A stretch of DNA of 64,000 nucleotides from Natrinema ejinorense (lineage in GTDB: Archaea > Halobacteriota > Halobacteria > Halobacteriales > Natrialbaceae), in the NCBI RefSeq assembly GCF_002494345.1, contig NZ_NXNI01000001.1, forward strand, positions 1,240,001 through 1,304,000. The letters run 5' to 3'. Positions 1-64,000 of this stretch are shown here, in pieces. The position numbers were made by a program, and so were the translations under genes. The notes under the pieces are model-generated. The model searched no databases. It had not been told where the DNA came from and saw nothing but the letters and a program-made list of their open reading frames with translations. The stretch's first letter is position 1. The number at the start of each line of letters is the position of its first letter.

Positions 1-312
1 CCGCTGGTCGGCGAAACGATGACCGACTTCCGCGGGATCGTCTACGCACCGGTTTTCGTCCGCCACCGCGAAAAACTGGCCGCGGGCGACATCGACTTCG
101 CCGAACTGGCGGCCCCGCCGATGACGCTCTCGCCCGACGCGGACGTCAGCGACGCGGTCGACCAGTTCCAGGCGGAGAACCAGGAGCTCGCTTTAGTCAT
201 CGAAGACGGGGACATCGTCGGGCTGGTCACCGTGACCGACCTGCTCGAGGCGGTGATGGGCGACATCGAAGATCCGCTCGATCAGGCACAACTCGATCCG
301 GTCGATCGGTGA
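1..312 (+). CDS. CBS-domain protein of the CNNM/CorC (hemolysin) type, 3' part only
   Basis: The reading frame is open from the first base of the window, so this is the C-terminal 103 residues of a longer protein. The visible part is one CBS-type segment: the stretch ending in LALVIEDGDIVGLVTVTDLL is a classic second CBS motif, followed by the acidic D(L/I)xD tail that closes the CBS pair in CNNM/CorC membrane proteins. In that family, CBS pairs bind adenine nucleotides and gate a membrane DUF21 domain that handles Mg2+ or other cations. The membrane part would lie to the left of the window. It converges with fumC with a gap of about 30 bp. The family assignment is likely; the ion specificity cannot be judged. 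Confidence 0.8.
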   Translation, partial: PLVGETMTDFRGIVYAPVFVRHREKLAAGDIDFAELAAPPMTLSPDADVSDAVDQFQAENQELALVIEDGDIVGLVTVTDLLEAVMGDIEDPLDQAQLDPVDR

Positions 313-342
313 TCGGTCACGACTCGATCGACCGCTGTCGGC

Positions 343-1758
343 TCAGTCGTCCTGTCCGAGAATACCGCGCTCGGCCATCTTCCGCGGGTCGAGCACCTCG
401 TCGGCTTCCTCCTCGTCGAGGTAGCCCTTCTCGAGGACGACCTCCCGAACGGTCTTGTCCTCCTTGAGCGCGGTCTTGGCGACCTCGCTGGCCTTGTCGT
501 AGCCGATGTGGACGTTCAGCGAGGTGGCCATCGCCATCGACTGTTCGACGCGCTCTTCGCAGTACTCCTCGTTGGCCTCGAGCTTTCGCACGAAGCGCTC
601 GCCGAAGACCTGGCTCGCGTTCGAGATGAGTTCGGCCGACTCGAGGAAGTTGTGGGCCAGCACGGGCTTGTAGAGGTTCAGATCGATCTGGCCTTCCGCA
701 GCGCCGGCCGAGACGGCGGCGTCGTTGCCGACGACCTGCTTGTGGACCTGGTTGACGGCTTCGGCAACGACGGGGTTGATTTTGCCGGGCATGATCGAGG
801 AACCGGGCTGGTTCTCCGGCTGTTCGATCTCGCCGAGCCCGTTACGCGGACCGGAGGCCAGCAGTCGGAGGTCGTTGGCGATCTTGTTCAGCGAACCGGC
901 CACTGTGCGAAGCGCGCCGTGGGCCTCGCTCATCGCGTCGTGGGCGGCCTGAGCCTCGAAGTGGTTGTCGGCCTCGCGGAACTGGACGCCGGTCTCCTTC
1001 GTGATGTACTCGGCGGCGCGGCCGGGGAACTCCTCGTGGGTGTTCAGGCCGGTCCCGGTCGCGGTGCCGCCCAGCGCGAGTTCGCCGAGGTGATCCCGGA
1101 CCTGATCGACGCGGGCCAGCCCCTTCTCGACCTGGGTCCGGTAGCCCGAGAACTCCTGCCCGAGCGTGACCGGCGTCGCGTCCTGCAGGTGCGTGCGGCC
1201 GGTCTTGATGACGTCGTCGAACTCCTCCTCTTTCTCCTCGAGCGCCTCCCGGAGGGTATCCAGCGCCGGAATGACGTCCTTCTCGACGGCCTCGAGGGAG
1301 GCGACGTGCATCGCGGTCGGGATGACGTCGTTGCTCGATTGGCCGTAGTTGACGTGGTCGTTGGGGTGGACGACGCGGTCGCCGATCCCCGATCCCATGA
1401 TCTCGGCGGCGCGGTTGGCGATGACCTCGTTGGCGTTCATGTTCGAGGAGGTTCCCGAGCCGGTCTGGAAGATATCGACCGGGAACTGGTCGTCGTGTTC
1501 GCCGGCGATGACCTCGTCGGCGGCCTCGATGATCGCCTCGGCCACGTCGTCGTCGACCAGGCCGAGATCGCGGTTAGCCTGTGCGGCGGCCTTCTTGACG
1601 ACGCCGAGCCCGCGGACGAACCGGCGGCTGAACGTGATCCCCGAGATGGGGAAGTTCTGAATGGCGCGTTGGGTCTGAGCACCCCAGTAGGCGTCCGCCG
1701 GCACTTGCATCTCGCCGAGGCTGTCCTCCTCGATTCGGTAGTCGTCTCCGTCTGCCAT
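343..1758 (-). CDS. fumC: Fumarate hydratase class II
   Basis: This 471-residue protein has the usual length of class II fumarases (about 460-470). These cytoplasmic TCA-cycle enzymes interconvert fumarate and L-malate without an Fe-S cluster. The superfamily signature GSSIMPGKINP is at about residues 319-329 and holds the mobile catalytic serine. SGTSSNMN (101-108) and GRTHLQDA (187-194, catalytic His190) are also intact. The ATG at 1758 gives a normal N-terminus (DYRIEEDSLGEMQVPADAYWGAQTQR in family style). It is a single gene, convergent with the CBS gene and about 20 bp beyond the end of the PH-domain gene on the same strand. Aspartase is the main alternative within this superfamily, but the N-terminal region is fumarase-like. 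Confidence 0.95.
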   Translation of the reverse strand: MADGDDYRIEEDSLGEMQVPADAYWGAQTQRAIQNFPISGITFSRRFVRGLGVVKKAAAQANRDLGLVDDDVAEAIIEAADEVIAGEHDDQFPVDIFQTGSGTSSNMNANEVIANRAAEIMGSGIGDRVVHPNDHVNYGQSSNDVIPTAMHVASLEAVEKDVIPALDTLREALEEKEEEFDDVIKTGRTHLQDATPVTLGQEFSGYRTQVEKGLARVDQVRDHLGELALGGTATGTGLNTHEEFPGRAAEYITKETGVQFREADNHFEAQAAHDAMSEAHGALRTVAGSLNKIANDLRLLASGPRNGLGEIEQPENQPGSSIMPGKINPVVAEAVNQVHKQVVGNDAAVSAGAAEGQIDLNLYKPVLAHNFLESAELISNASQVFGERFVRKLEANEEYCEERVEQSMAMATSLNVHIGYDKASEVAKTALKEDKTVREVVLEKGYLDEEEADEVLDPRKMAERGILGQDD

Positions 1759-1778
1759 ACGTGGAGCCTCGGAGCCGG

Positions 1779-3383
1779 TCAGGTAAAATCCACCGAAAGC
1801 CCGAGATCGTCCCTGCGAGCGCGCTCGCGCAGCGCCGACTGGAGCCGTTCCCGGCCGGTTCCCTGGAGTTCGCGTGCCGTCTCGAGGTCGACGTCGTAGA
1901 TCGTCGGTGTCCCCCAGGAAAACGTCCGCGAACTGGCGGTGTCGACGACCAGCGATGCGAGCCCGAGCCGGCGCTGGAAGATCGATCGCCGGGTCGAGAC
2001 CGTCTGAATCCGGTAGTAGGGAACGACAGTTGTCCGGCGTTTCCAGAACCCGCGCCGGATCACGAGGTGGTCCTCGCCGACGAAGTACCCGAGGTTGACA
2101 TACTTCAGATGGGCCGCGGGCGGAACTGCGACGAAGACGACGGGAGAGAGATACCAGCGGTCGAACGTCGAGACCTGTGCGAGGCCGAACGCGACGGCGA
2201 CGATCACGGCCGCGACGATGGAGTATCGGCCGAGATACCGTCGGCGGGCCAGCCCCGGTGGACTGCGGAACCCGGGTGTCTCGACACCGGTGAGGTTCTC
2301 GGCGAATCGATAGACGCGATCGGCCCCGGCCAGCGGGACGGCCGACTGGTTGCCGCCCCCGCTGTCGGGGCCGTAGCCCGCCGTTTCAACCCAGAGGCCG
2401 GCGTAGCCAACTAGCCGCTGGAGCGGGTTCTCGGTGATCGTGACCGACTGGACCTTCTCCGCGGGGATCGAGCCGCTGTATCGCTGGACCAGTCCGCGCT
2501 CGTAGACGAAGTCGTCCCCCGTTCGCCCGAGTTGGAAGCCGTAGTAGTTCGCGACGGTGTAGATCGCGCTCGCGACGTACGTCGCGGCCGTCCACTGGAT
2601 CACCGTAACCGCTGACAGGACGAGCAGTTGGCCGACGGCGGCACTATCGACCGCCTCCGGACCGCCGAAAGGTTCGGCAGCCAGCAGGAGGAACTCGGGC
2701 ACCGGCCCGGAACCGGAGTCGGCACCCTGCAAGAAAAACAGGAGCATGATCGGGAACACCGCCGCGCCCCACCGGAACGAAGTCAGTGCATAGATGACCA
2801 GTTCGCGGACCTCGAGGTCGAACAGGAGAACTGGACCGCGCTCCGCTCGAGGCCGCTCGCGCTGTGTCGACTCGCCGGTATCGTCGGTCGCATCGGTCGC
2901 GGCAGTGGCCGTCGGTTCGTCGCGGTCTATCCCCGCATCCGTCTTCGCCGTCAGTCGGCGGATCTCCGAGCGGAGGCGATCGGCCTCGTCCTCGCTGACG
3001 TAGTTCAGGGTGGCCTCGGTCTGCCCGCCGCCGGCGGTCTCGATCGAGACGACGGCGAGGCCGAGGATCCGCTGGAAGAGGTTCTGTGAGACATCGACGT
3101 TCTGGATGCGTCGATAGGGAATTTCGCGGGAGCGCCGGGAGAGGACGCCAGACGTCACGTCGAACGTACTCGAGGTAGCGTGGTAGGTAAACCGGTAGTA
3201 GTACGCGACGCCGTAGGCGATGCCCACGACGAGGCCGACCGGAGCCAGCCAGAACACCCAGCCGATATCGACTGCGTCCACGAAACTCGAGAGGATCATG
3301 ACGACGAAAAACGGCATCGAGAATCCGGTGACGCCGCGCTGAAGGGCCATCGACACCGCGCTGAGTGGATGTAGCCGATTCAT
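1779..3383 (-). CDS. Large PH-domain (bPH2, YdbT-type) membrane protein
   Basis: This 534-residue membrane protein contains several hydrophobic hairpins, each followed by a bacterial PH-like (bPH2, formerly DUF304) domain. The repeated strand motif appears three times: IPYRRIQNVDVSQNLFQRIL (about 90-110), IPAEKVQSVTITENPLQRLV and VPYYRIQTVSTRRSIFQRRL. Each instance has the family pattern of basic residue, IQ/VQ, and an R/Q-hydrophobic turn. It lies 1 bp after the smaller PH protein on the same strand, the same small-then-large order as the bacterial ydbS-ydbT pair, so the two are probably cotranscribed and may form one membrane complex. The function of the family is not firmly known; roles at the envelope are inferred. 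A linker of about 40 residues rich in Asp, Thr and Glu separates the first and second units. Confidence 0.85.
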   Translation of the reverse strand: MNRLHPLSAVSMALQRGVTGFSMPFFVVMILSSFVDAVDIGWVFWLAPVGLVVGIAYGVAYYYRFTYHATSSTFDVTSGVLSRRSREIPYRRIQNVDVSQNLFQRILGLAVVSIETAGGGQTEATLNYVSEDEADRLRSEIRRLTAKTDAGIDRDEPTATAATDATDDTGESTQRERPRAERGPVLLFDLEVRELVIYALTSFRWGAAVFPIMLLFFLQGADSGSGPVPEFLLLAAEPFGGPEAVDSAAVGQLLVLSAVTVIQWTAATYVASAIYTVANYYGFQLGRTGDDFVYERGLVQRYSGSIPAEKVQSVTITENPLQRLVGYAGLWVETAGYGPDSGGGNQSAVPLAGADRVYRFAENLTGVETPGFRSPPGLARRRYLGRYSIVAAVIVAVAFGLAQVSTFDRWYLSPVVFVAVPPAAHLKYVNLGYFVGEDHLVIRRGFWKRRTTVVPYYRIQTVSTRRSIFQRRLGLASLVVDTASSRTFSWGTPTIYDVDLETARELQGTGRERLQSALRERARRDDLGLSVDFT

Positions 3384-3384
3384 G

Positions 3385-3846
3385 TTAGACGGCGTCCTCA
3401 GCCTCGCTTTCGACGGCCAGTTCGCGAAGCGTGTCCTGCAGGTTCCGTGCTCGATCGGGCGTCAATCCCGGAATCCGAACGTCCGCGTTCCGGGAACCGG
3501 CCGTGTAGACCACGACGCTCGAGAGGCCGAGCACCCGCTCGACGGGCCCGAACTGCGTGTCGACGTGCTGGACGCGGACGAACGGGACGGCGGTCTCGAC
3601 GAACGTGACGACGCCGCGCTCGAGATAGAGGGCGTCCGCTTGCAGTTCGAACCGCCAGGCCTGGTAACGGCGGACGGCGTAGCCGACGGCGAGAAGCAGT
3701 GCGACGGCGACGGCGGCCGCGATCGCGAGCGCCGGAACGGTGACTTGCCACTGGTCGAGGGCGACGAGAGCGACAGCGAGGACGACCGCCGCGATCGCGC
3801 CGCGGGCGATCCAGATGAGCCTGACGCGGGGATGGAGCGTCTCCAT
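3385..3846 (-). CDS. Small PH-domain (bPH2, YdbS-type) membrane protein
   Basis: This protein of about 153-155 residues has two predicted membrane segments near the N-terminus and one bPH2 domain, with VPFVRVQHVDTQFGPVERVL matching the strand motif repeated in the larger neighbour. In bacteria the equivalent YdbS protein is always paired with YdbT. Its stop codon is 1 bp before the start of the large PH gene, which implies cotranscription. There are two candidate ATGs: one at 3852 (MGMETLHP) and one at 3846 (METLHP). I list the shorter, but the choice is uncertain. An AT-rich tract at about 3866-3880 on the upstream side could supply the promoter. No enzymatic residues are visible. Confidence 0.8.
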   Translation of the reverse strand: METLHPRVRLIWIARGAIAAVVLAVALVALDQWQVTVPALAIAAAVAVALLLAVGYAVRRYQAWRFELQADALYLERGVVTFVETAVPFVRVQHVDTQFGPVERVLGLSSVVVYTAGSRNADVRIPGLTPDRARNLQDTLRELAVESEAEDAV

Positions 3847-4019
3847 GCCCAAATCATGTCAACGTGGATATATAAACCCACGGTTCCGACGGGATCAGCG
3901 ACCGTTGGGACAACCGGGGACGGCCACTGTTGGGCTCAGAAAACTCTGTCTGGCGGGCTGACGGGCCGGAAAGACGAGCGGCTGTCGGGGGCCCCGCGAT
4001 GGGCGAGCGGACGCGAGAG

Positions 4020-4523
4020 TCAATCGTCGGCGGGGACCGTCAGGACCGGCACCGACGACGCCCGGCGGACGCGGTCGGTGACGCTGGTCGGCGAGAGGTA
4101 CCGGCGGAGGCCGGTCCGGGTCGGTTCGCCGATCACGACGAGATCGATGTCGTTGTGGTCGGCATAGCGGGCGATCTCCGCGGCCGGATCGCCGTAGCGG
4201 AGCCGTTTCGAAACCGAGACGTCGGTCCCGACGGCCGCATCGCCGACCGCGTCGAGCGCCACCTCGGCGCTGTTTTCCCGACGCTCGACGACCACGTCCC
4301 AGCCGTCGACGGACGCGGTCATGCGGACGACCGACAGCGCGTCGACTCGAGCGCCGTGTCGGGCGGCCTCCGCGACCGCGGCCCTGCCGACCGAAGCGGG
4401 CGTCTCACCGTCGACCGCGACGAGAACGCGATCGAACCCACCTGCGTCGGTGGCTGCTGCGTTCGCTCGTTCCCGGCCGCCGATCCGGGTCGATTCGTCA
4501 GTTCCGTCCAACGTCGATGCCAT
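4020..4523 (-). CDS. Universal stress protein (UspA) family
   Basis: This single-domain Usp protein has 167 residues. After a low-complexity N-terminus of about 28 residues it begins the Usp fold with FDRVLVAVDGETPASVGRAA, and it ends with VVIGEPTRTGLRRYLSPTSV followed by VPVLTVP. The nucleotide-binding G-x2-G-x9-G-(S/T) pattern is only partly kept (GEPTRTGLRRYLSPTS). ATP binding is therefore possible but weaker than in canonical ATP-type Usps. Cytoplasmic; the roles in this family are regulatory or protective and not defined for this member. It is a single gene whose promoter appears to be the AT block at 4545-4556. Confidence 0.85.
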   Translation of the reverse strand: MASTLDGTDESTRIGGRERANAAATDAGGFDRVLVAVDGETPASVGRAAVAEAARHGARVDALSVVRMTASVDGWDVVVERRENSAEVALDAVGDAAVGTDVSVSKRLRYGDPAAEIARYADHNDIDLVVIGEPTRTGLRRYLSPTSVTDRVRRASSVPVLTVPADD

Positions 4524-4544
4524 ACGTTACTATCCTGGCCGCAC

Positions 4545-4556
4545 AATAATATAATT
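4545..4556 (-). promoter_or_regulatory. Probable TATA region of the Usp gene
   Basis: The AT-only block AATAATATAATT in GC-rich surroundings is centred about 27 bp before the Usp start codon at 4523. That is the spacing expected for a leaderless haloarchaeal transcript read on the minus strand. Confidence 0.5.
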
Positions 4557-4773
4557 GTCCAGAAAAAATTGCAGATGGATTTGTTTTTTCACCCCGAGGG
4601 GCTAGATCGGCCCGCGCAGTCGTTTCATGGCGTGAAAGCGGCCGGCGTCGTCCCGATGGAACGGGCCGAGCGACCGCGCGTTCGATCCGTCCGTCGGTGC
4701 CCGGCGTGAGAGACGGTGACGAGACTGTGGGCGAAAGGGGCGGGAACGAACGGCGCGGTCTATTCGGTCCGGA

Positions 4774-5031
4774 CTACTCGACCTCGAGCTCCGCGTACTC
4801 CTCGGGCGTGTACGTCGAGAGTTCGAGGGCGTGGATGTCGGTCGTCATGTGATCGCCCAGTGCGTCGTACACTTCCTGGTGTTGCTGGACGAGCGCCAGT
4901 CCATCGAACACCGGCGAGACGACCGTCGCGGCGAGGTGGTCCTCGTCATGTTCGTCCCGCGCGTGGGTGACCGTCGCGTCCGCGTCCTCGAGATTCGATT
5001 CGATGAGATCTTCGACGGCTGCTGGCTCCAT
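4774..5031 (-). CDS. BolA-like protein
   Basis: This 85-residue protein matches the BolA fold in size. It opens with MEPAAVEDLIESNLEDADA, the first helix and strand of the family, then a strand with acidic HD residues, then the conserved VSPVFDGLALVQQHQEVYDAL. This last segment is the BolA helix-turn-helix-like region, in which the family has F-x-G-(K/L)-x2-(V/L)-x2-(H/Q)-(R/Q)-x-(V/I)-(Y/N). BolA proteins work with glutaredoxins or Fe-S carriers in cluster trafficking, or as regulators. The ATG at 5031 was chosen over an upstream ATG at 5064 because it begins exactly at the family N-terminus. It lies about 150 bp downstream of a NifU-type gene on the same strand, which fits an Fe-S role. Confidence 0.85.
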   Translation of the reverse strand: MEPAAVEDLIESNLEDADATVTHARDEHDEDHLAATVVSPVFDGLALVQQHQEVYDALGDHMTTDIHALELSTYTPEEYAELEVE

Positions 5032-5184
5032 ACACGAAGAATACGGCGCTCGCGGCAAAAGCACCGCGGTCGCGGTCGATGAGACGGGCTGCTGTCACTG
5101 GGTCCCGGTACACCACCTTCAGCGGGTCGCGGCTGGGCCGGTACTGACTGGCAGGCGTCCGTATGAAGAGGGGCGGCTGTAGAG

Positions 5185-5511
5185 TCAAAACGGCGTATCG
5201 GGCGGGACATCCGGACCGGACGAACCCTGCTCGGCCAGCCCGTCGAGGCCGGTACTTACGGAGACGTGATCGATGCCGTCGATCTCGGCTGGCAGCCGTT
5301 GCTGGATCGCCTGGGTCGTCATCGGGCTGACGCCGCAGCCGCTACACGCACCGCTGAGATTGATCGAGACGCGGCGCTCGTCGAGATCGACGTCGGTGAT
5401 CGACGAGTCGCCCCCGTGGAGCTCGATCTGGGGGAAGTTCCGTCGGAGGAACAGCGAGACGGCTTCGCGGACGGCGTCTTCGGGGGACTGTTCCGGTTCG
5501 GATTCGCTCAT
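5185..5511 (-). CDS. NifU-type Fe-S scaffold/carrier protein (NifU C-terminal domain)
   Basis: This 108-residue protein consists mainly of the NifU C-terminal (Nfu) domain. The diagnostic motif is in SGACSGCGVSPMTTQAIQQRL, where the CxxC pair bridges a [4Fe-4S] cluster between subunits. The region before it, INLSGACSGC preceded by HGGDSSITDVD, is the standard Nfu strand pattern. Nfu proteins deliver assembled clusters to target enzymes in the cytoplasm. The ATG at 5511 is preferred over 5595 because residues before it are arginine-rich, unlike haloarchaeal proteins, and do not belong to the family. The BolA-like gene follows on the same strand. The two could be cotranscribed, but the gap of 153 bp leaves room for a second promoter. 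Confidence 0.88.
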   Translation of the reverse strand: MSESEPEQSPEDAVREAVSLFLRRNFPQIELHGGDSSITDVDLDERRVSINLSGACSGCGVSPMTTQAIQQRLPAEIDGIDHVSVSTGLDGLAEQGSSGPDVPPDTPF

Positions 5512-5655
5512 GGCTGTGACGAGGGACTCGAGCGATATATACTGCCGGGCGAACCGGTTCCACCGTCCCCCTCGAGTCGGTACGGACCGGAACACCCGGA
5601 GTCGTCGTGGCCGAAATGGCGCGATTTTATGCCGACTCGAAACGCGGTCCCCACC

Positions 5656-6171
5656 ATGTCACTGGCAGCCGAGACGCGCCGAGCGGTCTCCCGGCATCCG
5701 TTCTTGCTGACCGCGCTGCGGGCCGACGTCGTCAACTACACCGCCGCCGCTCGGTTTCTCGCGGTCGAAGGGGAGCCCGACGCGATCGCGACGGCACTGC
5801 GGCGCTACGCCGACGAGTTGCCGAGCTACGAAACCGAGTCGCGAGACGTCCGCGTCCGAATGGAAAGCGGGATCGGCCCGCTCGAGGGCGAGGGGGAGAC
5901 CACGATCGATGACGCGCTCGTCACCATCGGTGGCACGGCGTTCGGGCCCTGTGGCGGCGATCGGACCGCCATCGTCGCGACCGGCGACGTCGAACCGGCC
6001 GCTCTCGCAGCGGTGCTCGCGCGGCTTTCGGTTGCGGAGGTTTCCCCGAAAGCGGCGGGCGTCGCCGATGGAACGATAGTAATCGTGGTCGACCGCCTCG
6101 AGGGTGCAGACGCGCTTCGGACGGTCGAGGGGGCACTCGAGAACGTGGTGAGCCATCCGCCGCGAGAATAA
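5656..6171 (+). CDS. Conserved haloarchaeal protein (DUF7523-like)
   Basis: This 171-residue soluble protein begins MSLAAETRRAVSRHPFLLTA and continues with ADVVNYTAAARFL, a start I associate with the haloarchaeal family DUF7523. The name is from memory and not checked. The N-terminal half is helical with a CTAARFL-like segment that could be DNA-binding. The C-terminal half has alternating hydrophobic beta and acidic segments ending in IVIVVDRLEGADALRTVEGAL, like a small regulatory or ACT-like fold. That is a description and not an assignment. It is divergent from the NifU-type gene, with 144 bp between them. No catalytic motif or membrane segment was seen. Confidence 0.7.
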   Translation: MSLAAETRRAVSRHPFLLTALRADVVNYTAAARFLAVEGEPDAIATALRRYADELPSYETESRDVRVRMESGIGPLEGEGETTIDDALVTIGGTAFGPCGGDRTAIVATGDVEPAALAAVLARLSVAEVSPKAAGVADGTIVIVVDRLEGADALRTVEGALENVVSHPPRE

Positions 6172-6345
6172 TATCGCCCCCTCGAGCGGAGCGTCGAGGG
6201 TTCTCCCCCGATAACGTCGCCGTGTCGACCGCGTCGAGACGGCGTTCGGGTGGCGACGGACCGAACCCGGAGTACTATCCACGTCTCGGATCGAGGTTCG
6301 TGCCCGGCAGCGCTTTCTTTGTTACTGACAGCTAACCGGGGACGT

Positions 6346-7419
6346 ATGAGCGAACCGACAGCGTCGGTGACGTCCCGATCGAGCGAGGTGGACGATTCCA
6401 GCGGACTGAGCGACGACGACCGTGCGACTCCGACCCGCGTCGCGATCGCCTGCCAGGGCGGTGGCAGCCATACCGCGTTCGCCGCCGGCGTCCTCCGAAC
6501 GTGGCTGTCGGACCGAGCGTGGGACGAGGAGTTCGAACTCGTGGGAATCAGCGGCACCTCCGGGGGCGCGTTCAACGCGCTCGCGGCCTGGTACGGATTG
6601 CTCTCCGCCGACGAACCGACGGCAGCCGATCTCCTCGAGTCCGTCTGGAACGATTTCGCGGCCGATGAGTATCCCGATCGGCTGTTCAACGAGTGGGTGG
6701 CGGCGTTCTCCCGGTTGGAGAGCACCGGCGCTGCGGTCCCGCAGGTGAGCCCGTACTACTCGCCGGTCTCGGAGCTGGGGAAAGCCCAGCTCTCCCGTAT
6801 CCTCGAGCGACACGTCGACTTCGCGTCGATCCCGGATCTCACCGGCGCAGGGACGCCGGAACTCGTCGTCGGGACGGTCGACGTCCGGGGCGGTGAGTTC
6901 GAGACGTTCACCAACGAGGACGTGACGATCGACGCGGTCCTCGCGTCGGCTGCACTGCCGATGCTGTTCGAGGCCGTCGAAATCGATGGGACGGCACACT
7001 GGGACGGGCTGTTCTCTCAGAACCCGCCGATCAAGGACCTGGTATCGGGGCCCGTAGAGCGAACGCCCGAGGAATTGTGGGTGATCCAGATCAATCCACA
7101 GACCCGCGAGGACACTCCCACGACGCCGTTCGAGATCGCGGACCGGCGCAACGAACTCGCCGGAAACCTCTCGCTCAACCAGGAGCTGGCGGTCGTCGAG
7201 CGGATCAACCGGTGGATCGCCGAGGGCCACCTCGATCACCCACAGTACACGACCACGACGATCAGGCGGATCGAACTACAAGGCTATCACCACGCGAGCA
7301 AACTCGACCGGGATCCGGAGTTCATCGACGAGCTGTTACGTCACGGGGAGAATCGCGGACGCGAGTTCCTCGAGGGGCTCGAACTCGAGACCGATGTCAC
7401 GTATCCGGCCCGAACCTGA
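6346..7419 (+). CDS. Patatin-like phospholipase family protein
   Basis: This 357-residue protein has all three elements of the patatin Ser-Asp dyad. The glycine-rich oxyanion loop ACQGGGSHTAF is at about residues 35-45, the nucleophile elbow GISGTSGGAF at about 68-76 has Ser72, and the catalytic Asp is in WDGLFSQNPP (about 219-228). Members hydrolyse acyl esters of phospholipids or other lipids. No signal peptide is present, so it should be cytoplasmic or membrane-peripheral. The ATG at 6346 follows a run that does not look like protein and is the start that fits family length. The N-terminal 30 residues are acidic and disordered. It stands alone between a small haloarchaeal gene and cysS. 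Confidence 0.88.
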   Translation: MSEPTASVTSRSSEVDDSSGLSDDDRATPTRVAIACQGGGSHTAFAAGVLRTWLSDRAWDEEFELVGISGTSGGAFNALAAWYGLLSADEPTAADLLESVWNDFAADEYPDRLFNEWVAAFSRLESTGAAVPQVSPYYSPVSELGKAQLSRILERHVDFASIPDLTGAGTPELVVGTVDVRGGEFETFTNEDVTIDAVLASAALPMLFEAVEIDGTAHWDGLFSQNPPIKDLVSGPVERTPEELWVIQINPQTREDTPTTPFEIADRRNELAGNLSLNQELAVVERINRWIAEGHLDHPQYTTTTIRRIELQGYHHASKLDRDPEFIDELLRHGENRGREFLEGLELETDVTYPART

Positions 7420-7522
7420 CAGCACAGGGCCGCCGAAGCCGCGCCAGCGCGGGCCACTTCCGCTCGAGGGTCCGACCGCTTCATCCAACCGTTTAACTAC
7501 GGGCCGCAGGTAGACGTTCGTA

Positions 7523-9037
7523 ATGACCCTGCACGTGACGAACACGTTGACGGGCACAACGGAGCCGTTCGAGCCACGGGATCCCGAAAACGTCCTGTTG
7601 TACTACTGTGGCCTGACGGTTTCGGACCCGCCACACCTGGGCCACGCACGCTCGTGGGTCCACGTCGACGTCATGCACCGCTGGCTCGAGCATCTCGGCT
7701 ACGACGTTCGTCACGTCGAGAACTTCACCGACGTCAACGAGAAGATCGTCGCTCGCGTCGGCGAAGACGACCTCGGCGAGAGCGAGTCCGCGGTCGCCGA
7801 GAGCTACATCCAGCGGACGATCGACGATATGCGGTCGCTGAATCTGCTGCGTGCGGAAGTCTACCCCCGCGTCTCGGAGCACGTCCCGGAGATCATCGAC
7901 CTCGTTGAGACGCTGATCGAGAAGGGCTACGCCTACGAGTCCAACGGCTCGGTCTACTTCGACGTGAGCAGTTTCGACGAGTACGGCAAGCTCTCGAATC
8001 AGGAGCTCGACGAGATCGAATCACAGGGGGACCCCGACGAGCGGACGGAGAAGCGCAATCCGGCGGACTTCGCGCTCTGGAAGGCCGGTGGCGTCGACCC
8101 CGACGCGGTCGAAGAGCACCGCCACGAGGGCGTCGACCACGGCGACGACCCGCCCGAGGGGCTGACCTGGGACGCGCCCTGGAGCGAGGGACGACCCGGC
8201 TGGCACATCGAATGCTCCGCGATGAGCATGACCCACTTGGACGAGACGCTGGACATCCACGTCGGCGGCCGGGATCTCGTCTTCCCACACCACGAAAACG
8301 AGATCGCCCAATCGGAAGCCGCGACGGACCAGCAGTTCGCCAACTACTGGCTCCACTGCGAACTGTTCCAGATGGACGAGGAAAAGATGTCCTCGAGCCT
8401 GGGGAACTTCGTCACGGTCGCGGAAGCGATCGATCGCTGGGGGGCGAACGTCATGCGAACGTTCCTGACGGCCGGCTCGTATAATAGCAAACAGCTCTAT
8501 TCGGACGAGACCATCGCCGAGGCCCAGGAACGCTGGGACCAACTCGAGCGAGGCTACGAGGCGGCCCTCGAAGCCCTGGACTCCCCGGCGGCGAGTTCGA
8601 AGGCCGATGACGGGGCCTTGCGTGGGGAAATCGAGGGCGCGCGGGAGGCGTTCACGACCGCGATGAACGACGACTTCAACACGCGCGAAGCTCAGTCCGC
8701 ACTGCTGTCGATCACGACGGCGATCAACCGACACCTCGAGGCGGTCGACGAGGGCCGTGACGGCGTCGACGACTACGATTACAGGGGGCTTCGGCGGGCC
8801 GTCGAGACCCTCGAGGAACTCGGCGGCGTGCTCGGCCTCAGCTTTACGGGCGAGACGACGGGCTCCGCGGAACTCGCGGGCGACGTCGTCGACCTCGTCC
8901 TCGCGGTCCGCGAGCGGGAACGGGAGGCCGGCAACTACGAGCGCGCCGACGAGCTCCGCGACGAACTCGAGGCGCTGGGAATCGAAGTCCAGGACACGGA
9001 CGACGGATCGACGTACCGGCTACCGTCGGGCGAGTAA
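7523..9037 (+). CDS. cysS: Cysteinyl-tRNA synthetase
   Basis: This 504-residue class I aminoacyl-tRNA synthetase charges tRNA-Cys. The HIGH motif is PPHLGHARS (about 36-44) and the KMSKS motif is [10 protein letters not shown] (about 286-295). The zinc-binding set that discriminates cysteine is visible as Cys29 (YYCGLTVSD), Cys231 (WHIECSAM) and His256 with Glu260 (HHENEIAQ). Compared with bacterial enzymes there is an acidic insertion at about residues 188-215, full of Asp, Glu and His, which is a common halophilic addition. The DALR-type anticodon-binding part and C-terminal domain are complete. The ATG at 7523 gives the family N-terminus. A short AT-containing stretch at about 7490-7500 may be the promoter. 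Confidence 0.97.
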
Positions 9038-9257
9038 TCGGTTCCGGTCGCCCGATCGGTGGGGCCGCTCGTCTCGAACGGCGATCACAAACGGATGATT
9101 GTCCCGGCTGCTACCGACGGACGGAGTGATTCGCCGGGATCTCGGCGTATTCAAAGAGCAGTGGCTGCTGAAGTATACCCGACCCACCGTTAGTTCACGC
9201 GTTCCGACCGTGTGGTCGGTGACACCGCTCAAGTAGGTGGCGCTCCGACCACCACCA

Positions 9258-10388
9258 ATGAGACGGACAGGTTCGTTCGTCGCTGCCGGGTTCGACGCCC
9301 TGCCCGCACGCGTCGCGATTCTCGACGATCAGGGAACGATCGTCTACACGAACGCGTCGTGGAACTCGTTTGGAACGGAACAGGGATTGGCCGAAGAGGC
9401 GGGTGGCGTCGGGAGCAACTACCTCGCGGTCTGTGAGGACAGCGACGACGCCGATGCGACTGCGACCGCACGCGGGATTCGAGCAGTTATCGACGGGGAT
9501 CGCGAGGAGTTCTCCCTCGAGTACCCCTGCCATACGCCGGCGGCGGAGGGCTGGTACATGATGCGGGCGACGCCCTACGAGACCGACGGCGAGGAGTTCG
9601 TCCTGGTCATGCACGTCGACATCACCGAGCGACGGCGACTCGAGGAACGGACTCGGGAGCAGGCCGACAGGATGGAGGCGTTCGCAAAGTTGCTCTCCCA
9701 CGACCTCCGCAACCCGTTGTCGGTCGCACTGGCGCAGGCAGAGACGGTCGCGCAGAACGACGATATCGATCTCGGGGCCGCGGACGGCGAGGGGAACGCG
9801 TTGCGCTCCTCGCTCGAACGCATGGAAGCGATCATCGACGACGCGCTGGCGCTCGTGACGATCGACGACGTCGAAGAGACGGAACCGATCCCGCTCGCGG
9901 CGGCCGTCGAAACTGCGTGGGCTACCGTCCGGACGGAATCGGCGAGCGTCTCGGTCGTCGAGGACGTCGCGATCCGTGGGAACGCCTCGCTCGTGAGTCA
10001 TCTCTTCGAGAACCTGTTCCGAAACGCCGTCGAACACGCCGGCACCGATACCGTGATCGAGATCGGGGCGCTCGAATCGGAGCGCGGGACCGAGACCGCG
10101 ACCGATGCGACGCGGGACGGGGACTCGCTTGAGCAAGCGGTCGCGGCCCGACCGGATGCGCTGGCCGCCCTCGATGGGTTCTATGTCGAAGACGACGGCC
10201 CAGGGATTCCGGCTGACCAACGCGAGCAGGTGTTCGAGTCGGGATACTCGAGCGCGGGCGGATCGGGCTTTGGCCTCGCGATCGTTCGGGAGGTTGCCGA
10301 CGCACACGGCTGGTCGGTTTCGGCGACGGCGGGGAGCGACGGCGGGGCCAGATTCGAGATTCGGGGCGTCTCGATGGTCGAGCTATAA
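9258..10388 (+). CDS. PAS-domain sensor histidine kinase
   Basis: This 376-residue soluble kinase has no membrane segment. Residues of about 12-125 form a PAS domain, opening LPARVAILDDQGTIVYTN and closing with the PAC-like VLVMHVDITERRRLEE. The H-box is LLSHDLRNPLS with phospho-acceptor His148. The N-box is ENLFRNAVEHAG, G1 is EDDGPGIPADQR and G2 is GSGFGLAIVREVADAHG, so the ATPase core is complete. It should sense a cytoplasmic signal through the PAS domain and autophosphorylate, but no response regulator gene is adjacent. That is common for haloarchaeal orphan kinases. The ATG at 9258 was chosen over one 21 bp upstream because it starts with MRRTGSF and is nearer the PAS core. Confidence 0.92.
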   Translation: MRRTGSFVAAGFDALPARVAILDDQGTIVYTNASWNSFGTEQGLAEEAGGVGSNYLAVCEDSDDADATATARGIRAVIDGDREEFSLEYPCHTPAAEGWYMMRATPYETDGEEFVLVMHVDITERRRLEERTREQADRMEAFAKLLSHDLRNPLSVALAQAETVAQNDDIDLGAADGEGNALRSSLERMEAIIDDALALVTIDDVEETEPIPLAAAVETAWATVRTESASVSVVEDVAIRGNASLVSHLFENLFRNAVEHAGTDTVIEIGALESERGTETATDATRDGDSLEQAVAARPDALAALDGFYVEDDGPGIPADQREQVFESGYSSAGGSGFGLAIVREVADAHGWSVSATAGSDGGARFEIRGVSMVEL

Positions 10389-10474
10389 GCGGCCACTGCA
10401 ACGCTCGAGACGGTCATCACGGAGTGAAGACCACCGGGGCGCTTATTCCTTCGACGCTGGTCGGAGTGAGTGAG

Positions 10475-11185
10475 ATGAAACGACGGCTGTTCATCGGGGT
10501 ACTCGCGGCCGGTGGTGTCGGCACGGCGGCTGGCTGCCTCAGCGGGATCGCCGACGAGGCGACGACGTTTACCGCGGCGCCGGCCCTTGTCGACGAAGAC
10601 GCGGCCAGTGAGGTCGGCTACGAGTACCAGGGGACCAGAAGACGGGTCGACGAGGAGCAAGTCGGCGGCGAAGACATCGAGGCGACGAGCTATCTCAGTC
10701 TGTACGACCGATCGATCGAGCTGCCGACCGAGCAGTTCGGCGACGACCCGCTCCGAGCCGGCGTGTTCGGCGTGATCACGACGCCACAGGTCAGCATCGC
10801 CGGCGAGGATTTCAACCCCGTCAGCGACCTCTCGAACAGGGAGCTCGCCGACCGGATCCAGGGCCACTACGAGGGACTCGAGCTCGACCGCGCCGTCGGG
10901 GGTCGCGCGCTCGAGGCGCTTGGCGAGCGGTTTCCGATCCAGTCGTACGGCGGCACGGCGACCCTACAGGATCAGTACGCGGTCGACGTGACGCTGGACA
11001 TCGTCCAACGCGAGCACGAGGACGATCACATCGTCGTCGCGGCCATCTATCCCGCCGCCGACCTGCTCCCCGAGGGGCCCGAACAACCGCGAATCGATAC
11101 CCTGGTCCAGGGCCTCGAGAGCTACGACGACCTCGAGGTCGAAATCGTCGAGGGCGGCGACTGGAACGGGAGCAACGACTCGTGA
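10475..11185 (+). CDS. Haloarchaeal lipoprotein (DUF6517-like)
   Basis: This is a 236-residue secreted protein. The N-terminus MKRRLFIGVLAAGGVGTAAGC is a signal peptide with a lipobox (TAAGC), so the mature protein is likely lipid-anchored on the cell surface at Cys20. The body starts with a strand-rich segment, SEVGYEYQGTRRRVDEEQV, typical of the haloarchaeal DUF6517 family, whose function is unknown. The family name is recalled, not searched. A second half (about 125-225) forms a conserved pattern ending YPAADLLPEGPEQPRIDTLV. It follows the histidine kinase by 86 bp on the same strand but probably has its own promoter. No enzymatic motif is visible. Confidence 0.75.
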   Translation: MKRRLFIGVLAAGGVGTAAGCLSGIADEATTFTAAPALVDEDAASEVGYEYQGTRRRVDEEQVGGEDIEATSYLSLYDRSIELPTEQFGDDPLRAGVFGVITTPQVSIAGEDFNPVSDLSNRELADRIQGHYEGLELDRAVGGRALEALGERFPIQSYGGTATLQDQYAVDVTLDIVQREHEDDHIVVAAIYPAADLLPEGPEQPRIDTLVQGLESYDDLEVEIVEGGDWNGSNDS

Positions 11186-11370
11186 GCCGCCTAGGGGTCA
11201 CGCCGAGGGGGTCGTGCTGTTCAGCCCGTCAGCCGCCGTCGCGTCGATGCGAGCCATCACTGGCGGGTCGTTTCCCGAGGTTCGCCGTGGAGATCGATCG
11301 GCGTCTCACGCTCGCGGGGCGACTGCGTACCGATCTCCAGCCGGTTGCTTCGAGTACCTTCCACCCGTCG

Positions 11371-11416
11371 ACTGCAGAGTCGAATCGGACCACACCGTCG
11401 GATTCGACCCTGCAGT
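11371..11416. repeat. Long inverted repeat between convergent genes
   Basis: Two 20-base arms (11371-11390 and 11397-11416) are complementary at 18 of 20 positions and are separated by the 6-base loop CACACC. The arms begin ACTGCAG and contain GTCGAATC. It sits between the 3' ends of the lipoprotein gene and the presenilin-type gene and could act as a bidirectional transcription end or RNA hairpin, but it lacks a T-tract. Confidence 0.7.
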
Positions 11417-11433
11417 ACAGGCGTGGACCGCCA

Positions 11434-12477
11434 CTAAAGGCCGAGCGCAGTCGCGATCGGGAGGCCGGCGGCGAGCGCACCGAGCAGATAGCCACCGATC
11501 GCCCCGCCGTTGAGCAGCGGCAACCCGGCGTGTGCGCGTCCCTCGAGGACCATGTACATGAGCACGAGCAGTCCGGCGAGCGTCCCGAGGAGCGCACCGA
11601 GTGCCGGCAGGTTCACCGCGAGCCCGGGAACTGCGAGCACGCCGGCATCGAGGAAGGCGGCCGCGCTGGCGGCGAGTACCGTCGGAATGACGGCATCGCC
11701 GAGCCCGATGAAGAGCGCATCGCGATCGAGTGTGCCTCCCTCGTCCTGGCTATCGGTGTCGGCATCGGTGCGGTCGGTCTCGACGGCGTCCGTGTGCTCG
11801 TCGGCGGCAGCGTCGCTGGTCTCGACGCCGCCGTCCTCGAGGACGTCGTCGGTGCTGCCGGCGTCGAGATAGGAGTAGGAAAGGGTCATCGGGACGACGA
11901 GGACGACGGGGATCTTGAGGTCCATGACGCCCTCGGCGAGGTCGAGCATGTGTTCGGTGCCGTAGACGCTGATCGCGTCGTAGACGGCGAGCACCGAGAG
12001 CAAGAGGAGCGCCGGGAGGGGACCGAAGCTGATCCCGAAGAGGGCGGCAGCACCGGCACCCATCACGATCCCAGCGCCGTCGATGACGTACCACTCCGGA
12101 TACCACAGGAGGGCCGCGCCGACGGCCAGCGACGCACCGATCGCGAGCCCGGCTGCGATCCTCGCCGAGACGAGTGACCCGACCACCGCCGGGACGAGTT
12201 CGGCGAAGACGTACCACGAGATCATCACGCTGACGGCGACGAGCAAGAGCCTGATGAGCCAGTCGAGGTCGTACTTGAAGGCGGCGAGCATGAGCCCGGT
12301 CGCGACGAGCATGACGCCGACGTAGAGGATGCTGTTGGTCGGATCCTCCGGGTTCTCGACGGCCTGCCGTTCCGATTCGGTGAACGGCTCGACGAGCGCC
12401 AGTGCGCCGAGTTGGATGCCGAGAAAGAGGACGACCGTCACGCCGACGGCTGCGAGGATCCGGGTCCGATCGTTCAT
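11434..12477 (-). CDS. Presenilin-type intramembrane aspartyl protease (PSH family)
   Basis: This 347-residue polytopic membrane protein has about nine hydrophobic segments. The two catalytic aspartates of presenilin/signal-peptide-peptidase proteases are present: YD in AVYDAISV (Asp167) and GLGD in [10 protein letters not shown] (Asp261). The PAL-like motif is PLLNGG (320-325). These enzymes cut transmembrane helices inside the bilayer. Between the two catalytic segments is a loop of about 45 residues (207-252) made almost entirely of Asp, Glu, Thr, Ser and Ala. The ATG at 12477 fits the first membrane segment. It lies 119 bp from the gar1 stop on the same strand, in a cluster with gar1 and srp19. 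The substrate is unknown. Confidence 0.92.
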
Positions 12478-12596
12478 GCCGCGGCGTTTGCACCCCGCTC
12501 CTATTGGCTTTTCCACTTCCAGGTCACCGAAACAAGAGCGCCCACCACCGGACCGAACCAGCACGGCGACCGCGGCAGGCGGCCCGGAACGACGGG

Positions 12597-12857
12597 TTAC
12601 CGCGCGTACAGCGTCGAGCCGACCAGCGACGGCAGGTGGACGCCTGCATCCGGCGTCACCGCCAGGTACGGTCTCGAGACGGGGCCGAAGACGTCGACGA
12701 CGCGGCCGACCTCCTCGAGGTCGTCGTCGATGACCATCGTCCCGATATCGTCACGGTGGCCGTCGATATCGGTGGCACTCTCGCCGCCGTCGACCTCGTC
12801 CGCCCGCAGGATTGCGAGCCCCTGCGCGGTACGGACGACTGTGCCGACTCGATGCAT
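12597..12857 (-). CDS. gar1: H/ACA ribonucleoprotein protein Gar1
   Basis: This 86-residue protein matches archaeal Gar1, a small beta-barrel protein that binds Cbf5 and helps RNA substrate turnover in H/ACA-guided pseudouridylation of rRNA. Visible family features are [19 protein letters not shown] at the start and the stretch [26 protein letters not shown], which carries the conserved G-x-V-x-D-x-F-G-P-V-x-x-P-Y core. The start codon is 1 bp after the srp19 stop, so the two are translationally linked. Its length of 86 is at the low end because the eukaryotic GAR (Gly-Arg rich) tails are absent, as is normal in archaea. Confidence 0.93.
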
Positions 12858-12858
12858 G

Positions 12859-13140
12859 TTACTCACGCATCGCGACGACGTACGCCGCGACGGCCTGGAC
12901 GAGGTCGTTTTTCGTCGAGTCGTCGGCCCCGCGGACGACGACCCGGCCCCGGTCGGCCCACGGCTCCCGCGAGTAGGCTTTGTCCCGCTCGATCGTGGCG
13001 TCGTACCCGATCTGTTGGACGGCCTTCGCGATCTCGTCGACCGTCGGTTCCTCGACTGCCAGATCCTCGGCCACGCGCCGGCCCTCGGCCCGCGAGAGGT
13101 CCGCATCGAGATAGGCGGGCCAGATGACGTTCTCGACCAT
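12859..13140 (-). CDS. srp19: Signal recognition particle 19 kDa protein
   Basis: This 93-residue archaeal SRP19 binds helices 6 and 8 of 7S RNA and prepares it for SRP54. The start [21 protein letters not shown] is the family signature (IWPxYxD followed by SRxxGR), and [23 protein letters not shown] matches the second conserved block. The ATG at 13140 is used because upstream residues do not belong to the family. It is immediately upstream of gar1, with one base between stop and start. It shares an upstream region of about 105 bp with the btuF 3' end. SRP54 and the SRP RNA are not in this window. Confidence 0.94.
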
Positions 13141-13245
13141 GCGCTTCCCTGGGAGGTCCGGCGAGTAAACCCTTTTCAAAACGATACGTCGGAGCGAGAC
13201 GGGAGATCGAACCGAGAGAATCGGGGACGACGGCGAAAGACGGGA

Positions 13246-14343
13246 TTAGCGCCGCCGCGCAACGAAACCGGTAGCAGCCACCAGCGCGACCAGAGCGGCG
13301 GCGACACCGAAGCCGGGCATGCTCTCACCGCTCGCATCGTCGTCACTCCCGTCGGCTGTCCCCGTGTCGCCCTCGTCAGCGGCTTCCGTACCGCCCCCGT
13401 CAGCCGCCTCGAGTTCCTCGCTCGCCTGCTCGTAGGCCTCGGGATGGACCGTTTCGACGATGTCGACGATCGCGTAGACGACCTGCGGTGCGGGCTGGCT
13501 GATGTGATTCGCGTTGACGGCGTGGACGTTGCCTTCTTGGGACGCCGTCGTCGCCTCGATGGTCTCGTGGATCGGCGGCTCGTCCCTGTCGTCGGGGTAG
13601 ATGATCCAATCGGGATTCTCGGCGACGACCGTTTCGGGGTTGATTTGCCCGTAGGACGCGATCCCCTCGCGTTCGGCGACGTTTTCGACACCGCCCGTCG
13701 TGAGGACTTCGTGGATGAACGTCTCCGCTCCGGCAGTATAACCGTCACCCATCGCGTAGTACGCCAGCGGTCGGTCTTCCCCCTCGAGCGTCCGGTCGAC
13801 GATCTCGAGTTGCTCGTCCATCCAGTCGACCGTTTCCTCGGCTCCGTCGCACTCGCCGGTGAGTTGGCCGACCGTCCGGACGTTGTCGCGAACGTCGTCG
13901 ATCGATCCGGCATCGTCGAAGTGGTAGACGGTGAGCCCGGCGTTGCGGAGTTGCTCGACGTTTTGGCCGTCCGTCGCGTTGGCGGCCAGGACGAGGTCGG
14001 GGTCGAGGTCGATCACCCGCTCGGGAACGAGCTGGTAGGTATCGGTGACGGGCGTTCGATCGCCGAGTGGCAGATCGCTCGTCGCCGGGTTGTCGGGCAT
14101 GCCGACGAGCCGATCCTCGGCACCGATTTCGAACACCGTCTGGGCGTCGCTGGGCTGGAGCGCCACGACCGAGTCGGGTGCCTCCTCGAGCGTAATCGTC
14201 TCGCCCGTGGCGTCGGTCACCTCGAGTGGGAACTCACAGTCGACGGTCGATTCCGCGTCGCCGTTCGACTGCCCGGCTGCAACGGGAGCGAACGCCGAGA
14301 CGGCGATCAGGATGGCCAAGAGAACGGGCTGGTATCGTCGCAT
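13246..14343 (-). CDS. btuF: Cobalamin/corrinoid-type ABC substrate-binding protein with PGF-CTERM tail
   Basis: This 365-residue secreted protein starts with an Sec-type signal [19 protein letters not shown] and ends with [24 protein letters not shown]-type sequence. The latter is a PGF-CTERM tripartite sorting signal (PGF, hydrophobic helix, Arg cluster) that archaeosortase A removes to lipid-anchor the protein. The middle is a class III (BtuF/FhuD) binding domain with [25 protein letters not shown] and [20 protein letters not shown]. Before the anchor is a 40-residue linker rich in Asp, Glu and Ser. The gene is divergent from btuC-btuD with only 60 bp between. Corrinoid is inferred from gene order; iron chelates are the main alternative. 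Confidence 0.85.
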
Positions 14344-14403
14344 CGCTCCAACCTCCACCCCACTTCAACAAATATTTGCCTACTGCAAGATTGGTTGTTG
14401 AGT
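14344..14403. promoter_or_regulatory. Divergent btuF / btuC promoter region
   Basis: This 60 bp gap contains an AT-rich core, CAACAAATATTTGCC, at about 14367-14381, unlike the GC-rich neighbours. Both divergent transcripts must start here, so BREs and TATA elements for the two directions probably overlap. That would couple expression of the binding protein and the permease. No corrinoid riboswitch-like RNA could fit in this space. Confidence 0.5.
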
Positions 14404-15501
14404 ATGTACCGACCGGCCCGAACGGCGGCGTGGTCGGCAGCACTGGTCGTCGTGCTCGTCGTCGTCGTGCTCGCCAGCGCCGCACTCGGCCCGGTCAGGA
14501 TCGACCTCGTGACGGTCGCGATGGCGATGTTGAACGCGATCGTCGTCCCCGCGGGCGTGACGGTCGGCAGCGTCTCGGTTCCCGTCCTCGACCTCTCCGT
14601 TCCGGTTCCGGCACTCGAGTACGCCGCGATCTTTTCGTTCGACGTGCCGGCGACCCGCCAGATCATCGTGGAGAGGGTTCGACTCCCCCGAATCGCGCTC
14701 GCGGCGACGGTCGGACTCGCACTCGCCACAGCGGGGACGGTGATGCAGGGGTTCTTTCGAAATCCGCTCGCGGACCCGTCGATCATCGGGGTGTCCTCCG
14801 GTGCCGCCGCGGGCGCGGTCGCCGCGATCGCGTTTCCCGCGGTAATCCCGTTCGGTGGCCTCCACCTCTCGGCGTTCGTCGGCGCGCTCGGAACCGCGTT
14901 TCTCGTCTACGCGATCGCGACCGACGGCGGTCGGACGCCGGTCGCGACGCTGTTGCTGGCCGGCGTCGCGGTCCAGGCCTTCCTCGGCGCGATGATTTCC
15001 TACATGCTCGTCCACAGCGGCGACTCGCTGCGGGAAGCCGTCTTCTGGATGATGGGGCATCTCAACAACAGCCAGTGGGGCGACGTGGCGTTCGCCCTCC
15101 CGATCACGCTGGTCGGCGTCCTCGTTTTGTGTGCGTTCAGACGGGAGTTGAACGTCCTCCTGCTCGGCGAAGAGGACGCTCACCACCTCGGCATCGAAGT
15201 CGAACGCACCAAACTGCTCTTGCTCGCGCTCGCGAGCGTCATCACCGCTGCCGGCGTCGCGGTCGCGGGCATCATCGGCTTCGTCGGGCTCGTCGTCCCA
15301 CACGTCATGCGGCTCATCGTCGGGCCGGACCACCGGATCCTGTTGCCGACCAGCGCGCTCGCCGGCGCGTCGTTCCTGGTCGCGACCGACACGATCGCCC
15401 GGACCGGCCCCGCCGTCGTCCCGGTCGGAATCATCACGGCGGCGCTTGGCGCTCCGTTCTTCCTCTTCTTGCTCACCCGACGGGAGGTGCAATCGCTGTG
15501 A
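14404..15501 (+). CDS. btuC: Corrinoid-type ABC transporter permease
   Basis: This 365-residue FecCD/BtuC-type permease has about ten membrane segments. Characteristic motifs are [23 protein letters not shown] followed by [21 protein letters not shown], which is the conserved RNPLA-P-IGVSSGA block, and [20 protein letters not shown] near the end, which forms the coupling helix that contacts the ATPase. The ATG at 14404 starts the first hydrophobic segment. Its TGA stop overlaps the GTG start of btuD (GTGA), so translation is coupled. Together with BtuF and BtuD it imports a corrinoid, or a ferric chelate, across the cytoplasmic membrane. Confidence 0.92.
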
Positions 15502-16847
15502 CGGGGCCCGAACGGATCCCCGCCGAGCGCTCGCCGGATACCGATTCCCGTTCGGCTCCCGACCCGACGACGATTACGATCGACGACTGCTCGCTCGCGT
15601 TCGGCGATCTCTCGGTGCTCGAGGGGATCTCCCTCACGATCGAGCCCGGCGAGTTCGTCGGTATCATCGGACCCAACGGGGCCGGGAAGACTACGCTGTT
15701 GCGGGCGATCAGCGGCGCGATCGAGCCCGATTCGGGAACGGTACGGATCGACGGCGTCGACGTTCACGGCGTCTCCTCGCGAGCCTCGAGTCGGCTCGTC
15801 TCCGTCGTGCCCCAGGACACGTCGCTCTCGTTTTCCTTCCCGGTCCGCGACGTCGTCGAGATGGGACGCCATCCACACCGCTCGCGGTTCTCCTCGCCGG
15901 GGCCCGACGACCGCGCCGCGGTCGAGCGCGCCCTCGAGCGGACCCGCACGGCCGAGTTGGCCGACCGGCCGATCGACGAGATCAGCGGCGGCCAGCGACA
16001 GCGCGTCGTGCTCGCGCGCGCGATCGCCCAGGAAACGCCGGTCATGGTGCTCGACGAACCGACGGCGAGTCTCGACATCAATCATCAGGTCGAAACCCTC
16101 GAGCTCGTCCGCGAACTGGTCGCGGAGGGACGGACCGTGGTCGCGGCGATTCACGATCTGGACCTGGCTGCCCGGTACTGCGATCGCCTCGTGCTGCTCG
16201 CCGACGGAGCCGTTTCGAGGGACGGCTCGCCGTCGAACGTGTTGACCGGCGACGCACTCGCCGACTCGTTCGACGCGAACGCAGTCGTGACGCCGAACCT
16301 GGTGACGGGAACCGAAACGGTGACCGCGTTCGCAGCCGACCGCGGGACGGGGGCGCTCCCGAATCGCGTGCACGTACTCGGCTCCGGCTCCGCCGCTGCC
16401 GGCGTCCTCGCCCGGCTCGAAGCGGCCGGAGTCGACCCATCGGTCGGCCCGGTCTCGAGCGGCGACGCCGCGGCCGAGACGGCTCGCTCGCTCGGCGTCG
16501 ACGTCGTCGAGACCGAACCGTTCGCACCGCTCTCGTCGGCGGAACGGGACAGCGTCGAGACGCTGATTCGGGACGCCAGCGTGACGGTCCTCGCCGATTT
16601 CGTGGTCGGAGCCGGGACCCAGGCGCTTCTCGAGACCCTCGACGGGTCGGAGTCGCTCGTCCTGATCGAAACGCGGCCGTTCGCCGACCGGAATTTCGCC
16701 GGCGGAGCCGCTCGAGAACGCTACGAGGGCTATCGCGAGCGTGCGATCGAGGTGCCAGGGAGTCGCGTGCTCGAGGGGGTGACAGCGGCGCGCAGGAACC
16801 GCTCGCGCTCGCAGTCGTCGACGTCGATCGATTCGACCGACGGCTGA
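15498..16847 (+). CDS. btuD: Corrinoid-type ABC transporter ATPase with extra C-terminal domain
   Basis: This 449-residue protein has an ABC domain over about 25-265: Walker [10 protein letters not shown] (57-65), signature [17 protein letters not shown] and Walker [13 protein letters not shown], then the H-loop AIHDLDLA. This is the FepC/BtuD type. A further stretch of about 170 residues (about 275-445) begins [19 protein letters not shown] and looks like a Rossmann-like nucleotide or ligand-binding domain; it is absent from bacterial BtuD (about 250 residues). The start is a GTG at 15498 that overlaps the btuC stop. The N-terminal 25 residues are a charged linker. The final 20 residues are Arg/Ser rich. 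The role of the extra domain is unknown. Confidence 0.9.
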
Positions 16848-16983
16848 GACGGTCCCCTGTCCGTATGAACGGAGTCGGAGCGACCGAGTCGGTGCCGGTC
16901 GATGCGGAGCGGGACTCCCGACGGAACGGGTCGGCGAGGCGGACTGGACGGTTTTTTACCCCTCCGCCACCGAGTGGCCGCCA

Positions 16984-18900
16984 ATGACCGAGTACGATTA
17001 CGAGGCCCTCGGACTCGTCGCCGGGCTGGAGATCCACCAGCAACTCGATACGGCGACGAAGCTGTTCTGCCAGTGTCCGACCGAGCTCCGCGACCCCGAC
17101 GCGTCGACGCGTCGGTTTACGCGCTACCTTCACCCCACCCGGAGCGAACTGGGCGAACTCGACGACGCCGCCGTCGAGGAGAGCAGAGTCGACCGCGAGT
17201 TCGAGTACCTGGCCTACGACACAACCTGTCTCGTCGAGGAGGACGACGAGCCGCCCCACGAACTCGACGCGGAGGCCCTCGAGACGACCCTCGAGGTCGC
17301 CCAGCTGATGGACATGCACCCGGTCGATCAGGCCCACGTCATGCGCAAGATCGTCGTCGACGGCTCGAACACGACGGGCTTCCAGCGGTCGTCGCTGATC
17401 GCGACCGACGGCGAGATCGAGACCAGCGAGGGCACCGTCGGGATCGAGGACATGCTCCTCGAGGAGGAGAGCGCCCAGCGCGTCGCAGAAACTGACGACG
17501 GGGTGCGCTACAGCCTCGATCGGTTGGGGATTCCGCTCGTCGAGATCGGGACGAGTCCGGACATCTCCTCGCCCGAACAGGCCCTCGAGGCGGCCGAACG
17601 GATCGGCATGTTGCTGCGCTCGACGGGCAAGGTCAAGCGTGGACTGGGGACGATCCGTCAGGACGTCAACGTCTCCATCGAGGACGGCGCTCGCGTCGAG
17701 ATCAAGGGCGTCCAGAGCCTCGACGACATCGACGACATCGTGCGCAACGAGGTCGCCCGACAGGCCGAACTGGTCGAGATCCGGGACGAACTCGCGGATC
17801 GCGACGCGTCGGTCGGGGACGTAGAGGACGTGACCGGGGTCTTCGAGGACACCGACAGCGGCGTCATTGCGGGGGCACTGAACGCCGGTGGATCCGTCAC
17901 GGCGGTCCCGCTCTACGGGTTCGACGGGATCGTGGGTCGCGAAATCGCCCCCGACCGCCGGCTCGGGACCGAACTCTCGGATCACGCGAAGCGCCACGGT
18001 GCGGGCGGGATCTTCCATACCGACGAATTGCCCGCGTACGGGGTCACGGAGGACGAGGTCGTTGCCCTGCGCGAGGCGGTCGGTGCCGGTCCCGAGGACG
18101 CCGTCGCGATCGTCGCCGCCGAGACCGAGATCGCGGAAGCCGCCATCGAAGCCGCCGCGGAGCGTGCGGAAACCGCACTCGAGGCCGTTCCGGAGGAGAC
18201 CCGCGGCGCGAACGACGACGGGACGACCCGCTACCTGCGACCGCTGCCCGGCGCGGCGCGGATGTACCCCGAGACGGACGTGCCGCCCGTGGAGCCGGAT
18301 CCGAGCGAGGTTCCCGAACCGGAACTGCTGACCGAAAAAGTCGACCGCTACCAGGAGGAGTACGATCTCGGCGAGGGGCTGGCCGAGCAGGTCGCCTACG
18401 GCAAGTACATGCCCCTGTTCGAGGACGTCGTGGCCGAGGGGATCTCCGCGAGCGATGCGAGCGGAGGCTCGTCGGACTCGTCCGACGGCGTCGATCCGAC
18501 GCTGGCCGCGACGACGCTCGAGTCGACGCTGACGGAACTCCGGCGCGACGACGTCCCCGTCGAGAATCTGACCGACGAACACCTCAACGGCGTCCTCGAG
18601 ATGGTCGAAGACGGCGACCTCCCCAACGAGGGCGTGGGGGATCTGCTGACGGCGCTGGCGGAAGCGCCGGACCGAGCCCCCGAAGAAGCGGCCGAGGAGG
18701 AAGGTCTCGGCGGTGCCGACGAGGGGGAGGTTCGCGAGGCCGTCGTCGAGGTCGTCGAGCGCAACGAGGCCCAAGTCACGGAAGAAGGCATGCAAGCCTT
18801 TTCCGGGCTCATGGGCGAGTGCATGGGCGCGCTTCGCGGGAAAGCTGACGGCGACCTCGTGAGCGAACTCCTGCGCGAGGAAATTCAGAAGCGAGCGTAA
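16984..18900 (+). CDS. gatE: Glu-tRNA(Gln) amidotransferase subunit E
   Basis: This 638-residue GatE is the archaea-specific tRNA-binding and kinase/transamidase subunit. With GatD it converts Glu-tRNA(Gln) to Gln-tRNA(Gln), replacing a glutaminyl-tRNA synthetase. The start EYDYEALGLVAGLEIHQQLDTATKLFC matches the GatB/GatE family, and the cradle domain continues with FQRSSLIATDGEI and STGKVKRGLGTIRQDVNVSI. An AspRS-like GAD insertion lies at about 300-410 (ALNAGGSVTAVPLYGFDGIVG through GGIFHTDELPAYG). The tail (about 480-638) is the YqeY-like helical domain ending SGLMGECMGALRGKADG. An acidic serine-rich loop at about 483-500 appears halophile-specific. GatD is not in the window. Confidence 0.96.
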   Translation: MTEYDYEALGLVAGLEIHQQLDTATKLFCQCPTELRDPDASTRRFTRYLHPTRSELGELDDAAVEESRVDREFEYLAYDTTCLVEEDDEPPHELDAEALETTLEVAQLMDMHPVDQAHVMRKIVVDGSNTTGFQRSSLIATDGEIETSEGTVGIEDMLLEEESAQRVAETDDGVRYSLDRLGIPLVEIGTSPDISSPEQALEAAERIGMLLRSTGKVKRGLGTIRQDVNVSIEDGARVEIKGVQSLDDIDDIVRNEVARQAELVEIRDELADRDASVGDVEDVTGVFEDTDSGVIAGALNAGGSVTAVPLYGFDGIVGREIAPDRRLGTELSDHAKRHGAGGIFHTDELPAYGVTEDEVVALREAVGAGPEDAVAIVAAETEIAEAAIEAAAERAETALEAVPEETRGANDDGTTRYLRPLPGAARMYPETDVPPVEPDPSEVPEPELLTEKVDRYQEEYDLGEGLAEQVAYGKYMPLFEDVVAEGISASDASGGSSDSSDGVDPTLAATTLESTLTELRRDDVPVENLTDEHLNGVLEMVEDGDLPNEGVGDLLTALAEAPDRAPEEAAEEEGLGGADEGEVREAVVEVVERNEAQVTEEGMQAFSGLMGECMGALRGKADGDLVSELLREEIQKRA

Positions 18901-18930
18901 CGCCGGTCCCGATCGGGCTGGGACCGATTT

Positions 18931-19413
18931 TCACTCGTCAGTCAGTTCCTCGAGCAGCGTCTCTAACTCGTAGCTCTGGAGCGCGTCCCGTTCTTCGATC
19001 GCCGAGATGACGAACGTCGAGTCGGTTCGTTCGACGCCCTCGAGTTGTTCGAACTCGGCGATCAGGCGTTCGACCATGCCGCTATCGCTCAGGCGTGCAA
19101 CGACGATGAAGTCCGTCTCGCCCATCGTGAAGTAGACGTTCGTGACCCCTTCGACGGTCAGGAGCCGGTCCGCGAACGACTCGTAGGAGCCCTGATAGTC
19201 CGCGTGCACCTCGATCAGGACGGTAACGCCCAGCCCGAGTTCCTCGAGATCGATATCGTAGCGGTCGTTCTCGATGATTCCCTCCTCCCGGAGGTTGTTG
19301 AGACGATAGTGGATCGTCGAGATCGGGATGTCGGTCGCCTCGTGGAGCCGTTCGGGGCTCCCGGTCTCGAGTTCGGCGATCGCCTTGAGGAGGCGCACGT
19401 CGCGTTCGTCCAT
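18931..19413 (-). CDS. Lrp/AsnC family transcriptional regulator
   Basis: This 160-residue protein has an N-terminal winged helix-turn-helix (about 1-55: DERDVRLLKAIAELETGSPERLHEATDIPISTIHYRLNNL). A C-terminal RAM/ACT effector domain (about 65-145) includes VTVLIEVHADYQG and GVTNVYFTMGETDFIVVARL, with the conserved G-D-F-hydrophobic turn. Lrp-type regulators form octameric discs and respond to amino acids. The gene is divergent from a DMT-type exporter with a 180 bp AT-rich gap, a typical arrangement for Lrp control of an amino-acid exporter. That link is inferred. The ATG at 19413 gives a normal HTH start. Confidence 0.92.
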   Translation of the reverse strand: MDERDVRLLKAIAELETGSPERLHEATDIPISTIHYRLNNLREEGIIENDRYDIDLEELGLGVTVLIEVHADYQGSYESFADRLLTVEGVTNVYFTMGETDFIVVARLSDSGMVERLIAEFEQLEGVERTDSTFVISAIEERDALQSYELETLLEELTDE

Positions 19414-19593
19414 AGGACGAGGTTCGATCCCGACCGATATGTGTTTTCCGACCGATGTAATTGGATATTTCTCCAACGAGAACCCTTTCTGTGGTGGCCG
19501 ATTCGGAATATATTCATATGTGTGATTTTTGGTTCCCAAAACGCCGCAGGATTGTAGAAGGATGTAAATACGACCGTGATTTCCGAATGGAAT
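19414..19593. promoter_or_regulatory. AT-rich divergent promoter region, Lrp regulator / DMT transporter
   Basis: This 180 bp region is markedly AT-richer than its surroundings and contains GGAATATATTCATATG (about 19506-19521), a near-palindromic TATA-like core that could serve as an Lrp-type operator or promoter. A second AT block, TGTAAATACG (about 19563-19572), lies about 27 bp before the transporter ATG at 19594 and fits a leaderless promoter. Confidence 0.5.
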
Positions 19594-20544
19594 ATGAGTA
19601 CAATCGATTTGGTTCCAGATGGGTACCGCGAAGCGGTGCTCTTTTCGATACTCGCGCTGTGCTGGGGGAGTTCGTTCGTCGCGATCGAGATCGGACTCGA
19701 GTACGTTCCGCCGCTCCTGTTCGCCGGCTTTCGGTACGCGATCGCGGGCGCGATCGTCTTCGCATACGCGGCCGTGGTGAACGATCGGGTTCGACCGGCG
19801 GGCCGAGGGGAGTGGGCGGCAGTTGCCGTCGCCGGCACGTTCGTCATCGCGCTCTATCACGGCCTGTTGTATCTCGGCGAACTGTACGTTTCGGGCGCGG
19901 TCGCGGCAACGATCGTCAGCACGGCCCCGATCCTGACGGCAGGGTTCGCCGGCGTGGTGCTTCCGGAGGAGCGGCTGGCACCCGCCGGGATCGCGGGCTT
20001 CGTGCTCGGTCTGGTGGGCGTGATCGCCGTCGTCCAGCCGTCGTCGGCCGCGCTCGGGAGCGACGTGACCGTCGGCGCTACCCTCGTGTTCGGCTCGGCC
20101 GTCGCGTTCGCACTCGGGAGCGTCCTCGTCCGCCCGATCGACTCGGCGCTGCCGATCGAGACGCTCCAGGCGTGGGCGATGCTCATCGGGGCCGGCGTGT
20201 TGCTCGGCTGGGCGTTCCTGCGTGGGGAGTCGGTTGCAGCGATCGAACTGACGTCGGCGACGGTGCTCTCGTTTGCCTACCTGACGCTCGTCTCCGGCGT
20301 GTTCGCGTTCTTCCTCTACTTCGAACTGCTCGAGCGAACCGGCGCGACGCAGGTCATCCTCGTCAGCTACGCCGAGCCGGTGGTCGCGATGGGGGTGAGC
20401 TGGGTCGCGCTGGGATATCTCGTCGATTCGCTCACGCTGGTCGGCCTGGTGACGATCCTCGCGGGTTTCGTCATGATCAAACGCGAGGCACTGCGGTCCG
20501 TGCTTCGCTCGGCTCTCGGAGGGGCGTCCTCCACGACTCCGTGA
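19594..20544 (+). CDS. EamA/DMT-family transporter
   Basis: This 316-residue membrane protein has ten hydrophobic segments arranged as two EamA repeats. The first repeat opens LFSILALCWGSSFVAIEIGL and contains FAGFRYAIAGAIVF. The second ends TQVILVSYAEPVVAMGVSW, the family pattern before the last helices. The drug/metabolite transporter superfamily exports amino acids, nucleosides or other metabolites. Divergence from an Lrp-type regulator suggests an amino-acid or related substrate. The ATG at 19594 is preferred over 19576, which would add six residues that do not fit. No accessory domain is present. Confidence 0.88.
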   Translation: MSTIDLVPDGYREAVLFSILALCWGSSFVAIEIGLEYVPPLLFAGFRYAIAGAIVFAYAAVVNDRVRPAGRGEWAAVAVAGTFVIALYHGLLYLGELYVSGAVAATIVSTAPILTAGFAGVVLPEERLAPAGIAGFVLGLVGVIAVVQPSSAALGSDVTVGATLVFGSAVAFALGSVLVRPIDSALPIETLQAWAMLIGAGVLLGWAFLRGESVAAIELTSATVLSFAYLTLVSGVFAFFLYFELLERTGATQVILVSYAEPVVAMGVSWVALGYLVDSLTLVGLVTILAGFVMIKREALRSVLRSALGGASSTTP

Positions 20545-20642
20545 TCGTCCCAATCGCGAGCTGGCGGTACTGTTTCGCCACCTTCCGGACGGTTCAGTCG
20601 ATCCTGGGCCCGTCCCGGTTCATATCTGCGCCGTCAAAAACA

Positions 20643-20649
20643 TTTATTA
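20643..20649 (+). promoter_or_regulatory. Probable TATA box of the zinc ribbon protein gene
   Basis: TTTATTA, preceded by a CAAAAACA tract, lies about 30 bp before the ATG at 20678 and gives leaderless spacing. Confidence 0.5.
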
Positions 20650-20677
20650 GCGCACACGTTGCCCGACCACCTGACTG

Positions 20678-21376
20678 ATGACTATGCAGAGAGAAACTGA
20701 ACACACGGCCCTTACTGCGGTGTGTTACGTGCGCGCACCGCTGTTGCTCGAGCCAGTCGACACACAGGTCGAGACGCTCCAGGCCTGCGAGTCCGACGGT
20801 GCGATCGACGAGCTATTGCTTCGAAGTTGGCCCAAGGAGGTCGCGCTGTCCGAGGAGAGTCCCCACCAGGAGGTCCTCGCGAACTACGAGCGATTCGTTC
20901 GGTGGGCCGACGAGCGCGGCGTCACCGTCCGGCCGCCGTTCCGGGAGCGCTCGACGACCTCGCAGGTCACCGGCGAGACCAGAGAACGGCTCGTGACGCC
21001 GTTGCTGTGTCTCGAACTCTATGCCGACGACGAACTGGTCGGCGTGTTCCCCCACTCGACGGAGACCACCGACGAAACGTATACGACCGACGAAGCGATC
21101 GCCACGCTCCGAACCGGGGAGATCCCGACCCCGCTGGGCTCGGTCGGCGACGCGGAGCCACTCGAGTTGCCGCCCTCGGCGACCTGTCCCGACTGTAGCG
21201 GGATACTGGTCGATGGACAGGGGCTGTTCGGCTGTAGCGACTGTGGCTGGATCGGGACTGTCACCGAATACGGACGGTTCGCGACGCAGCCGGAACCAGC
21301 CCCGAAAGACCGCAAACGGTCGGGAACGGATTCCCAAGAGACGGACTCGAGTCCCGCGAAACCGAGCCGAAAGTAG
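20678..21376 (+). CDS. Conserved haloarchaeal protein with C-terminal zinc ribbon
   Basis: This 232-residue soluble protein has no recognised family name. The first part starts with TALTAVCYVRAPLLLEPVDTQVETLQACESDGAIDELLLRSWP, a pattern I know only from haloarchaeal proteins. A central strand-helix segment holds LVTPLLCLELYADDELVGVFPHS. The C-terminal zinc ribbon has CPDC (about 170-173) and CSDC (about 187-190) separated by 13 residues, the spacing of a treble-clef or rubredoxin-like ribbon. The last 35 residues are disordered and basic. It may act in transcription or RNA binding, but that is a guess from the ribbon. There is a possible second start at 20684. Confidence 0.65.
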   Translation: MTMQRETEHTALTAVCYVRAPLLLEPVDTQVETLQACESDGAIDELLLRSWPKEVALSEESPHQEVLANYERFVRWADERGVTVRPPFRERSTTSQVTGETRERLVTPLLCLELYADDELVGVFPHSTETTDETYTTDEAIATLRTGEIPTPLGSVGDAEPLELPPSATCPDCSGILVDGQGLFGCSDCGWIGTVTEYGRFATQPEPAPKDRKRSGTDSQETDSSPAKPSRK

Positions 21377-21389
21377 ACGGCGACGGGGG

Positions 21390-22439
21390 CTACTCGCGGG
21401 CGAATTCGCCGCCGTACTCGGCATCGATTTCGACCGTCGATCCGTCGGTACCGAACTCGACCGCCTCGGCCTCCGTTCCGAGCGCTGACTCGAGTCGCTC
21501 CTCGTCGACGAGGTCGTCGCTGCCGTAGCTGACGACGGCGCGTGCGGTTGCGCTCCCGTCGCCCGGAACCGAGAGCTGTTGGTGGACGCCGGAGGCCCCT
21601 TCGAAGGGCGCGAACTCGAACTGCAAACTGTCCTCGTCGCTCGCCTGGTCGTCCGACAGCGTTTCCGAGTCGAATTGGTCGGCATCGGTGTACAGACAGC
21701 ACGTTATGCCGTCGTTCTCGCCGCGCCGAAGCAGCCGATCGAAGTCGTCGTCGACCTCGTGGTTCGGTTCCCGCCGACCGGCTGCCGTCGCAACCGTTCG
21801 CTCGACGCTCGTGACCGGGTCGGCCGATGAATCGCCGTCGTTGGGATACGAGTAGGCGTACACGTCGTCCGCGATCCCGACGACCTCGTCGCTCCCGCTG
21901 TCGGAGTACACTGCGTACCCCTCCGCGTCGGTCTCGAGGGCGTAGCCCGCGTCCTCGAGATCCGTCGCGATCCCCTCGCGGTCGTACGATCCGACGAGCG
22001 CGTAGACGCCGTCAGCGTAGACGAACTGTTCCGCACCGTCGGCCGTCTCGTTGTTATCGTTGTACGCGTCGAATCCGGCCGAGGAACCGAGCCGAGTGAG
22101 CCCGAACGAGCACAGAAGGGCGACGACGACTGGGTTGCCGACGAGCGGATCGGTCGGTTCCGCGCCCGCCTGAGCGCCCTGGTCCTCGAGCAGCGTGCTC
22201 ATCGTCTCGACGTCGATCGCTCCGAAAAAGTACTCCGAGCGGTCGGTCGTCGGGAGGATCGAGGCGTACGACGGGAGGGTGCCGTCGATCGAGTCGGTCG
22301 ATTCCCCAGCACCGTCGGTGCCATTTCCGTCACCAGTTGTGTTCGATCCGTTCCCGTCGGACGTATCAGAACAGCCGGCGAGGAACGCCAGTCCACCACT
22401 CAGGAGAGACAGCGCGCTCCGTCGACGAAGTGTCGTCAT
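21390..22439 (-). CDS. Haloarchaeal Tat lipoprotein of unknown function
   Basis: This 349-residue protein has an N-terminal signal containing two arginines plus hydrophobic core (TLRRRSALSLLSGGLAFLAGC) and a lipobox LAGC, so Cys23 is probably lipidated after Tat export. The next 30 residues are a Gly/Asn/Asp/Thr linker. The rest forms beta-rich segments with ADGVYALVGSYDREGIATDLEDAGYALE and a CC pair in GITCCLYTDAD. No catalytic motif or known domain was recognised. It converges with the zinc ribbon gene with a 13 bp gap. Function unknown. Confidence 0.7.
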   Translation of the reverse strand: MTTLRRRSALSLLSGGLAFLAGCSDTSDGNGSNTTGDGNGTDGAGESTDSIDGTLPSYASILPTTDRSEYFFGAIDVETMSTLLEDQGAQAGAEPTDPLVGNPVVVALLCSFGLTRLGSSAGFDAYNDNNETADGAEQFVYADGVYALVGSYDREGIATDLEDAGYALETDAEGYAVYSDSGSDEVVGIADDVYAYSYPNDGDSSADPVTSVERTVATAAGRREPNHEVDDDFDRLLRRGENDGITCCLYTDADQFDSETLSDDQASDEDSLQFEFAPFEGASGVHQQLSVPGDGSATARAVVSYGSDDLVDEERLESALGTEAEAVEFGTDGSTVEIDAEYGGEFARE

Positions 22440-22523
22440 CTCGTGGTCGTGGTTACTGCGGACGTATTACTGTACTGGCTGGCGAGCGGGTCGGTGTTGC
22501 GGGATCTGACAGTTCGCGTGGGA

Positions 22524-23285
22524 TCAGTCTTCGGCCGGTCGTTCCGTCGCCCGCCGGAGGAGACCCAACAGCGTGTTCGCCTCGCGTTCCGTCAGATCGG
22601 CCCGGCCATACACGCGCCGGAGCATGCGCATCGTCTTGTCGCGTTTCTCCTCGGGATGATTGATCTCCTCGAGGAGCGCGGCCCACTGATCGTACAGTCG
22701 GTCGACCGTCCCCTCGGGGGCCCGAACGCGCTCTACGTCGGGGAGCTGTGTCTCCTCGAGCGTCAGCGATCGGAGTTCGTAGAGCGTGACGGTGGCGGCT
22801 TGCCCGAGGTTGAGCACCGGATAGTCGGCGCTGGCGGGAATCGAGCAGATCTCGTCGATCCGGGCGAGTTCCTCGTTGGTCAGCCCGACGCGTTCGCGGC
22901 CGAAGACGAGTGCGGTCGGTGCCTCGACGGTCGGGAGTCGCTCGGCCAGATCGGCGGGCGTCGAGTAGGGAAACCGCATGTGGCTGCGATCGTCCTCGTT
23001 CGTCACTGCCGTACAGCCGATCGTGTGGTACGCTTGGGCGAGTCGATCGAACCCGATCTCCTCGGCGTTCGGGAGGACATCCTCTCGAGCGTGGCCAGCG
23101 AACCCGTATGCCTCGCCGTCGGGGTCGAGGTCGGGCGGGTCGACGAGCAGGAGGTCCGTGAAGCCGAAGTTCTTCATCGCCCGGGCGATGGTACCGACGT
23201 TGCCGGGCGATTGCGCGTCGACGACGGCAACGGCCGGGGGCGTTCGACTCGTGATGCCATCGGTCTCGGACGAGTCGTCGCTCAT
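22524..23285 (-). CDS. TrmJ-type tRNA/rRNA 2'-O-methyltransferase (SPOUT)
   Basis: This 253-residue SPOUT methyltransferase contains the three knot motifs of the TrmH/TrmJ group. Motif 1 is VVDAQSPGNVGTIARAMKNFGF (about 20-41), motif 2 is ALVFGRERVGLTNEELARID (about 124-143) and motif 3 is YPVLNLGQAATVTLYEL (about 154-170). This arrangement, with a C-terminal helical tail, resembles archaeal TrmJ, which methylates the ribose at position 32 in tRNA using SAM. A related TrmH-like specificity is possible. The gene is read away from the origin region on its right, so it is the last left-hand gene before the ORB array. Confidence 0.85.
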   Translation of the reverse strand: MSDDSSETDGITSRTPPAVAVVDAQSPGNVGTIARAMKNFGFTDLLLVDPPDLDPDGEAYGFAGHAREDVLPNAEEIGFDRLAQAYHTIGCTAVTNEDDRSHMRFPYSTPADLAERLPTVEAPTALVFGRERVGLTNEELARIDEICSIPASADYPVLNLGQAATVTLYELRSLTLEETQLPDVERVRAPEGTVDRLYDQWAALLEEINHPEEKRDKTMRMLRRVYGRADLTEREANTLLGLLRRATERPAED

Positions 23286-23479
23286 TGGATTCTCGATGGG
23301 ACGGAGGGACGGGACGTGTTGGTTCGCGCGTCGTCGGTTCGGTTTCGACGCCGTCGATAGGGATGAGCCGGGACGGAGACGACGTGATGGTGATCGTTCA
23401 TAACGGGAGTACGGACCGGGAGCGCAAAAAAGAGCGCGTTCGGCGACTGAGACGTTCTGTGTAACTGTCTCATTCGTGA

Positions 23480-23540
23480 CTAGCTCTAGTATCTATCTAC
23501 TAGAACGGGTGTTACTAGACTAGAACTAAACTAGACTAGA
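23480..23540. repeat. CTAG-dense AT-rich tract in the origin
   Basis: Seven CTAG tetranucleotides occur in 60 bp, beginning at 23480, 23486, 23500, 23515, 23520, 23531 and 23536. An 11 bp direct repeat, ACTAGACTAGA, is present at 23514-23524 and 23530-23540. CTAG is rare in haloarchaeal DNA, so this is a clear local anomaly next to the ORBs. Confidence 0.85.
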
Positions 23541-23660
23541 TCTCTCGATCTCGCCACGGGTTGGACACAGATCAAAGCGAGTCACAGATCGACGGCGGGA
23601 ACGGATTTCTGGACCGTCGTCGTACTGGGTTCGGTGACATCGGCTGGGTGGGTAGGGGAG

Positions 23661-23683
23661 ACACACCCCCGTCGCGTTTGTAA
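23661..23683 (-). repeat. Origin recognition box 1 (reverse orientation)
   Basis: Read on the minus strand this is TTACAAACGCGACGGGGGTG plus GTGT-type tail. It is the exact reverse complement of the box at 23809-23831 over all 23 bases. It has the full G-string. Confidence 0.9.
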
Positions 23684-23714
23684 GCCGAACTACGTGTGGG
23701 GCCTCTGTTTCACA

Positions 23715-23737
23715 ACACACCTGTCCCGCGGATGTAA
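23715..23737 (-). repeat. Origin recognition box 2 (reverse orientation)
   Basis: On the minus strand the core TTACATCCGCGG and the distal GGTGTGT are conserved, but the middle G-string is interrupted (GACAGG). It is probably a weaker Orc1 site. Confidence 0.8.
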
Positions 23738-23808
23738 ATCAGGCTTCGAGACCGATTCTGCTCCCGAAAAACCCGATATTCTCGTCACCCACCCCCGTCC
23801 TTTCACCG

Positions 23809-23831
23809 TTACAAACGCGACGGGGGTGTGT
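23809..23831 (+). repeat. Origin recognition box 3 (forward orientation)
   Basis: The box reads TTACAAACGCGACGGGGGTG and continues as the same sequence as box 1. Together boxes 1 and 3 form a perfect 23 bp inverted repeat with 125 bp between them. Confidence 0.9.
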
Positions 23832-23979
23832 CCCCATCCGGGAGCACCGAACCAGTCGCTGGCCGCATTCTCGAGTCGGTTTTCACCGGCTTTGTGGAAG
23901 CGATCCCTCGCTGACGGAACGGGCGGCCGATCCGAGTATCGGGCACCACAGCCGTCCGACCGGCCCGAACAGGCGGAAC

Positions 23980-24002
23980 TTACATCCGCGATGGGGGTGT
24001 CC
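23980..24002 (+). repeat. Origin recognition box 4 (forward orientation)
   Basis: The box reads TTACATCCGCGATGGGGGTG followed by TCC. It shares TTACA, CGCGA and the GGGGGTG string with boxes 1 and 3. Confidence 0.88.
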
Positions 24003-24187
24003 GGCTCGAGTCCGGCCCGCTGGGCGGGTATACCGTCGGACGACAGGCCGTTGCCGCCCGCTCACGTCTCACGTGTGACGGCGTGTAGCCGTCGTGGCCG
24101 GCGCTATTAGAAACGCGAGACGGGCGTCGAGGACCATCGGCAGTGACACGGCCGTTGTCACCGACTCGAGTCCCTCTGACGGTGTAT

Positions 24188-24210
24188 TTACATCCGCGAT
24201 CGATCCCCAC
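24188..24210 (+). repeat. Origin recognition box 5, next to the orc1 promoter
   Basis: The box begins TTACATCCGCGA, as in box 4, but lacks the G-string (ATCCCC instead). It ends 3 bp before the probable TATA of orc1 (24213-24219), so Orc1 bound here could block its own promoter. Confidence 0.8.
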
Positions 24211-24222
24211 ATCTTTATTTCA
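24211..24222 (+). promoter_or_regulatory. Probable TATA region of orc1
   Basis: The sequence CTTTATTTC at about 24213-24221 lies about 32-36 bp before the ATG at 24251, giving a very short 5' leader or none. It abuts ORB 5. Confidence 0.5.
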
Positions 24223-24250
24223 ATCGAGTTGAAAGGGGCGGGGTACCGCA

Positions 24251-25480
24251 ATGTCCGCCAACGACGATCGAGACCCGCTCTTTCGGTACGACGATCCGGT
24301 CTTCGCCGACGAGCGCCTGCTCGAGATCACGCACCTGCCCGGTCCGGATCGGATCGTCGGTCGTGACGAGCAGATGCAACGGGTTGCGGACGCCCTGAAC
24401 CCGGCTATCTTCGGGAGCGAACCCAACCACCTGTTTATCTTCGGCAAGACCGGAACCGGCAAATCGCTCATCTCGCGGTCGGTCACCCAGCGGGTGATCA
24501 CCGAGGCCGAGCACGACGATATCACGGTCAAGTACGCCTTCATCGACTGCGGCGAACAGAACACGGAAGCCTCCATCGTCAAGACGATCGCCCAGATCGT
24601 CAACGAACCCGACGCGAGCGGGGTCACCGTCCCCGATCGGGGCCTCGGAACCGGTGACTACTACAAGCGCCTCTGGCAGGCTATCGATCACTGTACCGAC
24701 GTCACCATCGTCATCTTGGACGAGATCGACATGCTCGAGGACGACGAAGTGCTCCGCAAACTCTCTCGAGCCGGCGAGAACCGACGGATTTCCGACTCGA
24801 GTATCGGTATCATCGGCATCTCGAACAAGATCGACTTCCCGGACCACCTCTCCGAACGCGTCAAGTCGAGTCTCTCGCGGGACGAACTCGTCTTCTCGCC
24901 GTACGATGCCAACCAGCTCGTCGAGATCCTCGAGAAGCGCCGCGACGCCTTCCACGACGGCGTCCTCTCCGACGACGTCATCCCGCTGACCGCCGCCCTC
25001 GCCGCCCAGGAACACGGCGACGCGCGCAAGGCGATCGACATCCTCCGGAACGCGGGCCGAATCGCCAAGAAGCGAAACGACACGCGGGTCACCGCGGATC
25101 ACGTCCGCGACGCCAAGGAGAAGACCGAGGCCGACCGGTTCAACGAGTTGATCGAGGGCTCTCCCCAGCAGGCCAAAGCGATCCTCTACTCGCTGACGAT
25201 CCTGACCGAAAACAGCTCCGAAAAGGAGTTCCCCACGAAGATCATCTATAATCAGTACAAGGAGGTCGCCCGCCGGCTCGACTTCGACGTGCTCTCCGAG
25301 CGCCGCGTCCAGGAAATCCTTCAGGAACAGAACTTCCTCAACGTCATCCAGTCCGAGCGCGAGGGACGTGGCCGCGGTCGCGGCGCACACGCGAAACACC
25401 GGCTGCTCGAGAACCCCTCGATCGTCAAGAAGGTGCTCCTGCGGGATTCGCGGTTGGCCGTCCTCGAGGACGAGGAGTGA
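24251..25480 (+). CDS. orc1: Orc1/Cdc6 origin-recognition and helicase-loading protein
   Basis: This 409-residue AAA+ initiator includes Walker A GKTGTGKS (65-72), Walker B IVILDEID (153-160) and sensor-type segments IIGISNKIDF and KAIDILRNAGRIA. The C-terminal winged-helix domain (about 310-400) holds LSERRVQEILQEQNFL and a RGRGRGAHAKHR wing rich in basic residues suited to DNA binding. Such proteins bind ORBs and load MCM onto the origin. The N-terminal 25 residues are the usual charged lead (DDRDPLFRYDDPVFADERLL). It is read away from the ORB array. Its position next to boxes of the G-string type supports it being the oriC1-associated paralogue; other Orc paralogues are not in the window. 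Confidence 0.96.
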   Translation: MSANDDRDPLFRYDDPVFADERLLEITHLPGPDRIVGRDEQMQRVADALNPAIFGSEPNHLFIFGKTGTGKSLISRSVTQRVITEAEHDDITVKYAFIDCGEQNTEASIVKTIAQIVNEPDASGVTVPDRGLGTGDYYKRLWQAIDHCTDVTIVILDEIDMLEDDEVLRKLSRAGENRRISDSSIGIIGISNKIDFPDHLSERVKSSLSRDELVFSPYDANQLVEILEKRRDAFHDGVLSDDVIPLTAALAAQEHGDARKAIDILRNAGRIAKKRNDTRVTADHVRDAKEKTEADRFNELIEGSPQQAKAILYSLTILTENSSEKEFPTKIIYNQYKEVARRLDFDVLSERRVQEILQEQNFLNVIQSEREGRGRGRGAHAKHRLLENPSIVKKVLLRDSRLAVLEDEE

Positions 25481-25688
25481 CCGGACGCTCGGGCGAATCA
25501 CTACCTTGCGGTCGGGGGGTGAACCCCGTTGCGCACCGTTGCTAGTTTAGTTATTCCCATTGTAGCGCCTATCTCTCCTAAACATCCACTTTGTGTTCTT
25601 ATTGGCTATAACGCAAAACAAACAACTACCTAGTAGCGGCCATGGTGAAATTTTATAAACATCGTGTCCGATCTACAACTGTCCGTAA
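25481..25688. other. AT-rich gap downstream of orc1
   Basis: This 208 bp region has a low-GC segment (about 25540-25660) with tracts such as CAAAACAAACAAC, and CTAG at 25542 and 25630. It holds no ORB-like sequence. A TATA element TTTATAAA at 25652-25659 lies about 33 bp before the ATG at 25689 of the next gene. Confidence 0.6.
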
Positions 25689-26909
25689 ATGACGAACTTC
25701 GTACGGGAATTACAATCGGCAGCGATGATGAACACGACGGCGACGGCGGTGGAGTGCGACGAACCGGTGACGTTTTCGCAGCTCTGGTCTGCGACGGACT
25801 CGTTTGCGGGCGGCCTTCAAGACAGTGAACTCACTGCCGGCGACAGGGTTACCGTCCACCTCTCCGATCCGCGTTCGTTTCTCATAGCAGTTTACGGGAC
25901 GCTCAGAGCGGGCTGTGTCCCCGTTACGCTCCCAGAAGCGTCCGAGAATCGGGACGTCAAACGCGCCGTGGCTGAAACCGAGCCGAAGGCCCACGTCACC
26001 GATTCGGGCCGCATCATGGCGCTTCTGAACAGTAGCGAATCGTTGCGCCTCGCCGTTATCGTCGACAACGAGGTACGGCTGGGGGTGTCGCTGTCGACGT
26101 TTCTCGAGAACGACGGCATGAACGGCTCGAACTCCCGCACCGGGATCGACGTCGTCCGCCGCGCCGACGATTCGCCGGGTCTGATCGCGTACCTCGAACG
26201 CGATGCTCCTGACCCGCTTGCCGTCGTCTACACGCACGCGTCCTTGCGAGCCGCTGCGAACGCCGGAACGACGCTGGGGTCAATCGAATCGGACGGCGAC
26301 CTCGAGTCACACCGCAGCGCGCTGTCGCTCTCGAACTCGATCGAACTCATGTACGGGGCGAACGCGATACTGACTGACGGCGGGAGCTATCATCCGATCC
26401 CGGACCCGGATCCGGAAACGATCCGCTCGTTGCTCGTTGCGACCGATATCGATCGGACGTTCGTGACTCCCTCGCAGTACCGGGCGCTCCGAGCGAGCGA
26501 CCCGTCCGTCGACGAAGGCGACCTCCGTGTCGTCACGCCGCTCTCGACCGCGCTCGATACCCAGGTCCGTGACGGTGGCGACGCCGTTCGTCTCTGTGTG
26601 CTGCCGGAAATCGGCATTTCACACGTCAGGTCGCCCGTCGACGTCGAAGCGGGACGGCTCGGACGGTCGCTTCCGGGGGTTCGGGCATGCGTTCTCGAGG
26701 AAGGGGGCAGCGACGAACTCGCCGTGAGTGGTCCGGCACTCATGGATGGCTATTTCGATCGCCCCGCACTGACCGACGAGACGGTCACGACGATCGACGG
26801 GGACCGCTGGATCGAGACCGGTCTCTCGGTACAGTCCCAGGACGGACCTATCGACCTCGGGGAGCGAGCGGAAACGGGACGGGCGCTTCCGTCGGACGAA
26901 CGCCCGTGA
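25689..26909 (+). CDS. Degenerate adenylate-forming (ANL) enzyme homologue
   Basis: This 406-residue protein has the body of an AMP-dependent synthetase/ligase N-terminal domain but not its catalytic core. The opening VTFSQLWSATDSFAGGLQDSELTAGDRVTVHLSD and GTLRAGCVPVTLPEAS are typical of acyl-CoA or luciferase-type proteins. The phosphate-binding loop (YTSGTTGxPKG) is missing: at about residue 180 the chain reads AVVYTHASL, as if the loop were deleted. Later family landmarks remain (GRSLPGVRACVLEEG, SGPALMDGYFDRPALTDETV), yet the expected TGD is TGL, and the C-terminal domain with the catalytic lysine is absent (usual length about 520-560). It is therefore unlikely to make adenylates. It lies 208 bp after orc1, with an AT-rich TATA TTTATAAA before it. 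Confidence 0.75.
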   Translation: MTNFVRELQSAAMMNTTATAVECDEPVTFSQLWSATDSFAGGLQDSELTAGDRVTVHLSDPRSFLIAVYGTLRAGCVPVTLPEASENRDVKRAVAETEPKAHVTDSGRIMALLNSSESLRLAVIVDNEVRLGVSLSTFLENDGMNGSNSRTGIDVVRRADDSPGLIAYLERDAPDPLAVVYTHASLRAAANAGTTLGSIESDGDLESHRSALSLSNSIELMYGANAILTDGGSYHPIPDPDPETIRSLLVATDIDRTFVTPSQYRALRASDPSVDEGDLRVVTPLSTALDTQVRDGGDAVRLCVLPEIGISHVRSPVDVEAGRLGRSLPGVRACVLEEGGSDELAVSGPALMDGYFDRPALTDETVTTIDGDRWIETGLSVQSQDGPIDLGERAETGRALPSDERP

Positions 26910-27071
26910 AACGCGGCTCGCGAACGGTCGCCCTCGGGGACGGCCGTGTCTGGGCGCTCGCTCCCGATCCGGGTCTGGTCGCGGAACTCGGTCGAGGGGG
27001 TACCCGCCCGCGGTGCGATCCCGATTCGCCGGAACCGCGATACCTTTTTGCCTCGCTTCCGCAGACCGGGT

Positions 27072-28265
27072 ATGAACAGCGTCGATGCCGCCGGCCTGGG
27101 GATCGGTGACGACTATCCGCCCCGAATCATGGGCGTGTTGAACGTCAGCGAGGAATCCCCCTACGATCCGAGCGTTTTCGACGATTCCGGCGAGGCGGCC
27201 CGCTACGTCGACGAGGAACTGATCGACGAGGGTGCCGATATCGTCGACGTCGGCCTCGAGTCGGCGAACAAGCGTTTCGACGTGCTCTCGGCCGAGGAGG
27301 AACTCGAGCGGCTCCACATCGCGCTCGAGACCATCGAGAGCGTCTCCGGGGACGCGATCTTCTCGATCGAGACGCGGTACGCCGAGGTGGCCGACGAGGC
27401 GATTTCCCGGGGGTTCGACATGGTCAACGACATCTGTGGGTTCGCCGACCCGGAGATGCCGACTGTCTGCGAGGACCACGACATCGCGGTCGCGAAGATG
27501 GCGAGCCCGCCGGACGTCGAACGGCCGGGTGCCGTCGAGGAAACCGACTGGGCCGCCCGGAAGTCGCCGGAGTGGGCCTCGCAGGCGGAGTACGTCGATC
27601 AGGTCTACGAGGCCCTGAAACAGAACGGGCTGACCGAGAAGACGATCGTCGACCCGGCCTTTGGCGGCTGGAGCGAAGCCAAGACCGTCGCCGACGACCA
27701 CGAGACGTTCCGCCGGCTGCGGGAGTTCCGGGCGCTCGGCCGGCCGATGCTGGTTTCGATCAACCGCAAGAACTTCCTCGGTGAGATCGCCGACCGCGAG
27801 ACCGACGAGCGGCTGCCGGTCAGTCTCGCAGCGACCTCGATGGCCGTCGAGCGGGGGGCACACGTGATCCGGACCCACGACGTAGCCGAAACGCGGGATG
27901 CAGCCCTGATCGGAAAGGCGTTTACCGAGCAGGCACGCACGACGGCCGACGGGATCACCGTCTCACAACTCGACGTCACCTCGACACGTGAGTTCCGGAC
28001 CCAGCTCAGAGAACGGGGCGTCGATCCCGCGTTCGCCGACGACTGGCGGAGTCAACTCCTCGAGATCGAGGGTCTCGATCCCGACGCGAGCGACCGATTG
28101 ATTTCGATCGCTGCCGAGCACGGGGCGGTTGTCCAACGCGTGTCTGACGGACGGCTGTTGCTGATGGGATCGACGACAACTGTGTCCGACGTATCAGCCC
28201 GAATTGCCGGCGAAAACGACGATATCGCCGCTCTCGGCGAGAAGCTGTCAAAGCTGCTGCGTTAA
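27072..28265 (+). CDS. folP: Dihydropteroate synthase with C-terminal extension
   Basis: This 397-residue protein holds a DHPS TIM-barrel (about 15-290) that joins dihydropterin pyrophosphate to p-aminobenzoate in folate synthesis. Visible motifs are MGVLNVSEESPYDPS (loop 1), DEGADIVDVGLESA, DMVNDICGF and RPMLVSINRKNF, and the terminal RTHDVAETRDA (267-277). The substrate-loop SxxxP is altered relative to bacteria, and the usual DxGxxST is DVGLESAN; this is seen in haloarchaeal homologues. Residues of about 290-397 form an added domain not found in bacterial DHPS (about 280 residues). The ATG at 27072 was chosen over one at 26946, since the earlier frame reads as basic non-protein sequence. 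It precedes mptE. Confidence 0.85.
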   Translation: MNSVDAAGLGIGDDYPPRIMGVLNVSEESPYDPSVFDDSGEAARYVDEELIDEGADIVDVGLESANKRFDVLSAEEELERLHIALETIESVSGDAIFSIETRYAEVADEAISRGFDMVNDICGFADPEMPTVCEDHDIAVAKMASPPDVERPGAVEETDWAARKSPEWASQAEYVDQVYEALKQNGLTEKTIVDPAFGGWSEAKTVADDHETFRRLREFRALGRPMLVSINRKNFLGEIADRETDERLPVSLAATSMAVERGAHVIRTHDVAETRDAALIGKAFTEQARTTADGITVSQLDVTSTREFRTQLRERGVDPAFADDWRSQLLEIEGLDPDASDRLISIAAEHGAVVQRVSDGRLLLMGSTTTVSDVSARIAGENDDIAALGEKLSKLLR

Positions 28266-28465
28266 GAGAAAGCTTATGCCGGATGCTTCGAAAGGAGGGA
28301 GTGGACGCCGGGCTGCCTCCCGGGTAGGGGTACTTTGGAGGCGAATCCCGGCCCACAACACGGAATTATTGTGCTCTTACGTCGCCCAGCGACGCCTGGG
28401 CCTGGGCCGTCGGGCCCACCGGAACCGAACACACAAACGGACCGGGAACCGAGTACGCAGCGAGT
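28266..28465. other. Gap between folP and mptE with a strong RNA-like hairpin
   Basis: This 200 bp contains no convincing gene. At 28307-28352 two stacked helices, GCCGGG/CCCGGC and GCCTCC/GGAGGC, form a stem with a 2/4-base internal loop and a 16-base loop. A 5-bp hairpin CACAA/TTGTG follows at about 28354-28373, and GCCCAG/CTGGGC at about 28386. An ACA sequence at 28355 follows the first stem. It could be a structured RNA, a 5' leader or just GC-rich DNA. Confidence 0.3.
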
Positions 28466-29167
28466 ATGGAGTTCGACGAGTGGGAGCCCGTCTACGAGGC
28501 GATTCTCGATGACTTCGGTTACGATCGGGCCGGCGACGAGCGGGGGCGAGATCTCCTCGCATCCCTTCTGGAGGCGTCGTTCGATCCGACCGAGCTGGCG
28601 ATCGGACCCGACACGACCGTTGCCGTGGCGGGTGCCGGCCCGTCCCTCGAGAGCGATCAGGACCTCGAGCGGGCACGAGCGGCGGAGGTCGTCGTCGCCG
28701 CGTCGACCGCCGTCGACACGCTCGCGAGCCACGGGATCGACGCCGACTGCATGGTGACTGACCTCGACAAGAATCCGGCCACCGTCGAACGACTCACGAC
28801 GGACGGCGTTCCGGTCGCGATCCACGGGCACGGTGACAACCTCGATGCGATCCGGACCGTCGTTCCGAACTGTGACCATGCGTACGTGCTCCCGACCACT
28901 CAGGCCACACCGCGTGGCTCGGTCCGCAACGTCGGCGGTTTCACCGACGGCGATCGAGCGGCGTTTCTCGCCGATCACCTCGGTGCCGGCCGCCTCTCGT
29001 TCGTCGGCTGGGATTTCGACGATCCCGCCGTCGAGCCGACGAAAGCGCGCAAACTCGAGTGGGCCGAGCGCCTCCTCTACTGGCTCGAATCGCGCCGCGG
29101 CGAGCGGTTCGCGGTACTCGACGGGCGGCGAGACGGGATCGAGACGATCGGGCTCCCGATCGAGTAA
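28466..29167 (+). CDS. mptE: 6-hydroxymethyl-7,8-dihydropterin pyrophosphokinase (MptE, DUF115 type)
   Basis: This 233-residue archaeal enzyme supplies the activated pterin used by DHPS, replacing bacterial FolK. Family features are the start MEFDEWEPVYEAILDDFGYDRAGDERGRDLLASLL, the nucleotide-loop-like VAVAGAGPSLESDQDL (about 50-66), the central VVAASTAVDTLASHGIDADCMVTDLDKNP (TDLDKNP at about 97-103) and VAIHGHGDN. Also visible are GSVRNVGGFTDGDRAAFLADHL and FVGWDFDDP toward the end. These are the conserved blocks of the DUF115/MptE family. It lies 200 bp downstream of folP. The two genes share one pathway, and the gap may contain an independent promoter. Confidence 0.9.
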   Translation: MEFDEWEPVYEAILDDFGYDRAGDERGRDLLASLLEASFDPTELAIGPDTTVAVAGAGPSLESDQDLERARAAEVVVAASTAVDTLASHGIDADCMVTDLDKNPATVERLTTDGVPVAIHGHGDNLDAIRTVVPNCDHAYVLPTTQATPRGSVRNVGGFTDGDRAAFLADHLGAGRLSFVGWDFDDPAVEPTKARKLEWAERLLYWLESRRGERFAVLDGRRDGIETIGLPIE

Positions 29168-29209
29168 CGGTCCCCCGTGGCGTCGGCGATCGAGTACGGA
29201 CCGTCGCAG

Positions 29210-29404
29210 TCACTCGATCCGGTACTCGACGATGTCGCGACAGCCACACGACGGACACGGGGAGATCGTCGACTCGAGCGTCGTCCCACAGCGCCGACAC
29301 TCCTCGATGATCGTCGGCTCGTCGCTCCGGCGGAAGATCGCGCTGAACGCCTTTCGTATCGTCGATCGCGTCGCGGTGTCGGTCCGGTTCTCTCGTCCGC
29401 CCAT
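29210..29404 (-). CDS. Small haloarchaeal zinc ribbon protein
   Basis: This 64-residue protein has a basic N-terminal half (RKAFSAIFRRSDE) and a C-terminal zinc ribbon with CRRC (about 37-40) and CPSC (about 50-53) pairs, in the pattern CxxCGTTLxxxxxPCPSCGC. Haloarchaea encode many such CPxCG-related small zinc-finger proteins, which tend to act as regulators or in motility and stress. Nothing specific can be said here. It is read toward mptE, with a 42 bp gap between the two stop codons. Confidence 0.7.
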   Translation of the reverse strand: MGGRENRTDTATRSTIRKAFSAIFRRSDEPTIIEECRRCGTTLESTISPCPSCGCRDIVEYRIE

Positions 29405-29571
29405 GATCGCTCGAACGGTGATATCACTGTTCGTTATTGTCTCGATAACCGATACAAGGATCCGTTGCTCGGGCCGGATGCCGTCGACAGTCCGGCTCCC
29501 GTCGGCGAATCACTGCCGCTGGCTCGCCGTTAGCCCCTACGCTTTCGGTTCTCGAGTGCCCCAGTTCGACC

Positions 29572-30981
29572 GTGATCGTTCACTGGCACCGCCGGGATCT
29601 CCGGCCCAGCGACAACCGCGGGCTCGCACGCGCCGCGGCGAGCGACGAGCCGGTCGTTCCGTTGTTCGTTCTCGATCCGACCGTCCTCGAGCATGCATCG
29701 TCGGTTCGTGTCGCGTGTCTGCTCGAGGCACTCGGTGCCCTCCGCAAGTGGTACCGGGACCAGGGAAGCGACCTCGTCGTCGGTCGTGGCGAGGCGAGTC
29801 GGGTCGTCCCGGAGCAAGCAGGGGTGTACGATGCGGACACAGTCGTCTGGAACGCGGATTACAGCGGTCTGGCTCGGGACCGCGATCGAGCGGTTCGGGA
29901 CGCACTCGAGACCGACGGGATCGACTCCGAATCGGTTCACGACGCAATTCATCACGAACCGGGATCGATTACGCCCAATCAGGGCGAGCACTACTCGGTG
30001 TTTTCCTATTTCTGGAAGAAGTGGCGCGATCGGGACAAGCGAGCGCCGGTCGAGGAGCCGGCCGCCACGGACCTCGCAGCCGTGTCGGGCGAACCGATAC
30101 CATCGCTCGCGGACCTGGGGTTCGACGAGCCCGAAGCGACGCCGCCGACGGTGACGACGGCGGCGGCTCGAGAGCGGGTCGCCGACTTCTGTTCGGGGCC
30201 GATCTACCGCTATGCCGACCAGCGCGAGTATCCCGCTGCCAGCGGCACCTCGCGGCTCTCCCCACACCTCAAGTGGGGGACCATCGGGCCGCGGGAGCTG
30301 TACGCGGCGACCGAGCGAGCCACGGCACGCGCCGAGTCCGAGGACGCCCGCGAGAGCGTTCGTTCGTTCCAGCGCCAGCTCGCCTGGCGGGAGTTCTACG
30401 CGCACGTCCTCCGATACAATCCCGAGACCGTCGCCGAGAACTTCAACGGGTACGAAAACGAGATCGAGTGGCGCGACGACCCCGAGGAACTCGCGGCCTG
30501 GCAGGCCGGGGAGACCGGTTACCCGATCGTCGACGCGGGGATGCGCCAGCTACACGCGGAGGGATGGATGCACAACCGTGTGCGGATGCTCGTCGCCGCC
30601 TTTCTGACCAAGGATCTCCTGGTCGACTGGCGGGCGGGGTACGACTGGTTCCGACGAAAGCTGGCGGACCACGACACCGCAAACGACGTCGGCGGGTGGC
30701 AGTGGGCGGCTTCGACCGGGACCGACGCACAGCCGTACTTCCGGGTGTTCAACCCGATGAAACAGGGGCGCGAGTACGATCCCGACGCCGAATACGTCCG
30801 CGAGTACGTTCCGGAACTCGCCGACGCGAGTGCCGACGACATCCACGGCTGGCACGACCTCGAGCCGGCCGAGCGCGAGCGGATCGCCCCCGACTATCCG
30901 GCACCGATCGTCGACCACGCCGATCGACGGGAGCGTGCGATCGACACCTTCGAGCGGGCCCGCGGTGAGGCCTCGGAGTAA
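29572..30981 (+). CDS. phr: Deoxyribodipyrimidine photolyase (class I CPD type)
   Basis: This 469-residue FAD enzyme uses light to split cyclobutane pyrimidine dimers. The N-terminal alpha/beta antenna domain starts MIVHWHRRDLRPSDNRGLARA, the photolyase hallmark. The FAD-binding domain holds SRLSPHLKWGTIGPREL, RQLAWREFYAHVLRYNP, EGWMHNRVRMLVAAFLTKDLLVDW and the strongest block GGWQWAASTGTDAQPYFRVFNP, with Asn and Trp residues for FAD and electron transfer. The start is GTG at 29572, since the frame begins with IVHWHRRD. Class I versus a cryptochrome role cannot be fully separated, but the active-site patterns favour repair. It serves solar UV tolerance in salt ponds; this last is inferred from habitat. 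Confidence 0.95.
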   Translation: MIVHWHRRDLRPSDNRGLARAAASDEPVVPLFVLDPTVLEHASSVRVACLLEALGALRKWYRDQGSDLVVGRGEASRVVPEQAGVYDADTVVWNADYSGLARDRDRAVRDALETDGIDSESVHDAIHHEPGSITPNQGEHYSVFSYFWKKWRDRDKRAPVEEPAATDLAAVSGEPIPSLADLGFDEPEATPPTVTTAAARERVADFCSGPIYRYADQREYPAASGTSRLSPHLKWGTIGPRELYAATERATARAESEDARESVRSFQRQLAWREFYAHVLRYNPETVAENFNGYENEIEWRDDPEELAAWQAGETGYPIVDAGMRQLHAEGWMHNRVRMLVAAFLTKDLLVDWRAGYDWFRRKLADHDTANDVGGWQWAASTGTDAQPYFRVFNPMKQGREYDPDAEYVREYVPELADASADDIHGWHDLEPAERERIAPDYPAPIVDHADRRERAIDTFERARGEASE

Positions 30982-31025
30982 CCCGTTGCATCAGTCTTAT
31001 CACCTGTAATTCCCTAGGCGCTAGT

Positions 31026-31334
31026 ATGTCTGCTCCGGACGAAACGTCGACGCCCGACGGGGAGGTGCCGCCGTCCCAGGCCATCATCGAGGCCGTTGCC
31101 GAACGCGAAGGTGTCGACGTCACCGAGATCGAGCCCCCAGCATACGACCCGTTGTTTACGGTCGTCAATCCGGAGGCACTCGACGAGCTGTTCGACACGA
31201 CCACGGGAACCGCCAGCAACGCGGTCGTCGAACTCGAGTACGAGGGGTACGAGATCGTCGTCCGATCCCACGGCGACGTCGACGTGTTCGACCCTTCGTC
31301 TCCCGATTCACCCAACGGCCGGATCGAGGAGTGA
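31026..31334 (+). CDS. HalOD1 output-domain protein
   Basis: This 102-residue protein is nearly all HalOD1, an output domain common in haloarchaeal signalling proteins. The pattern is SQAIIEAVAEREGVDVTEIEPP-YDPLFTVVNPEALDELF followed by VVELEYEGYEIVVRSHGDVDVF. It is small and soluble, without a partner domain. HalOD1 often sits alone in genes scattered around haloarchaeal genomes, probably bound to histidine kinases or bacterio-opsin-type regulators; that link is inferred and not shown here. It lies 44 bp after phr, with a promoter-like tract TTATCACCTGTAATTCCCTAG at about 30998-31018. Converges with the isomerase/epimerase gene, whose stop codon follows directly. Confidence 0.8.
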   Translation: MSAPDETSTPDGEVPPSQAIIEAVAEREGVDVTEIEPPAYDPLFTVVNPEALDELFDTTTGTASNAVVELEYEGYEIVVRSHGDVDVFDPSSPDSPNGRIEE

Positions 31335-32303
31335 TCACTCGGCCCAGTAGGCTTCGCCGGGTTCGGTCTCGAAAATCGCTCGCCCGAGGAGATCGATCGC
31401 CTTCTCGAGGCCCTCCCGAGAGCTGGTCAGTGAGTCCTCGTGTTCGATGCTCAGGGCCCCGTCGTAACCGACCATCCGGAGCGTCGAGACGATGTCCTTC
31501 CAATGGGTTTCGTCGTGACCGTAGCCGACCGATCGAAAGAGCCACGATCGGTTCGGTTCGTCGTCGTAGGCGGTCGTATCCAGGACGCCCTTCTCGCGAG
31601 CCTGTGCGTCGTAGATCCTGGTATCTTTGGCGTGGACGTGATGGATCGCCTCGCGTTCGCCCAGGTACCGGATCGCGTCGGTGATCGTGATCCCCTGCCA
31701 GTAGAGATGGGAGGGGTCGAAGTTCGCACCGATCCGATCGCCGGTCTCCTCGCGCAGTCGTGCCATCCCGTGGGGCTCGTAGACCAGCATGTTCGGGTGC
31801 AGTTCGATCGCGATATCGACCCCCTGATCGGCGGCGTAATCGGCGATCTCGCCCCAGTACTCGATGGCCTGCTCCCACTGGTACTCGAGGGCCTCGGCGT
31901 GTTCGGGCGGCCACGGGGCCGTGATCCAGTTTGGCACCTCGTCGGTCGGGCTGCCCGCTGGCAGTCCCGAGAAACAGGTGACGGTCCCCACCTCGAGTTG
32001 GGCCGCCAGCCGGATCGCCTCGCGGAGCTCCGTGTCGGCTTCCTCGGCCCGCTCCTCGTCGGGATGGAGGGGATTGTTGTGCGTCGCGAGCGCGCTGATC
32101 CGCATACCGTATTCCTCGAGCAGATCGCGGAGTTCGGCCTGTTCGGTCTCGTCGTCGAGGTATTCCGACCGCGTGAGGTGGTCCTCCCCCGGATGCCCGC
32201 CGACGCCGGGCTCGATCGTTTCGACACCGAGCCCGTCGAGATAGGGGAGCATACTTTCGAGCGATTCGTCGGCCAGTACTGGGGTATGAACGCCGATCTC
32301 CAT
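31335..32303 (-). CDS. Sugar phosphate isomerase/epimerase (AP endonuclease 2-like TIM barrel)
   Basis: This 322-residue TIM-barrel protein belongs to the xylose isomerase-like/AP endonuclease 2 superfamily (IolE, IolI, Yct type). Family marks are MEIGVHTPVLADESLESMLPYLDGLGVETIEPGVGG at the start, VTCFSGLPAG, DIAIELHPNMLVYEP and GANFDPSHLYWQG with metal-binding His/Asp/Glu positions, then HHVHAKDTRIY and GALSIEHEDSL. It probably isomerises or epimerises a sugar or cyclitol intermediate in the cytoplasm. It is last in the catabolic cluster after the Gfo/Idh gene, 195 bp away. The ATG at 32303 gives the family start; an upstream ATG at 32414 would add 37 basic residues that do not fit. Confidence 0.85.
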   Translation of the reverse strand: MEIGVHTPVLADESLESMLPYLDGLGVETIEPGVGGHPGEDHLTRSEYLDDETEQAELRDLLEEYGMRISALATHNNPLHPDEERAEEADTELREAIRLAAQLEVGTVTCFSGLPAGSPTDEVPNWITAPWPPEHAEALEYQWEQAIEYWGEIADYAADQGVDIAIELHPNMLVYEPHGMARLREETGDRIGANFDPSHLYWQGITITDAIRYLGEREAIHHVHAKDTRIYDAQAREKGVLDTTAYDDEPNRSWLFRSVGYGHDETHWKDIVSTLRMVGYDGALSIEHEDSLTSSREGLEKAIDLLGRAIFETEPGEAYWAE

Positions 32304-32498
32304 GGAGATAGCGACGACACCTGAGAAAATAAAACGGGTGCCCCCGAGCATCCGACGGCGGCGTTCGGCCGGCAGCGGGTGCCGATTTCCGTTCCCGACC
32401 GAGGCCCGCGGCACGTCCGAAACAGCGCCGTCGCTCGTGGCGGACGGAACCGCCGAACTCCCTTCCCTCGAGTCGGATCGTCGCCCGGATCGGCGCGT

Positions 32499-33566
32499 CT
32501 ATCCGTCGATCTCGATCGTGCGGCCGTCCTCGCTCGAGCGGTAGATGGCGTTGATGACTCGCTGTACGTCGAGCGCTTCCTGGACGCTGTTGTCCTGCTC
32601 GGCGTCGCCGACGATCCGGTCGAAGAACGACCGTTGTTCGTCCGAGTGGGTATCGTTCTGGCTCGTTTCGATGGCCATGTCCTCGAGATGGTCGGATCCG
32701 ACATTGCTCGCCGAGTGGATACTGAGGTCGCCCTCGAGGAGATCGAAGCGAGCGGCTGCGTCGGTCCCGCGGACGACGAACTCGTGGGTCGCCGGTCGGT
32801 TGGTCGCCCAGGCGACCTCGAGCGAGATGGTTCGATTTCCCGCACAACGGATGAACGCGCTCGCCGAGTCGTCGACGTCGAACCCGCCGGGACCTGCATC
32901 GTCGGCCCACATATCGAGGTAGGCGTAGTCCTCGCTGGAGCCGAACTCGCTGCGGACGACGCCGCTTACCTCCTCGACGTCGGGATAGCCAAGCAGGTAG
33001 AGGGCGAGATCGATCGCGTGGACGCCGAGGTCGATGAGCGCGCCGCCGCCGGCGATCTGCCGGCGGGTAAACCACGAGCCCCGACCGGGGATGCCGCGCC
33101 GTCGAACGTAGTTGGCCTCGACGTGGGAGAGGTCGCCGAGCTCCCCGCGATCGATTCGGTGAGAGAGGATCTGTACGGTGTTCGCGAACCGATTATTGAA
33201 TCCCACCATCGCGTAGCCGTCCGACGTCGCTGCCGCCTCGGCGATCCGCTCGGCGCTCCCGATGGAGTGGCCAAGCGGTTTCTCGAGGAGGACGTGAAGG
33301 TCCCGTTCGAACGCGTCGATCGCGTACTCCTCGTGGTATCTGTTGGGTGTCGTGATGATGACGGCGTCGATGGCGTCGTACAACTCGCGGTGGTCGTCGT
33401 AGATGTCGACGTCGTATCGGCGAGCGAACCGTGTTCGTGCTTCGGGAGCGATGTCCATCCCACCGGTGAGCGTCACGCCGAGGTCGACGAGCCGTTCCGC
33501 GTGATACTGGCCGATGTTACCAAGGCCGACGATTCCAGTTTCGATGTCCGATCGATCAGATGTCAT
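32499..33566 (-). CDS. Gfo/Idh/MocA family oxidoreductase
   Basis: This 355-residue NAD(P)-dependent dehydrogenase has a Rossmann domain with GIVGLGNIGQYHAERL (about 10-25) and the EKPLG signature LLEKPLGHSIGSAERIAEAA at about 95-115 (catalytic lysine). A C-terminal alpha/beta domain continues with GRGSWFTRRQIAGGGALIDLGVHAIDLALYLLG, where HAIDL carries the conserved His. Enzymes of this family oxidise sugars, inositol or related alcohols. Upstream in transcription are ABC transport genes and the TrmB regulator, so it likely acts on the sugar imported by them. The ATG at 33566 was chosen because the 31 residues from 33659 are not family-like. Confidence 0.88.
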   Translation of the reverse strand: MTSDRSDIETGIVGLGNIGQYHAERLVDLGVTLTGGMDIAPEARTRFARRYDVDIYDDHRELYDAIDAVIITTPNRYHEEYAIDAFERDLHVLLEKPLGHSIGSAERIAEAAATSDGYAMVGFNNRFANTVQILSHRIDRGELGDLSHVEANYVRRRGIPGRGSWFTRRQIAGGGALIDLGVHAIDLALYLLGYPDVEEVSGVVRSEFGSSEDYAYLDMWADDAGPGGFDVDDSASAFIRCAGNRTISLEVAWATNRPATHEFVVRGTDAAARFDLLEGDLSIHSASNVGSDHLEDMAIETSQNDTHSDEQRSFFDRIVGDAEQDNSVQEALDVQRVINAIYRSSEDGRTIEIDG

Positions 33567-33706
33567 TTTCCAGTGCTGTCCGCAGTCGCGTTTCAGTCTG
33601 ATACACCAATAACTGCTATATTGAATCCTTTGGCTCGAGCGACTTCCATCCGTCGCCAAACGAGGGTCGTCGGCCCGGCCACAGCCGGAGGCCTATCGCG
33701 TCCCAC

Positions 33707-34894
33707 TCAACTGCCCGCCTCGGTCGGCGCCGTGCCGGGCTCTCGGTCCGGGAGATCGGTAATGCCGTGGACCAGCGCGTTGCCGGAGGTCGAATCGAAG
33801 ATGTGGATCTTCGAGCGGTCTAGCACGACGTCGACGTCTTGGCCCGCCTCGATGTCCGTGTCGGGGGTGACGCTCATCAGCAACTGGTTCGGTGACGTTG
33901 CGGGATCTTGCTCCATCGATCCCGCGGCGGCCTCGGAGAGCAGCAGGTAGACGAAGACCTCGTCGCCCATCGGTTCCAAGACGTCGGTTTGGGCGGCGAT
34001 CCTGTCCGTCGACGATGCGAGCGAATCCGCATACGCCGACAGATGCACGTCCTCCGGTCTGATGCCGAGCGTGACGTCGTCGCCGACCCCCACGTCCGGC
34101 AGCTGCGAAGGATCGAGATCGACGGTGAAGTTGTTCGTCTCGAGGCCGCCCTCGACGAGCGTCCCCTCGGCGAAATTCATCGATGGTGAGCCGATAAAGC
34201 CCGCGACGAACAGGTTCGTGGGTTCGTTGTAACAGGTAAGCGGCGCGGCGATCTGCTGCAGTTTGCCGTCGTTCAGGACGGCGATCCGATTGGACATCGT
34301 CATCGCCTCGGCCTGATCGTGGGTCACGTAGATGACCGTCGCGTCGAGCTCCCGGTGGAGCCGCTGGAGTTCCGTCCGCATGTGGACCCGCAGCTTCGCG
34401 TCGAGGTTCGCCAGCGGTTCGTCCATCAGGAACACGTCGGGATTGCGAACGATCGCGCGGGCGATCCCGACCCGCTGTTGCTGGCCGCCGGACATCTCGG
34501 CCGGCATCCGTTCGAGCATCCCCTCGAGTTGAACGATGTCGGCGGCCTGCTCGACGCGACGCTTGACCTCCTCGTCGTCGTACTTTCGGAGCCGCAGTCC
34601 AAAGGAGATGTTCTCGTAGACGTCCATGTGGGGAAACAGCGCGATGTTCTGGAAGACCATCGCGACGCCTCGATCCTTGGGAGCGAGGTCGGTCACGTCG
34701 TCGTCGCCGATGTATACTCGTCCCTCGGTCGGCTGGGTCAACCCCGCGACCGTCTCCATCGTCGTCGACTTCCCACAGCCCGACGGGCCGACGAAGGTGA
34801 CGAACTCCCCGTCCTCGACCTCGAGGCTGATGTCGTCGACCGCCGTTTCCTCTCCGTACCGTTTCGTGATGTTTTCGAGTCGTACTCGTGCCAT
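33707..34894 (-). CDS. Carbohydrate ABC transporter ATPase (MalK/UgpC type)
   Basis: This 395-residue ATPase powers sugar import. Walker A is GPSGCGKS (36-43), the Q-loop VFQNIALFPHMDVYENISFGLRLR, the signature MSGGQQQRVGIARAIVRNP and Walker B VFLMDEPLANLDAKL, followed by YVTHDQAEAMTMSNRIAVL. A C-terminal regulatory (TOBE/OB) domain of about 150 residues follows, as in MalK, UgpC and MsmK. The last 20 residues repeat acidic and Ala/Thr sequence. It starts 4 bp after the MalG-type permease stop codon and should be cotranscribed with it. Sugar specificity cannot be told from sequence. Confidence 0.95.
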   Translation of the reverse strand: MARVRLENITKRYGEETAVDDISLEVEDGEFVTFVGPSGCGKSTTMETVAGLTQPTEGRVYIGDDDVTDLAPKDRGVAMVFQNIALFPHMDVYENISFGLRLRKYDDEEVKRRVEQAADIVQLEGMLERMPAEMSGGQQQRVGIARAIVRNPDVFLMDEPLANLDAKLRVHMRTELQRLHRELDATVIYVTHDQAEAMTMSNRIAVLNDGKLQQIAAPLTCYNEPTNLFVAGFIGSPSMNFAEGTLVEGGLETNNFTVDLDPSQLPDVGVGDDVTLGIRPEDVHLSAYADSLASSTDRIAAQTDVLEPMGDEVFVYLLLSEAAAGSMEQDPATSPNQLLMSVTPDTDIEAGQDVDVVLDRSKIHIFDSTSGNALVHGITDLPDREPGTAPTEAGS

Positions 34895-34898
34895 TGTC

Positions 34899-35960
34899 TT
34901 ACTCCTTGAGTGCGCCCGCAGTCAGTCCGCTGACGATCTTTTCCTGTGCGATGACCACGAGAATCGCGACGGGGATCACCCCGATGATGCTCGCGGCGGC
35001 CATGAGGTGATACAACACTTCGTACTGACCCTGGTAGGCGAGGATTCCATCGAGGATCGGTGCCCAGTTTTCGGGCTGGCCGTCCGTCATCAGGAACGAG
35101 AAGAAGAACTCGTTGTAGACCGCGATGAAGGTCAACACGCCCGCCGTCGCGACGCCGGGTGCCGACAGCGGGATGATCACCCGAAAGAGCGCGCCCAGCC
35201 GAGTCGTCCCCTCGACGCGAGCCGCGTCCTCCAAGCCGTCGGGAATCTGCCCGTAGAACGTCGTGAGAATGAAGATCGCCAGCGGCATGAAGATCGCCGA
35301 CAGCGGCGTCACGAGAGCGAAGGGCGTGTTGTACAGGGTGCCGTCCCCGGTGATCGGCTCGAGGAAGAAAAACGAGGTGTTGAAGAGGTCGTTCAGCGGG
35401 ATGAAGAAGGCCGCCGGCGGGAAAAAGGAGATGACCAACACTAACAGCATGAGCGGGGTCCGACCGGGGAACTCGAGTCGGCCGAAGGCGTAGCCGGCGA
35501 GACTGGCGATGACCAGGACGACGACCGTCGAAGCGAGCGCGATCACGAAGCTGTTGAACATGTAGACGTGGAACGGAATGACCTGGAAGACCTCGACGAA
35601 CGCGCCCGGATTGAAGCCGTTGGGCGTGAAGACGATGTCCTGGAGCTGCCCTTCCGGGGTCAGCGCGACCATGAGCAGCCAGTAGAAGGGAAACAGCGTG
35701 GTGAACAGGAAGAAGATGGCGGCGACGTAGAACATCGCCCGGTAGACCCGCTCGGGGTGGGAGATGGAGCTGGCGACCCACTGCTGGAGCGGGCCGCGGT
35801 CGAGTTCCGCTTCGCGGTCGTCCTCGAGGACCGAGGTACCGCCGTCGGGTCGGCGAAGCGTCGGATCGCGCGGTCGTTCGTCGTTCCCGTCGTCGACGTT
35901 TCCGGGACCGTTCGACTCGGTCGGGTCCGTCGGATCGGTGGAATCTGTCGGGTCAGTCAT
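34899..35960 (-). CDS. Carbohydrate ABC transporter permease (MalG type)
   Basis: This 353-residue permease has six core membrane segments. The EAA coupling loop that contacts the ATPase is EDAARVEGTTRLGALFRVIIPLSAPG (EAA--G motif). It carries a long acidic N-terminus of about 70 residues, opening MTDPTDSTDPTDPTESNGPG, a DPT-type low-complexity run before the first helix (YRAMFYVAAIFFLFTTLF). Normal MalG proteins have about 280 residues, so most of the excess is this tail and a central insertion (PITGDGTLYN). Its ATG overlaps the TAA stop of the previous permease by one base (TAATG), so translation is coupled. Confidence 0.92.
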   Translation of the reverse strand: MTDPTDSTDPTDPTESNGPGNVDDGNDERPRDPTLRRPDGGTSVLEDDREAELDRGPLQQWVASSISHPERVYRAMFYVAAIFFLFTTLFPFYWLLMVALTPEGQLQDIVFTPNGFNPGAFVEVFQVIPFHVYMFNSFVIALASTVVVLVIASLAGYAFGRLEFPGRTPLMLLVLVISFFPPAAFFIPLNDLFNTSFFFLEPITGDGTLYNTPFALVTPLSAIFMPLAIFILTTFYGQIPDGLEDAARVEGTTRLGALFRVIIPLSAPGVATAGVLTFIAVYNEFFFSFLMTDGQPENWAPILDGILAYQGQYEVLYHLMAAASIIGVIPVAILVVIAQEKIVSGLTAGALKE

Positions 35961-37003
35961 TAGTACATCCCTCCTTCGGTGTCGCGGAAGAGCAGTACGT
36001 AGACGGAGATGATCAGGCCGATCACCAGCGCCGTCGCGAAGGCCACGGCGGCGGCGGTCGCGTAGATGCGGGTCCCGCCGAACATCGCCTCGACGACGAG
36101 GCAGGTCAGCGACGGGACGGTCGTACAGCCGGCGGTCGACTCGATCAGCCCGAAGACGCGCATCGCGTCCATCGTCCGAAACAGCATCGCGACCAACAGG
36201 GCCGGCATCACCAGCGGGAGCGTGATCATTTTGAACCGCTGCCACGGCGACGCCCCGGCCACGCGGGCGACGTCGTACAGGCTGCGATCGACGCTCTGGA
36301 GCCCCGCGAGGATCAGCAAGGCCATGAACGCCGACGACTTCCAGATGTCCGCGACGAGGATGATGATGAAGGCGTCCCGGCTGTTGGCCAGCGGCGTCGA
36401 GCTGAAGAGCCCGATGCTCTGCATGAGGTCGGAGCCGAAACCGACCGTCGGTTGGAACATCAGGAAGAAGATCATCCCCTGGATGACGATCGGGACCGCC
36501 CACGGGAGGATGATCGCCACGCGGACCCATCGTCGTCCCGTGAAGTCCTGATCCAGCACGTAGGCCTGTCCGAACCCGACCACCGTTTCGACGACGACGC
36601 TGATGACTGCGAAGGCGAGCGTGACGAACAGCGCCTGCTGGAAGAACGGAGTCCCGAGTTCGATAAAGGGGAACGACGACGACAGCCCCACGTCGAGGAA
36701 CTGGCGGGCCAGCCGCGCGTTCCCGGTGAGGATGTCGACGTAGTTTTCGATCCCGACGAACCCGCCGAGGGGGTCTATGCCTCGGGTCTGGTCCGCCTGC
36801 AGTGACATGACGAACGTCCGTAACATCGGATAGAAGGCCACGAGCGTCAGCAATGCGAACGCCGGCAACAACAGCAGGTAGGCGTAGGCCGCTTCGCTCA
36901 GCCCTTCCATCCAGTTGATAACGGCGTTGCCGGTCCGTTCCCGATCCTGGCCCCGTCCGGATTCGCCGCCCGTCAACCCGTCCGTCTCGGTATCAGTTGC
37001 CAT
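35960..37003 (-). CDS. Carbohydrate ABC transporter permease (MalF type)
   Basis: This 347-residue permease has about six to eight membrane segments, beginning AAYAYLLLLPAFALLTLVAFYPMLRTF, the common start of sugar ABC MalF-type permeases. The EAA loop is YDVARVAGASPWQRFKMITLPLVMPALL (EAA-type with G at about residue 263). It pairs with the MalG-type permease, which overlaps its stop by one base. The ATG at 37003 lies 11 bp inside the end of the solute-binding protein gene, so the two genes overlap and are cotranslated. Substrate specificity unknown. Confidence 0.92.
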   Translation of the reverse strand: MATDTETDGLTGGESGRGQDRERTGNAVINWMEGLSEAAYAYLLLLPAFALLTLVAFYPMLRTFVMSLQADQTRGIDPLGGFVGIENYVDILTGNARLARQFLDVGLSSSFPFIELGTPFFQQALFVTLAFAVISVVVETVVGFGQAYVLDQDFTGRRWVRVAIILPWAVPIVIQGMIFFLMFQPTVGFGSDLMQSIGLFSSTPLANSRDAFIIILVADIWKSSAFMALLILAGLQSVDRSLYDVARVAGASPWQRFKMITLPLVMPALLVAMLFRTMDAMRVFGLIESTAGCTTVPSLTCLVVEAMFGGTRIYATAAAVAFATALVIGLIISVYVLLFRDTEGGMY

Positions 37004-38459
37004 TTGTTTCTACCTCCGATTCGCTCTGTTCGAGTTCCGTCGCGAGGTCGTTCATCGCCGCTTGGGGTGATTTCGCGCCGCGGTATCCCGCGTTGACTGC
37101 CTGATAGATCAGCGCCGACTGCTCGGGCCAGAGGTCGGTCGCCGGCCGCGGGATCGCGTTCTCGCTGGCCCGCTGGACCACGTCGCCGTAGCGAGCGACG
37201 GGGCCGACCTCGTCCGGACTGGCCTCCGCGACCAGATCGAGGTTCGGCGGTAAGTAGCCCCCGAGCTCGAAGACCGTGAGCATGACCTCTTCGGTGGCGA
37301 ACGCCTCGAGGACCTGCAGCGCTTGCTCCTGTCGTTCCGAGAAGGGGCTCACGGCGAGGTTCCAGCCGCCCAGCGCCGCGACGGTGCCGCCGGTGCCGTC
37401 GTACTCGGCCTCCTGCTGGGAGACCGCGTACGGCCGCGTCATTACGCCGAGGTTCTCGCCGAAGGCGTCTTCCGTGCCCGTCTCCGCGATCGCGTACGAC
37501 CAGTTGCGGTTCGAGACGGCCTCGCCGCCGGCGAACGGGCTGAGCGACTCCTGTTCGGTCCACTGGACAACCGCCGACGGACAGATCTGGGCGTAGCCGT
37601 CCAGCGTGTTGTCCCCCTCGCCCTCGATGAACGAGCGCATCATCCGGATCGCGTCGATGCACCGTTCCTCGTCGACGGTGATCGGCCGGTCGCCCGCGGT
37701 GAAGAGGTTGTCCACCCCGCCGAAGTACGCCCCGCCCCAGGACGTCATCACTTCGTTGAACGTACAGCAGGACAACCCCTCGTAGGCGGCCGCCTGGGTC
37801 GTGAACCCGTAGTTGAGGCCGCCCTGATCCCGGGCATCGCGAACCGCCGCTGAGAACTCCTCCCAGGACGGCGGCTCCGACGGCCAGTTGCTGGTGTCGT
37901 AGCCGGCGTCTTCGATCAGATCCTTGCGGTACAGCGTGAACCCCAGGTCCGGAAAGAACGGCAGCGCGTGGAGGTCTCCAGTCTGGGGATGACGCGCCGT
38001 CTCGAGGATCGCCTCGAGGTAGTCGTCGTTGACGCGCTGGAGCACGTCCTCGGAGAGGTTCTCGGTCAGGTTGAGCGTCTGGTTCCGCAGGACGAACGGA
38101 ACCGTCCAGCCGCTGTCCATCATGTGGATGTCGGGCGGGGCGCGACCCGCCTCGAGGGCCGACTGGGCGGTTTGCATCCGCGATGCGGAGTCGCTGACGA
38201 CGGTCTGGATCTCGATGCTGATATCCTCGTCGAGCCCGGCGTCCCAGAGCGCCTGCTGGACCGATGGGCCGCCGCCATCGCTGTGTATGATCCCCGCGAC
38301 ACCCGAATCGGCGGTCATCACCACGGTGTTCGGTTTTCGACCCCGGCTGAGACAACCCGTGACGGCGACTGCTCCCGCTGTCGACGCCGATGCAGCCTTC
38401 AGGAACGATCGCCGCCCGAGAGGGGAGCGGTCGCATTGGCCGGCGGTATCGTGTCCCAT
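36993..38459 (-). CDS. Tat-exported ABC sugar-binding lipoprotein
   Basis: This 488-residue extracellular solute-binding protein (MalE/family 1 type) is exported by Tat: LGRRSFLKAASASTAGAVAV followed by the lipobox VTGC gives a Tat-lipoprotein with Cys38. The binding domain includes GWTVPFVLRNQTLNLTENL, TGDLHALPFFPDLGFTLYRKDLIEDAGYD (a typical binding-protein hinge region) and FEELSEFSAAVRDARDQGG-type segments, with SPFSERQEQALQVLEAFATEEV near the end. It is first in the ABC operon, downstream of the TrmB gene on the same strand, and overlaps the next gene by 11 bp. Halophilic binding proteins are usually lipid-anchored like this. Confidence 0.92.
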   Translation of the reverse strand: MGHDTAGQCDRSPLGRRSFLKAASASTAGAVAVTGCLSRGRKPNTVVMTADSGVAGIIHSDGGGPSVQQALWDAGLDEDISIEIQTVVSDSASRMQTAQSALEAGRAPPDIHMMDSGWTVPFVLRNQTLNLTENLSEDVLQRVNDDYLEAILETARHPQTGDLHALPFFPDLGFTLYRKDLIEDAGYDTSNWPSEPPSWEEFSAAVRDARDQGGLNYGFTTQAAAYEGLSCCTFNEVMTSWGGAYFGGVDNLFTAGDRPITVDEERCIDAIRMMRSFIEGEGDNTLDGYAQICPSAVVQWTEQESLSPFAGGEAVSNRNWSYAIAETGTEDAFGENLGVMTRPYAVSQQEAEYDGTGGTVAALGGWNLAVSPFSERQEQALQVLEAFATEEVMLTVFELGGYLPPNLDLVAEASPDEVGPVARYGDVVQRASENAIPRPATDLWPEQSALIYQAVNAGYRGAKSPQAAMNDLATELEQSESEVETNGN

Positions 38460-38486
38460 GCGCAGAGACAGACCACGTTCACCACC

Positions 38487-38512
38487 TTAATTGTTAGCTA
38501 TAAATTTGATAA
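38487..38512 (-). promoter_or_regulatory. AT-rich promoter of the sugar ABC operon
   Basis: A 26 bp AT-rich tract, TTAATTGTTAGCTATAAATTTGAT, starts 28 bp before the binding protein ATG. TATAAA at 38499-38504 (read TTTATA on the minus strand) gives a leaderless or near-leaderless start. TrmB-type regulators often bind around this kind of element. Confidence 0.55.
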
Positions 38513-38767
38513 TAAAATGTGACTGTTCGGATATCGATTCGGTTACGGACACCAATCGTCGATCGCGGCAAGAACGACAGTCCGTCAGGACCGCCGACGG
38601 CGCTCCAATCCACGATTGTCGGTCGGGCATCGGCAGGTGCCGGCCGATGGACTACTGTTCCGGCCAGCATCACTCCCCGGGGACACCGTCGAACCGGTTC
38701 GACGAACTCGTCGACTTCCGACCGTTCACTCGAAGCGATACTCACGATCCGGGCGTCCCGCGAGATG
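38513..38767. other. Intergenic gap between sugar ABC operon and trmB
   Basis: This 255 bp lies upstream of the ABC operon promoter and downstream of the TrmB gene, which is read in the same direction. Apart from the promoter above, no gene or repeat was seen. Scattered GC-rich sequence; a binding site for the adjacent regulator may be here but no palindrome stands out. Confidence 0.4.
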
Positions 38768-39835
38768 TCAGCGTTCCTCGAGCGTCGGCGGTTCGTTCCG
38801 ACCGATGTGGATCTCGTGGGCCTCGATGTCCTCGAGGGCGGCGACGCGGCCACCGACGGAAACTTCCTCGCCAGTCTCGGTTTCGATCGTGAGGCTGGCG
38901 ACTTCTTCGCTGACCTCGAAGGAGATATCGAGGATTCGGCCGCGGATGATCCGCTGGCCGCCGATATCTACGTCCCGACCGTCGATCGTGGCGTAGAACT
39001 CGCCGCCCTCCTCGAGGAGGTCCTTTACGCACCGGCGGATCGAGGCGTACTTCCGGGGATACGTCCGAGCGCTGTCGTCCTCGCCGAGGACCTGGTCGGC
39101 AGTCGTCCAGAGGACGGTCCCGAAGAACCCGGAGATGAGAAATCCGAGCGCCGATCGATTGAAGATGACACCGTACCGATCCTGATCGTCGCGCAGGGCG
39201 TCCTGTGTCGCGTACACCGAGTAGTTACCGTCGGCGACGGCGACGACCGGCGTCGTGATTCCGCGTCGCGCACGGGCGGTCGATGCGATCTCGCCGTACG
39301 CGAACTCCGCCGGATCGGGTGCCTCGCTCGCCGGCGTCACGATCAGATCGACGCTGACACCGGCCTCGACTGCCCCACGCAGTTCCGCCTCGAACCGGGT
39401 CAACAGATCCGGCGTCAGGGACAGGGAGAGTTCGTACTCCGCGGCGTCGATGACCTCCTCGAGGTACCGCAGGATCGTCGATCGGGATTTGACCAGCGAC
39501 ACCGCTTCCGTCTCGCGGGCCGGCGCGGTGTAGCGGGCCTCGAGTTCCTCGATCATCTGTTCGAAGGCGGTCTGGACGTCGTCGAACGCCTCGTCGGGAT
39601 CGATCGCGACGACCTTCATCGGGCGCGACTCGCGGAGTTCGACCAGCCCGCGGTCGCTGAGACTGCGGACGGTGTCGTAGACCCGCGGCTGGGGAATATC
39701 CGTTCGGTCCGCGATCTCGCTGGCCGTGAGCTGGCCCTGCTCGAGAACGGTGAGATAGGCGTCGATCTCGTATTCGCCGAGATTGAACCGGTCTCCGACG
39801 CGCTCGACGGTCGAGCGAAGTTCGTCTGGTGCCAT
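38768..39835 (-). CDS. TrmB-family transcriptional regulator
   Basis: This 355-residue regulator has an N-terminal winged-helix domain (about 10-75) with [46 protein letters not shown] helical linker follows (about 80-130). The C-terminal sugar-binding TrmB domain (about 135-340) includes [24 protein letters not shown] and [19 protein letters not shown]. In archaea TrmB proteins repress or activate sugar ABC and metabolic genes in response to sugars. Its position upstream of this sugar cluster on the same strand indicates it controls it. The ATG at 39835 starts the HTH cleanly; the far longer open frame upstream is antisense of the MscS gene. Confidence 0.9.
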
Positions 39836-39860
39836 ACCCCTCCTACATTCCCACCGGCTA

Positions 39861-39874
39861 AATGATTTATTATA
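39861..39874 (-). promoter_or_regulatory. Probable TATA region of the trmB gene
   Basis: The tract AATGATTTATTATA lies about 30 bp before the trmB start codon at 39835 when read on the minus strand and is AT-rich in GC-rich DNA. Confidence 0.45.
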
Positions 39875-39973
39875 CCTCGAGTAGCACGCGTTTTCGAAAT
39901 CGGGTTGTTCCGACACCGGTACCCGAAACAGACGGTCAGAACGCTTAACCACACCGGGACGCAGCGTGTTGGT

Positions 39974-40978
39974 ATGGTCGGGGTCCTCCAGAGGAGCGGA
40001 ACCACGGCGGTCGAGGGTGTCCAGAATCTCCTCCCCGCTCCGGTTCCGGAGCGAGTGATCGAGATCGCGCTCGCACTCGTCGTCCTCGTCGTCGGCTGGT
40101 ACCTTTCGAAACTCGTCGTTCGGATCGCCGGTCGGACGATCGCCCAGCGGATCGAGCGCCCGAGCGTCACCCGGACCGTTCTCCGCGGTGTCAGGGGGGC
40201 CGTCTTCCTGTGGGCTGCGGTTATCGCGGCCGGCATCGTCGGCGTCGGCAATACGGAACTCCTCCTCTCGGTGACCGTCATTTCGGCCGTCATCGCGATC
40301 GTCCTCGCCCCGCTTGCCGGCAGCCTGATCAACGGGCTCTACGTCCTCGCCGACCGCCCCTACGAGATCGGCGACATGATCGAGGTCACCGACGCCGGCC
40401 ACCGCGGGTTCGTCGAGGACATCACGATCCGGTATACGAAGATCTTCACCCTCCAGAACACCTTCATCGTCATCCCCAACTCCGAAATACACACGCGCGA
40501 CGTCGTTAATTACTCCGCGGAAGACGAACGGACCCGCGTTTCGGTCACGTTCGACATCACCTACGAGAGCGACCTCGAGGCGGCGCGACAGGCCGCCGAG
40601 CGTGCTGCTCGAGGGGTCGACGACGTCATCTCCGGCGGCCCGGATATCCGGATCGGGAGCGCCCGGTACGCCGCGGCCCCCTCCTGTTATATCAACGAGT
40701 ACGGCGATCACGGGATCGCCCTCGAGTTGTTCTTCTGGATGAAACACCCCTACAAGCAGACCGTCGTCCGGTCGGCAGTGCAGGATGCGATCAGTGACCG
40801 CTTCGCGGATCTCGACGTCCAGTTCGCCTACCCACACCGACATCACGTGTTCGACGAGACCAGCGGCGTCGCGCGGTTCGCGGTCGACGATGCCGACCAG
40901 GCGGTCGCGGACCCGTCCGGCGAGCCGGAGACGCGCGATGATCGCGGCGAGAGCCCGGTCGATTCCGCCGATCGATAG
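39974..40978 (+). CDS. Small-conductance mechanosensitive channel (MscS family)
   Basis: This 334-residue membrane protein has three transmembrane helices, with TM3-like segment [34 protein letters not shown] followed by the conserved beta-domain. Family marks are the [10 protein letters not shown]-like DxI-x-V sheet and the [24 protein letters not shown] block, which is the MscS middle domain signature (NS-x-V-N-Y-S). It opens at high membrane tension to release solutes under osmotic downshock, important for a halophile. A 60-residue acidic tail closes the protein. The ATG at 39974 was chosen as the start of the hydrophobic domain; an alternative at 39905 adds 23 residues that overlap the divergent promoter. 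Divergent from trmB. Confidence 0.9.
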
Positions 40979-41063
40979 GAGGCCGTCCACCCGCCGATAG
41001 GGAGGAACGGCCAGCCCCTTATGAGGCCGGTGTCGATCCAGTCGCCAGGTATCGTGAGGGTGA

Positions 41064-41069
41064 TTTATA
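41064..41069 (+). promoter_or_regulatory. Probable TATA box of the Usp gene at 41096
   Basis: TTTATA lies about 28-30 bp before the ATG at 41096, in the TGATTTATACTGG context. This fits leaderless initiation. Confidence 0.5.
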
Positions 41070-41095
41070 CTGGGGCCGGTCCAACCTATCCGTAA

Positions 41096-41539
41096 ATGTA
41101 CGACGACATTCTCGTTCCCACGGACGGAAGCGACACGATTCCCGAGACGCTCGCCCACGGATTGCCGATCGCTGCAAACAACGACGCGACGGTCCACGCG
41201 CTATACGTCGTCGACAGCCGGGTCACCGCTGCTGCCGACGACGAGACGAGCGCCGATCTCGAGCGCTCGCTCGAGGCCGAAGGCCAGGAGGCTATCGCCA
41301 ACATCGAAGCGCAAGCGACGGCCGAGGGACTCGAGACCGTCGGCGAGGTCCGGGAGGGGACGCCCTCGAAGACCATTCTCGAGTACGCCGAGGAGAACGG
41401 GATCGACCTCATCGTTATCGGGACGCGAGGAAAGAGCCCACGCGAGAAGATGACGTCGCTGGGCAGTGTCTCGGAACGGGTCGTGGACAACGCCTCGATT
41501 CCGGTGTTCGTCGTCCGGAACGCGGGTGACGCCGAGTAG
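41096..41539 (+). CDS. Universal stress protein (UspA) family
   Basis: This 147-residue Usp domain protein begins [23 protein letters not shown], the classical Usp start, and has [10 protein letters not shown] and [44 protein letters not shown]. The G-x2-G-x9-G-S/T nucleotide motif is present ([18 protein letters not shown]), so this one should bind ATP. It is cytoplasmic. Convergent with a second, unlike Usp gene on the minus strand 19 bp away. The stress and regulatory roles of haloarchaeal Usps are broad and not assignable to a condition here. Confidence 0.9.
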
Positions 41540-41558
41540 GCGACGACCCTTCGGCCGG

Positions 41559-41969
41559 TCAGGCGCGTGCGCTTTCGACCGTAATGACCTCACAGTCGAG
41601 GTGGCTCCGGAGGTACCGGTCGATATCCGGATTATCGGTAAAGCGCTGGAAGATCCGTCGGATGCGACTCGCTTGCTTGCTGCCGATGACGACGGCATCG
41701 GCGCTCTCCGCCGCGACTTCGTCGAGAATGCTCTCTTCGACCAAAAATCCGGTTCGGACGACGTACCGGGCGTTCTCGAGCTGCCCGAACGCCCGCTCGA
41801 CGGCGTTTTTCAGATCGATCCGCGTTACCTTCTTCCCGTTCTGATAGAGATCGACGTGGAGTATCGTCAACGCTGCTTCGCGCTCACGAGCGACGTCGAT
41901 CGCACGCTCGAGTGTTCGTCGTGAGTGTTTTGTCAACGGATACCGAACGGGAACCACGACCAGTGACAT
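41559..41969 (-). CDS. Divergent universal stress protein-like
   Basis: This 136-residue Usp homologue starts MSLVVVPVRYPLTKHSRRTLERAIDVA, with the Usp alpha/beta fold and ILHVDLYQNGKKVTRIDLK in the middle and VIGSKQASRIRRIFQRFTDNPDIDRYLRSHLDCEVITVES at the end. The nucleotide-binding G-x2-G signature is replaced by VIGSKQASRIRR, so ATP binding is likely lost. The reading frame is open for 69 codons upstream to 42176, but the ATG at 41969 matches the fold start, and the extra residues do not belong to it. Its promoter should be in the 42000 region. Converges with the first Usp gene. Confidence 0.8.
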   Translation of the reverse strand: MSLVVVPVRYPLTKHSRRTLERAIDVAREREAALTILHVDLYQNGKKVTRIDLKNAVERAFGQLENARYVVRTGFLVEESILDEVAAESADAVVIGSKQASRIRRIFQRFTDNPDIDRYLRSHLDCEVITVESARA

Positions 41970-42203
41970 TATCCAACTGAACAGTTCCTGTGCGGGTAAA
42001 TCTTTCAGTACGGATGGCAACCCCTGTGAATTCGTCGCATATGTCCAGTACTCACATTCCGAAGCGCTCCACGGAGTCTCCCCAGTCACCTGCTGTCCTC
42101 GGCACGGTCCGCAGTACCACTCCGTCCTCGAGTGAGCCCCCTCGGGCCGGCGCCACTGGCCCAGAGAGACAGTCATTTACCGCGAGCGAAACTACGGGGG
42201 ACC

Positions 42204-42443
42204 ATGCAAACTCGGTCGACTGCCGACGGTGAGACCGTCTATATTTCGGAGACGGAGGGCGACAGGGGCTCGAAAGGTCCGTTTCTCGTCGCCTACGAAT
42301 CCCCCGATACCGAGCGTCGTTACGGCTGGTTCTGTACGAACTGTGAGAGCTTCGACAACGCGATGGACTCGATGGGCCGGATCAAGTGCAACGAGTGTGG
42401 GAACTTCCGCAAACCGACCGAGTGGGACGCGGCCCACGAGTGA
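42204..42443 (+). CDS. Small haloarchaeal zinc ribbon protein (DUF5816-like)
   Basis: This 79-residue protein contains two CxxC-type pairs, WFCTNCESFD (about 42-51) and IKCNECGNFRKPTEWD (about 60-75), separated by 17 residues, as in a zinc ribbon. The start MQTRSTADGETVYISETEGDRGSKGPFLVAYESP looks like the family I know as DUF5816, found only in haloarchaea; the name is recalled and not checked. Function unknown. The ATG at 42204 is preferred to 42132, since the longer form adds proline-rich residues that do not look like a haloarchaeal protein. Confidence 0.75.
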   Translation: MQTRSTADGETVYISETEGDRGSKGPFLVAYESPDTERRYGWFCTNCESFDNAMDSMGRIKCNECGNFRKPTEWDAAHE

Positions 42444-42646
42444 CCCCGTTTTCCGGGTATCATCAGCAACCGGATCGGCAACCGTTTACTCGGCTCGGCA
42501 GTAATAGATGATTACTGTCGACAGGACCCGATCGGTTTGACATCGTCAACTAGTGACTCGGGGACAGCTCCGGTTCGTTCGGCGGAAGCGGATATTTCTT
42601 GTCACGCACTAACATTTATGGTGGATGCCGACATAGGTGGTAGTGA

Positions 42647-42970
42647 ATGGGTCCTGTTAACATGCGGCTCGTCGAGCAGGCCAGGTCGATCTTCGCAGAG
42701 CTTGGTTACACCGTCGAAGGCAACGGCCCCGAGTTCCGCGCCGAACGAGCATGGAAAGTCGTCCACGTAAACGCCGTCCGCGAGACAGGCGAACTTCCCC
42801 CGTCGTCGTCGGGACAGTTCCACTGTTTCGTCGCGGAACCCGAGGACGCAGACGCCCTCGAGGCCCGACTCGAGGGGACCAATCCGAACTACGAGTGGGC
42901 GATTATCGTCGTCGACGGAGACGACTATCAGGTCGAACGAGCACCACCAGGACCACGAGTATCGGCGTAA
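42647..42970 (+). CDS. Conserved haloarchaeal protein (DUF7116-like)
   Basis: This 107-residue soluble protein begins MRLVEQARSIFAELGYTVEGNGPEFRAERAWKVVHV and has ELPPSSSGQFHCFVAEPEDADALEARLEGTNPNYEWAIIVVDGDDYQV. The layout, a short alpha helix then four-strand core, may be a small nuclease-like or regulatory fold. I recall it as haloarchaeal family DUF7116, not checked. No catalytic motif is evident. TTTAT at 42615-42619 lies about 30 bp before the ATG at 42647, consistent with leaderless initiation there. That favours 42647 over the second methionine at 42662. Confidence 0.7.
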   Translation: MGPVNMRLVEQARSIFAELGYTVEGNGPEFRAERAWKVVHVNAVRETGELPPSSSGQFHCFVAEPEDADALEARLEGTNPNYEWAIIVVDGDDYQVERAPPGPRVSA

Positions 42971-43006
42971 AAACACGGGCACCGAACCGCCCGGTAGCGG
43001 CTTCCC

Positions 43007-44218
43007 TTACTTTTCGAGCGCACGTCGCGTCGCAGTCACACCGGCACCCGGATCGACGTCTGCACCCATCGACTCGAGCACGTCTCCCAGCGCCGTGACG
43101 ACGTAGATCACGTTCTCGGGTCGTGCGGAATGTCCCATACAGCCGATCCGGAAGACCTCGTCGGCGAGGTCGCCCAGTCCGCCCGCGATCTCGAGGTCGT
43201 ATCGCTCGAGCAGCGCGTCACAGACCTCGCCGTCGTCGATTCCGTCCGGAACCCGGACGGCGTTCAGACTCGGCAGCCAGTACTCGTCGGGGGCGTTCAT
43301 CCCCAGTCCCATCGCCTCGGCACCGGCTTTCAGTGCGCCGGCCAGCCGTTCGTGACGCGCCCACCGGTCTTCGATGCCCTCCTCGGCGACGAGCCGTAAT
43401 GCCTCCCGGAGCGCGTAGACGTTCGTGATCGGAGCGGTGTGGTGGTAGGCCCGTTCCTCACCCCAGTAGCCCTCGAGCAAGGAGAGATCGAGATACCACG
43501 AGCGGGGCTCCTCCTCGCGGGACAGGACCTTCTCCATCGCTTCGTCGGAGAGGGTCAGCGGGCTCGCACCCGGCGGACAGGAGAGACACTTCTGTGGACC
43601 GGCGTAGGCGACGTCGATGTTCCAGTCGTCGACCCGAAACTCGACGCCCCCGAGGGCGGTGACGCTATCGGCGATCACGAGCGCGTCGTGGTCGTGAGCC
43701 GCGGCAGTGAGTGCCGGCACGTCGGGCTGAAGCACGCCGGTACTCGTCTCGGCGAAGACGAACCCGAAGACGTCCGGATCGTGTTCGGCCAGCGCGTCCG
43801 CGACGTCGTCCGGATCGAGCGGTTCTCCCCACGGCGCGTCGACTTCGACGACCTCGCCGCCCGCTCGCCGGGCCATCGAGGCCATCCGGCCGCCGAAGTA
43901 GCCGTTCGTCGGGACGAGCATCGTATCGCCGGGCTCGACGACGTTGCCGATCGCTGCCTCCATCGCCGCCGAGCCGGTTCCCGAGACCGGGATCGTCCAC
44001 TGGTTGTCCGTTCGGAAGGTATACCGCAGCAACTCCTGGACCTCGTCCATGATCTCGATAAACGACGGATCGAGGTGACCGACCAGCGGCGTACTCATCG
44101 CACGGAGGACACGCGGGTTTACCTCGCTCGGGCCAGGCCCCATCAGGGTACGGTCCGGTGGTGTGAGTTCGCCGACGGACGGCGCGTCGGTCGCCTCGTT
44201 CGACGGTGTCTGAGCCAT
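43007..44218 (-). CDS. Alanine-glyoxylate/serine-pyruvate type PLP aminotransferase
   Basis: This 403-residue class V aminotransferase opens PDRTLMGPGPSEVNPRVLRAMSTPLVGHLDP, the signature start of alanine-glyoxylate/serine-pyruvate aminotransferases. The PLP lysine is in YAGPQKCLSCPPGASPL, and SGTGSAAMEAAIGNVVEPGD binds the phosphate. The ADSVTALGGVEFRVDDWNID block contains the conserved Asp. It would transfer amino groups between alanine or serine and glyoxylate or pyruvate in the cytoplasm. Its ATG at 44218 is upstream of the family motif by about 20 residues; an ATG at 44245 is possible. No obvious operon partner. Confidence 0.92.
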   Translation of the reverse strand: MAQTPSNEATDAPSVGELTPPDRTLMGPGPSEVNPRVLRAMSTPLVGHLDPSFIEIMDEVQELLRYTFRTDNQWTIPVSGTGSAAMEAAIGNVVEPGDTMLVPTNGYFGGRMASMARRAGGEVVEVDAPWGEPLDPDDVADALAEHDPDVFGFVFAETSTGVLQPDVPALTAAAHDHDALVIADSVTALGGVEFRVDDWNIDVAYAGPQKCLSCPPGASPLTLSDEAMEKVLSREEEPRSWYLDLSLLEGYWGEERAYHHTAPITNVYALREALRLVAEEGIEDRWARHERLAGALKAGAEAMGLGMNAPDEYWLPSLNAVRVPDGIDDGEVCDALLERYDLEIAGGLGDLADEVFRIGCMGHSARPENVIYVVTALGDVLESMGADVDPGAGVTATRRALEK

Positions 44219-44413
44219 GGCCGTGTGCTCGAGTGCCACCCGCAAAGACCTACCGGCAGCGGCGAATTACAAAGGATCGAACGGAGAAATAACCGCCGAC
44301 GCGTCGTTTCGTGGCGACCGAGCAACCCGGCCGCCGGGTCGGTAGCCGGCCCGTGGTAAGGAGCCTCGTGGCTGCGAGTCGTTTAAGAGGACTCACCACA
44401 TAACCGATATATC

Positions 44414-45406
44414 GTGTTCGTCGGTCACGGCCTCCTCGCGTTCGCCCTCGCGGCGCTCGTCGCCGACTGGCGAGGCTGGGAGTCGCGTCAGGCCCTGCTC
44501 GTCGGTGTCGTCGCCGGCGCGTTCGCGACGATTCCCGACATCGACGTCGCGTACGCGCTCGTCGGCCTCCTCGAGTGGCAGGTAGCGGACGGGCCACTCG
44601 GTGCGTCGACGGCCTTCTGGGACGCGAGTCGCGTCGTCCACCGCTCGGTCACCCACTCGCTGGTCGTCGGCGCGATCGCCGCACCGGCGTTCGGGCTGGT
44701 CGCCGTCCGCGGGGGCTCCAGTCGAACGTGGGGCGTCCGTGCTACTGGCCTCGGTCTCCTCGTGGCGCTCGTCGCGGTCGCGCTCGTCTGGGATGGTCCT
44801 CTCGCCGCGCTCGTCATGGGACTGTTCGTGGCAAGCGGCGTCCTCGTCGCCCGCGCCGTCGCTCGCAGATCGACGCTCTCGCCGTCGACCGTCGCCATCG
44901 CCGCCGTCTGGGGGCTCTGGTCGCATCCGTGGGGCGATCTCGTCACCGGCTCGCCCCCCGACTGGCTCTTCCCGTTTCCCTCCCCCGCCCTCGAGTCCCG
45001 AGTCGTTCTCCACCCGGATCCGACGCTGCACCTGCTCGGCGCGTTCGCGATCGAACTCGCCACGATCTGGCTCGCGCTCGCAGTCGTCTGTCGACTCACC
45101 GATCGGTCGGTCCTCGCCACCGTCGACCGGCGAGCCACCGTCGGTGTGGCCTACGGCGTGGCTGCACTCGCAGTGACGCCGCCGACGCTCGACGTCTCCT
45201 ATCACTTCGTCTTCTCCATTCTCGGCGTCGGGGTCGTCTGTGGCGTCGTTCGGGGCAGGCCCGAATCCGTCCTCCCCCACTGGCTCTCCCGACGGTGGCC
45301 TTCACCCGACGGGATACTCGAGGTCGCGCTGACGGCGCTGGCTGCCGTGAGCATTGCCCTCGCCGCGTACGTGACAGTCTACCTGTCGGTCGTCGGCCCG
45401 GCGTAG
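44414..45406 (+). CDS. Membrane-bound metal-dependent hydrolase (YdjM/DUF457 type)
   Basis: This 330-residue polytopic membrane protein is related to the YdjM/DUF457 group of predicted membrane-bound metal-dependent hydrolases. The defining residues are in the first helices: GHGLLAFALAALVADW with His at position about 5, AFATIPDIDVAYALV with the DxD pair and VHRSVTHSLVVGA with His-Thr-His. These are the probable metal ligands (GH...PDxD...HR..TH). About eight helices follow. The start is GTG at 44414. Substrate unknown. A second family member is at 53672 in this window. It follows an AT-poor promoter region and its own start at the membrane segment. Confidence 0.85.
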   Translation: MFVGHGLLAFALAALVADWRGWESRQALLVGVVAGAFATIPDIDVAYALVGLLEWQVADGPLGASTAFWDASRVVHRSVTHSLVVGAIAAPAFGLVAVRGGSSRTWGVRATGLGLLVALVAVALVWDGPLAALVMGLFVASGVLVARAVARRSTLSPSTVAIAAVWGLWSHPWGDLVTGSPPDWLFPFPSPALESRVVLHPDPTLHLLGAFAIELATIWLALAVVCRLTDRSVLATVDRRATVGVAYGVAALAVTPPTLDVSYHFVFSILGVGVVCGVVRGRPESVLPHWLSRRWPSPDGILEVALTALAAVSIALAAYVTVYLSVVGPA

Positions 45407-45476
45407 ACCTCACGGATCGTGGTCCGTCAACGCCGAAGTACGTATCCTTTTGTAAGAACAGTCGGTAGGATTTACT

Positions 45477-46094
45477 GTGTCACAGACTCCACTCGGGGGC
45501 TTGATCGCGGACGACCGCACCAACGCGGCCATCGCGTGGTTATTGGTCGTCGCGATCGCAGCCATCGGCGTCGCCGCGTTCCTGACGGGCGGGGTTCTGT
45601 GGGCGACGTTCGCGGCTGTACTCGTGACGTTGGCAGTGTTGCCACCGATCGCGTTTCGGTCGTCGCTGGTGATGCTCCCCTGGGAAGTCCTCCTGTTGGC
45701 AGGTCTCCCCGTGCTTGGACTGGCCGTCGGTTCCGACCGGTTGACGGGGCACTTTACCTCCTATCTCTCGGTCGCGGCCATCGCACTCGTCGTCGCCGTC
45801 GAACTCCAGTTGTTTACGTCGGTGCGGATGACTCCCGGCTTCGCCGTCGTCTTCGTCGTCGTTACCACGATGGCGACAGCGGGACTGTGGGCGCTGCTGC
45901 GGTGGAGCGTCGCCCAGACGCTGGGGATTCCGTTTACGGCCGACCACGACGCGGTGATGTGGGAATTCGTCTACTCCGCCCTCGCCGGGCTCGGTGCTGG
46001 CGTCGTCTTCGAACTGTACTTCAGACGGTTCGCCCGCCACGACCAACGCCTGCGGGATCGATCCGCGACTATCACGGAGGCCGACGATGGGTAA
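45477..46094 (+). CDS. Haloarchaeal multi-pass membrane protein of unknown function
   Basis: This 205-residue protein has about six hydrophobic segments, the first AAIAWLLVVAIAAIGVAAFLTGG and a later one YLSVAAIALVVAVELQLF. The start is GTG at 45477. It overlaps the next membrane-protein gene by 8 bp, so the two should be translated together. No motif for transport or enzymatic function was recognised. The last 25 residues are charged and probably cytosolic. Possibly TTTTGTAAG at about 45451 is its upstream promoter element. Confidence 0.75.
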   Translation: MSQTPLGGLIADDRTNAAIAWLLVVAIAAIGVAAFLTGGVLWATFAAVLVTLAVLPPIAFRSSLVMLPWEVLLLAGLPVLGLAVGSDRLTGHFTSYLSVAAIALVVAVELQLFTSVRMTPGFAVVFVVVTTMATAGLWALLRWSVAQTLGIPFTADHDAVMWEFVYSALAGLGAGVVFELYFRRFARHDQRLRDRSATITEADDG

Positions 46095-46746
46095 GGTCAC
46101 GAAGCAACTCCGGTCCAAGCGCCGCCAGCGCCAGCTCACCTATCTCATGGAGCTCGGGCTGATCGGGATGCTGTTCGTCGGTATCGATCGCGGCAACGGC
46201 GGGATCGTGATCAATACCGGGGTGGCGCTGATCGTCACGCAGCTCCCCCCGATCCTCGAGCGCGACTACGAGATCCCGATGGATCCGCGGCTGACCCTGT
46301 GGATTACGACCGCCGTCTTCCTCCATGCCTTCGGGACCGTCGGACTACCGGGAGCCACCGCGACCCTCTACAGCCAGGTTTGGTGGTGGGACCACATGAC
46401 CCACGCGCTGTCGGCCTCGCTGGTCGCCGCCGTCGGATACGCCACGGTCCGCGCACTCCACGAGCACGCGGCGGGAATCTACTTCCCCGGCCGATTCGTC
46501 GCCGTCTTCATCCTCCTGTTCGTCCTCGCCTTCGGCGTCCTCTGGGAGATCCTCGAGTTCGTCATCGCCCTGTCGGCCGAGGCACTGGGGATCAGGGCCG
46601 TCCTCACGCAGTACGGACTCGAAGATACGATGCTCGACTTCGTGTTCAACTCCATCGGTGCGCTCATCGTCGCGCTCTGGGGCGGTGCCTACCTCACCGA
46701 CGTCACCGGCGCGATCCGCAAGCGCCTCGAGTCACGGTCCGAGTGA
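46087..46746 (+). CDS. Integral membrane protein, possibly DUF2238-related
   Basis: This 219-residue membrane protein has about six segments. Conserved-looking residues are [26 protein letters not shown] (about 102-127), with an aspartate-histidine pair at the membrane edge, and [20 protein letters not shown]. The WDHMTH and WE(I/L)xE features are similar to DUF2238/YjdF membrane proteins, whose function is unknown. This resemblance is tentative. It overlaps the previous gene by 8 bp. The ATG at 46087 sits at the overlap. Confidence 0.7.
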
Positions 46747-46831
46747 CGGTGCGTCGGGATCGACGTTCGATTCCGCTCCCTCGAAACCGACGATCAGCTT
46801 TACGTTCCTACGGGGTATACTACCAGGGGCC

Positions 46832-47032
46832 ATGGTATTCAAGAAGATTACGCTCATCGGGACCAGCACCGACAGTTTCGACGCCGCAGCCGACGACGCC
46901 ATCGATCGTGCGGAAGCGACGCTCCAGAACGTCCACTGGATCGAGGTCGACGAACTGGGCGTCGAAATCGCCAGCGCCGAGGACCGGGAGTACCAGGCCG
47001 AAGTCACCGTCGCGTTCGAACTCGAGGAGTAA
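46832..47032 (+). CDS. Dodecin flavin-storage protein
   Basis: This 66-residue protein matches dodecin in full: [46 protein letters not shown] and [14 protein letters not shown]. Dodecins form hollow dodecamers that bind flavin; the haloarchaeal protein is known to bind lumichrome and riboflavin through a tryptophan (Trp36 here, in HWIEV), stacking against the isoalloxazine ring, and to protect cells from flavin photochemistry. The ATG at 46832 is the only sensible start. It is a single gene and the surrounding sequence offers no further clue. Confidence 0.93.
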
Positions 47033-47159
47033 AACGCCACTCGAGGGGGAGTCTCTATTTGCGGACGCCGCCGTGCGATCCCACGATTCACGAGCGTCGC
47101 AACTCGCGATCGACGGGGTGAACCGTAAAAACGGGACGGCGGCGTGAGACGCGATCGAG

Positions 47160-47534
47160 TTACGTTCGGAAGGATTCGCCACAGCCACACTCGCTGACGA
47201 CGTTCGGATTGTCGACGTGGAACCCTTCGGCCTGCAGACCGTCTTCGTAGTCGAGGACGCTCCCCTCGATGTATTTCAGGCTCGCCGGATCGACGAATAC
47301 GCGAAGGTCGTGGTGTTCGTAGATAGTGTCGTCCTCGTCGGGTTCGTCGTCGAACCGCATTCCGTACGAGAGGCCGGCACAGCCACCCTGCTGGACGAAC
47401 AGCCGAAGGCCCGCTTCGGTTACATCGAGGTCCTCTCCCTCGAGCAAGGAAAGCGCCTGCTCGGCCGCGTCTTCGGTGACTTCGATCTTCGGCCGCGCGT
47501 TCGCCTCCCCGCCGTCCATACTGTCCGTGCTCAT
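47160..47534 (-). CDS. Iron-sulfur cluster assembly accessory protein (IscA/ErpA type)
   Basis: This 124-residue A-type Fe-S carrier has the three conserved cysteines: Cys52 in VQQGGCAGLSYGM and Cys116 and Cys118 in SECGCGESF. An N-terminal acidic extension of about 15 residues precedes IEVTEDAAEQALSLLEGE. A-type carriers deliver [2Fe-2S] or [4Fe-4S] clusters to apo proteins. The window also has a NifU-type gene at 5185, although not nearby. The C-terminal FRT is the usual ending. There is no operon partner; the gene converges with dodecin with a gap of about 130 bp. Confidence 0.92.
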   Translation of the reverse strand: MSTDSMDGGEANARPKIEVTEDAAEQALSLLEGEDLDVTEAGLRLFVQQGGCAGLSYGMRFDDEPDEDDTIYEHHDLRVFVDPASLKYIEGSVLDYEDGLQAEGFHVDNPNVVSECGCGESFRT

Positions 47535-47797
47535 ACCTCCACATTTCGGCGCGACGATGTTAACTGTGACGCCATTCTCTCACCGGCGGGCTAGCCGAAT
47601 CCAGTTTCGTTCGTCCCGTCCGGCCGTCGCCACACCCCCATCGCTACTCGCGGTCCTCCGAGCGACGGATCGGACGGTCCGGATCGTCACTCACGGTCCC
47701 GGGCCCTCAGTCGCGGTTCTACGAGCCCACGCTCCCGTTCCTCACAGACACTGCCCCTCGAGTCGACCCGCGTTCGACGTTCGGTCGATGGGGGCGA
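47535..47797. other. Gene-free gap between iscA-type gene and hisD
   Basis: This 263 bp contains no RNA gene or repeat that I recognise. GC-rich, with scattered CGGTCC/GGGCCC steps that lack a stable pattern. It would contain the promoter for the minus-strand iscA-type gene (near 47560-47570, TTAACTG). Confidence 0.35.
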
Positions 47798-49096
47798 TTA
47801 GCGCTCGGAGCCCGTCTCCTCTCCGAGTCGAGTTCGAACGCTTTCGGCGTGGGCTTCGAGACCCTCGGCGTCGGCGAGCGTGGTTATCGTCTCGCCCAAC
47901 TCGGCCAGTCCCTCGCCCGAAAGCCGCTGGACCGTGGTCGATCGGAGGAAGGTCTCGACGGAGAGCCCGCCGGTCACGCGCGCGCCGCCGTTCGTCGGCA
48001 GGACGTGATTGGTGCCGCTTGCGTAGTCGCCGGCCGCGACCGGCGTGTTCGGTCCGAGGAAGACGCTCCCTGCGCTGTCGATCCGCTCGAGGAGCGATTC
48101 GTCGTCCTCGGCGATGATCGAGAGGTGTTCGGGGGCGTACTCCTCGGTAAAGAGGATCGCCTCGCTCATCGAGCGGGCGTGGAGAACCCCGCTCGTCTCG
48201 TTTGCGAGGGCCGCTCGAATCACGTCGGCCCGCTCGCGCGCGGGAACCCGCTCGTCGACGGCCGCGACGATGGCGTCCGCGGTCGCCTCGTCGTCGGTGA
48301 CGGCGACGACCGAGGCGTTGGGGTCGTGTTCCGCCTGGGCGAGGAGTTCCGCGGCGACGAGTTCGGGATCGGCGGTCTCGTCGGCGACGACGACCACCTC
48401 GCTCGGTCCCGCGAGGAAGTCGATTTCGACGTCGCCCCGAACCTCGGCTTTGGCTGCGGTCACCCACTTGTTCCCGGGGCCGACGATCTTCTGGACTCGG
48501 GATATCGTCTCCGTCCCGTAGGCCAGTCCGGCGATCGCCTGTGCGCCACCGACGCTGTAGACCGCGTCCGCACCGGCAGCGTGAATCGCGGCCAACGTCA
48601 CCGGGTTCGGATCGTCCGCCGGCGGCGTAACGACCGCGACGTGACCGACACCGGCCACGACTGCCGGAACGATGCCCATGATCGCACTCGAGGGATAGGC
48701 CGCCGAGCCGCCGGGGACGTAGACGCCGATTCGCTCGAGGGGTCGAAAGCGTCGGCCGAGTTCCCGTCCGGTATCGAACTCCCGCTGCCAGTCCTCGGGG
48801 AGTTGTGCCTCGTGGAACTCGCGAACGTTCGCCGCGGCCGTTTCGATCGCCGTCCGAATCTCGTCGTCTATCTCGTCGTACGCGCGCGCACACTCGTCGG
48901 TGATCTCGAGGTTCCCGACCTCGACGTCGTCAAACTCGCTCGTGAACTCGCGGACGGCGACGTCGCCTTCCGTCTGGACGCGGTCGACGATCTCGCTTAC
49001 GTCGTCCCTGATCGCTTCGATACCGGCGTCGCGCTCGAAGAAAGCCACGCGGTCGTCGGGCCCGAGATCGGCGATCGGCTGCACGTCGATGGTCAT
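47798..49096 (-). CDS. hisD: Histidinol dehydrogenase
   Basis: This 432-residue enzyme oxidises L-histidinol to histidine with NAD+ and zinc in two steps. The PGGxAxYPS segment YVPGGSAAYPSSAIMGIVPA is present, as are the Gln-His zinc ligand region ELLAQAEHDPNASVVAVT (His at about 257) and ESPEHLSI-type EEYAPEHLSIIA (Glu and His for catalysis). The GPNTPVAAGDYASGTNHVLPTNGGARVTGGLSVETFLR block near the end is the strongest family signature. The ATG at 49096 starts MTIDVQPIADL, as in other haloarchaeal HisD. In archaea his genes are commonly scattered, and no other his gene is here. Confidence 0.96.
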   Translation of the reverse strand: MTIDVQPIADLGPDDRVAFFERDAGIEAIRDDVSEIVDRVQTEGDVAVREFTSEFDDVEVGNLEITDECARAYDEIDDEIRTAIETAAANVREFHEAQLPEDWQREFDTGRELGRRFRPLERIGVYVPGGSAAYPSSAIMGIVPAVVAGVGHVAVVTPPADDPNPVTLAAIHAAGADAVYSVGGAQAIAGLAYGTETISRVQKIVGPGNKWVTAAKAEVRGDVEIDFLAGPSEVVVVADETADPELVAAELLAQAEHDPNASVVAVTDDEATADAIVAAVDERVPARERADVIRAALANETSGVLHARSMSEAILFTEEYAPEHLSIIAEDDESLLERIDSAGSVFLGPNTPVAAGDYASGTNHVLPTNGGARVTGGLSVETFLRSTTVQRLSGEGLAELGETITTLADAEGLEAHAESVRTRLGEETGSER

Positions 49097-49139
49097 GCTC
49101 GAGGGTTCGAGCGGCGGTCGAAAAACGGTTTCCTTCCGT

Positions 49140-49361
49140 TCACGGGTCCGAACGCTCGACTTCCCAGACCCCGATCGCGTCGAGCGTCGCCCTGACGAAG
49201 AGATAGACGAAGAGGCCGAACCCGACGACGGCAAGCGGTGCCTGGAGCATCGCAGCGGTTTCCGCACCGAGTACGAGCCGGCTGAGTCCCCGCACGAAGA
49301 AGCTCACGACGACGAGCCCGAACGCGATGACCGCGAGTTTGACGAATCCCGATCGGTCCAT
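49140..49361 (-). CDS. Small haloarchaeal membrane protein
   Basis: This 73-residue protein has two hydrophobic helices (LAVIAFGLVVVSFFVRGLS and LAVVGFGLFVYLFVRATLDA), separated by LVLGAETAAMLQA, with a charged end (EVERSDP). It looks like a real small membrane protein, as the hydrophobic pattern is regular and the codons match its neighbours. It lies 43 bp upstream of hisD on the same strand and may be cotranscribed. Function unknown. Confidence 0.65.
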   Translation of the reverse strand: MDRSGFVKLAVIAFGLVVVSFFVRGLSRLVLGAETAAMLQAPLAVVGFGLFVYLFVRATLDAIGVWEVERSDP

Positions 49362-49453
49362 ACGTCACCCTCCCACCACGACCGCTAAATCGTATCGGTT
49401 ACGCCACGCCAGTCGAATCGGTCCGGCGACGTTCGGACCGATCACCGAGCCCG

Positions 49454-50296
49454 TTACCGGACGTCGGCGCTTGCGGCCCGGCCGATCGCGTAGACGGCGA
49501 CCGACCCGAACAGGACTGCCAGTCCCAACAGGACGGCCAGCGCGGGAACGAGCGTATCCCACATGCCGCCAAATCGCGTCACCTCGACGACGGTCATCGT
49601 ATCCTCCCCGAGCATCACCGCACGGGTGGCGTCGACGCCGTACGTGATCGGGTTGAACGTCGCGACGGTCTGAATCCACTCCGGCAACGCCGGCAACGGA
49701 AGGAACGCACTCGAGACGAACAGCAAGGGAAGCTGGAGCAGGTTCGCCCCGATGATCGTCGACTCCTCGTCGCGGGTCACCACGGCCAACACGTTCGAGA
49801 ACGCGGTAAACCAGACCGAAAACAGGACGCAGATGCCCGTGATCGCGAGCGCGCCGATCACTCCGGTCGCGATTTCGGCGCCGAGCAACACCCCCAGTCC
49901 GAGGACGATCGCGACCTGGGCGACGATACGAACGACCTCGGCCAGCGTCTTGCCCAGGAAGACCGCGCTGCGATTCATCGGGCTCACGAGCGTCTTCTCG
50001 AACATGCCGTTCTCAATGTCGTTGACCAGCCCGATGCCCGACGTCGCCGCCGCAACCAGGGCGACCTGAATCACGATCGCCGGCACGAGGTAGGTCTCGT
50101 AGCTGATTCCCTCGAGCGCACGCGTCGCGACGCCGCCGAACACCTGCGTGAATAGGACGAGGAAGATGATCGGCTGCACCAGCGAGACGACGAGGACGAA
50201 CGGGTTCCGAACCGACTTGATCGTCCACCGAACGAACGTGACCCACACGTCGCTCGCGAAGCTCCCGCCGTGCCGGTCGACGCTCGGCGTGCTCAT
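49454..50296 (-). CDS. ABC-2 type drug/polyketide exporter permease
   Basis: This 280-residue ABC-2 permease has six helices, with NPFVLVVSLVQPIIFLVLFTQVFGG near the start, ENGMFEKTLVSPMNRSAVFLGKTLAEVV and LLQLPLLFVSSAFLPLPALPEW, the characteristic DrrB-like FxSSAFxPxxxxPxW motif. It pairs with the ABC ATPase, whose stop overlaps its start by 4 bp. The complex would export a hydrophobic compound or lipid. In haloarchaea these DrrAB-like systems have no proven substrate. The ATG at 50296 is within the ATPase gene end. Confidence 0.9.
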   Translation of the reverse strand: MSTPSVDRHGGSFASDVWVTFVRWTIKSVRNPFVLVVSLVQPIIFLVLFTQVFGGVATRALEGISYETYLVPAIVIQVALVAAATSGIGLVNDIENGMFEKTLVSPMNRSAVFLGKTLAEVVRIVAQVAIVLGLGVLLGAEIATGVIGALAITGICVLFSVWFTAFSNVLAVVTRDEESTIIGANLLQLPLLFVSSAFLPLPALPEWIQTVATFNPITYGVDATRAVMLGEDTMTVVEVTRFGGMWDTLVPALAVLLGLAVLFGSVAVYAIGRAASADVR

Positions 50297-51378
50297 CGAT
50301 CCACCTCACCGGCTGTTCCTTTGCCGTCGCTCTCCCCTGTCCCACTCGGCTCGTCGCCCCTGGTGGCGATCGTTCCGGACGGGACGGCGTCGGTCGGTGC
50401 CGACTCGCTTCCCGCTCCCGAATCGTCCCCGGTTCGATCGCCAGTCACCGCGAGGAACACGTCGTCCAGTGTCGGTGCCCGGACGTCGAACCCGACGACG
50501 TCGACGCCGGCGTCTCGAAGGGCGACCAACAGATCCGTTCCGCGCGTCCGCGCGTCGCGCGCGGTCACCGTCACCCCCGACTCGCTTGGCTCGATCACCG
50601 CGCCGTCCGCGAACAGTCCCTCTTCGCGCGCGATCGCGACGGCCCGGTCGCTCTCGTCGGCATTCGCCAACTCGACGGCGAGGATCTCACCGCCGACGCG
50701 GCGTTTCAGCGCCTCGGGCGTCCCCTCCGCCACGACCGTTCCCTGCTGAATGACCGACAGCCGATCACACAACTGGTCGGCCTCCTCGAGGTACTGGGTC
50801 GTCAGGAAGACGGTCGTCCCTTCGTCGTTGATCCGCCGGAAGTACTCCCAGAGTCGGTTTCGCGCGGCCGGGTCGAGCCCGGTCGTCGGCTCGTCGAGGA
50901 AGACCAACGGCGGCCGGTGGACGAGTGCGGTCGCCGCGTCGAGACGCTTTTTCATCCCCCCGGAGAAGTCGTCGGCGACCTTGTCCGCAACGTCGCGCAG
51001 CTCGACGAGTTCGAGCAGTTCGTCGATCCGGTCGCTCCGCTTCGCTCGCGGAACCCCGTAGGCGTCACACGCGAACCGGAGGTTCTCTCGAGCCGTCAGC
51101 TCCGGATCGATGCTCGTCTCCTGGGCCATGTATCCCACCGTCGCACGCACGCTGCGTGGTTTCGCGACGGCGTCGAACCCGTTTACCGTCACCGTGCCAT
51201 CAGTCGGTCGCAACAGCGTGACGAGCGTCTTGATCATCGTCGTCTTCCCCGCACCGTTGGGGCCCAGAAACCCGAAGAACTCTCCCGTCTCCACGAGGAG
51301 GTCGACATCGCGGACCGCTTCGGTTCCGTCCGCGTACGTCACCGCCACGTCACGGGCCTCGATAGCGTAGTCGGTCAC
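50293..51378 (-). CDS. ABC exporter ATPase (DrrA type)
   Basis: This 361-residue ABC ATPase has Walker [10 protein letters not shown] (about 38-46), DFSGGMKKRLDAATALVHRP as the signature and PPLVFLDEPTTGLDPAARNRLW as Walker B, all with DrrA-type spacing. After the ABC domain a DUF4162-type C-terminal domain (about 220-320) contains AVELANADESDRAVAIAREEG and VGFDVRAPTLDDVFLAVTG, a hallmark of DrrA-like proteins. The final 40 residues are acidic low-complexity sequence (TGDDSGAGSESAPTDA). It overlaps the permease gene by 4 bp. Drug efflux is the family role, unproven here. Confidence 0.93.
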   Translation of the reverse strand: MTDYAIEARDVAVTYADGTEAVRDVDLLVETGEFFGFLGPNGAGKTTMIKTLVTLLRPTDGTVTVNGFDAVAKPRSVRATVGYMAQETSIDPELTARENLRFACDAYGVPRAKRSDRIDELLELVELRDVADKVADDFSGGMKKRLDAATALVHRPPLVFLDEPTTGLDPAARNRLWEYFRRINDEGTTVFLTTQYLEEADQLCDRLSVIQQGTVVAEGTPEALKRRVGGEILAVELANADESDRAVAIAREEGLFADGAVIEPSESGVTVTARDARTRGTDLLVALRDAGVDVVGFDVRAPTLDDVFLAVTGDRTGDDSGAGSESAPTDAVPSGTIATRGDEPSGTGESDGKGTAGEVDR

Positions 51379-51489
51379 AGTTCAGGTAGGACGACCACGG
51401 GGATATACCTGTGAGTTCGAAACCACTTTCCTACTTCGGCATTCGAACTATTGGGGTCGAGAAGGCGGACCGTCCGATCGGCGACACCG

Positions 51490-51969
51490 TTACTCCGTGG
51501 CTCCTTCGAGGTCGTACTCGATGGCCCACGCGTGGAGGTGGCCGAACGCCGGAAACACCCCACGACACTTCTCGGTGGGCTCGTACTCGACTCGCGGCGG
51601 GACCTCGTCGTACGACTCGCGGCGGAGAAAACCCACCGCGACCAACTCTTTGAGCCGCTCCGAGAGCGTGTTCGCCGGCACCTCGAGTCGCTCCTCTAGG
51701 TCCGAAAAGCGAAGCGGCTCCTCCGCGAACGCAAACGCCGACAGGATCGCCATCGTGTGGGCCTTTCCGAAGAGATTCAGCAACTGTGCGACCGTTCGTT
51801 CGACCCGTGCTCGTTCCTCGGGCTCGAGTCGGTCACGGATCGATTTCGCCGCGTCTCGCGTTCGCCCGGCGCCGATCCCCATCCTCCGATCGTCACCGCT
51901 CGGCGCTGTTTCCCAGGGCTGAGACGTTACACCCTTCGACTGTGCCTCGTCGTTCAGGTCGTCGTCCAT
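51490..51969 (-). CDS. HxlR-type winged-helix transcriptional regulator
   Basis: This 159-residue regulator has an HxlR-like winged helix at about 60-150: LLNLFGKAHTMAILSAFAFAEEPLRFSDLEERLEVPANTLSERLKELVAVGFLRRESYDEVPPRVEYEPTEKC. The features FSDLEERL...TLSERLKEL...GFL.R matched by VEYEPTEKG in HxlR are present. The N-terminal 60 residues are an acidic/charged extension. It is divergent from the Rossmann fragment/DUF6069/NmrA cluster with a 128 bp gap. HxlR regulators adjacent to NmrA-like proteins are common in redox responses, so these are probably its targets. Confidence 0.8.
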   Translation of the reverse strand: MDDDLNDEAQSKGVTSQPWETAPSGDDRRMGIGAGRTRDAAKSIRDRLEPEERARVERTVAQLLNLFGKAHTMAILSAFAFAEEPLRFSDLEERLEVPANTLSERLKELVAVGFLRRESYDEVPPRVEYEPTEKCRGVFPAFGHLHAWAIEYDLEGATE

Positions 51970-52097
51970 ACGACCGTTAACACACCACCGGCCTAATACG
52001 ACAGGCTTCGAGTTATGGCTCGAAACCCGGTTCGACGCCCGCTACTTCGATACTTCGAAGTCAGGAGCTTAAGACTCGGCCACCCGAAGTACCACCC

Positions 52098-52283
52098 GTG
52101 AAACGCACCGTTTTCGGCGCGACGGGCCGAACCGGTCGCCCGCGCTGTCGACAGGCACTCGATCGCGACCACGAGGTCGTCGGTCACGTCCGCTCGACCG
52201 AGACGCTTCCGTTCGCAGACGAGGTGACCGTCGTCGAGGACGACAGCCACCTCCGCGAGATGCCAACGGTGGGACCAGTATGA
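52098..52283 (+). pseudogene. Truncated NAD(P)-binding (NmrA/SDR) gene remnant
   Basis: This 61-codon frame starts MKRTVFGATGRTGRPRCRQALDRDHEVVGHVRSTETLPFADEVTVVEDD, a good N-terminus of an NAD(P)-binding (NmrA-like) protein with the GATGRTGR nucleotide loop. It then loses similarity at residue about 50 and stops where the following gene begins. Family proteins are about 210-290 residues, so only the first beta-alpha-beta unit remains. The position 18 to 20 residues, RPRCRQAL where relatives have a hydrophobic residue, suggest decay. The TGA stop overlaps the next ATG (ATGA), so it may still be translated and coupled to the DUF6069 gene. It may be a gene remnant after deletion. Confidence 0.7.
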
Positions 52284-52663
52284 GCACACGACCGTCCATC
52301 GCTCGTCGCGGTGTGCTGGCCATCGGCGGTGCCGTCGTGGCGAACCTGTTCGTTCTGGGCGGGGCACTCGTCGTTCTGGGCTCGAGTGGATTCGATCCGT
52401 TCAACGTCGGTCCGGTCGCGATCTCCTCGGGAGTTGGGGCCGCCGGTGCGACGGCCGTCTACGCCGTACTGGCACGACTGCGGGAGCGTCCGGACCGTCT
52501 TTTCGTCGCTCTCGCGGCGGCTGTCCTGTTGCTGTCGTTCGTGACGCTCACCGAAGCGGCAGTCCTCGAGGGTGCGACGACGAGTCGGCTCGCGGTGCTC
52601 GCTCTCATGCACGTCGTCGTCGCGGTCGTCTCCGTCGTGGCGCTCGTGGGTGACCCGCAGTGA
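52280..52663 (+). CDS. Haloarchaeal membrane protein (DUF6069-like)
   Basis: This 127-residue protein has four hydrophobic segments, beginning GVLAIGGAVVANLFVLGGALVVLG and later LFVALAAAVLLLSFVTLTEAAVL. The layout GFDPFNVGPVAISSGVGAAGATAVYAVLARLRERPDRLF resembles the DUF6069 membrane family, common in haloarchaea and actinobacteria; the name is recalled and not checked. Function unknown. Its ATG overlaps the stop of the Rossmann remnant and its TGA overlaps the GTG start of the next gene, so all three are coupled. Confidence 0.75.
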   Translation: MSTRPSIARRGVLAIGGAVVANLFVLGGALVVLGSSGFDPFNVGPVAISSGVGAAGATAVYAVLARLRERPDRLFVALAAAVLLLSFVTLTEAAVLEGATTSRLAVLALMHVVVAVVSVVALVGDPQ

Positions 52664-53502
52664 CGCACGTCCTCGTCACGGGAGCGACCGGCACCGTCGG
52701 TCGCCACGTCGTCGATGGAATTCGTGACGTGCCGGATCTCGCCGTCACTGCTGCGAGCCGCGATCCCGTCCGGGCTCGCGATCGGCTGGACTGTGCGACC
52801 GTCCCCTTCGATTTCACGGTGCCGGCGACCTATCGTGACGCGTTCGCCGATGTCGAGGCGCTGTTCCTCGTTCGTCCGCCCGCACTGTCCCGCGTTCGCC
52901 GAGACATCGTCCCAGCCCTGGCTGCCGCCGTCGGTGCCGGCGTCGAACACGTCGTCTTCCTCTCGGTCATCGGTGCCGACACGAACCCGTTCGTTCCCCA
53001 CGCCCGAATCGAGTCCTGGCTCGCGGACGCCGGGCTCGAGACGACGTTTCTCCGTGCGTCCTTTTTCATGCAAAACCTGTCGACCACTCACCGCGAAGAG
53101 ATTCGAAACGGTCGACTGGCCGTGCCCGCCGGCAACGGGAAGACGAGTTTCGTGGACGCACGCGACGTTGCCGCCGTCGCCGTCCGAACGCTCCGGACGA
53201 GAACCACCGGCGCATACGACCTCACGGGGCCGGAGGCGCTCGATTACGACGCCGTGTGCCGCCAGCTCTCGGCGGTACTCGACCACGACGTCGCATACAC
53301 CGACCCGTCCCTCCCCCGGTTTCTGGTTTCGCGGTACCGACTCGAGGGCGACCTCGCGAAAGTCGGCGTGATGGCCGCGATTTACACCACTGCCCGGCTC
53401 GGGCTGGCCGATCGGGTGACCGACGACGTTCACACCGTCCTCGATCGTCCCCCGATCGACGTTCGGACGTTCGCCCGCGATAACCGGTCGGCCTGGCTGT
53501 AA
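52660..53502 (+). CDS. NmrA-family NAD(P)-binding oxidoreductase
   Basis: This 280-residue Rossmann protein of the NmrA group (atypical SDR) begins MTHVLVTGATGTVGRHVVDGI, with the GATGxxG nucleotide loop. It contains FLVRPPALSRVRRDIVPALAAAVGAGVEHVVFLS, FFMQNLSTTHREEIRNGRLAVPAGNGKTSFVDARDVA and YDLTGPEALDYDAVCRQLS. The classic YxxxK catalytic pair is not seen, as is usual in NmrA-like regulators or quinone oxidoreductases that sense the redox state. The start is GTG at 52660, overlapping the DUF6069 stop. HxlR-type regulators often sit next to such genes, as here. Confidence 0.88.
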   Translation: MTHVLVTGATGTVGRHVVDGIRDVPDLAVTAASRDPVRARDRLDCATVPFDFTVPATYRDAFADVEALFLVRPPALSRVRRDIVPALAAAVGAGVEHVVFLSVIGADTNPFVPHARIESWLADAGLETTFLRASFFMQNLSTTHREEIRNGRLAVPAGNGKTSFVDARDVAAVAVRTLRTRTTGAYDLTGPEALDYDAVCRQLSAVLDHDVAYTDPSLPRFLVSRYRLEGDLAKVGVMAAIYTTARLGLADRVTDDVHTVLDRPPIDVRTFARDNRSAWL

Positions 53503-53671
53503 TCGATTAGACACAGCCACGGTTTCGCCGTCCGTAATATCGTCTTTCCTGCTCTGCATATACCATTCGCAAATACCGTGTCTCGATCCGATCCTCGAGA
53601 CCGACTCGTCGGGACCCACCAGCGGCGGCAAGTACTGCATAACTATTCTGTGCCCACCGCAGTACCGTCCT

Positions 53672-54301
53672 ATGTGGCCGTGGGAACACGCGATCGTCGC
53701 CTATCTGCTCTACTCGTTGTGCTGTCACACCGTTTTTCGCGATTCACCCGGCGGACTCGAGGCGTTCGCGGTCGTCGTCGCGGCGGTCCTCCCGGATCTC
53801 ATCGACAAACCCCTGGCGTGGGAGTATGGCGTCTTCGACGTCGGGTACGGGATCGGTCACTCGATCTTTTTCGCGGTCCCGCTGGCGATACTCGCCGGAA
53901 CGATCGCCCGCGCGGCCACACGGCCCCGAGTCGGCCTCGCGTTCGGACTCGGCTACCTGTCTCATCCCCTCGCGGACATCGTCGATAGCCTGTTTCGACA
54001 GGGTGTCCTGCTCGTCGACCTCGCGCTCTGGCCGATCGCCTCGGTCGCGGGATCCCCGCCTGGACCAGGGGTTCTCGAGGTGTTCCTCCACCGGTCCGGT
54101 CGCTACGTGAGCGCCGTCCTCGCGGGCGACGTTTCGACGTACCTGTGGATCCAACTCGCCCTCGCCGGGGCAACGATGGTGGTCTGGCTTCTCGACGGCG
54201 CGCCAGTCGCTCGCGAGTGTCTGCAGGCGATCGCTCGAGCGGTCGGCGGGATTCTGCGTCCCGACGCCCCCTCGAACCAAAACGAAACGAACCGACGATG
54301 A
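53672..54301 (+). CDS. Membrane-bound metal-dependent hydrolase (DUF457 type)
   Basis: This 209-residue membrane protein begins MWPWEHAIVAYLLYSLCCHTVF, with an EH(A)-type N-terminal His (His6), then AFAVVVAAVLPDLIDKPLAW (PDLID, acidic pair) and GYGIGHSIFFAVPLAILAG (GHS). GYLSHPLADIVDSLF carries a further His-Asp. These are the metal ligands expected in the YdjM/DUF457 group. It has about four helices plus a C-terminal amphipathic part. It is shorter than the copy at 44414 (330 residues). Substrate unknown. Stands alone. Confidence 0.82.
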   Translation: MWPWEHAIVAYLLYSLCCHTVFRDSPGGLEAFAVVVAAVLPDLIDKPLAWEYGVFDVGYGIGHSIFFAVPLAILAGTIARAATRPRVGLAFGLGYLSHPLADIVDSLFRQGVLLVDLALWPIASVAGSPPGPGVLEVFLHRSGRYVSAVLAGDVSTYLWIQLALAGATMVVWLLDGAPVARECLQAIARAVGGILRPDAPSNQNETNRR

Positions 54302-54328
54302 GACCCGTCCCCCGATCCCGGCGGACAC

Positions 54329-55636
54329 TCAACCGCAGTAACAGTTCCCGTCCGGACAGAACGACAGTTCCTGATCGCCGACGTCGACGCCGAGCGTCGA
54401 GAGCGACCCGAGCAGGCGCTGGCTCGCGTCGGTATCCGGACGGACGGTCCCAGCAACCGCGCCCGTCGGTGATTCTCCCGCGTCGATCGTCGTCAGGACC
54501 TCCCGCTGGGCGTGATCGATCACCGCCACGTGGTTCGCCGTCTGTACCGGAACGTACAGCTTCTCTCGGGACGGGCCCCACGCGCCCGAGATCGACCGTC
54601 CGCCGACGTCGAGTTCGCCCGCAACCGTGGCCGACTCGAGGTCGACGACTGTCACGACCGCTGCGCCCGGTGTGAAGAGGTAGGCGACCTCCCCATCGGG
54701 ACCGACCTCGCTCGTGATCGGTGCCGACGGTAATCCGTCGTCACGCGTGATGCGTTCGCGCTCGACCGGCGCTTCGGGATCCGAGATGTCCCAGACGCCC
54801 TCGGATCCCTCCCGCGGAACCGCCGGATCCGACCCCAGCTCCCCCTCGCCGTTTTCCACGAGCAGCAGGTCGCCGCCGAACGCGGCCGTCGCCATGAACG
54901 GCAACACCTTCCCGTCGCCGGCCGGTTCACCGACGTCGACCCGCGTGACGATCTCGAAGGGTTCGACCGACACGACCGCCAGCGTCTCGTTTGCGATCTC
55001 CGGGACGAAGGCGTACTCGCCGCTCGGCTCGAGGCTCACGTCGCACGGGCCCGTGTACTCGGTCTCGATCTCGCCCGTGACCGTCCCGAACCCGTCGCTC
55101 TCGCGGTCGGCATCGATCCGGACGATCGTATGCGTCTCGGGCTCGTCGGGAGCCGGCTCGAGCGTGGTCGTCCCACCCGACGTGACCAGCAGATGCTGCT
55201 CGTCCGGCGTCAGATTCGGATAGTTCGGTTCGTACCCCGTCTCGACGTGCCCCACCTCCTCGAGCGTGTGCTGGTCGAACGCGCGGACGCCCCCGCTGAC
55301 GTTGAGCCAACAGACGTCGTACGCAGAGTCAGCACTCGTCCCGTACTGGTTCGCGGGAAACGATGCCGTCGTATCGATGAACGGACTCTCGAGGCGTTCG
55401 TCCGCTTCGGCGTCGATGACAGTTACCGTCCGATCGCCGTTGTTGAACACGTACATCGTCTGTGCTCGCTCAGTGGTGTCCTCGGAGAGACACCCCGAGA
55501 CGGAAACCGTCGCCCCGACCGCGACGGACGACTCGAGGAGCCGTCGCCGACCGACGCCGCTTGCAAACGGATCGATCGGATCCGTACTCGATGCCGACCC
55601 ACAGCGACGGTCGGTTCCCTCCGGTCGGTCGTCCAT
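54329..55636 (-). CDS. Tat lipoprotein with YncE-like beta-propeller and cysteine-rich tail
   Basis: This 435-residue secreted protein has a Tat-type signal, GRRRLLESSVAVGATVSVSGC, with lipobox VSGC at about residue 49. The body has YVTN/YncE-type propeller blades: MYVFNNGDRTVTVIDAEADERL, HIVRID-type segments, PCDVSLEPSGEYAFVPEIANETLAVVSVEPFE and KLYVPVQTANHVAVIDHAQREVLTTIDAG. YncE-like propellers bind DNA, cell wall or metal complexes in various organisms. Its last eleven residues are unusual: SFCPDGNCYCG, three cysteines within eight residues, on an extracellular protein. This may be a metal site or link site. The function remains unknown. Confidence 0.82.
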   Translation of the reverse strand: MDDRPEGTDRRCGSASSTDPIDPFASGVGRRRLLESSVAVGATVSVSGCLSEDTTERAQTMYVFNNGDRTVTVIDAEADERLESPFIDTTASFPANQYGTSADSAYDVCWLNVSGGVRAFDQHTLEEVGHVETGYEPNYPNLTPDEQHLLVTSGGTTTLEPAPDEPETHTIVRIDADRESDGFGTVTGEIETEYTGPCDVSLEPSGEYAFVPEIANETLAVVSVEPFEIVTRVDVGEPAGDGKVLPFMATAAFGGDLLLVENGEGELGSDPAVPREGSEGVWDISDPEAPVERERITRDDGLPSAPITSEVGPDGEVAYLFTPGAAVVTVVDLESATVAGELDVGGRSISGAWGPSREKLYVPVQTANHVAVIDHAQREVLTTIDAGESPTGAVAGTVRPDTDASQRLLGSLSTLGVDVGDQELSFCPDGNCYCG

Positions 55637-56047
55637 AGTCGTCTCTCACTGGCTGTGCCTAAAGAGACCGTGCTTCACGGTGTCGCCCACCGTTGGCACC
55701 ATTTTCCGAACCCGAAATACAGGAATCGCGATCCAGAGGCGTTCTCGAGTCGATAGACGCCGCTTTGCCCGTTCACGTTTTTGCTGGCACGCCCGCGTGT
55801 GAAGGCGTCCCCCTCGTGAATGCCCAACGTAGCCCAATGCGGGGCCGAGACGACGGCCTTATCAGTTCACCCGACTTTCGACAGTAATGCGAACAACGTG
55901 GCGCTCGCCGCCGCGTCCTCCGGCCGCAACCCGGCACGGAGAGAGCACTCATATCCACCCTCTGGAAGGCAGCGGATCGGTCCGGTGCGTTCCCTCTCGA
56001 GGGTACTCGGATTCGACGCGACTCACGCCGGTTCGCCGGCGTTACAG

Positions 56048-56073
56048 TACGATGCCCTTATATAATGAGGGCT
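56048..56073 (+). promoter_or_regulatory. rRNA promoter 1
   Basis: CGATGCCCTTATATAATGAG contains a TATA core flanked by the inverted repeat GCCCT (56054-56058) and AGGGC (56068-56072). It shares CGATGCCCTTATAT with the next promoter. Confidence 0.8.
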
Positions 56074-56130
56074 CGTCCTTTGAGGTACGCGGAAGTCCCC
56101 GCCGGATGCGGTTTTCGGCGTGGCCGTGAT

Positions 56131-56156
56131 CCGATGCCCTTATATGTACGAGGGCG
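56131..56156 (+). promoter_or_regulatory. rRNA promoter 2
   Basis: CCGATGCCCTTATATGTACG contains the same GCCCT (56136-56140) and AGGGC (56151-56155) dyad around a TATA-type core; spacing is one base longer than in promoter 1. Confidence 0.8.
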
Positions 56157-56323
56157 ATTGGATATGAACGCGAAAGAAGACGTGATCGACGGGACGTTCA
56201 ACTCGTTCCGTCATCCCGGATGGATCGAACCCAAAGGGGTTATGTACCCCGGACGGCGTACGATTACATCCGCAAGAGATGAGGATTCCACCCCTGCGGT
56301 CCGCCGTACAGATGGGATCTGAT

Positions 56324-56356
56324 GTTAGCCTTGGTAGTTCGGTGACGCCCGATCGG
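56324..56356 (+). promoter_or_regulatory. Left arm of the 16S rRNA processing stem (bulge-helix-bulge)
   Basis: GTTAGCCTTGGTAGTTC (56324-56340) pairs with the right arm at 58012-58028, and GCCCGATCGG (56347-56356) pairs with CCGATCGGGC (57996-58005). The opposing 3-base bulges are GAC (56344-56346) and TTT (58009-58011), separated by a 3-bp GGT/ACC helix. This is the substrate for the archaeal splicing endonuclease that releases pre-16S. Confidence 0.85.
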
Positions 56357-56454
56357 TCGGCGATCGTTGTGTCATCGAACGTGGACCCATTATGTGTGAG
56401 TGTGTACTAACATTCACCGCCAACAGACCCTCCCTTCACGGGGAGTAATATAGC

Positions 56455-57927
<1,473 letters not shown>

Positions 57928-58067
57928 ACAGACCGGGACTGGGGCGTCGCCCCAGCCCACCTTAGCGGTTTCACGTTCGATCGACCAGCGTCTGGCCGAT
58001 CGGGCACCTTTGAACTACCAAGGCTAACGCTTTACATTCCTGTCGCGCCTGACGGCGCGACGGGAGT
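57928..58067 (+). other. 16S-tRNA spacer with right arm of the 16S processing stem
   Basis: This 140 nt spacer carries the right arm of the 16S bulge-helix-bulge stem (57996-58028) described for the left arm. The remaining sequence, TGTCGCGCCTGACGGCGCGACGGG (about 58041-58064), is a hairpin immediately before the tRNA. Confidence 0.8.
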
Positions 58068-58139
58068 GGGCCCATAGCTCAGTGGTAGAGTGCCTCCTTT
58101 GCAAGGAGGATGCCCAGGGTTCGAATCCCTGTGGGTCCA
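58068..58139 (+). tRNA. tRNA-Ala (anticodon TGC)
   Basis: This 72 nt cloverleaf has acceptor stem GGGCCCA/TGGGTCC, D-arm GCTCAGTGGTAGAGTGC, anticodon arm CCTCC-TTTGCAA-GGAGG with TGC, and T-arm CCAGGGTTCGAATCCCTG. A discriminator base A follows and CCA is not encoded. The acceptor has the G-U pair that marks alanine identity at 3-70 (G3:U70). It lies in the 16S-23S spacer as in other haloarchaea. Confidence 0.97.
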
Positions 58140-58370
58140 TGTCTCGGAGGCCGATCGAATCGTGCCCCTTAAGTGGGGCAAACGACTTCGATCTAATCCG
58201 AACAACGAACCGATGCACCACCTCGTGTAAACGCGGGTGGGAAGGGTTAATGCATGCCGCGTCTACGGCGTGCAGATGAGACCGTGTGTACGTGTAGTCC
58301 AGGCGTCCACTGGACCCGTTCCCGGGTCACTACGTGGTCGTAACTTCTGGTTACGACTGCCGATCCGATG
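58140..58370 (+). other. tRNA-23S spacer with left arm of the 23S processing stem
   Basis: The left arm ACGTGTAGTCCAG (58290-58302), GCGTCC (58303-58308) and GGACCCGTTC (58312-58321) pairs with 61321-61352. The bulge ACT (58309-58311) is opposed by AAA (61337-61339) across the 6-bp helix GCGTCC/GGACGC. This is the archaeal bulge-helix-bulge for 23S release. Confidence 0.85.
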
Positions 58371-61287
<2,917 letters not shown>

Positions 61288-61320
61288 TTCATACTACATC
61301 GCATTGGATCCGTGACGCGA

Positions 61321-61352
61321 GAACGGGTCCGGACGCAAACTGGACTACACGT
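61321..61352 (+). promoter_or_regulatory. Right arm of the 23S rRNA processing stem
   Basis: GAACGGGTCC (61321-61330), GGACGC (61331-61336) and CTGGACTACACGT (61340-61352) pair with the left arm upstream of 23S. The bulge AAA is at 61337-61339. Confidence 0.85.
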
Positions 61353-61417
61353 ATACTACGGTCTTAGACACACCGACCGATATTGGAATGACGACGGTTC
61401 GATTCCGTTGATCGGCA

Positions 61418-61539
61418 TTACGGCGGCCACAGCGGCGAGGTACCTCCCGTACCCATCCCGAACACGGAAGATAAGCTCGCCTGCGTTACGGTGAGTACTG
61501 GAGTGGGCGACCCTCTGGGAAACTCGTTTCGCCGCCACC
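61418..61539 (+). rRNA. rrf: 5S ribosomal RNA
   Basis: This is about 122 nt, starting near TTACGGCGGCCACAGCGGCG and ending near TTCGCCGCCACCA, whose ends GGCGGC/GCCGCC pair as stem I. CCCGTACCCATCCCGAACACGG in the middle is the universal 5S loop region. The 3' end is within a few nt. Confidence 0.95.
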
Positions 61540-61554
61540 ACTCATACTACATTC

Positions 61555-61586
61555 AACCCCACACAGCACCGGCTGTGTGGGGTTTT
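61555..61586 (+). terminator. rRNA operon terminator hairpin
   Basis: A perfect 13 bp stem, AACCCCACACAGC (61555-61567) and GCTGTGTGGGGTT (61572-61584), has a 4-base loop ACCG and ends in TTTT (61583-61586). It is placed right after 5S and looks like a factor-independent terminator. Confidence 0.85.
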
Positions 61587-61974
61587 CTGCGTATCTGCCA
61601 CTGCCCTATAACCACTGTTCCCGTAACGATTGGAGGGCACCAAACAACGCACCGAGAGATCCCGTTTCGATCGTTCAGTATCGACGCGAGAGACTCCCGA
61701 GTATCCGGGAGAGAAATGTACGCCCGGAACACTAACGTCCAGCCTCATCCCGTGGCGGCGTGCCGCGTCGGCTGGCTAACCCTCGTGCCGGGCGGGGGAA
61801 CTCGTGGGAGCACCCCGGATTACTGTCGCGTGCCCGGGTTCGCCGTACTGTCATCGCACCCGAATGGGTCTGCTCGGACGGGGACTAAAGGCACGCAGCA
61901 GTTCTAGGAACCGGACCCGTTTAACTCTTGTAGGCTCGTCGGTCCCTTCGTTCGGGGCGTGACCGACGCCGGTC
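61587..61974. other. Gene-free region after the rRNA operon
   Basis: This 388 bp has no tRNA (the tRNA-Cys common after 5S in other haloarchaea is not here), no ORF with haloarchaeal character and no repeats beyond small hairpins. One hairpin, CGTCGGTC (61937-61944) with GACCGACG (61961-61968), lies just past the coxB stop on its downstream side and may aid coxB termination. A CTCCCG...CGGGAG hairpin is at about 61691-61712. Confidence 0.5.
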
Positions 61975-62748
61975 TCACTCGAGGACCGGTGCGTCGGTGA
62001 CGTTGCCTCCGCTATCGTGTTCCTCGAGCCACTGGTCGTAGGTTTCCGAGTCGACGGCGACGATCGAAGCCGCCATTCGCGAGTGGCCGGCACCACAGAA
62101 CTCGGCACAGACGACGTCGTAGCGGCCGGGGTCGGAGACGATCGTTCGAGCGCGAGTGAAATCGCCGGGGAACGCGTCCTGTTTGATCCCCAGATCCGGT
62201 ACGAAAAGCGAATGGACGACGTCGTCACTGGTGAGCCAGATCGTCACGTTTTCGTCGGCGGGGATCACGATTTCGTTCTCGGTCGTCACGTTGGAATCGG
62301 GATAGGTCGCCTGCCACTCCCACTGATAGCCACGGACGAAGACCTCCTCGTCGCCGCTGTCGGGAAGGTCGTCGAACGAGTCGAGCTCGTCCCGATCGGG
62401 GTCCTCGGTAGCGATGGACTGTGATGGCGACACGTAGGGATTGACGAGGACGCTATAGCCCGAGAGGCCGACGAACAGGAGGATGATCGCCGTTGCGACG
62501 GTCCAGGTAATCTCGAGGGCGGGGTCCTCCGTGGTCGGCTCGGGCTCGTCGTTGTCGTGGAACTTGACGGCTGCGTAGACCAGGATGATGAGGACGAAGA
62601 CGGTGAGCGGGAGGGCGACGTAGAGGAGTTGGTACTCGAGGCCGTCGATGAGGTCGCGGTTTGCCGACTGTGCGGCGACCGTGCCGGTGAGTGCGACGAG
62701 ACTCGCCAGCGCCGCGAGCACGATGAGCGTTCGTTGACGCCGACCCAT
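61975..62748 (-). CDS. coxB: Cytochrome c oxidase subunit II
   Basis: This 257-residue protein has a signal-type N-terminus, a membrane anchor pair (YVALPLTVFVLIILVYAAV and IILLFVGLSGYSVLVNPYV) and a soluble cupredoxin domain. The CuA site is complete: His179 (DDVVHSLFVP) and CAEFCGAGHSRM with Cys214, Glu216, Cys218, His222 and Met225. YQWEWQATYP is the aromatic segment for electron entry. A highly acidic loop of about 20 residues (114-134, DPDRDELDSFDDLPDSGDEE) sits between the anchor and the cupredoxin. It accepts electrons from halocyanin or cytochrome and passes them to subunit I. Divergent from coxA with 220 bp between. A TATA-like GATATAC at about 62773-62779 lies about 28 bp before its ATG on the minus strand. 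Confidence 0.95.
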   Translation of the reverse strand: MGRRQRTLIVLAALASLVALTGTVAAQSANRDLIDGLEYQLLYVALPLTVFVLIILVYAAVKFHDNDEPEPTTEDPALEITWTVATAIILLFVGLSGYSVLVNPYVSPSQSIATEDPDRDELDSFDDLPDSGDEEVFVRGYQWEWQATYPDSNVTTENEIVIPADENVTIWLTSDDVVHSLFVPDLGIKQDAFPGDFTRARTIVSDPGRYDVVCAEFCGAGHSRMAASIVAVDSETYDQWLEEHDSGGNVTDAPVLE

Positions 62749-62968
62749 TGGCGGGGATTCGACGACCGGTCTGATATACGGCCTTCATTGAAATGGTGAA
62801 TGTCAGTGTTCCGGACCGGTCGGCGGCGGTGTGGGCGTCTCGGGAAACGTATCATGGGTGGAGATACTCACGGAACTGTCAGTTCATCTTTATTGGGATC
62901 GATGGTGAGTCCACCGCTATGCACGGTGACGAGCCGCGCGATCGGGCCATCGGAGGTGACGGCTGACG
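62749..62968. promoter_or_regulatory. Divergent coxB / coxA control region
   Basis: This 220 bp region has a coxB TATA-like element near 62773-62779 (minus strand) and TTTATT at 62889-62894 (plus strand). The latter lies about 27 bp before an ATG at 62919 that opens a 15-codon frame ending (TGA) 2 bp before the coxA ATG. Confidence 0.5.
62919..62966 (+). CDS. Possible 15-codon leader ORF upstream of coxA
   Basis: The frame encodes MHGDEPRDRAIGGDG and stops at 62964-62966. Its ATG is spaced as a leaderless start from the TTTATT at 62889. The coxA ATG follows 2 bp later, so coxA would be translated by reinitiation or from its own weak SD-like GGAGGTGAC (62952-62960). This may be chance. Confidence 0.3.
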   Translation: MHGDEPRDRAIGGDG

Positions 62969-64000
62969 ATGAATCGTGCATTCGCGGAGGTCGCATTGTT
63001 TGGGGCTGTCGTCGTCAGTTGTCTGCTGGTCGTCCTGTTCGCACAGCGGTTCCGAGCCGAACCGTCGCCGGATGGTGGCTACGCGACGGGTCGCAGACGG
63101 CAGTTCACTCTCGGCGACGCGAAGGCGGCTGCCGTCCGCTGGACGACGACGACGAATCACCGCGAGATCGGGTTGTTGTACATCGCGTTCGGTACTGTCG
63201 CGGCGATCTGGGGCGGGATCGATGCGATGATGATTCGGACGCATCTGCTGACGCCAGAGGCGAATCTCTGGACGGAACAGACGTACAACGAACTGTTCAC
63301 GATGCATGGCCTGACGATGCTGATCTTTTTCGTGACGCCGGTGTTCTTCGGGATCGGGAACTACTTTCTGCCGTTGCTGATCGGAGCCGACGATATGGCG
63401 TTTCCGCGGCTCAATGCGGTCGGGTTCTGGTTGCTGCCGCCCTCGCTGTTGCTCGCCCGGCTGGGGATCGTCGCGGAAGTAACAGGGGCAGTACTGGCCG
63501 TCGTGGTTCCAAACGACTGGCTGTCGGTTCTGCTCGCGTTTCAGGAGCCGGCGATCGGGTGGACGATGTACCCGCCCTTGTCGCTTGCGCCGAACCCGCA
63601 GACGAACTTCCTCCTGTTGGGGCTCCACCTGAGTGGCATCGCGACGACGATCGGTGGGATCAACTTCATGACGACGGTTATCTACGAGCGCGACGAGTCG
63701 ATCGGCTGGGCGAACCTCGACATCTTCTCGTGGAACATGCTCGTTACGAGCGCGGTCATCCTCTTTGCGTTCCCGCTGCTGGGGACGGCACTGCTCATGT
63801 TGCTGTTCGATCGCAATTTCGGGACGACCTTCTTCGCAGTCGAAGGCGGCGGTCCCATTCTCTGGCAGCACCTGCTCTGGTTCTGGGGGCACCCGGAAGT
63901 GTACATCATCTTCCTGCCGGCCACCGGGTTGATGAGCCTGATCCTGCCGAAGTTCGTCGGCCGCAAGCTGTTCGGATTCAAGTTCATCGTCTATTCGACG
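62969..64000 (+). CDS. coxA: Cytochrome c oxidase subunit I, 5' part only
   Basis: The first 344 residues of a haem-copper oxidase subunit I are in the window and the frame is open at the right edge. Visible features are RWTTTTNHREIGLLYIAFG, the first low-spin haem ligand in FTMHGLTMLIFF (His113) and the HPEVY motif in WFWGHPEVYIIFLPATG. There His308 is a CuB ligand and Tyr312 its covalent partner, marking a type A oxidase. An unusual N-terminal membrane helix of about 25 residues (ALFGAVVVSCLLVVLFAQRF) precedes the core. It reduces oxygen to water and pumps protons. Divergent from coxB. Confidence 0.95.
   Translation, partial: MNRAFAEVALFGAVVVSCLLVVLFAQRFRAEPSPDGGYATGRRRQFTLGDAKAAAVRWTTTTNHREIGLLYIAFGTVAAIWGGIDAMMIRTHLLTPEANLWTEQTYNELFTMHGLTMLIFFVTPVFFGIGNYFLPLLIGADDMAFPRLNAVGFWLLPPSLLLARLGIVAEVTGAVLAVVVPNDWLSVLLAFQEPAIGWTMYPPLSLAPNPQTNFLLLGLHLSGIATTIGGINFMTTVIYERDESIGWANLDIFSWNMLVTSAVILFAFPLLGTALLMLLFDRNFGTTFFAVEGGGPILWQHLLWFWGHPEVYIIFLPATGLMSLILPKFVGRKLFGFKFIVYST

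What the first reader, a model, noticed from the sequence alone, without database searches (positions are those of the whole stretch)
23480..23540. Cluster of seven CTAG sites in 60 bp next to the ORBs
CTAG is normally strongly avoided in haloarchaeal DNA, yet seven copies lie at 23480-23539, with an 11 bp direct repeat ACTAGACTAGA. The tract is AT-rich, in the place where an unwinding element would be. CTAG may be a target for methylation or replication control at this origin. Two more CTAG lie beyond orc1 (25542, 25630).
Basis: partly seen in the sequence, partly recalled or inferred. Interest (0 to 1): 0.65.

Follow-up and report, generated by a model that had tools for sequence, protein, structure and literature searches.

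The report
CTAG array at haloarchaeal replication origins
A tight cluster of seven copies of a normally avoided DNA word, CTAG, marks the most easily melted stretch of this salt-loving archaeon's replication origin; the cluster is kept in nearly all relatives of its family and similar ones sit at the main origin across the order, and the word is the target of a DNA-methylating enzyme, so it probably ties DNA methylation to the start of replication, as GATC does in E. coli.

Summary
Seven CTAG lie at 23480-23539 in a Natrinema origin. Genome-wide (4.48 Mb) only one other locus is as dense: the main oriC1, with 7 CTAG between perfect inverted ORBs beside oapABC. The window array is kept in 47 of 51 non-redundant relatives with this Orc class (median 5 CTAG). 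At oriC1 across the order, CTAG is the most over-represented of all 256 tetramers between the ORBs (200 vs 69 expected). In both origin classes the tract is the least stable local DNA, so it fits a DNA-unwinding element. The genome encodes an orphan methyltransferase 50% identical to M.MthZI (CTAG, m4C). Genomes lacking the enzyme have almost no CTAG at oriC1, but nearly all belong to one clade. A ~10.5-bp phasing is seen at oriC1, not in the window array. The phenomenon is not new: Blow et al. 2016 reported CTAG clusters upstream of haloarchaeal orc genes correlating with this enzyme. New here are the exact placement on the unwinding element, independence from trmJ and from the orc gene, and fast site turnover. 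Function (methylation-controlled unwinding or re-initiation) is inferred, not shown. The two CTAG beyond orc1 are incidental.

The parts
23447..23546 (.). AT-rich, thermodynamically least stable 100 bp of the whole 64-kb window; candidate DNA-unwinding element that contains the CTAG array
   Evidence: Nearest-neighbour stability profile, rank 0 of 63,901 positions
23480..23539 (.). CTAG array: seven CTAG at 23480, 23486, 23500, 23515, 23520, 23531, 23536
   Evidence: conserved in relatives
23514..23527 (+). First copy of direct repeat ACTAGACTAGAACT
23530..23543 (+). Second copy of direct repeat ACTAGACTAGATCT
23657..23683 (-). Left arm of the inverted ORB pair (27 nt, 96% complementary, G-string)
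   Evidence: pair conserved in relatives
23809..23835 (+). Right arm of the inverted ORB pair, TTACAAACGCGACGGGGGTGTGT
23727..23739 (-). Mini-ORB-like element CGCGGATGTAAAT
   Evidence: inverted repeat I4
23980..23999 (+). ORB-like element TTACATCCGCGATGGGGGTG
24186..24200 (+). Mini-ORB-like element ATTTACATCCGCGAT
24251..25480 (+). orc1/cdc6 replication initiator gene next to the origin
   Evidence: TIGR02928, 413 bits; protein P0001
22524..23285 (-). Neighbour trmJ-type RNA methyltransferase gene; not needed for the array
   Evidence: TIGR00050; array kept where trmJ is absent or displaced

Best explanation
The tract is the AT-rich unwinding element of an Orc1/Cdc6-dependent replication origin, kept loaded with target sites of the cell's orphan CTAG (N4-cytosine) methyltransferase. 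Shown by computation: the array exists, is conserved at this and at the main origin, coincides with the least stable DNA, and its cognate methyltransferase is encoded. Inferred: the sites are methylated; just after replication they are hemimethylated; the methylation state changes how easily the tract melts or which protein covers it, so that a freshly fired origin is not refired at once. It would work like the GATC/Dam array of E. coli oriC, with m4C in place of m6A and with an unknown reader, or none.
For: Array of 3 or more CTAG in 47 of 51 non-redundant origins of this Orc class, CTAG rank 1 of tetramers in the 1-kb upstream regions (309 vs 129.5 expected), least stable 80 bp overlapping the array in 45 of 47, other bases in the array span only 25% GC against 52% in flanks. 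Second array of 7 CTAG between perfect 26-nt inverted ORBs at oriC1 beside oapA/oapB/oapC, also the least stable local DNA. Order-wide: 67 methyltransferase-positive oriC1 hold 12.1 CTAG per kb between ORBs against 1.5 in flanks, 200 vs 69 expected, rank 1 of 256. Methyltransferase orthologue at C1:1388740-1389789, 50% identical over 93% to the pFZ1 enzyme beside an MjaI-family (CTAG) endonuclease; in 97 of 108 order genomes and all 111 good family genomes; no MjaI-type endonuclease in own genome. Nine genomes without it have 3 CTAG in all between ORBs. Independent report: PMC4752239.
Against: No methylation data for this genome. The loss correlation is confounded: eight of nine negatives are one family, and its enzyme-positive members have only 0, 1 and 2 CTAG. 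Deleting the enzyme (with other RM genes) in Haloferax volcanii gave no growth defect (PMC5867850). In Haloferax lucertense, unmethylated CTAG cluster in low-GC regions (PMC11001535), so origin arrays might often be unmethylated. Many origins carry no array: most other orc genes of this genome and the same Orc class in Halorussus. No reader protein was identified.
Confidence: 0.55

Rival explanations
1. The CTAG array acts in unwinding or initiator loading without methylation: CTAG is an easily kinked, weakly stacked word, or the site of a DNA-binding protein, and the methyltransferase is incidental.
For: Array coincides with the least stable DNA; at oriC1 the pairwise spacing favours multiples of 10-10.5 bp (z about 3.2, p about 0.001-0.002 against random placement, 22 genera), as expected for a protein on one face of the helix; methyltransferase deletion is tolerated in Haloferax.
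Against: The window-type arrays show no helical phasing. If melting alone mattered, other AT-rich words should serve equally, yet CTAG tops all tetramers. Enzyme-negative genomes keep an AT-rich ORB interval but almost no CTAG.
Confidence: 0.28
2. The array provides strand marks or entry points for repair at the origin, or is a by-product of CTAG methylation in gene regulation.
For: CTAG enrichment and methylation upstream of promoters was reported in Haloferax lucertense (PMC11001535).
Against: CTAG is too rare genome-wide for mismatch repair (argued in PMC6471742); the array follows the ORBs, not a gene.
Confidence: 0.08
3. The cluster is a regulatory or promoter element of trmJ.
For: trmJ lies divergently about 195 bp away and stays on that side in most relatives; in two genomes (L025, L033) the array stayed near trmJ while lying 604-865 bp from the ORB.
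Against: Array present with no trmJ in the flank in L052, L053, L054, and 132-141 bp from the ORB in L032 and L066 where trmJ is displaced by 1.3-2.3 kb. oriC1 has the array without trmJ.
Confidence: 0.04
4. Chance or compositional artefact: an AT-rich or foreign stretch where CTAG was not purged.
For: CTAG is somewhat more frequent in AT-rich DNA of this genome (2.3 per kb in AT-rich windows against 0.46 overall).
Against: Shuffle tests, 134 AT-rich control windows with at most 3 CTAG, conservation across the family and order.
Confidence: 0.02

Closest known systems
CTAG motif clusters upstream of orc1/cdc6 in Haloarchaea with the orphan m4C CTAG methyltransferase (Blow et al. 2016, PMC4752239; HG1 in PMC10609329; cHG U in PMC6471742)
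   Same: Same motif, same enzyme family, same place upstream of orc genes, same association with the enzyme.
   Different: Those reports plot density near the orc gene start. Here the array is mapped to the least stable DNA relative to ORBs, shown at an oriC1 whose orc gene lies 159 kb away, shown to be independent of trmJ, and tested for tetramer rank and spacing.
GATC/Dam/SeqA array of E. coli oriC
   Same: Dense cluster of an orphan methyltransferase's palindromic target overlapping the unwinding region.
   Different: m4C at CTAG is predicted instead of m6A at GATC; archaeal Orc1/ORB origin; no SeqA-like reader known; CTAG is rare elsewhere in the genome, GATC is common.
Haloarchaeal oriC with inverted ORBs and G-strings around an AT-rich element (PMC3528665)
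   Same: Inverted ORBs with G-strings, orc gene adjacent, AT-rich tract.
   Different: In the window origin the AT-rich tract lies outside the ORB pair (57% GC between the arms); at oriC1 it lies between the arms.
High CTAG density at oriC2 of Haloferax volcanii (PMC5867850)
   Same: CTAG enrichment at an origin in a genome with the enzyme.
   Different: There it is a broad regional enrichment shared with GATC, possibly from acquired DNA; here it is a 60-bp array specific to CTAG.

Membership tests
Haloarchaeal CTAG/orphan-methyltransferase origin cluster (Blow 2016) | Dense CTAG cluster upstream of an orc1/cdc6 gene, above chance | tested here: met
Haloarchaeal CTAG/orphan-methyltransferase origin cluster (Blow 2016) | Genome encodes the CTAG m4C methyltransferase (M.MthZI/HVO_0794 family) | tested here: met
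   50% identity over 93% to the pFZ1 enzyme beside an MjaI-family endonuclease; specificity itself inferred from the relative
Haloarchaeal CTAG/orphan-methyltransferase origin cluster (Blow 2016) | Methyltransferase is an orphan (no cognate endonuclease) | tested here: met
   No MjaI-family endonuclease in own genome or in any of the 89 good order genomes; neighbouring frames show none. Unrelated endonuclease families were not tested.
Haloarchaeal CTAG/orphan-methyltransferase origin cluster (Blow 2016) | Cluster presence correlates with presence of the enzyme | tested here: inconclusive
   Mean 2.99 vs 0.33 CTAG between oriC1 ORBs, p = 2.5e-5, but negatives are mostly one family
Haloarchaeal CTAG/orphan-methyltransferase origin cluster (Blow 2016) | The CTAG are actually methylated | not testable with these tools
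   No modification data
Haloarchaeal ORB-type replication origin | Inverted ORBs with G-string next to an orc1/cdc6 gene | tested here: met
Haloarchaeal ORB-type replication origin | AT-rich unwinding element flanked by ORBs | tested here: not met
   Window: AT-rich tract lies about 120 bp outside the pair; the oriC1 of the same genome meets it. Hence it is called an origin by its ORBs, orc1 gene and conservation, and a candidate unwinding element by stability only.
Haloarchaeal ORB-type replication origin | Autonomous replication or initiation activity | not testable with these tools
   Needs a plasmid replication assay or marker-frequency analysis
E. coli-type methylation-sequestered origin (Dam/SeqA) | Methylation target array overlapping the unwinding region | tested here: met
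   By computed stability only
E. coli-type methylation-sequestered origin (Dam/SeqA) | Reader of hemimethylated DNA (SeqA) | not tested
   No candidate reader was searched for

The most novel reading that the evidence does not exclude
Haloarchaea run a methylation clock for replication start: an m4C-CTAG array built into the unwinding element is read, directly through altered melting or by an unknown protein binding one face of the helix at oriC1, and delays re-initiation, an archaeal counterpart of Dam/SeqA that evolved independently.
Probability: 0.3. Interest if true: 0.85.

Novelty: new member of a known kind. Interest (0 to 1): 0.55.

Why it matters
The function of the near-universal CTAG methyltransferase of haloarchaea has stayed open (PMC6471742, PMC10609329). 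Placing its target on the likely unwinding element of two origin classes, with defined sites that can be edited, gives a direct experiment on whether archaea use DNA methylation to pace replication.

Tried and rejected
trmJ promoter element: rejected by synteny. Compositional accident: rejected by shuffles, AT-rich controls and conservation. RNA element: no Rfam match in 22000-26500. The two CTAG beyond orc1 as part of the system: not conserved. Helical phasing of the window array: tested, absent. GATC as a replacement in enzyme-negative genomes: only 10 observed vs 6.9 expected. Within Natrialbaceae the enzyme is universal among good genomes, so loss could not be tested there.

Full report
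WHAT IS THERE. The window is G000:C1:1240001-1304000 of a 4.48-Mb genome. Its Orc1 protein is 97-100% identical to those of the same-genus genomes, and the named top hits are Natrinema species. Between a trmJ-type gene (22524-23285, minus strand) and an orc1/cdc6 gene (24251-25480, plus strand) lies a 965-bp intergenic origin. It has one 27-nt inverted ORB pair with G-strings (23657-23683 and 23809-23835) and further ORB-like elements on the orc1 side.

CHANCE. CTAG is avoided here: 26 in 64 kb against 88 expected, and 0.46 per kb over 310 kb of own sequence. Shuffles of the intergenic region never gave more than four CTAG in 60 bp in 20,000 trials. Other AT-rich stretches of the genome hold at most three per 100 bp. 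Genome-wide, three CTAG within about 70 bp occur at five loci only.

A SECOND ARRAY AT oriC1. The other locus with seven CTAG (C1:3308452-3308561) lies between perfect 26-nt inverted repeats TCCACTTGAAACGAAGGGGTGGGGGG, upstream of an Era-like GTPase gene, OapB (PF09846) and OapC (PF09845). In other families the same ORBs lie between oapABC and the orc1 gene of the canonical oriC1. In this genome that Orc lies about 159 kb away, yet the ORBs and CTAG array stayed together. The array therefore does not depend on an adjacent orc gene.

CONSERVATION AT THE WINDOW ORIGIN. In 47 of 51 non-redundant relatives with this Orc class an array of three or more CTAG (median 5) lies upstream of orc1. Over the 1-kb upstream regions CTAG is the most over-represented tetramer (309 vs 129.5). 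Exact positions turn over quickly: the same-species genome has several indels and one lost and one gained site, but again seven CTAG in the array, while the ORB region is nearly identical. The array lies a median 152 bp from the left ORB arm. It is present where trmJ is absent (L052-L054) or displaced (L032, L066). In L025 and L033 it is far from the ORB instead. Halorussus and other non-Natrialbaceae with this Orc class lack it.

CONSERVATION AT oriC1. In an order-wide sample, inverted oriC1 ORBs could be paired in most genomes. Between them, enzyme-positive genomes (67 after removing redundant Natrinema) hold 12.1 CTAG per kb against 1.5 in flanks, 200 vs 69 expected, the highest ratio of all 256 tetramers (those with more than 5 expected). 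Pairwise spacings favour 10-11, 21, 31 and 40-41 bp. Weighted by genus against random placement, the 10-10.5-bp period has z about 3.2. Ten periods were tried, so I call this suggestive. The window-type arrays show no such phasing; their commonest spacing is 5 bp.

MELTING. By nearest-neighbour stacking energies, 23447-23546 is the least stable 100 bp of the whole window, and the oriC1 array holds the least stable 100 bp of its 18-kb locus. In 45 of 47 relatives the least stable 80 bp of the upstream 1.5 kb overlaps the array. The non-CTAG bases inside the arrays are only 25% GC, so the tract is AT-rich beyond what CTAG itself contributes. In the window the tract lies outside the ORB pair, whose interval is 57% GC.

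METHYLTRANSFERASE. The genome encodes a 350-aa N4/N6 methyltransferase 50% identical over 93% to the enzyme of plasmid pFZ1, which sits beside an MjaI-family endonuclease. M.MthZI is the characterised CTAG enzyme of this group and HVO_0794 its Haloferax member (PMC5867850); that the pFZ1 gene is mthZIM is from my own knowledge plus its neighbour. It is present in 97 of 108 order genomes and all 111 good family genomes, without an MjaI-type endonuclease, so it behaves as an orphan. Nine enzyme-negative genomes have 3 CTAG in total between oriC1 ORBs (5.5 expected; p = 2.5e-5 against positives). Eight of the nine are one family (Halorubrum/Haloquadratum-like by inference; one matches Haloquadratum walsbyi C23 by its 3,148,033-bp chromosome, PMC3119063). 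Enzyme-positive members of that family also have few (0, 1, 2), so clade and enzyme are not separated.

PRIOR KNOWLEDGE. Blow et al. 2016 (PMC4752239) reported CTAG clusters upstream of orc genes in Haloarchaea, at several orc genes per genome, correlating with the orphan enzyme, and suggested a replication role; PMC10609329 repeats this with function unknown. The phenomenon is therefore known.

MECHANISM. Shown: array, conservation, coincidence with least stable DNA, cognate enzyme. Inferred: methylation of these sites, hemimethylation after passage of the fork, and an effect on melting or protein binding that paces initiation. Caution: deleting the enzyme in Haloferax volcanii, which can live without origins, caused no growth defect, and low-GC CTAG are often unmethylated in Haloferax lucertense.

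Noticed in passing
G000:C1:3308342-3308711 and C1:3467673-3469298 (L005, L120): In this species the oriC1-type Orc gene lies about 159 kb from its ORBs and oapABC, while three other Natrinema genomes (G001, G012, G013) keep them adjacent: a rearrangement that left the origin without its orc neighbour, with a TFB gene there instead.
   Followed up: partly
C1:2249772 (L117:7773) and C2:150790 (L127:5791): CTAG pairs also lie about 650-720 bp upstream of two further orc genes of this genome, weaker versions of the same arrangement.
   Followed up: partly
25542 and 25630: Two CTAG in an AT-rich stretch behind orc1; most relatives have none there.
   Followed up: yes
31014-31024: Close CTAG pair CTAGGCGCTAG, an unusual arrangement in this genome.
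   Followed up: no
family genomes G036, G063, G081, G093 (genus g9): The reversed-pattern control (GATC triples) is roughly 20-80 times rarer in this genus than in most other family members, so GATC is strongly avoided there, while CTAG clusters remain.
   Followed up: no
window-type arrays across Natrialbaceae: The commonest spacing is 5 bp (CTAGNCTAG), then 6, 9 and 4 bp, unlike oriC1; the reason is unknown.
   Followed up: partly
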